From IMG/VR virus record IMGVR_UViG_3300042472_000045, positions 1-22,191 of that record: a stretch of 22,191 nucleotides of DNA; one strand, given 5' to 3'. Origin of the DNA: a virus. The notes beneath the pieces were generated by a model. It had not been told where the DNA came from and ran no database searches. It saw nothing but the letters and a program-made list of their open reading frames with translations. How positions within the stretch are numbered: position 1 is the first letter of the stretch; each line of letters starts with the position of its first letter. Positions 1 through 22,191 of the stretch are shown here, piece after piece. Made by a program: the position numbers and the translations under genes.

Positions 1-480
1 ATCTTCTACACAGGCACTCCTTATGAGATGACTTGGGCAGACTATCAGGATGATAAAGGCTTTCATGTCTTTGATACTGATACTAGAAATATGGAGTTCA
101 TAGTAAATCCAAATCGTATGTTCCGAAAGGTAATGTATGATGATTCAAAACAAGACTTTGAATCTTGGAAACAATATGACTACCCATCTTTGAAAGACTG
201 TTATGTGAAAGTTGTTGTTATCAATAAACAAAATCCATATTTGTTTGATAATGTATTAGACAACCTATACAAAGCAGGCCTATCTGATATTTCTATCGTA
301 GAAGATTTTACTGATACCGCATTTGATACTGACCAAGATATTATTGACCAAGCGGAAGATACAATGACAATACTTTCAAAGTACATTGATAACCTTCAAT
401 TGCAGGTTGAACCAGAGAAATTAAAAAACATAATGCGTGAACTCTATGTTGAGGCATTGAATACAGAAGTAGCTGAATGA
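1..480 (+). CDS. 47: Recombination endonuclease subunit gp47 (SbcD/Mre11-like), C-terminal part
   Basis: The gene is cut by the left edge: the frame is open from base 1 and continues upstream, leaving the last 159 residues. In T4, gp47 is the Mre11-type nuclease subunit that with gp46 resects DNA ends for recombination-dependent replication. What is visible is the C-terminal region, beginning IFYTGTPYEMTWADY and followed by KGFHVFDTDTR, a pattern typical of the segment after the phosphoesterase core in phage gp47 proteins. The catalytic metal-binding motifs lie outside the window. The tail carries an amphipathic, acidic helix (about DQDIIDQAEDTMTILSKYI), suitable for contacting gp46. The stop codon overlaps the gp46 start as ATGA, which implies translational coupling. 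The identification rests on this C-terminal pattern and on the gp46 partner immediately downstream. Confidence 0.88.
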   Translation: MFYTGTPYEMTWADYQDDKGFHVFDTDTRNMEFIVNPNRMFRKVMYDDSKQDFESWKQYDYPSLKDCYVKVVVINKQNPYLFDNVLDNLYKAGLSDISIVEDFTDTAFDTDQDIIDQAEDTMTILSKYIDNLQLQVEPEKLKNIMRELYVEALNTEVAE

Positions 481-2189
481 TTATTTTTCGTAAGGTTCGT
501 TGGAAGAATTTACTTTCAACGGGCAACCACTTTACTGAGATACAACTTGATGGTAACTCCAACACATTAGTTGTTGGTGAAAATGGATCAGGTAAAAGTA
601 CAATGCTTGATGCATTGTGTTTCGGCCTGTTTGGCAAAGCATTTCGTAATGTTAACAAGCCACAATTGTTGAATTCAATCAATCAAAAAGATTGTGTCGT
701 TGAAGTTGAGTTTGATGCCAATAATAAATCATATAAGATTATTCGTGGTATTAAACCAAATGTGTTTGAGATTCAACAGAATGGTGACTTGTTAAACCAA
801 GATGCGGCTGCAAGAGACTACCAAGAATTCTTAGAGAAGTTCATTCTCAAAATGAATTACAAATCTTTCACACAGATTGTTATTCTTGGTTCGGCATCAT
901 TCACGCCATTCATGCAGCTATCATCTTCTGACCGCAGAACTATTATTGAAGACTTACTTGACATTCAAATCTTCTCTACAATGAATGGGTTGGTAAAAGG
1001 TAGATTATCAGCCAATAAAGATTCAACTTCAAATAAGAAGTATGATATTGATTTGACAAAACAAAAATATGATTTAGAAAAGAAACATATTGATGAGTTG
1101 AAACAGAACAATGATGAGAAAGTGAAACAATATGAAGGTGAGATTGAACGTAATAATCAAACCATACAAACCTTACATGCAGAAATTGCTAATGCCTCAA
1201 CATACGTTGCAGACTACTCTACCAAGGTGGCATTACAGGTTGAAACTGAGAATAAGGTTAAAAAACTTGGTAAGCTTGAATCACAAATTGAAAGCAACTT
1301 ATCCAAATTTCAGAAAGATATCAGTTTCTTTTCACACAATGATGATTGTCCAACGTGTAGGCAATCCATTGCCGCCGAGTTTAAAGAAGGACAAATACAG
1401 TCCCTACAAACCAAGACTGAACAATGTGAACACGGGTTAAAAGAACTAGAAACGAAACTGTTAGAAGAACAGTCTAAGTTGAATGAGATTGCTGAAGTAC
1501 AGAGAGCTATTCAGAAGTTACAAATTGATATTGCAACAAAGAACACTACCATTGTAGAAGTTAACAAGTATATTGTTAAGATGCAAAAAGAGGTAGAGTT
1601 ATTGAAAGAGACAAAAGGTTCAACACAGCTACAAGAAACACAGCTGCAAGAACTCGCAAGTCAGTTGAAACAACTAGAATCAGACTTAAAAGAATTGATA
1701 GAAGAAAAAACATATTATGAAACGGCAACGTCATTGTTAAGAGATACTGGTATTAAGACCAAGATTATCAAACAGTATTTGCCTATCATCAATAAGTTGG
1801 TCAACAAATATTTATCATCACTAGATTTCTTTGTAAACTTTAACCTAGATGAATCATTTAAAGAAACAATCAAATCAAGGCATCGTGATGACTTTTCTTA
1901 CCACAACTTTTCTGAAGGTGAGAAACAACGTATTGATATGGCCTTGATGTTAACATGGCGTGCTGTTGCTAAGTTAAAGAACTCATCTAATACCAACTTG
2001 TTGATTTTGGATGAAACATTTGATTCTTCATTAGACACTACTGGTACGGAAGAATTGATGAAGATTCTACACATGCTTGAGGGTGTTAACCTATTTGTTA
2101 TTAGCCACAAGGGTGACATTCTACAAGATAAGTTTGCTAACGTAATTAGATTCGGTAAAGAAAAGAATTTTTCAAGGATAATAAAATGA
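477..2189 (+). CDS. 46: Recombination endonuclease subunit gp46 (SbcC/Rad50-like ATPase)
   Basis: This is the SMC-like ATPase that partners gp47 in processing DNA ends. At 570 residues it is close to T4 gp46 (560). The Walker A motif GENGSGKST lies at residues 34-42. Two long coiled-coil arms rich in K, E and Q (about 180-285 and 300-415) flank a zinc hook CPTC at 291-294, the Rad50-type dimerisation element. The C-terminal lobe carries the ABC signature SEGEKQRID from residue 479 and Walker B LLILDETFD with D512/E513. A late histidine (ISHKGD) corresponds to the switch histidine of ABC ATPases. The start overlaps the gp47 stop (ATGA), and the stop overlaps the peptide deformylase start in the same way. 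All motifs expected of a working protein are present. Confidence 0.97.
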   Translation: MIIFRKVRWKNLLSTGNHFTEIQLDGNSNTLVVGENGSGKSTMLDALCFGLFGKAFRNVNKPQLLNSINQKDCVVEVEFDANNKSYKIIRGIKPNVFEIQQNGDLLNQDAAARDYQEFLEKFILKMNYKSFTQIVILGSASFTPFMQLSSSDRRTIIEDLLDIQIFSTMNGLVKGRLSANKDSTSNKKYDIDLTKQKYDLEKKHIDELKQNNDEKVKQYEGEIERNNQTIQTLHAEIANASTYVADYSTKVALQVETENKVKKLGKLESQIESNLSKFQKDISFFSHNDDCPTCRQSIAAEFKEGQIQSLQTKTEQCEHGLKELETKLLEEQSKLNEIAEVQRAIQKLQIDIATKNTTIVEVNKYIVKMQKEVELLKETKGSTQLQETQLQELASQLKQLESDLKELIEEKTYYETATSLLRDTGIKTKIIKQYLPIINKLVNKYLSSLDFFVNFNLDESFKETIKSRHRDDFSYHNFSEGEKQRIDMALMLTWRAVAKLKNSSNTNLLILDETFDSSLDTTGTEELMKILHMLEGVNLFVISHKGDILQDKFANVIRFGKEKNFSRIIK

Positions 2190-2761
2190 GTGAAATACTA
2201 AGAATTGATACTAGTGCTGGTGTAACAAAAGCAACAGACACTATTGAAGACCTGCCTTTATATAATGATAATCATCCTATGTTAAAGGCTGTTATTCCAG
2301 AATATAGAATACAGTTGCCTAACCCATTGATGACCAAATTGGTTAAAAGGTTGAAACAAACAAAACTAAAATATGGCGGCATTGGCCTTTCTGCAAACCA
2401 ATGTGGTGTTATGGAAAGAGTATTCGTTATTGGGTATGAAGAAACTAATATGGTTTGTATCAACCCTAAAATCATTGATGCTTCGGCAGACTTGATTAAA
2501 GACAATGAAGGTTGCCTCTCTTTCCCTGGTTTATATGTTAAGATATCAAGGCCTAGTTGGTTGGAAGTAGAGTACGTTACTGAAAATGGCGAACTAATAC
2601 GACAAAGAATTGAAGGTCTGACTGCAAGATGTTTTGCACATGAATTGGATCATATGAATGGTACTAAGTTTACCGAACATGTTGGTCCAGTTGCACTCAG
2701 ACTGGCTAAAGATAAACAAGAAAAACGCATTAAGAAACATGTGCGAAATAGAAAGAAATAA
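2186..2761 (+). CDS. def: Peptide deformylase
   Basis: Peptide deformylase removes the N-formyl group from nascent proteins. All three family motifs are visible: motif 1 GGIGLSANQ (64-72), motif 2 EGCLS (108-112, Cys110 a metal ligand) and motif 3 HELDH (152-156, two His ligands plus catalytic Glu153). The 191 residues include an N-terminal extension of about 30 residues and a basic C-terminal tail (KQEKRIKKHVRNRKK). Bacterial enzymes are usually about 170 residues, and many phage versions are shorter. Deformylases are well known in marine T4-like phages, including cyanophages. The gene is coupled on both sides: ATGA overlap with gp46, and its TAA shares an A with the next ATG. A Shine-Dalgarno AGGA precedes the start. 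Unlike the core genes around it, it is not part of the T4 replication machinery. Confidence 0.95.
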   Translation: MSEILRIDTSAGVTKATDTIEDLPLYNDNHPMLKAVIPEYRIQLPNPLMTKLVKRLKQTKLKYGGIGLSANQCGVMERVFVIGYEETNMVCINPKIIDASADLIKDNEGCLSFPGLYVKISRPSWLEVEYVTENGELIRQRIEGLTARCFAHELDHMNGTKFTEHVGPVALRLAKDKQEKRIKKHVRNRKK

Positions 2762-4038
2762 TGGCATACGGATTTGACCCAAAAGATGATGTAGATACGC
2801 AATGGACAAAATGGCATGCAGACTTTAAAGAGCCTGCTGTTTTGACTGATGAGACTTTACGTGAGAAAATCATTAGTGACCTTACATTTGTATCAAAGAT
2901 GGATGTCAAAGAATATACATTATACCAAAAATGGTGTGAAGTGCAAGACAGATATCCTACAATGACTGTTAATGATTTGTGGGAAGGTGAGAAGGTTGTA
3001 TTACAGAGTGATGTTCAACGTGATGCTATTGATGACATTAAGAACAACTTTTGGATTCCAGAAACACTTGAAGATTATCTGAAACTTGAACCTGAAATGA
3101 TTTACACAAACAAAGGTGAGAACTTGCCTGAATTGTGGAATTGTATTCGCACCTTTTCTTCTACAATGAAGAACAACTCTAACATTGGCCGCAATCTAAA
3201 CTTCATCATTCGTGATAAGGTAACAAAGAAGTATCTTGGTGTTATTTGTATTTCATCAGACTTTCTTGATTTGACACCAAGAGATAATCACATTGGTTGG
3301 CCAAGAGAACTTAAAACACAAGGCGGTATGATTAACCATACTGCAATTGGTTCTACAATTGTTCCATTGCAGCCACTTGGTTTTAATTATGTTGGTGGTA
3401 AATTACTGGCACTTCTATGTCTTGCCGATCCTGTACAAGAATTGTGGAAGAAATTATATGGCGACACATTAGTTTCTGTAACTACAACTTCATTGTATGG
3501 TAGAACTAAGGCTGATGGACTTTCTCAGTATGATGGTCTAGACCACTGGCAGAAAATGGGATTTACGGCAGGTTCGGTATCATTTGAACCAGAAAAAGAA
3601 ACACGATATGATATTCGTGATTGGTTGAAAACAAAACATACACGTAAATACTTTGAATGGTATGTTGCAAAGAAGCCAAGCGGACAACCACATAAGCGTG
3701 ACCATAAGAATCGTTCACTTCAGTTTGTTTATTCTAAATTGAATATTCCTAAAGAGTTGATTCGTACAGACCATGCTCGAGGCATTTATTGGTCGCCACT
3801 ATACGATAACTCTATTGATTACCTTAATAAGAAAATTGGTGATGATGACTTGGTTAAATCATTTGATACAAGCGTTGAAGCCTTAGTTGATATTTGGAGA
3901 ACTAAACATGCCAAACCACGTATCAAACAATTGGCCAAAAAAGGCCGTAACAATAACGAAACCTTGTTCTATGACGACCTCTGTTATCTAACATGGGAAC
4001 AGGCAAAAGAGAAGTATCTTTGCCAAGTTGGTCGTTAA
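2761..4038 (+). CDS. DUF4338/DruA-like protein, possibly a Mom/GNAT-type enzyme (paralogue 1)
   Basis: This 425-residue protein has no assigned function that I can state firmly. A central block resembles the DUF4338 family (DruA of Druantia defence systems): KKYLGVICISSDFLDL, then PRDNHIGW, then PLQPLGFNYVGGKLLA (202-217), then TTTSLYG (241-247) and LSQYDGLDHWQKMGF. The same ordered blocks occur in the protein at 20542-21657, so the two are paralogues. The order (strand with LG, a GG loop before a helix, a strand ending in TTS, then a W/F-containing segment) also recalls Mom-type N-acetyltransferase-fold DNA-modifying proteins; this is inference. The N-terminal third and the basic C-terminal part (KPRIKQLAKKGR) are not shared with the paralogue. 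The gene is translationally linked to deformylase. Only a weak purine-rich stretch, not a good Shine-Dalgarno, precedes the ATG. Confidence 0.6.
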   Translation: MAYGFDPKDDVDTQWTKWHADFKEPAVLTDETLREKIISDLTFVSKMDVKEYTLYQKWCEVQDRYPTMTVNDLWEGEKVVLQSDVQRDAIDDIKNNFWIPETLEDYLKLEPEMIYTNKGENLPELWNCIRTFSSTMKNNSNIGRNLNFIIRDKVTKKYLGVICISSDFLDLTPRDNHIGWPRELKTQGGMINHTAIGSTIVPLQPLGFNYVGGKLLALLCLADPVQELWKKLYGDTLVSVTTTSLYGRTKADGLSQYDGLDHWQKMGFTAGSVSFEPEKETRYDIRDWLKTKHTRKYFEWYVAKKPSGQPHKRDHKNRSLQFVYSKLNIPKELIRTDHARGIYWSPLYDNSIDYLNKKIGDDDLVKSFDTSVEALVDIWRTKHAKPRIKQLAKKGRNNNETLFYDDLCYLTWEQAKEKYLCQVGR

Positions 4039-4043
4039 AACGC

Positions 4044-4072
4044 TTGACAAACAGCCTATATAATTATATAAT
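4044..4072 (+). promoter_or_regulatory. Consensus sigma70 promoter P1
   Basis: A perfect -35 TTGACA (4044-4049) and a perfect -10 TATAAT (4067-4072) are separated by exactly 17 bases. Transcription should begin near 4079. It lies just after the stop of the preceding gene and fires into a hairpin-rich, apparently non-coding stretch. A full-consensus promoter points to strong early expression by unmodified host RNA polymerase. Confidence 0.85.
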
Positions 4073-4078
4073 AGACAC

Positions 4079-4191
4079 AAATGCGGAGAGTCCGAGACAG
4101 CCCGTCCCAACGGGCAGACAGGTTTAACTCCTGTTATCCGCTCCATTCCTAAGTCCCATGCGACTTCCCAACTGTTGTTTTTACGCAACAG
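4079..4191 (+). ncRNA. Candidate small structured RNA with a tRNA-like half
   Basis: The 170 bases between P1 and the next gene contain no credible ORF but several consecutive stems. GCGGA (4083-4087) can pair with TCCGC (4137-4141). GCCCGT (4100-4105) pairs perfectly with ACGGGC (4110-4115). ACAGG (4118-4122) pairs with CCTGT (4130-4134) around a 7-base loop TTTAACT, resembling a tRNA T-arm. AAGTC pairs with GACTT (4151-4166). CTGTTG pairs with CAACAG (4172-4191). The segment after the first long stem ends TCCA (4142-4145), like a discriminator plus CCA. However, there is no room for a D-arm and the middle loop is not a normal anticodon loop, so a conventional tRNA is unlikely. The predicted P1 start site is only a few bases upstream of the first stem. 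It could be a free small RNA or a leader read into the next gene. Confidence 0.4.
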
Positions 4192-4223
4192 GCTCTTGAC
4201 AAATCCTCCAGTTTTGATATAAT
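4172..4223 (+). promoter_or_regulatory. Composite sigma70 promoter P2 with upstream inverted repeat
   Basis: TTGACA (4196-4201) and TATAAT (4218-4223) are separated by 16 bases, placing the start site near 4230 and giving a short leader to the ATG at 4251 (AAGG as Shine-Dalgarno). Immediately upstream is the inverted repeat TGTTG (4173-4177), 8 bases, CAACAGG (4186-4192), ending 3 bases before the -35. The spacer contains CCTCCAGTTTTG. The same arrangement recurs at 6556-6607 in front of the next gene, which makes it likely that these are regulatory sites rather than chance. Confidence 0.8.
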
Positions 4224-4250
4224 GGTTAGATAAATTCAAAAAGGTTTTGC

Positions 4251-6554
4251 ATGACAGCATTTACAGTAGAACAAAAATCTCAGCTTGCCAAGTTGATGGC
4301 AACTGAGAACCTTACCATTCAACATTCAAAAATCCATACTGCCAAATTTGACCCAACTAAACGGATTCTTTATCTTCCTATGTGGAAAGATATGTCAAGT
4401 TTCATGTATGATTTGCTTGGCGGCCATGAGGTCGGTCATGCTCTTTATACTCCTGCGGATGGTTGGCATGATGTTGTTACCGATAAAAACAGAGGTAAGA
4501 ATTATAAAGCTTTCCTTAATGTGATTGAAGATGCTCGCATTGAGAAAAAAGTTATTCGTAAATATCCAGGCCTTAAATCATCATTCCGTAAAGCATATGC
4601 TGAATTAAGTGACCGTGATTTCTTTGGCATCCAACATCGTGACATTAACCATATGTCATTCATTGACCGATTGAATATCTATACCAAGAGCCAATACAGC
4701 GAAAACATTAGATTTTCTGTTGAAGAAATGCAAATGATTGGTGAAGTTCAAATGCTTGAAACATGGAATGATGTGCTTCGGGTAACTGAAAAGATTTATG
4801 GTTATTGTAAGAATGAACAATTTGAATTATCAATTGGTGATGATTTTGAATATGACGCTGAAGGCAATCCCTTAGATGAAGATGATACCAATTCCGATTA
4901 TGATTATGATACTGAATTGGATAATGGTGAATCTGGCGACAGCGAAGATTCGGATGAAACCTCAGATGAAACTACCGATGAAGAAACCGATGGTAACTCT
5001 GATGGTGAAGGTGACGATTCCGATTCTGATGATGACGGCAACAATGTGAATCGTGATAAAGATTCGCAAATGTCCAATTTCGATTCAGAAGATTTTGATC
5101 CAGAATGTGTAACTGACGATAACTACCGCAAAAACGAAGTGACATTGCTTGATGAAAAATGCAAGCCTTATGTGTACGCTAATATGCCTACACCTATTTT
5201 GTCTAAAATTATCACACCTGCAAAACGGGTTCAAGAGTTGTTGACATTAGATTTTGCAAATCAGGTTAAAGATGGTTATATAACAGATGAAAGAATCAAT
5301 GGTTTTGTACAAGAATTTCGTAATAGAAATGAACGTTACATTGCATTGCTTGCCAAAGAGTTTGAAATGCGTAAGGCTGCCAAATCATTCAGTAAGGCAA
5401 AGCAATCGGATACTGGTGATGTTGATGTTAACAAACTGGCTTCATACCGTTTTGATGACAATATCTTCCGTAAAATCATGCAAGTGCCAAAAGGCAAATC
5501 ACATGGTTTGATTCTGTTGCTTGATTATTCTGGTTCTATGTCAGATAACATGGCAGGTTCTATTGAACAAATCTTGGTTCTTTCCATGTTCTGCCGTAAA
5601 GTAAACATTCCATTCCATGTTTATGCATTCAGTAATGATTCTTCCACATGGTCAATTGATAATCCCAAGACTACTGCTGTACCACTTAGCGTTCTTGGAA
5701 ATCCTATGGAAGTTCGTCAATGTTTTATGTACCAATCTGGTGAATTAAAATTTGAAGCTATTTCATTGCGTGAATATTTAAATTCTAAAATGACAAATGC
5801 TGAATTTACCAAGGCCTTGCGTAACATGGTATTGTTGAAAAAGTCCTATGAAGGCGGTCGTTATGCTCGTGTTGTGCAAAGACCACATTCTGAAAGACTT
5901 TCAAATACTCCTTTGACAGAAGCTTTGGTTGCAACACAAGCAATTATGAAAAACTTTAAACGTAGCAACAATTTGGATATTACAAACTTGGTAATTATCC
6001 ATGACGGTGATGCTGACTCCACTAATTGTGTGGCAAATGATGAAGGTGGTTACAATTGGTTTCATCCATTGTATGAGAATGTTATCCTTCAAGATAACAA
6101 ATTAAAATACCAGAAGCTAGTTAAGTCTAACAACTTAAGCAATGAAATGTTTGTTTCGGTTGCTGAGTGGTTTACCGCTACAACCAACTCTAAGATTTTT
6201 GGTTTCTTTATTGTTCCTCCTCATCGTTCAAAGGGCATCATTAGACATTACTACCATAATGAAAATAGATTACCTCTATACACTAAGCGTTCTGATGCTA
6301 ACATAGATGCTGAGTTGATTAAACAACTGAAGCGTAAATTGGATACTCAGAAGTTTTTACATTCATTCAATCCTGGTTATGATTCGTTCTTCCTAATTTC
6401 TGGTGGAAATGATTTAATGACCAATGATGGTGAAATTGAGGTTGATGGTAAACTTACAGCATCTAAGCTCAAGAATGCTTTTATGAAGTTCAATAAAGGC
6501 AAACAGATTAACCGAGTGTTAGTCTCCAAGTTCATTCAAGGCATTGCTGCCTGA
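4251..6554 (+). CDS. Metallopeptidase-like/VWA domain protein (CobT- or DUF2201-like), partner of the AAA+ ATPase
   Basis: This 767-residue protein has three visible parts. The N-terminal part contains HEVGHALY (HExxH at 59-63) followed by NVIEDARIE (90-98), which gives a gluzincin-like set of zinc ligands. About residues 203-275 form a very acidic, low-complexity D/E/S/T linker. The C-terminal half is a von Willebrand A domain with the metal-ion-dependent adhesion motif DYSGS (D425, S427, S429) after a hydrophobic strand, and a later strand containing HDGD. This architecture resembles cobaltochelatase subunit CobT and the DUF2201 metallopeptidase-VWA family, both of which work with MoxR/CobS AAA+ ATPases; one lies next door. 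No CobN-type large chelatase subunit is in the window, so cobalt insertion is not supported here. A role as a AAA+-driven remodelling or proteolytic complex is inference. Confidence 0.8.
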   Translation: MTAFTVEQKSQLAKLMATENLTIQHSKIHTAKFDPTKRILYLPMWKDMSSFMYDLLGGHEVGHALYTPADGWHDVVTDKNRGKNYKAFLNVIEDARIEKKVIRKYPGLKSSFRKAYAELSDRDFFGIQHRDINHMSFIDRLNIYTKSQYSENIRFSVEEMQMIGEVQMLETWNDVLRVTEKIYGYCKNEQFELSIGDDFEYDAEGNPLDEDDTNSDYDYDTELDNGESGDSEDSDETSDETTDEETDGNSDGEGDDSDSDDDGNNVNRDKDSQMSNFDSEDFDPECVTDDNYRKNEVTLLDEKCKPYVYANMPTPILSKIITPAKRVQELLTLDFANQVKDGYITDERINGFVQEFRNRNERYIALLAKEFEMRKAAKSFSKAKQSDTGDVDVNKLASYRFDDNIFRKIMQVPKGKSHGLILLLDYSGSMSDNMAGSIEQILVLSMFCRKVNIPFHVYAFSNDSSTWSIDNPKTTAVPLSVLGNPMEVRQCFMYQSGELKFEAISLREYLNSKMTNAEFTKALRNMVLLKKSYEGGRYARVVQRPHSERLSNTPLTEALVATQAIMKNFKRSNNLDITNLVIIHDGDADSTNCVANDEGGYNWFHPLYENVILQDNKLKYQKLVKSNNLSNEMFVSVAEWFTATTNSKIFGFFIVPPHRSKGIIRHYYHNENRLPLYTKRSDANIDAELIKQLKRKLDTQKFLHSFNPGYDSFFLISGGNDLMTNDGEIEVDGKLTASKLKNAFMKFNKGKQINRVLVSKFIQGIAA

Positions 6555-6555
6555 G

Positions 6556-6607
6556 TGTTGTATTAATACAACAGGGTGGTTGACAATACCTCCTGTTGTG
6601 TTATAAT
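6556..6607 (+). promoter_or_regulatory. Composite sigma70 promoter P3 with palindrome and operator-like dyad
   Basis: TTGACA (6580-6585) and TATAAT (6602-6607) have a 16-base spacer. Upstream is an 18-base perfect palindrome TGTTGTATTAATACAACA (6556-6573), three bases after the preceding stop codon. A second dyad, ACAACAGG (6568-6575) with CCTGTTGT (6592-6599), brackets the -35 box, as an operator would. Elements shared with P2 are TGTTG-N8-CAACAGG just upstream of -35 and CCTCC-N-GTT-N-TG in the spacer. Transcription should start near 6614. On read-through RNA the palindrome could also fold, but no U-tract follows it. Confidence 0.82.
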
Positions 6608-6633
6608 ATACCCTATATTATGAAAGATTTATT

Positions 6634-7800
6634 ATGACAGCTCGTACTGAAATCCGTGAAAAGTTTATGTCCACTCTGCAAGCACTTGGCAAAGCCGAAG
6701 TGACTAAAGCAGAAATCAAATCCATTTGTGCAACTCTTGGCATTTCTGGTGCTCAATGGTTTACCAAAGAAGAATCGAACCGTGTTGGTCGTGGTAAATA
6801 CCTTGTACCTAATCCCGCATTAATATCAATGCAAGCCAATGTTGTGCCTATGAAAAAACCAGTTGAACAATCAAATCATAGAATTGTTAATGTAGTTACT
6901 GACCTTGATACTACAAACTTAATTCCAACACCATATCGCAATTATGTCCCATTCGGTGACTTTGACGATATTGTTTCAATCGTGAAATCAAATCGATTCT
7001 TTCCAGTATTCATTACTGGTCATTCAGGTAATGGTAAAACAATGTCTATTGAACAGGCCTGTGCAAAGGCTCGCCGTAAATTCATTTGCGTATCAATGAC
7101 ACCTGAAACTGATGAAGGTGATTTGCTTGGTAACTATGTGTTGATTGATGGTAATATGGAATGGCGTGATGGTCCTGTAACAACAGCGGCTCGTCAAGGC
7201 GCTGTGTTATGTATTGATGAAATCGATTATGGTGCTCAGAACCTTTCCTCTTTGCAACGTGTACTTGAAGGCAAACCTTTCATGTTGAAAAAGAAAGGTG
7301 AATTGATTACACCTGCTGAAGGTTTCACCGTGTTTGCTACTGCAAATACTAAAGGTAAAGGTTCAGATGATGGTCGTTACATGTTCACCAATGTTTTGAA
7401 CGAAGCGTTCCTTGAGCGTTTCCCCAATACATACGAACAACAATGGCCACCAACTAATATTGAAAAGAAAATCATTAAGAAAGAATTGGTTTCTGTTGGT
7501 CGTGATGATGAAGACTTTGCCGACAAACTGGTAATGTGGGCAGATACCATTCGTAAAACATTCTTGGATGGTGGTTGTGATGAAGTGATTTCCACTCGCC
7601 GTTTGGTACACATTGTGAATACATTTGGTATTCATGGTGATAAAATGAAATCTATTGGCTTGTGCTTAAACCGTTTTGATGATGACACAAAGGCAAGTTT
7701 TGTTGATTTGTATACCAAGATTGATGCAGGTATTAATCCTGATGCGCCACCTGTTATTGTGCCTGAAACCACACAACAATCGGAAGAAATACCATTCTAA
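6634..7800 (+). CDS. cobS: MoxR/CobS-type AAA+ ATPase
   Basis: This 388-residue AAA+ ATPase is of the dynein/MoxR class, usually annotated in marine T4-like phages as CobS. Walker A GHSGNGKT is at 129-136, Walker B AVLCIDEID at 190-198 and sensor 1 VFATANT at 233-239. An arginine-bearing segment NEAFLERF follows, suitable as the inter-subunit finger. The N-terminal 60 residues look helix-turn-helix-like (TKAEIKSICATLGISGAQW), a region often responsible for partner binding. It is adjacent to the VWA/metallopeptidase gene and has its own copy of the same composite promoter, so the two probably act together. The last residues, SEEIPF, resemble the acidic tail of bacterial SSB. The symbol reflects the family name; a role in cobalamin synthesis is not demonstrated. 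The start is preceded only by a weak AAAGA. Confidence 0.87.
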   Translation: MTARTEIREKFMSTLQALGKAEVTKAEIKSICATLGISGAQWFTKEESNRVGRGKYLVPNPALISMQANVVPMKKPVEQSNHRIVNVVTDLDTTNLIPTPYRNYVPFGDFDDIVSIVKSNRFFPVFITGHSGNGKTMSIEQACAKARRKFICVSMTPETDEGDLLGNYVLIDGNMEWRDGPVTTAARQGAVLCIDEIDYGAQNLSSLQRVLEGKPFMLKKKGELITPAEGFTVFATANTKGKGSDDGRYMFTNVLNEAFLERFPNTYEQQWPPTNIEKKIIKKELVSVGRDDEDFADKLVMWADTIRKTFLDGGCDEVISTRRLVHIVNTFGIHGDKMKSIGLCLNRFDDDTKASFVDLYTKIDAGINPDAPPVIVPETTQQSEEIPF

Positions 7801-7804
7801 TAAA

Positions 7805-7830
7805 TGCGGCAGAGATTATTCTTTGCCGTA
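7805..7830 (+). other. Stem-loop after the AAA+ gene
   Basis: CGGCAGAG (7807-7814) pairs with CTTTGCCG (7821-7828) around the loop ATTATT. The pairing extends outward by a G-T and a T-A pair, and the stem includes one internal G-T pair. It starts five bases after the stop codon, so it fits a transcript end. It is followed by TAAAAAGTG rather than a U-tract, so it is at best a non-canonical terminator, an RNA-stabilising 3' hairpin or a processing site. Confidence 0.5.
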
Positions 7831-7837
7831 AAAAGTG

Positions 7838-7866
7838 TTGACACACTCACTTAAACGTGTTATAAT
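7838..7866 (+). promoter_or_regulatory. Consensus sigma70 promoter P4
   Basis: Perfect TTGACA (7838-7843) and TATAAT (7861-7866) boxes lie 17 bases apart, predicting a start near 7873. It drives a leader of about 70 bases and the small DNA-binding-type gene at 7945. Unlike P2 and P3 it lacks the CAACAGG and CCTCC elements. Confidence 0.85.
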
Positions 7867-7875
7867 ATATCATAT

Positions 7876-7929
7876 TTTGAGAGAATGAATCTCCTCTCAA
7901 ATACTTCCCCTCAATTGAGATTCGTTTTT
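7876..7929 (+). promoter_or_regulatory. Attenuator-like leader with two competing hairpins
   Basis: TTTGAGAG (7876-7883) pairs with CTCTCAAA (7894-7901). Its loop contains GAATCTC (7887-7893), which can instead pair with GAGATTC (7917-7923). That second hairpin is followed by GTTTTTATT, a terminator-like U-tract. The two pairings interleave and so would compete in simple secondary structure. A 10-base palindrome CTCAATTGAG (7910-7919) overlaps the second hairpin and repeats the TTGAGA word of the first, so a DNA operator is an alternative reading. The layout resembles a terminator/antiterminator switch ahead of the ATG at 7945. Confidence 0.5.
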
Positions 7930-7944
7930 ATTATGGAGACTACT

Positions 7945-8217
7945 ATGTCCGCTAAATCTAAAGTCCTCGCCTATCTTTCCAAGACTGGTTCTTACAACAC
8001 ATTGACACCTACCAAGATGCAATCTGTTTTCGGTGTTGCAAATCCTTCCGCAACCATCAATGAATTGCGTAACGAAGGCTATGCAATCTACTTGAACAGC
8101 CGTGTTACACCATCTGGTGACAAGGTTTCGTTCTATCGTTTGGGCACACCAACTAAACGTGTAGTTGCTGCTGGCATCGCCGCAATTCGTTCACAAGGAA
8201 CACGTGCTTTTGCCTAA
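7945..8217 (+). CDS. Small winged-helix/helix-turn-helix-type protein
   Basis: I choose the ATG at 7945 (90 residues) because GGAG lies 7 bases upstream of it and the region before it is a structured leader; an in-frame ATG at 7885 would add 20 leader-encoded residues of unlikely composition. The protein starts MSAKSKVLAYLSKTGSYN and continues through TPTKMQSVFGVANPSATINELRNEGYAIYLNS. This is the pattern of a helix-turn-helix followed by a wing: a helix, a turn at the F-G-V-A-N-P segment, a recognition helix, then strands (SFYRLGTPT). The tail is basic and alanine-rich. Similar small proteins occur in marine T4-like phages. It probably binds nucleic acid, with targets unknown. It is a monocistronic unit between promoter P4 and the terminator at 8238, which suggests strong, independent expression and possible self-regulation. 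Confidence 0.7.
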   Translation: MSAKSKVLAYLSKTGSYNTLTPTKMQSVFGVANPSATINELRNEGYAIYLNSRVTPSGDKVSFYRLGTPTKRVVAAGIAAIRSQGTRAFA

Positions 8218-8237
8218 TTCTTTATAGAATAACACTC

Positions 8238-8280
8238 AGAGGAGGGATATATAATAGTATCCCTCCTCTTTTTTATTTTA
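8238..8280 (+). terminator. Strong Rho-independent terminator
   Basis: AGAGGAGGGATA (8238-8249) pairs perfectly over 12 bases with TATCCCTCCTCT (8258-8269) around an 8-base loop, followed by TTTTTATTTTA. It is the clearest intrinsic terminator in the window and ends the small regulator transcript. Confidence 0.93.
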
Positions 8281-8290
8281 TGGATACATT

Positions 8291-9106
8291 ATGGAAATTG
8301 AAGTTAAACTTGAAGAACTAAAAAAGGCAAAGTTGTTTATTGCTACACCAATGTATGGTGGCATGTCACACGGCCTTTATGTTAAGTCTTGCTTAGACTT
8401 ACAAACTACAATGGCGAAATACGGAGTTGAAACTAAGTTTTCATTCCTGTTTAATGAATCGCTAATCACTCGAGCTAGAAATTATTTGGTTGACGAATTC
8501 TTGCGCTCTGGTTTTACACACTTATTGTTTATCGATTCTGATATTCATTACAGTCCGCAAGATGTGTTAGCACTTCTAGCACTTGATAAGGATGTTATTG
8601 GTGGTCCTTATCCTAAGAAATCTATCAACTGGGGTAATATCGCTTCTGCGGCACGTACACATCCAGGTTTGGAACCTAGAGAGCTTGAGAACCTTGTTGG
8701 CGAATATGTCTTCAACGTTGTTAAAGGCACATCACAATTTACTGTAACAGAACCACTTGAAGTTATGGAAATTGGTACAGGTTTCATGTTGGTTAAGAGT
8801 GAAGTGTTTGAGAAAATGGAAAAACAATATCCAACTATCAAATACAAACCAGACCATGTTGGCCAAGCAAACTTTGATGGCTCACGATACATCCATGCTT
8901 TCTTTGATACAGTAATTGATACCAAAGATAGTATTACAGGCGGTGGTTCTGAACGTTATCTAAGTGAAGACTATATGTTCTGCCAAATGTGGCGCAAGAT
9001 GGGTGGTAAAATCTTCTTGTGTCCATGGATGAGAACACAACACATTGGTACATATGCCTTTACTGGTAATATGCCTGCTGTTGCACAGTACACAGGAAAA
9101 CTATGA
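8291..9106 (+). CDS. GT-A fold glycosyltransferase
   Basis: This is a 271-residue nucleotide-sugar-dependent glycosyltransferase of the GT-A type. Visible features are the opening strand KLFIATPMYGG (about 14-24), the strand HLLFIDSDI with the metal-binding DSD at 82-84, and the acceptor-side pattern MEIGTGFMLVKSEVF. A late acidic SEDYMFCQMWRKMGGKIFLCP segment is where the catalytic base usually lies, followed by a histidine in HIGTYAFTG. Proteins of this kind are common in marine T4-like phages. The acceptor could be host surface glycan, phage protein or modified DNA; the sequence does not decide. It starts just after the terminator at 8238 with a weak GGA upstream and no recognisable promoter, so it may depend on a phage-specific late or middle promoter. 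Its stop overlaps the next start (ATGA). Confidence 0.82.
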   Translation: MEIEVKLEELKKAKLFIATPMYGGMSHGLYVKSCLDLQTTMAKYGVETKFSFLFNESLITRARNYLVDEFLRSGFTHLLFIDSDIHYSPQDVLALLALDKDVIGGPYPKKSINWGNIASAARTHPGLEPRELENLVGEYVFNVVKGTSQFTVTEPLEVMEIGTGFMLVKSEVFEKMEKQYPTIKYKPDHVGQANFDGSRYIHAFFDTVIDTKDSITGGGSERYLSEDYMFCQMWRKMGGKIFLCPWMRTQHIGTYAFTGNMPAVAQYTGKL

Positions 9107-9456
9107 CGCCAAGGTTTGATGAAGAAGATACGGATGTAGTAAAAGCTTCTCAAACCGCCACTACTGGTGGTCGCAAATTCGATGGTAACAAGCTAGAATA
9201 CGGCTTGTTACCGCCGAAGGCATTAGAAGCTACTGTTGACGTTCTTACATTTGGTGCCCAAAAGTATGAGCGTGATAATTGGAAAAAAGTACCTGATTCA
9301 AAACGCAGGTATTTTGATGCCCTACAGAGGCATTTATGGGCTTGGAAAACGGGTGAAATTGAAGATGTTGAATCTGGCAAACATCACCTTGCTCATGCTA
9401 TGTGTTGCCTCATGTTTCTATATGAACATGATACAATCCATTCTGTGAATGATTAA
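9103..9456 (+). CDS. dATP/dGTP diphosphohydrolase-like protein (DUF5664, MazG-type)
   Basis: This 117-residue protein matches the pattern of the dATP/dGTP diphosphohydrolase N-terminal family (formerly DUF5664): GNKLEYGLLPPKALEATVDV, then LTFGAQKYERDNW (48-60), then RHLWAWKTGE (76-85) and ESGKHHLAHAMCCLMFL (90-106). Members fold like all-alpha NTP pyrophosphatases of the MazG type and hydrolyse dNTPs to dNMP. Here the likely role is adjusting the purine dNTP pool during phage replication; substrate preference is inferred from the family, not visible in the sequence. It overlaps the glycosyltransferase gene by ATGA and sits just upstream of the sliding clamp. No PurZ-like gene is in the window, so there is no evidence that it serves 2-aminoadenine genome synthesis. 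Confidence 0.8.
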   Translation: MTPRFDEEDTDVVKASQTATTGGRKFDGNKLEYGLLPPKALEATVDVLTFGAQKYERDNWKKVPDSKRRYFDALQRHLWAWKTGEIEDVESGKHHLAHAMCCLMFLYEHDTIHSVND

Positions 9457-9473
9457 TTTTTTTGGAGTATATT

Positions 9474-10160
9474 ATGAAACTATCGAGTGAAACCCTTTCC
9501 GTCTTAAAGAATTTTGGTACTATTAACCAAGGTCTGTTCTTTAAAACTGGTAAAACCCTAAAGACCGTATCGTCACACAAGAACATTCTTGCACAAGTGA
9601 CAATCAATGAAGAAGTGCCTACAGATTTTGGTGTTTATGACCTAAACAACTTTTTGTCGGTTGTTTCTTTACACAAAGATGACCCATCATTTGAGTTTGA
9701 TGAAAAACATGTTGTAATCGTTGGCAACAAAGGCCGTTCTAAGATTAAGTACCGCTTCTGTGACCCTACAATGATTAACACGCCACCAGAAAAAGAACTG
9801 ACAATGCCTGAGGCTGAAATTACTTTCAACCTAACGTCAGAAGATTTTGATTGGATTCTCCGTGCGGCATCTGTGTTGTCTTCACCACAAATTGCTATTG
9901 AATCTGATGGTACAGAAGTAAACATTGTGACATTAGACACACAAAATGATTCTGCTCATACTGATGCATTGAAACTTGATACTGTTGGTAATGGTAGTAA
10001 GTATCGTATGATTTTCAAAACAGAAAATGTTAGCAAGATTTTGCCTGGAACATATGATGTATCCATTTCATCAAAAGGCATCTCACATTTCAAAAACAAA
10101 AATGTAACATTGCAATACTGGATTACTACAGAACAAGGTAGTAAATTCTCCAAAGAATAA
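9474..10160 (+). CDS. 45: Sliding clamp gp45
   Basis: This is the trimeric processivity clamp of the T4-type replisome, which also links replication to late transcription. The start at 9474 gives MKLSSETLSVLKNFGTINQG, closely following T4 gp45 (which also begins MKLS and continues LLKNFATIN), and a length of 228 residues, equal to T4. An upstream TTG at 9462 is part of the Shine-Dalgarno region (GGAG at 9464-9467) and is rejected. Other T4-like landmarks are VYDLNNFLSVVSLHKDD in the first domain and ILPGTYDVSISSKGISHFKNKN near the end. It is followed directly by the clamp loader genes, as in T4. A short AT-rich hairpin with a U-run after the stop may reduce read-through, which would keep clamp above loader. 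Confidence 0.96.
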   Translation: MKLSSETLSVLKNFGTINQGLFFKTGKTLKTVSSHKNILAQVTINEEVPTDFGVYDLNNFLSVVSLHKDDPSFEFDEKHVVIVGNKGRSKIKYRFCDPTMINTPPEKELTMPEAEITFNLTSEDFDWILRAASVLSSPQIAIESDGTEVNIVTLDTQNDSAHTDALKLDTVGNGSKYRMIFKTENVSKILPGTYDVSISSKGISHFKNKNVTLQYWITTEQGSKFSKE

Positions 10161-10174
10161 TTGTTCTTTTTTTT
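10152..10174 (+). terminator. Weak terminator after the clamp gene
   Basis: AAAGAA (10152-10157) can pair with TTCTTT (10164-10169) around TAATTG, followed by five more T residues. The stem is purely A-T apart from one G-C pair, so it should be a partial terminator at most. It lies between the clamp and loader genes, where attenuation would make stoichiometric sense. Confidence 0.4.
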
Positions 10175-10199
10175 ATTATGATTTATGTGAAAGGTTCCT

Positions 10200-11132
10200 A
10201 TGGAACATCTATTGTGGACAGAGAAGTATCGGCCTCAAACAATCGAGGATTGTATTCTACCAGAAAGGTTGAAAAAACCATTCCAAGAATACGTGAATCA
10301 GAAAAACATTCCCAATCTTCTGCTGGCTGGTGGGGCAGGAGTAGGGAAGACAACAGTAGCGAAAGCCATGTGCAACGAAATCGGTTGCGACTACATGGTA
10401 ATCAATGGTTCTGACGAATCAGGTATTGACACATTCAGAACCAAGATTAAGAATTATGCCTCGTCAATGAGTTTAACTGGTGGCCGCAAGGTCATCATCA
10501 TTGACGAAGCTGATTATTTGAATCCTAATTCTACACAACCAGCCTTACGTAATGCTATTGAAGAATTTGCAAGCAATTGTTCATTCATTTTCACATGTAA
10601 TTACAAGAATCGTATCATTGAACCATTGCATTCACGTTGTGCAGTTATTGAATTCTCGTTGAAGAATGGTGAGAAAGCCAAGATGGCCTCTGCGTTCTTT
10701 AAGAGAGTTCAGAATGTTTTGCAAAGTGAAAATGTTGAGTATGAAGACAAGGTTATTGCTGAGTTAACAAAGAAACACTTTCCAGATTTTCGCCGTATTC
10801 TAAATGAGTTACAGCGTTACTCACAGTTTGGTAAAATCGATACAGGCATTCTTGCTCAAATCGGTGATGTTTCTATTGATGAAGTTGTAAAGTTTATCCG
10901 TGATAAGGACTTTGGTGCTATTCGTAAATGGGTTGCAACCAATGAAGTGGATTCTGGTACATTATTCCGTAAGATTTACGATTCGATGTATGATGTAATG
11001 AAACCTCAATCTATTCCACAAGCAGTATTGATTCTTGCTGACTACCAGTACAAGTCTGCTTTTGTGGCCGACCATGAGATTAATACAGTTGCTTGCTTGA
11101 CAGAAATCATGGTGAATTGTGAGTTTGTATGA
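10200..11132 (+). CDS. 44: Clamp loader large subunit gp44
   Basis: This AAA+ ATPase loads gp45 onto primer-template junctions together with gp62. At 310 residues it is close to T4 gp44 (319). It begins LLWTEKYRPQTIEDCILP, the standard start of RFC-type loaders. Walker A GGAGVGKT is at 44-51, Walker B IIIDEAD with DEAD at 102-105, sensor 1 FTCN at 131-134 and the SRC arginine-finger motif at 145-147. The C-terminal collar helices follow. AAGG precedes the ATG. The gene is followed by a membrane protein gene that overlaps its stop, then by gp62; the interruption between the two loader genes is not present in T4. Confidence 0.97.
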   Translation: MEHLLWTEKYRPQTIEDCILPERLKKPFQEYVNQKNIPNLLLAGGAGVGKTTVAKAMCNEIGCDYMVINGSDESGIDTFRTKIKNYASSMSLTGGRKVIIIDEADYLNPNSTQPALRNAIEEFASNCSFIFTCNYKNRIIEPLHSRCAVIEFSLKNGEKAKMASAFFKRVQNVLQSENVEYEDKVIAELTKKHFPDFRRILNELQRYSQFGKIDTGILAQIGDVSIDEVVKFIRDKDFGAIRKWVATNEVDSGTLFRKIYDSMYDVMKPQSIPQAVLILADYQYKSAFVADHEINTVACLTEIMVNCEFV

Positions 11133-11419
11133 TTTTAGATTTATTCAAACCTACAGTAGAATGGATTAAAAATGACTGGTACAGTAATCGTTTTCGTTTT
11201 GGCGTTGAGCTTATTGCTTGGGGTATCAGTATTGGGTGTTCTATTACCATGGCTCTCACAGTCCCGAATCCTCCCCTACTATATCTTTACCCTATTTGGA
11301 TTGTCGGCTGTGGTCTCTACGCTTGGGCTGCTTGGACTCGCAAATCTTTTGGCATGTTGGCTAACTACATGCTTTTGGTAACAATTGATTCTGTTGGATT
11401 GATTAGGATGCTAACATGA
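11129..11419 (+). CDS. Small three-helix membrane protein
   Basis: This 96-residue protein of unknown function has three likely membrane segments: about 25-44 (GVELIAWGISIGCSITMALT), 50-69 (rich in L, Y, I and W after a double proline) and 74-93 (around LLVTIDSVGLIRML). There is no signal peptide, and the N-terminus is short and soluble. The pattern of a mid-protein P-x-W, a YAW motif and a D in the last helix loosely recalls one three-helix repeat of PnuC or SemiSWEET carriers; I regard that as a hint only. It overlaps gp44 upstream and gp62 downstream by ATGA, so it is translated as part of the clamp loader operon. Similar small membrane genes sit at this place in other marine T4-like phages, as far as I recall. 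Confidence 0.72.
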   Translation: MILDLFKPTVEWIKNDWYSNRFRFGVELIAWGISIGCSITMALTVPNPPLLYLYPIWIVGCGLYAWAAWTRKSFGMLANYMLLVTIDSVGLIRMLT

Positions 11420-11799
11420 GTCCATTTGATTATGTCAATTCAATCCTACAAAACAAGAAACAGTTAATTGTAGATGAGGCTACAGAAAAGGAATATGCAC
11501 CTTTTCTAGTCAATCGCAGTCTTTCCTATCATAAAGACTGTATCATGTATGCAAATGAGATGAACCGGAGGCACTTCCTCGATAAAAAACTACAGAATGA
11601 TTTCCTTCTAAATACGGTAAGGTCACAGAAAAGACCATTTGCTAAGTGGGCTAAAGTTGAAAAAAGTGAAGATTTAGAATGTATAAAGCAAGTCTATAAT
11701 TTCTCCAATTCTAAAGCTCGTGACGCCTTGCGTCTCCTTAGCAAAGAACAAATCCAAGAATTAAAAGAAAAAACCGACACCGGTGGATTAAGGAAATGA
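11416..11799 (+). CDS. 62: Clamp loader small subunit gp62
   Basis: gp62 is the single non-ATPase subunit that joins four gp44 subunits in the T4 clamp loader. This copy is 127 residues, shorter than T4 gp62 (187) but usual for marine T4-like phages. It opens MSPFDYVNSILQNKKQLIVD and contains EKEYAPFLVNRSLSYHKDC and ANEMNRRHFLDKKLQNDFLLN, a conserved pattern of the family. The C-terminus is helical, charged and ends KEKTDTGGLRK. It lies in the expected position between gp44 and RegA and overlaps the membrane protein stop by ATGA. The assignment rests on pattern and position. Confidence 0.92.
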   Translation: MSPFDYVNSILQNKKQLIVDEATEKEYAPFLVNRSLSYHKDCIMYANEMNRRHFLDKKLQNDFLLNTVRSQKRPFAKWAKVEKSEDLECIKQVYNFSNSKARDALRLLSKEQIQELKEKTDTGGLRK

Positions 11800-11800
11800 T

Positions 11801-12205
11801 ATGGTTGATTTATCAAAGTTCGTTGAGGTTATTCTTAACGAACAGGATGATTTTTTAAAGGTTCGTGAAACCCTAACAAGAATTGGTGTATCCTCTCGCA
11901 AAGAGAAAGTGTTATACCAATCTTGCCATATTCTGCATAAGCAGGGTAAGTATTATATTGTACACTTTAAAGAATTGTTTGCATTAGACGGAAAACCATC
12001 TAATATTTCTGAGAATGATATTCAAAGACGTAATGCTATTGCCAATTTATTAGAAGAATGGGGTCTGATTAAAATCTTGAATAAAGAAATTATGACTGAC
12101 AACATTGCACCATTACATCAAATTAAAATTATAGCTTTCAAAGAGAAAGACCAATGGGAACTTATTGCTAAGTATAACATTGGTAAGAAAACTCAGGATT
12201 ATTGA
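11801..12205 (+). CDS. regA: RegA translational repressor
   Basis: RegA represses translation of many early T4 mRNAs by binding at or near their initiation regions. The 134-residue protein follows T4 RegA (122) almost throughout: DDFLKVRETLTRIGV, then KVLYQSCHILHKQGKYYIVHFKELFALDGK (residues about 36-65), then RRNAIANLLEEWGLIKI, and a C-terminal WELIAKYNIGKK. It is preceded by AGGA and sits between gp62 and the polymerase region, as in T4. Several early genes here have starts without a strong Shine-Dalgarno in AU-rich context (for example gp43 at 15297), which are the kind of sites RegA acts on in T4; specific targets here are not shown. Confidence 0.95.
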   Translation: MVDLSKFVEVILNEQDDFLKVRETLTRIGVSSRKEKVLYQSCHILHKQGKYYIVHFKELFALDGKPSNISENDIQRRNAIANLLEEWGLIKILNKEIMTDNIAPLHQIKIIAFKEKDQWELIAKYNIGKKTQDY

Positions 12206-12219
12206 TATGGTGATACATT

Positions 12220-12402
12220 ATGAAAACAGAACCAAAAAAAGTACAATTGAAAAACCTCTACACGGGTGATATTGTGTGGACGGATAATTATAATGATGTT
12301 AACAAAATAAATGAAGTTGAGTTTATACTTGTCTATAAAGAGAGTAACCCACAACGAAAGTATTTTGTTAACCGCTTGGCATTCGAAACGCTAACTAAAT
12401 AA
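12220..12402 (+). CDS. Conserved small phage protein of unknown function
   Basis: This 60-residue protein was not recognised. It starts MKTEPKKVQLKNLYTGDIVWTD and continues through VEFILVYKESNPQRKYFVNRLAFETL. The pattern (basic start, short strands, a K-Y-F-V-N-R segment) looks like a small beta-barrel or SH3-like fold, but this is a guess. GGTGA eight bases upstream can serve as a Shine-Dalgarno. It follows RegA by 14 bases and is the last gene before the long structured leader of hsp20; its last codons overlap the weak promoter proposed at 12376-12403. Confidence 0.7.
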   Translation: MKTEPKKVQLKNLYTGDIVWTDNYNDVNKINEVEFILVYKESNPQRKYFVNRLAFETLTK

Positions 12403-12403
12403 T
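12376..12403 (+). promoter_or_regulatory. Possible sigma70 promoter for the hsp20 unit
   Basis: TTGGCA (12376-12381, 5 of 6) and AATAAT (12398-12403, 5 of 6) are separated by 16 bases. The predicted start near 12410 falls at the beginning of the structured leader. It overlaps the end of the preceding gene. The sequence CTAAATAA inside it is also loosely late-promoter-like, so the polymerase class is uncertain. Confidence 0.45.
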
Positions 12404-12406
12404 TAA

Positions 12407-12600
12407 ACCCACTCGGGATGGGACAAGGTGGGAGGTAACCTTGTTAAACACCTTCAACGAACCCACCTTAGGGCCGTTTGATGCTACGGTAACAAGGCGT
12501 CCGTGCAATTGAACTGCCACACGTTAGTTGGTCCAGTATAAAGTAAGCTGGATGATATGCCTTCGGGGTATCAATTTTATCAACTCGCTTAATAGGAGAA
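12407..12600 (+). ncRNA. Multi-hairpin structured leader of hsp20 (riboswitch- or thermometer-like candidate)
   Basis: About 190 bases without an ORF carry a chain of stems. AAGGTGGG (12425-12432) pairs perfectly with CCCACCTT (12462-12469). CCTTGTT (12439-12445) can pair either with ACAAGG upstream (12423-12428) or with AACAAGG downstream (12491-12497), which gives alternative folds. CCGT and ACGG close a loop near 12474-12489, and TCCAG and CTGGA one near 12532-12552. A UUCG-capped stem spans 12554-12572. It is followed by AGGAG (12595-12599), five bases before the hsp20 ATG. I do not recognise a known riboswitch class. Because the downstream gene is a small heat-shock gene, an RNA thermometer is one option, but I see no obvious anti-Shine-Dalgarno partner. 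Confidence 0.5.
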
Positions 12601-12604
12601 AACT

Positions 12605-13075
12605 ATGACTCGCTTTACAACATTGTATCCTCAGTTTGTTGGATTTGACCAATTGTTTAATGAGCTCGAAAGACTCGTTGAAGGTCAAGCACCGACACGC
12701 AACACTTCTTTTCCACCACATAACGTAATCAAAGTAGATGACAGTCATTATGTCGTTGAACTGGCCGTTGCTGGTTTTGCCAAGGATGAAATCGACATTG
12801 AGTTGGACGATGGACTTCTTGTTGTCAAAGGTGAAAAGAAAGATAAGGACACCGAAGTAACATATATCCATCGTGGTATTGGTACTCGTTCGTTCACAAA
12901 ATCTTTAACAATTGCTGATACAGTTGAAGTCCGTGGTGCAGAATTCAAGGATGGAATTTTGCGAATTGGTTTGGAGAATGTAATTCCTGAACACAAGAAA
13001 CCACGTAAAATTGAAATCGGTAATGGATTAAAGTTACCTAAACCACAACTGCTTCAAGAAAAAGAAACAGTTTAA
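12605..13075 (+). CDS. hsp20: Small heat shock protein Hsp20 (IbpA-like)
   Basis: This 156-residue alpha-crystallin-type holdase chaperone binds unfolding proteins in the cytoplasm; Hsp20 genes are a regular feature of marine T4-like phages. The N-terminal arm (TTLYPQFVGFDQLFNELERLV) matches IbpA-type proteins. The alpha-crystallin domain runs from about 38 to 130, with YVVELAVAGFAKDEIDIELDDG, a GEKK segment, GIGTRSFTKSL and FKDGILRIGLEN. After the domain, KIEI supplies the I-x-I motif used for oligomerisation. A strong AGGAG precedes the ATG. The gene forms its own transcription unit: structured leader in front, UUCG terminator behind. It may protect phage proteins or the replisome during infection; that role is inferred. 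Confidence 0.95.
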   Translation: MTRFTTLYPQFVGFDQLFNELERLVEGQAPTRNTSFPPHNVIKVDDSHYVVELAVAGFAKDEIDIELDDGLLVVKGEKKDKDTEVTYIHRGIGTRSFTKSLTIADTVEVRGAEFKDGILRIGLENVIPEHKKPRKIEIGNGLKLPKPQLLQEKETV

Positions 13076-13078
13076 TTG

Positions 13079-13100
13079 ATGGAGCTTCGGCTCCATTTTA
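13079..13100 (+). terminator. UUCG-capped terminator after hsp20
   Basis: ATGGAGC (13079-13085) pairs with GCTCCAT (13090-13096) around a UUCG tetraloop, followed by TTTAAT. It is a compact intrinsic terminator of the T4 type. It also occupies the region where a Shine-Dalgarno for the next gene (ATG 13108) would be expected. Confidence 0.85.
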
Positions 13101-13107
13101 ATATATT

Positions 13108-13896
13108 ATGTCATTACTTGTTCTCAGTCATTTCCATAAAGATTTTCCAATTAACCTCAATTCGTCTTGGTTGATTCCATCCTTTGCGGGTGATAAACTA
13201 TCAATTAAGGCAGTTGATGCTACAGAAGAAATCAAAGACTTCCGACACTACTATGTTGGTGTAAGTGACGAACAATTTTATCGTGCAATGGGTGCTCAAG
13301 CAACTGAGTATATGATGTTAAAGTCTTCAACAAATCTTCCTGATTATGTTGGATGTTTAACCTATCGTAGATATCTTTTGCTGAACGACCAGATACCACA
13401 AGATAAAGTCAATATGCCTCCGACACAAGAGGTTGCTGACCAATTTGGTACAAAAGAAGAAAAAGATTTGATTGAAGAACTATTCAAGTCATATGATGTA
13501 ATCACCAATAAGAATGTTACCTTTAATTGTTCAATCGAGCAACAATACTTAATGTATGAACTGCCTGAACATTGGTTCCTATTCAAAGAGGCTATTACAA
13601 AATTATGTCCTGAATATGTAAATGATATGTCGTGGTTTACAGAGAACAACTCAATGCACGCTGAAACATCCTATATTATGAAACGTGAATGCTTTGTTAA
13701 GTATGCTACTGAGTTGTTCCAAATATTAAAGTATGTTTTCGATAATTGTAGTGAAGTTTATCCAGTACAAGATGGAAGATGTAGTGAAATATATCCTTGG
13801 AGATATCCTGGTTATTTGGGTGAAAGGTTTTTACCTTTCTTTGTTTATGCAAATAAATTGAAAGCGAAGCAATTTCCACTTGCTATTTTATTATGA
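13108..13896 (+). CDS. DUF4422 family glycosyltransferase-like protein
   Basis: This 262-residue protein fits the DUF4422 family, which groups with GT-A glycosyltransferases of cell-surface polysaccharide clusters. The main marker is DYVGCLTYRRYLLL (79-92), the counterpart of the family's Y-I-G-L-x-H-Y-R-R-Y-F motif. Further markers are SYDVITNKNVTF, a late SYIMKRECFVKYATELF and RYPGYLGERFLPFFVY near the C-terminus. Sugar donor and acceptor are unknown. It is the second glycosyltransferase-type gene in the window. No Shine-Dalgarno is visible before the ATG, because the hsp20 terminator lies there. The stop overlaps the dCMP deaminase start by ATGA, so the two are coupled despite unrelated functions. 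Confidence 0.75.
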   Translation: MSLLVLSHFHKDFPINLNSSWLIPSFAGDKLSIKAVDATEEIKDFRHYYVGVSDEQFYRAMGAQATEYMMLKSSTNLPDYVGCLTYRRYLLLNDQIPQDKVNMPPTQEVADQFGTKEEKDLIEELFKSYDVITNKNVTFNCSIEQQYLMYELPEHWFLFKEAITKLCPEYVNDMSWFTENNSMHAETSYIMKRECFVKYATELFQILKYVFDNCSEVYPVQDGRCSEIYPWRYPGYLGERFLPFFVYANKLKAKQFPLAILL

Positions 13897-14351
13897 AACA
13901 GAAATTTATAGATGCACACATGAAAGTGGCTGAAGTATATGCAGGATTATCTTCAGCAAAGAGACTTCAAGTTGGTGCAATTATTGTAAAAGATGACCGC
14001 ATCATTTCTATTGGCTACAATGGTATGCCAAGTGGATGGGATAACAACTGTGAATATGTTGCTGATGTTCATCCTAGTGATCCTAGATATGATTACAATA
14101 ATTTTAGCAAAGAACTTAAAACCAAACCAGAGGTACTACATGCCGAAACCAATGCAATCGCTAAATTGGCTAGGACTACTGAGAGTGGTTTAGGTGCTAC
14201 TATGTTTGTAACTCATGCGCCTTGTATTGATTGTGCCAAGTTGGTTTTCCAAAGTGGTATCAATAGTGTTTATTATCGGAATAGTTATCGTGATGATGAC
14301 GGAATTGAATTTTTAAAGAAGTGTAACGTAGAGGTAATTAAATATGACTAG
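13893..14351 (+). CDS. cd: dCMP deaminase
   Basis: This enzyme converts dCMP to dUMP, supplying the precursor for dTMP synthesis in an AT-rich phage. The zinc-site motifs are complete: HAETNAI (H83, E85) and APCIDCAK (C111, C114). The N-terminal AKRLQVGAIIVKDDRIISIGYNGMPSGWDNNCEY is the standard dCMP deaminase pattern, with the GYNG-P segment near the substrate pocket. At 152 residues it is shorter than T4 Cd (193), but within the range of bacterial and phage enzymes. It overlaps the DUF4422 gene upstream and the MazG-like gene downstream by 8 bases, which places it in a small nucleotide-metabolism operon. Confidence 0.95.
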   Translation: MKQKFIDAHMKVAEVYAGLSSAKRLQVGAIIVKDDRIISIGYNGMPSGWDNNCEYVADVHPSDPRYDYNNFSKELKTKPEVLHAETNAIAKLARTTESGLGATMFVTHAPCIDCAKLVFQSGINSVYYRNSYRDDDGIEFLKKCNVEVIKYD

Positions 14352-14709
14352 TGTTTTTAAAGATGTTGAAACGTTTATGACGGCTGCAGGCCAAACTACA
14401 GATACGGATAATGGTGAACAAGCATTGTTGTACCGAAGGCTAATCAATGAAGAATACCACGAATTCATTGATGCTGTTAGTAAGAATGATGATGTTGAAA
14501 CCATCGATGCCTGTTTTGATACTATGTGGGTAATCATTGGGTATATGAAGTCTCGTGGTTGGGACACAAAGGGTGTTTGGGATGAAGGTTCCCTTAGTAA
14601 CCTAAAGAAGATTGATAGCAAAACTAAAACGGTAATCAAACGTGAAGACGGCAAAGTTCTTAAACCTGAAGGTTGGAAGAAGCCAGATTTCACCAAGTTT
14701 GCCAAGTAA
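14344..14709 (+). CDS. MazG-like nucleotide pyrophosphohydrolase
   Basis: This 121-residue all-alpha NTP pyrophosphatase-type protein carries the metal-binding pattern of the MazG/HisE superfamily: E37-x-x-E40 (NEEYHEF), an 11-residue gap, then E52-x-x-D55 (VETIDACFD), with D59 following. The rest (TMWVIIGYMKSRGWD and a basic C-terminal tail) fits small phage members. It could hydrolyse dCTP or another dNTP to monophosphate, which would feed the dCMP deaminase encoded just upstream with an 8-base overlap; that pairing is inference. AGAGGT upstream of the ATG serves as Shine-Dalgarno inside the deaminase gene. Substrate cannot be read from the sequence. Confidence 0.82.
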   Translation: MTSVFKDVETFMTAAGQTTDTDNGEQALLYRRLINEEYHEFIDAVSKNDDVETIDACFDTMWVIIGYMKSRGWDTKGVWDEGSLSNLKKIDSKTKTVIKREDGKVLKPEGWKKPDFTKFAK

Positions 14710-14713
14710 AAGC

Positions 14714-14742
14714 TTGCAATTTATTAAGAAGTCTGTTATAAT
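14714..14742 (+). promoter_or_regulatory. Sigma70-type promoter P5
   Basis: TTGCAA (14714-14719, 4 of 6) and a perfect TATAAT (14737-14742) are separated by 17 bases, predicting a start near 14749. It would drive the small-protein, Sm-like and polymerase genes. The AGAGGT Shine-Dalgarno before 14773 fits a short leader. Confidence 0.72.
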
Positions 14743-14772
14743 ACATTATCGTATATTTTTTAAGAGGTAAAT

Positions 14773-14991
14773 ATGAATTTACGTGAAGTGGCCAAAAGGT
14801 TGGTCAATGAGTACAAAATGCCTCATGCGGACAGATATGAACTGTTCTTGCGTGAGTTTGATAACAAGGTCGAGGTTGTTGGTTGGATGCAAGACCCAAC
14901 CATTGATGCTCACAAGTTTAACGGCCGTGAGATGCTTATCCCAAAACGTTGGGTTACCATTGGTGTAGTTGATGCGGAGGTTCGTGTATGA
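14773..14991 (+). CDS. Small protein of unknown function
   Basis: This 72-residue protein was not recognised. The sequence has an amphipathic helix (REVAKRLVNEY), a charged middle (RYELFLREFDNKVEVVGWM) and a strand-rich end (KRWVTIGVVDAEVRV). The AGGT Shine-Dalgarno and promoter P5 directly upstream support it as a genuine first gene of the polymerase transcription unit. The stop overlaps the start of the Sm-like gene by ATGA. Being between nucleotide-metabolism genes and the polymerase, it may be an accessory replication factor, but nothing in the sequence shows this. Confidence 0.7.
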   Translation: MNLREVAKRLVNEYKMPHADRYELFLREFDNKVEVVGWMQDPTIDAHKFNGREMLIPKRWVTIGVVDAEVRV

Positions 14992-15284
14992 ATCTCCAAT
15001 TAATTACTTTCAAAACAAACCACACCCTTTTGGCTGAGGTTGTGGAAGAATCAGGTTATATTCTGGTAAAGAAACCTGTTCAATGCATCATGCAACCAAC
15101 TAAAGATGGCCCTATGATGGCATTCTCTCCTTTTATCCAATTCTGTGAAGAATTTGAAACTGGTATCAGAATCAATAATGAGGACATTCTTTGTACCACA
15201 ACTCCTTTACGGGAATTGATGAATCAGTATAGTGAAATGTTTGGGTCTGGCATTCAAATTGCCACATCTATTCCAAAATTCTGA
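14988..15284 (+). CDS. Sm-like phage protein
   Basis: This 98-residue protein has an N-terminal half (FKTNHTLLAEVVEESGYILVKKPVQCIMQP) with the strand-turn-strand pattern of an Sm fold: a T-x-L-L-A-E-V strand, a bend at E-E-S-G, then I-L-V-K-K-P-V. The second half (MMAFSPFIQFCEEFETGIRINNEDIL) reads like the Sm2 region. A marine metagenomic protein of likely cyanophage origin with this type of sequence was shown to have an Sm-like ring structure; I recall this work but cannot check the match. Sm rings often bind RNA, so an RNA-chaperone or clamp-like role is possible. A strong GGAGG is present before the start. The gene is upstream of gp43, as in other marine T4-like phages. Confidence 0.72.
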   Translation: MNLQLITFKTNHTLLAEVVEESGYILVKKPVQCIMQPTKDGPMMAFSPFIQFCEEFETGIRINNEDILCTTTPLRELMNQYSEMFGSGIQIATSIPKF

Positions 15285-15290
15285 TATAAT
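15282..15290 (+). promoter_or_regulatory. Extended -10 element at the polymerase start
   Basis: TGATATAAT is an exact extended -10 (TG-N-TATAAT, hexamer 15285-15290). The nearest -35-like word, TTGCCA, is 20 bases away, which is too far. A start 7 bases downstream would coincide with the gp43 ATG at 15297 and so produce a leaderless mRNA. The TGA of this element is also the stop codon of the preceding gene. Confidence 0.4.
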
Positions 15291-15296
15291 GTATGA

Positions 15297-17837
15297 ATGA
15301 CTAATCAATATTACACTAACGTTGTCGGTGTTGGCAACAATATTTTCTATCGTGGTGTAAAAGACGGCCGGCGTGTTAAGTATAAAATTGCTTACACGCC
15401 GACTTTGTTTTTACGCTCTAATAAAACCACTAACTTCAAAACACTTGAAGGTGAATATCTTGAGCCTATGAAGTTCGAAGGTATGCGTGAGGCTCGTGAT
15501 TTCGTTAAACGTTATGATGGTGTTCAAGGCTTTGATGTATTTGGTAATGCCAACTTTCAATATGCTTTCATTGCTGACCAACACAAAGGTATGATTGATT
15601 GGGACATTAACCATGTTTCAATTGCAGTTATCGATATTGAAGTTGGTTCTGAAAATGGTTTCCCTGACCCATATCAAGCAAATGAACCTATCACAGCTAT
15701 TTGTGTCAAGTATTTGAATGGTGTTGCAACTGTATTTGGTTGTGGTGAGTTTAGAAATGACCGTGAAGATGTTATCTACACCAAGTGTGATGATGAATAT
15801 GACCTGTGTAAAAAGTTTTTGGCCTTTTGGTCAGAAAATTGTCCAGATGTAATTTCTGGTTGGAATGTTAAGTTCTTTGATATTCCATATCTTGTGAATC
15901 GTATCACTAAAATTCTCGGTGATGACGATGTTAAGAAACTATCACCATGGAATTATATCAATAGTCGTAAGGCTGTTGTGAACAATCGTGAGCTAATTGC
16001 ATATGAATTCACAGGTGTTTCCACATTAGATTATATTGAATTGTACAGATGGTATGCGCCAGGTGGTAAATCACAAGAGTCATATCGTTTGGATAATATT
16101 TCACAAGTTGAATTGGGTGAAGGTAAGATTTCATATGATGAGTTCGATAACTTGCATCAGTTGTATCGTTTAGATTACCAAAAGTTTATTGAGTACAACA
16201 TCAAAGACGTAGAGTTGATTTTCAAACTAGAGAACAAGTTGAAGTTGATTGAGTTGGGCTTGACTCTTGCTTATGATACCAAAACAAACTACGAAGATAT
16301 CTTTGCACAAACTCGTATGTGGGATTCTTTGATTTACAATTACTTGTTGGACAAAAAGATTATTGTTCCTCCTAAAGTTGTAAAGAGTAAGACTGCGGCC
16401 TTTGAAGGTGCCTATGTTAAAGACCCACAAGTCGGTATGCATAACTATGTGGCATCATTTGACTTGAACAGTTTGTATCCTCACCTGATGATGCAATATA
16501 ACATTTCACCTGAAACATTGGTTGAGCCACATGATTATACTCCTGAGATGAGACAAATCATTTCTTCTGGTGTAAGCGTTGATAAATTGTTGCTTAAAGA
16601 AGTTAATCTATCAAATATGAGTGGTGTAACTATTACTCCAAATGGTCAATTCTTCTCAACAACTAAAAAAGGTTTCTTACCTCAGATGCTAGAAGAAATG
16701 TATGTGGATCGTTCAAAGTTTAAGAAAATGATGATTCAAGCTAAGAAAGATTATGAAGTTGAGACTGATCCTAATAAAAAGTATGAACTGAAAAACAAGA
16801 TTGCTCGTTATGATAACCTGCAATTGGCCAAGAAAGTCTCTCTCAATAGTGCTTACGGTGCTCTAGGTTCCCAGTATTTCAGATTCTATGACCTTAGAAT
16901 GGCCTTGGGTGTTACTACTGCTGGTCAATTTTCTATTCGTTGGATCGAAGCTAAAATTAACCAGTACATGAACAAGTTGCTAGATAGTGATAAAGACTAT
17001 GTGATTGCTTCTGATACTGATTCGATTTACCTCCGTCTTGGTGAATTGGTTGAAAAAGTTTATGGTAAGAAAAGTGGTGTGCCTGAACAAAAGATTATTG
17101 AATTCATGGACAAAGTTTGTGAAGAAAAACTTCAACCACACATAGATAAATCTTATACAGAGTTGGCTGATTATGTTCATGCCTATGCTCAGAAGATGCA
17201 GATGAAACGTGAAGGTTTGGCTAACAAAGGTATTTGGACTGCCAAGAAACGTTACATTCTAAATGTGTTTAATAATGAAGGTGTGCAGTACAAAGAACCT
17301 AAGATGAAAGTCATGGGCCTTGAGATGATTAAGTCATCTACACCTGCTGCCATCCGTGAGAAGATGAGAAAATCAATTGACATTATGATTAACGGCACCG
17401 AATCCGATATTCATAAATTCATTGAAGATTTCAGAAATGAATTTAAGCAGTTGCCGGCTGAAGATATTTCTTTCCCCCGTGGTCTGAATGGTCTGAAAGA
17501 ATACTCTGACAATGTGACTCTATATAAGAAGGGTACACCAATCCATGTGAAGGGTGCTATTCTTTATAACACCAAACTGAAAGCAATGAAACTTGATAAA
17601 AAGTATGCATTGATTCAAGAAGGTGAGAAGATTAAATTCACATATTTGAAACAACCAAATCCCATGAAAGATACGGTTATTTCATACCCAAATAGATTGC
17701 CAGTGGAGTTTGGCTTGCAAGAGTTTATTGATTATGATATGCAATTCAATAAGGCATTCCTTGAACCAATTAAAGTAATTTTAGATTGCATGAATTGGAC
17801 AACAGAACAACAGAATTCCTTAGAGAGTTTTTTTTAA
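15297..17837 (+). CDS. 43: DNA polymerase gp43 (family B)
   Basis: This is the replicative polymerase of the T4 type, with 3'-5' proofreading. At 846 residues it is slightly shorter than T4 gp43 (898). Exonuclease motifs are complete: Exo I VIDIEVG (D113, E115), Exo II GWNVKFFDIPYL (D195) and Exo III NIKDVELI (D304). Polymerase motif A is SFDLNSLYP (D389), motif B KKVSLNSAYGALG (K512-G521 core) and motif C ASDTDSIYL (D573, D575). The thumb and C-terminus follow, and the protein ends QNSLESFF (839-846), an exact match to the PIP-box pattern Q-x-x-L-x-x-F-F that binds the clamp. No Shine-Dalgarno precedes the ATG; an extended -10 lies directly upstream. UvsX follows after 12 bases with a good GAGG. 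It should be fully functional. Confidence 0.98.
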   Translation: MTNQYYTNVVGVGNNIFYRGVKDGRRVKYKIAYTPTLFLRSNKTTNFKTLEGEYLEPMKFEGMREARDFVKRYDGVQGFDVFGNANFQYAFIADQHKGMIDWDINHVSIAVIDIEVGSENGFPDPYQANEPITAICVKYLNGVATVFGCGEFRNDREDVIYTKCDDEYDLCKKFLAFWSENCPDVISGWNVKFFDIPYLVNRITKILGDDDVKKLSPWNYINSRKAVVNNRELIAYEFTGVSTLDYIELYRWYAPGGKSQESYRLDNISQVELGEGKISYDEFDNLHQLYRLDYQKFIEYNIKDVELIFKLENKLKLIELGLTLAYDTKTNYEDIFAQTRMWDSLIYNYLLDKKIIVPPKVVKSKTAAFEGAYVKDPQVGMHNYVASFDLNSLYPHLMMQYNISPETLVEPHDYTPEMRQIISSGVSVDKLLLKEVNLSNMSGVTITPNGQFFSTTKKGFLPQMLEEMYVDRSKFKKMMIQAKKDYEVETDPNKKYELKNKIARYDNLQLAKKVSLNSAYGALGSQYFRFYDLRMALGVTTAGQFSIRWIEAKINQYMNKLLDSDKDYVIASDTDSIYLRLGELVEKVYGKKSGVPEQKIIEFMDKVCEEKLQPHIDKSYTELADYVHAYAQKMQMKREGLANKGIWTAKKRYILNVFNNEGVQYKEPKMKVMGLEMIKSSTPAAIREKMRKSIDIMINGTESDIHKFIEDFRNEFKQLPAEDISFPRGLNGLKEYSDNVTLYKKGTPIHVKGAILYNTKLKAMKLDKKYALIQEGEKIKFTYLKQPNPMKDTVISYPNRLPVEFGLQEFIDYDMQFNKAFLEPIKVILDCMNWTTEQQNSLESFF

Positions 17838-17849
17838 AAAGAGGTTAAA

Positions 17850-18905
17850 ATGAGTTTACTTGAGAAATTGAAAAAGAATTCGACAATTAAAGATAGTGCA
17901 ATTCTATCTAAGTCTAAATTCTTCACAGAAAAAGATATGATTCCGACTGCCGTGCCAATGATTAACGTTGCACTATCTGGTCGGTTAGATGGCGGTATTA
18001 CACCAGGCCTTACAATGTGGGCAGGTCCATCTAAACACTTCAAGACAGCGTTTAGTTTGTTGATGGCTAAATCTTACATGGACAAATATCCAGAAGCAAT
18101 TCTATTGTTCTATGATTCAGAGTTTGGTACACCAGTTAAATACTTTGAAACATTTGGTATTGATATGGATCGTGTGTTGCATACACCATTGACCAATATT
18201 GAACAGTTGAAGTTTGATATTATGCAACAGTTTGAAAACATTGAACGTGGTGATAAACTTATGGTTATCCTCGATTCAATTGGCAATTTGGCTTCGAAGA
18301 AAGAAGTTGAAGATGCTCTTGAAGGCAAATCAGTTGCAGATATGTCTAGAGCAAAACAAGTTAAGAGTTTGTTCCGTATGGTAACACCACACTTAACCAT
18401 TAAAGATATTCCTATGGTTGTTGTGAATCACACATACAAAGAAATTGGAATGTTCCCTAAAGATATTGTTGGTGGTGGTACAGGTTCATATTACTCAGCT
18501 GACAACATTTATATTCTCGGTCGTCAACAAGACAAAGAAGGTACTGAAATTGTTGGTTATCATTTTATTATCAATGTCGAAAAATCACGTTATGTTAAAG
18601 AAAAATCTAAAATTCCTATCTCTGTATCTTTTGACGGTGGCATCAGCCGTTACTCTGGTCTGCTTGACCTTGCTATTGAATCCGGACATGTGGTTAAACC
18701 TGCCAATGGTTGGTATGCAAAAGTAGACCAAGCAACTGGTGAAGTTGGTGACAAGAAACGAATTGCTGACACAACGTCAGCTGAATTCATGGAACCAATT
18801 TTAAAAGATCCGAAATTTAAACAATTCATTAAACACAAATATGAAATCGCTTATGGCAGCATTATGGGAGAAACTCCCGTGGTCGAAGAAACCGAAGAAA
18901 GTTGA
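17850..18905 (+). CDS. uvsX: UvsX recombinase (RecA-like)
   Basis: This is the T4-type strand-exchange protein, forming filaments on single-stranded DNA in recombination-dependent replication and repair. At 351 residues it is a little shorter than T4 UvsX (about 390). Walker A GPSKHFKT is at 59-66, the characteristic UvsX variant rather than the bacterial RecA form. Walker B MVILD is at 138-142, followed by SIGNLA. A DNA-binding loop region lies around DMSRAKQVKSLFRM, and VVVNHTYKEIG resembles the segment after loop 2. The C-terminus is acidic (VVEETEES), as is usual for regulating DNA access. It is preceded by GAGG and overlapped at its end by a small gene. The UvsY mediator is not in the window. 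Confidence 0.96.
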   Translation: MSLLEKLKKNSTIKDSAILSKSKFFTEKDMIPTAVPMINVALSGRLDGGITPGLTMWAGPSKHFKTAFSLLMAKSYMDKYPEAILLFYDSEFGTPVKYFETFGIDMDRVLHTPLTNIEQLKFDIMQQFENIERGDKLMVILDSIGNLASKKEVEDALEGKSVADMSRAKQVKSLFRMVTPHLTIKDIPMVVVNHTYKEIGMFPKDIVGGGTGSYYSADNIYILGRQQDKEGTEIVGYHFIINVEKSRYVKEKSKIPISVSFDGGISRYSGLLDLAIESGHVVKPANGWYAKVDQATGEVGDKKRIADTTSAEFMEPILKDPKFKQFIKHKYEIAYGSIMGETPVVEETEES

Positions 18906-19191
18906 GTATCGGTTCCAACAAAGTGAGTCTGATGACTCAACTTTGGTAGAAATCACATCGGGTGAATACACCGGTGTGGTTTACTCTTATGGTATGGTTA
19001 AATTGAAGCCCGAATCGGTGATACCGATACTTCAGTTTAACTATAACATTTATCATTCAGGTCAACATGACAAGCAGGCCTTGCAAAATAATGATAATTT
19101 TGTTACAATCATAGGTGACATACTTACAGAAATTATTATACAAAATGAATCGACTAGAACAAACGATACTGAAGAATCTGATATACAATGA
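18841..19191 (+). CDS. Small protein of unknown function overlapping uvsX and gp41
   Basis: This 116-residue protein was not recognised. Its frame overlaps the end of uvsX by 65 bases if it starts at 18841, or by 53 bases if it starts at the in-frame ATG at 18853; neither has a clear Shine-Dalgarno. The distinctive part lies outside the overlap: DSTLVEITSGEYTGVVYSYGMVKLKPESVIPILQF, a strand-rich, SH3- or barrel-like pattern, then a polar linker and a helical end (VTIIGDILTEIIIQN). The acceptable composition beyond uvsX and conserved-looking strands argue for a true gene. Its last 47 bases overlap the start of the helicase gene at 19145. The double overlap suggests translational coupling in the uvsX-gp41 unit. 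Confidence 0.65.
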   Translation: MKSLMAALWEKLPWSKKPKKVEYRFQQSESDDSTLVEITSGEYTGVVYSYGMVKLKPESVIPILQFNYNIYHSGQHDKQALQNNDNFVTIIGDILTEIIIQNESTRTNDTEESDIQ

Positions 19192-20545
19192 GGACTTTAC
19201 CCGTAAAGTTTTGCCATTCATCAAGTCGGATTACTTTGCCGACAATACAGAGAAGGTAGTATTCAAAGAAATCTTTGAGTTTGTAAACAAATACAAAAAT
19301 CTACCGACTCATGAATCTCTCATCATTAATTTCACCGAGAGTAAAAAACTAACTGAACCTGAAGTAAGACAATCAATTGAACTTCTTAAAGAATTACATT
19401 CAAGTAAAGAAGAAAAGGTTGAGAGTAAATGGTTAATTGAGCAAACTGAGAAGTTCTGCCAAGATAAAGCCATCTACAATGCCATCATGGAATCAGTATC
19501 AATCCTTGATGACAAACACGGAGATAAACCTAAGGGTGAGATTCCAAAACTACTGAGTGATGCTCTTGGTGTTTCTTTTGACCAACACATTGGCCATGAT
19601 TACATGGCAGATTATGATTCTCGTTTTGATTTCTATCACAAGGTAGAATCTCGTATCAAGTTTGACCTTGATATCTTCAATAAGATTACAAAAGGCGGAC
19701 TGCCGACCAAGACCTTGAACATTGCACTTGCAGGTACTGGTGTTGGTAAATCATTGTTCATGTGTCACGTTGCCGCTGGTTGCTTGAATCAAGGTCATAA
19801 TGTTTTGTACATTACAATGGAAATGGCCGAAGAACGTATTGCAGAACGTATCGATGCTAATTTGCTAAATATTGATTTGAATGAACTTCACACAATCAGT
19901 AAAGAAGACTATGAACGTAAATTCAAGGTGTTACAAAACAAGGCTCATGGTAAATTGATTATCAAAGAATATCCAACTGCTAGTGCTTCATCACTACATT
20001 TCAGAGCATTGTTAAGTGAATTGCATCTGAAGAAGAACTTTGTTCCACATATTATCTTTATTGATTATTTGAACATTTGTGCATCTTCACGTATCAAGGC
20101 AGGTGGTTCTGTTAACTCTTATACTTACATCAAGTCTATCGCTGAAGAACTGCGTGGTTTGGCTGTTGAACACAATGTGCCAATTGTTTCTGCAACACAA
20201 ACAACTCGTAGTGGTTTCAGCAATTCGGATCCAGGCCTTGAAGATACTTCAGAATCATTTGGTTTGCCTGCAACTGCCGACTTTATGTTTGCATTGGTGA
20301 CTAATGAAGAATTGCAACAATTAAACCAAATCTTGGTGAAACAATTGAAGAATCGATACTCTGACCCTAACAACTTCAAACGATTCGTTGTTGGTGTTGA
20401 TAGAGCAAAGATGCGGCTGTATGATGCAGAAGATTCAGCACAGGCAGATATTGTTGATGCAGGTCAAGTTGAAGATAAACCTTTGAATACATTTGGAAAC
20501 CGTGAGAAGAAATTCAGTAAGAATTTTGGTGGACTTAAAGTATGA
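19145..20545 (+). CDS. 41: Replicative DNA helicase gp41 (DnaB family)
   Basis: This hexameric 5'-3' helicase works at the T4-type fork and with the primase. I place the start at 19145 (466 residues; T4 gp41 has 475) because MNRLEQTILKNLIYNEDFTRKVLPFI aligns in pattern with the T4 N-terminus, while the alternative ATG at 19115 lies deeper in the overlapping gene. Walker A is AGTGVGKS (196-203); Walker B HIIFIDYLNI with D307 (302-311); the H4-type segment VSATQTTRSGF and a late arginine-rich RVGVDRAK-like strand complete the RecA fold. The N-terminal helical domain spans about 1-150. No Shine-Dalgarno is evident, so initiation probably depends on coupling with the preceding gene. The stop overlaps the next start by ATGA. 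Confidence 0.95.
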   Translation: MNRLEQTILKNLIYNEDFTRKVLPFIKSDYFADNTEKVVFKEIFEFVNKYKNLPTHESLIINFTESKKLTEPEVRQSIELLKELHSSKEEKVESKWLIEQTEKFCQDKAIYNAIMESVSILDDKHGDKPKGEIPKLLSDALGVSFDQHIGHDYMADYDSRFDFYHKVESRIKFDLDIFNKITKGGLPTKTLNIALAGTGVGKSLFMCHVAAGCLNQGHNVLYITMEMAEERIAERIDANLLNIDLNELHTISKEDYERKFKVLQNKAHGKLIIKEYPTASASSLHFRALLSELHLKKNFVPHIIFIDYLNICASSRIKAGGSVNSYTYIKSIAEELRGLAVEHNVPIVSATQTTRSGFSNSDPGLEDTSESFGLPATADFMFALVTNEELQQLNQILVKQLKNRYSDPNNFKRFVVGVDRAKMRLYDAEDSAQADIVDAGQVEDKPLNTFGNREKKFSKNFGGLKV

Positions 20546-21657
20546 CATTAACTAAAGAACAAGCCGTACATTGTGCAAATGTATTCTCTAATTACTTTGA
20601 TAAGTTTGGTCGTATTGATGAATACATGAGAGAACAGAAACTAAATTCAATGGCCGAAAGACCATTTACTTTGCCTGGCATGGGACCAGAAGAAGATTTG
20701 TTTTCTGATTTCACTATGTCACCTGCTGATATGGAATTTGAAATCATGGAGTTACCACAAGATAGGTGGGACATTTATCTCAATATGATTTCAAGTCACT
20801 CAAACATGACCAGTATTCCTGGTCGGTGTTTAAGATTGGCAATTTGGGAAAAGAAATCACAGAAGTGGGTTGGTTTTATTCGTCTTGGTTCTCCTGTTAT
20901 CAATTGTAAACCACGCAACGAAATGCTTGGCCAAGTATTCACGCAACATGAAGGTGGTGCTCAATTGTTCAATCAATGTGCCGCTATGGGTTTTGTGATT
21001 GTACCTGCACAACCATTTGGTTTCAATTATCTCGGTGGTAAATTACTTGCAGCCATTTGTACAACACATGAAGTACGTAGAATGTTGGATGAAAAGTATA
21101 AGATGACCACCTGCTTGTTTGAAACAACCAGTTTGTATGGTTCTTCAAAGGCAGTATCACAGTATGATGGTATGAAACCTCTGATTCGTTTCAAAGGTTT
21201 AACTGATAGTGATTTCTTGCCGATGTTACATGGTAAAACTTATAGTGACCTCAAAGAATACATTGAGAATATCATTGGTGAACCACTTGCACCAGAAGGT
21301 GCTTCTTCACGCAAGTTGAAGATTTCTAATGCAATGGTGTCTATGATTAAGATTGGCCTCAAAGGCACACCAGAGGCTACTAAGTTTGCACAGACGATTG
21401 AGAATGCCAAGAATCTGAATGAACAGAAACGTTACTTCATTTCAGACTATGGTTTTAAGAACATGGTTGATTTTGTAAATGGAAAGACTGACAAGTTAAT
21501 TCCAGGTGAGAACTATGAGAAACATAATCTGGCCAATATTACAGAGTGGTGGCGTAAGAAGGCTATCAATCGATTTGAGACCTTGAAGACAGAAGGTCGT
21601 ATTCGTACAGAACAAGAAGTCTGGACTGGTGATAAAGTGCTTGACATAATTCGGTAA
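20542..21657 (+). CDS. DUF4338/DruA-like protein, possibly a Mom/GNAT-type enzyme (paralogue 2)
   Basis: This 371-residue protein is a diverged paralogue of the gene at 2761. Shared blocks in the same order are KKSQKWVGFIRLGSPV, then PAQPFGFNYLGGKLLA (155-170), then TTSLYGSS (from 195) and SQYDG. The first of these corresponds to the strand that reads YLGVICISS in the other copy. The region resembles DUF4338/DruA and, more loosely, Mom-type acetyltransferase-fold DNA-modifying proteins. The segments before the core (a helical, acidic N-terminus) and after it (a basic, helical C-terminus rich in K and R) differ from paralogue 1. It is coupled to the helicase by an ATGA overlap, and its last codons contain the TTGACA of a downstream promoter. 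Function unknown; a role in DNA modification or protection is inference. Confidence 0.6.
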   Translation: MTLTKEQAVHCANVFSNYFDKFGRIDEYMREQKLNSMAERPFTLPGMGPEEDLFSDFTMSPADMEFEIMELPQDRWDIYLNMISSHSNMTSIPGRCLRLAIWEKKSQKWVGFIRLGSPVINCKPRNEMLGQVFTQHEGGAQLFNQCAAMGFVIVPAQPFGFNYLGGKLLAAICTTHEVRRMLDEKYKMTTCLFETTSLYGSSKAVSQYDGMKPLIRFKGLTDSDFLPMLHGKTYSDLKEYIENIIGEPLAPEGASSRKLKISNAMVSMIKIGLKGTPEATKFAQTIENAKNLNEQKRYFISDYGFKNMVDFVNGKTDKLIPGENYEKHNLANITEWWRKKAINRFETLKTEGRIRTEQEVWTGDKVLDIIR

Positions 21658-21674
21658 TTCTGGTAGGATAAATA
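21641..21674 (+). promoter_or_regulatory. Overlapping sigma70-like and T4-late-like promoter elements
   Basis: TTGACA (21641-21646) with TAGGAT (21664-21669, 4 of 6) at 17 bases forms a possible early promoter. Overlapping it, GATAAATACT (late core GATAAATA at 21667-21674) matches the T4 late promoter TATAAATA at 7 of 8 positions and continues with the T4-typical CT. Either start site would fall inside the hairpin at 21671-21691. The -35 lies within the end of the preceding gene. Confidence 0.55.
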
Positions 21675-21691
21675 CTCCAAAAAGGAGTATT
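21671..21691 (+). promoter_or_regulatory. Hairpin masking the Shine-Dalgarno of the last gene
   Basis: AATACTCC (21671-21678) pairs perfectly with GGAGTATT (21684-21691) around a loop of five A residues. GGAG, the Shine-Dalgarno for the ATG at 21693, lies in the 3' arm and would be occluded. Transcripts reading through from the helicase operon would carry the complete hairpin. A transcript starting in the loop from the late-like element would lack the 5' arm and be translatable. No U-tract follows, so it is not a terminator. Confidence 0.75.
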
Positions 21692-21692
21692 G

Positions 21693-22191
21693 ATGACACC
21701 AGCAGATTTAAAGAAAGAAGCCGGCAAAGGTCCATATAAAGGAATTGCACGTAGTCAAATTATTAAATTGAAAATTGCTGACGGAAAAGAGTTTACTTTA
21801 AACAATGGAGCTAAAGTAAAAGGCACCAATTGGGATGAGAAAACCTATACTCTATTTGTCGGCACTCGTAAAATTTCTTTGAAAGAGGTTAAGAAAGACC
21901 CCGACTTTGGCGGTGGTGGTTCTGGTGCTGGTGCTGATGTTACTGCTATCGTTGAATGTGGTCAAGCATTAGTTTGTTCCTTGATTTATAATGTGATAAA
22001 AAAAGAAATTAAATGGGAAGATTTGACGTATGATGGCCTACAAAAGGCAATGCAATATTGCGATTTGTCTGAAACCTTTGATACAATCATAGACCGTTCA
22101 CCTCCAGAGTGGGTACAATCATATGTAAAATCAGCAAACATATTGTATAGAAATTATAAAATGTCTGGAACACCTGTGTATTTTCATAGAG
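21693..22191 (+). CDS. Unknown protein with Gly-rich hinge, N-terminal part (cut by window end)
   Basis: The reading frame is open from the ATG at 21693 to the right edge, giving 166 residues with no stop, so the gene continues beyond the window. I do not recognise it. The N-terminal 65 residues (MTPADLKKEAGKGPYKGIAR, then a strand-rich K-F-T-L-N-N-G-A-K-V-K-G segment and YTLFVGTRKISLKEV) look like a small beta domain. A flexible hinge FGGGGSGAGA follows at about 70-79. Then comes a helical domain starting ADVTAIVECGQALVCSLIYN and including SPPEWVQSYVKSANILYRNY. The alternating domain pattern suggests an enzyme or a nucleic-acid-binding protein. A GGAG five bases upstream of the ATG sits in a hairpin, and late-like promoter elements lie just before it. 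Confidence 0.8.
   Translation, partial: MTPADLKKEAGKGPYKGIARSQIIKLKIADGKEFTLNNGAKVKGTNWDEKTYTLFVGTRKISLKEVKKDPDFGGGGSGAGADVTAIVECGQALVCSLIYNVIKKEIKWEDLTYDGLQKAMQYCDLSETFDTIIDRSPPEWVQSYVKSANILYRNYKMSGTPVYFHR

Follow-up and report, generated by a model that had tools for sequence, protein, structure and literature searches.

A palindrome upstream of consensus sigma70 promoters looks like a widespread activator-type site in mostly uncultured phages

Why should two adjacent phage genes, one encoding a metallopeptidase-VWA protein and the other an AAA+ ATPase, each be preceded by a promoter of the same composite design? The question is raised by a 22-kb fragment of viral DNA, IMGVR_UViG_3300042472_000045 (22,191 nucleotides, GC 0.37), the whole of which was analysed and is referred to here as the window. 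Its genes are those of a T4-like phage and include a DNA polymerase, sliding clamp, clamp loader, RegA, UvsX, a DnaB-type helicase and SbcC/D homologues; the top annotated-phage matches over the window are the pelagimyophages Mosig and HTVC008M, in which the gene order around the two promoters is identical. A preliminary description explained the likeness by a dedicated operator or activator site, co-regulating two genes that probably act as one complex. Sequence comparisons bear out a regulatory type of site, and make co-regulation plausible, but the element looks like a widespread activator-type site of mostly uncultured phages and not like a private switch for the pair.

Both promoters are confirmed at the positions first reported for them (4172-4223 and 6556-6607). 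The first precedes a CobT-like metallopeptidase-VWA protein of 767 aa (4251-6554, forward strand; phrog_459 peptidase, E 3.7e-172) and reads TGTTGTTTTTACGCAACAGG-CTC-TTGACA-N16-TATAAT. It consists of a palindromic site, TGTTGTTTTTACGCAACA, at 4173-4190 and a forward-strand sigma70-type promoter at 4196-4223, with its -35 box at 4196-4201 and -10 box at 4218-4223. The second, TGTTGTATTAATACAACAGG-GTGG-TTGACA-N16-TATAAT, precedes a CobS-like AAA+ ATPase of 388 aa (6634-7800, forward strand; AAA_5, E 2.8e-20; phrog_249, E 7.1e-99). Here a perfect 18-bp palindrome, TGTTGTATTAATACAACA, occupies 6556-6573 and the promoter, on the same strand, 6580-6607 (-35 at 6580-6585, -10 at 6602-6607). The element is built around a palindrome of 18 bp, TGTTGY-N6-RCAACA, which is separated from the perfect TTGACA/TATAAT promoter downstream by 5-6 bp. 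As had been described, the spacers AATCCTCCAGTTTTGA and ATACCTCCTGTTGTGT agree at 11 of 16 positions (counted by eye on the sequence), and a second dyad, ACAACAGG/CCTGTTGT, flanks the -35 box of copy 2.

The composite pattern occurs exactly twice in the window, and the reversed pattern not at all. A promoter scan identifies four promoters that match the consensus at all 12 positions, at 4044, 4196, 6580 and 7838, and the palindrome is present only at those at 4196 and 6580. With 18 fixed bases, the exact composite is expected by our estimate about 1e-6 times per 22 kb, and the two copies are therefore not a product of chance.

Two other features lie just upstream of the pair. The perfect promoter at 4044-4072 is followed by a tRNA-like sequence roughly 65 bases long (GCGGAGAGTCCGAGAC...TTATCCGCTCCA) and then by the palindrome of the peptidase gene (region 4044-4145); this sequence has no ARAGORN or Rfam match, and a similar one is kept in relatives. 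Positions 2761-4038 encode a DruA (Druantia) domain protein (PF14236, E 2.5e-17), here in a T4-like phage and beside a peptide deformylase; this neighbourhood recurs in Mosig, where the protein is a DUF4338 protein.

Conservation was assessed in relatives chosen by their AAA+ protein alone, whose upstream DNA was then read. Of 35 distinct regions upstream of the metallopeptidase-VWA gene, with proteins 48-100% identical, 32 have the exact palindrome arms; at the AAA+ gene the palindrome is kept in 29 of 38. The preliminary description had envisaged that the element might not be kept where the genes are; it is kept at both genes across a large clade, and also stands at the remote homologues in record G002. 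In one subclade the AAA+ gene has neither palindrome nor -35 box, and the palindrome of the peptidase gene is retained where readable. At the AAA+ gene of one relative, IMGVR_UViG_3300008107_004055, palindrome and -35 are both missing and the -10 region is intact, which points either to a deletion in nature or to faulty assembly. HTVC008M and Mosig have promoter-like boxes of their own at both genes, and the exact palindrome is found nowhere in either genome.

Not all of the shared architecture is conserved in this way. The palindrome and its consensus promoter persist in relatives, but the CCTCC-N-GTT-N-TG spacer occurs in only four of the 35 upstream regions of the metallopeptidase-VWA gene and four of the 38 of the AAA+ gene. 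This spacer, the GG that follows the palindrome and the second dyad are largely limited to near relatives, and we have rejected a functional role for either the spacer motif or the second dyad because neither is conserved. Similar spacers might be expected of recently duplicated promoters, and the likeness could on that basis be ascribed to duplication, or to chance, with no function attached. The arms of the palindrome are nevertheless retained while spacers and flanks turn over, and the reversed control is near zero, making this the most improbable of the explanations considered.

The palindrome is also found well beyond the gene pair. A 157-kb contig from a close relative with identical sites (G001) holds eight exact palindromes and no reversed motif; the corresponding counts are 11 and 0 in G002, and 13 and 1 in G006, where several palindromes stand in tandem, 25 bp apart. 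At L126 (2242-2309) and L064 (4723-4765 and 7556-7598; record G006) two or three palindromes follow one another before a single promoter at exactly this spacing. When contigs were scanned for TTGACA-N16/17-TATAAT with the palindrome 8-38 bp upstream, at least 120 contig stretches of GC 0.31-0.55 matched, some belonging to contigs as long as 280 and 345 kb; many of the sampled phages are related, so that palindrome counts are partly non-independent, and both of our large scans demanded a consensus promoter, so that promoters of other quality are under-sampled. One family of hits from our first scan, TACCCTTGTTGGCAAGTTCCAACAGGGATTTGACATC, was excluded although it recurs in many contigs; it has TGTTGG/CCAACA arms, no -10 box and coding-like sequence. 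The genes downstream of the palindromes belong to dozens of families, mostly small phage proteins without assigned function; one is a GP88-like protein.

This distribution bears directly on the idea that the site serves the metallopeptidase-VWA and AAA+ genes exclusively. Occurrence at many unrelated genes had been named at the outset as grounds for abandoning it, and the wider search of phages found just that, in the same phage and in others. Despite retention of the site at both genes over a large clade, and its presence at another AAA+/VWA pair, exclusive dedication is therefore refuted. The notion of a shared complex fares better. In a phage of another type (L271, IMGVR_UViG_3300021138_000349), a phrog_1297 AAA+ ATPase and a DUF2201 metallopeptidase-VWA protein, a pair unrelated to that in the window, each have their own palindrome promoter, which speaks for that notion, and further contigs carry the palindrome at either an AAA+ or a VWA gene. 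AAA+/VWA pairs thus appear to be recurrent members of the regulon, and from clade-wide retention, G002 and this independent pair, co-regulation of the two genes is a fair inference. The same L271 locus has a tRNA-like sequence directly upstream of the VWA gene's palindrome, and the PHROGs label of its VWA family, 'HNH endonuclease', conflicts with Pfam.

The position of the palindrome relative to the promoter offers a guide to its function. Sites were collected irrespective of position, giving 165 with the palindrome against one with the reversed motif; most palindrome centres are between -46 and -89 relative to the predicted start, and very few fall on the core promoter. Contigs chosen by a winged-HTH protein discussed below contain 48 distinct sites, of which 45 come with a consensus promoter; the palindrome centre is almost always upstream of that promoter, in most cases between -50 and -84. 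When 174 deduplicated promoters are pooled, the spacing between palindrome and -35 box has a best period of 10.5 bp. The 5-7 bp class, which our first pattern selected, inflates the Rayleigh value of 2e-9; with offsets of at least 8 bp alone a jitter test gives p = 0.007, and without the selected class the phasing statistic is modest. Sites that are both upstream of the core promoter and helix-phased follow the class I-like arrangement of activator sites, a pattern expected of a dimer that contacts RNA polymerase.

On these grounds we consider it reasonably probable that TGTTGY-N6-RCAACA is the site of a dimeric transcription activator acting upstream of sigma70 promoters. We infer that a sequence-specific regulator would bind the palindrome as a dimer, at a regulon spread over the phage genome that includes the CobT-like and CobS-like genes. 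The dimer would lie upstream of the sigma70 promoter, which is intact, and always on the same side of the helix. There it would most likely touch RNA polymerase, for example its alpha C-terminal domain, and so boost transcription of its target genes, which probably belong to the early or middle class. What speaks most strongly against simple activation is that the -35 and -10 boxes match the consensus. Such promoters usually need no help, and they keep in play a repressor of strong early promoters, acting by retention of the polymerase at the promoter or by looping between sites; the tandem sites 25 bp apart in G006 also favour this rival. The sites are almost never on the core promoter or start, where most repressor operators lie, and helical phasing across several turns is a better fit to polymerase contact. 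Repression is on balance unlikely, though it deserves to be kept as a rival.

What protein might act as the predicted activator? The best candidate encoded by the phage is a winged-HTH (wHTH) protein at 7945-8217 (forward strand), the HTH-type protein already suspected in the preliminary description. Its gene directly follows that of the AAA+ ATPase and is itself followed immediately, at 8238-8269, by a strong intrinsic-terminator-like hairpin (13 pairs and a T run). The protein scores 20.9 bits against HTH_39, just under the cut-off of 21.3, and 32 of 40 family members match that profile. Ten palindrome-bearing records of 120 kb or more, including those of 280 and 345 kb, were searched with the wHTH profile (phrog_4973/HTH_39), and every one gave a match; two cyanophages that lack the palindrome gave none. 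The family was not found in several palindrome-bearing records of 20-87 kb, an absence that is uninformative since none is circular by comparison of contig ends. Single-sequence searches recover it from very few of 50,697 cultured phage records, but it is common in environmental contigs, so that cultured phages give no base rate for large aquatic ones.

Other observations weaken a simple correspondence between protein and site. HTVC008M, Mosig and DLP_6 have the wHTH family and lack the exact palindrome, and six whole jumbo-type records chosen by the wHTH protein alone have 0-3 palindromes each. Contigs sorted by wHTH type differ in how densely palindromes occur around the gene, with 9.4 and 10.6 per 100 kb compared with only 0.5-1.3 in the marine HTVC008M type; the difference is confounded with habitat and lineage. 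A recognition-helix signature, N-x-x-A, fails as a marker of the palindrome, which also accompanies a D-x-x-S lineage and an S-x-x-A protein; one HTVC008M-type record, G448, has two palindromes, against the signature. Assignment of the regulator to this wHTH protein is accordingly tentative. Another phage protein has an equal claim, and a host regulator is a somewhat doubtful third choice.

The wHTH gene has a promoter at 7838-7866, which lacks the palindrome, and a start codon (ATG) at 7945. Between them the mRNA leader (7868-7947) can be folded by hand into an H-type pseudoknot, pairing 7876-7883 with 7894-7901 and 7887-7893 with 7917-7923, just 5' of the GGAG at 7935 and the ATG. Across 32 aligned leaders from relatives, 98.5% of cells are paired and 11 of 15 pairs have changed on both sides; none of 500 shuffles reaches the observed values, and sliding the alignment by one column reduces pairing to 40-46%. 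Rfam has no match to the leader at the gathering threshold in the window, and four relatives likewise give none, even when E values as high as 0.5 are admitted. The pseudoknot suggests translational control of the wHTH protein, possibly as a riboswitch or a protein-controlled leader. A comprehensive model, which we hold as no better than conjectural, would make the phrog_4973-type wHTH protein a master activator that reads TGTTGY-N6-RCAACA at a promoter class common to unrelated phages, from T4-like to jumbo, driving AAA+/VWA pairs and small takeover-type genes, with its own synthesis set by the leader pseudoknot.

The palindrome could instead be the site of a global regulator of the host, exploited by many phages of one host group. 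The same site does occur in phage contigs very different in size and GC, and NtcA boxes in cyanophages, at 1-16 per T4-like genome, provide a precedent (PMC3037559). In 399 Pseudomonadota genomes, however, the palindrome with TTGACA is near chance, with a match in 14 genomes, and the palindromes of one Alphaproteobacteria MAG are confined to a phage-like contig within it. A proteobacterial host regulon is rejected for want of clear enrichment in the 399 genomes; the wide sampling was of Pseudomonadota, and a host regulator in general is rather unlikely. BLAST with two other contigs returned no close cultured phage with a known host.

Gene timing in uncultured T4-like and jumbo phages is poorly understood, and a 2020 survey of pelagimyophages attempted the prediction of middle and late promoters and failed (PMC7029224). 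An activator-type site common to unrelated phages would offer a direct handle, marking a regulon in contigs of unassigned host and pointing to co-expressed genes such as those of AAA+/VWA complexes, and it comes with a testable regulator candidate that has a structured leader. The site may be new: we found no published description of it in a search that took in a minority of subscription papers.

Comparison with known systems shows partial likenesses only. For the candidate regulator AlphaFold (36 sequences) predicts a winged helix and, C-terminal to it, a further helix (pLDDT 93.7), a fold resembling that of the PadR, MarR and HxlR families. Its structural matches, which include PadR, SlyA and HxlR, are weak, none having E ≤0.001, and it has no convincing sequence relative in the PDB. 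T4 middle promoters, read by MotA, are likewise a promoter class of a T4-like phage that is marked by an extra box. The MotA box, however, replaces the -35, whereas both promoters here have a perfect TTGACA with the palindrome upstream of it.

Ogr sites centre near -55. The activator site of the P2/P4 Ogr-Delta late promoters, TGT-N12-ACA (PMC3931495), is also an upstream dyad in a phage, and TGTTG-N8-CAACA fits it at both copies. The palindromes described here differ in standing before a consensus -35 at several phased distances, and in serving genes other than late morphogenesis operons. Ogr/Delta was rejected as the regulator, as no homologue of the zinc-finger activator (PF04606) was found in 22 records, several of them fragments, the control matching in E. 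coli only.

The NtcA boxes of T4-like cyanophages similarly form an upstream dyad of N8 spacing, with several copies per genome at diverse genes (PMC3037559). Their half-sites are GTA-N8-TAC and not TGTTG-N8-CAACA, and none of 18 palindrome-bearing records has a psbA-family gene, so that these phages are not cyanophage-like; a cyanophage using host NtcA was rejected on both counts. LexA operators (CTGT-N8-ACAG and variants) are palindromes recognised by a winged-HTH dimer (PMC8565304), with the same N8 spacing and other half-sites; CTGT and ACAG are 12 bases apart in copy 1, and copy 2 has no CTGT. LexA is moreover a repressor, whereas the sites described here avoid the core promoter.
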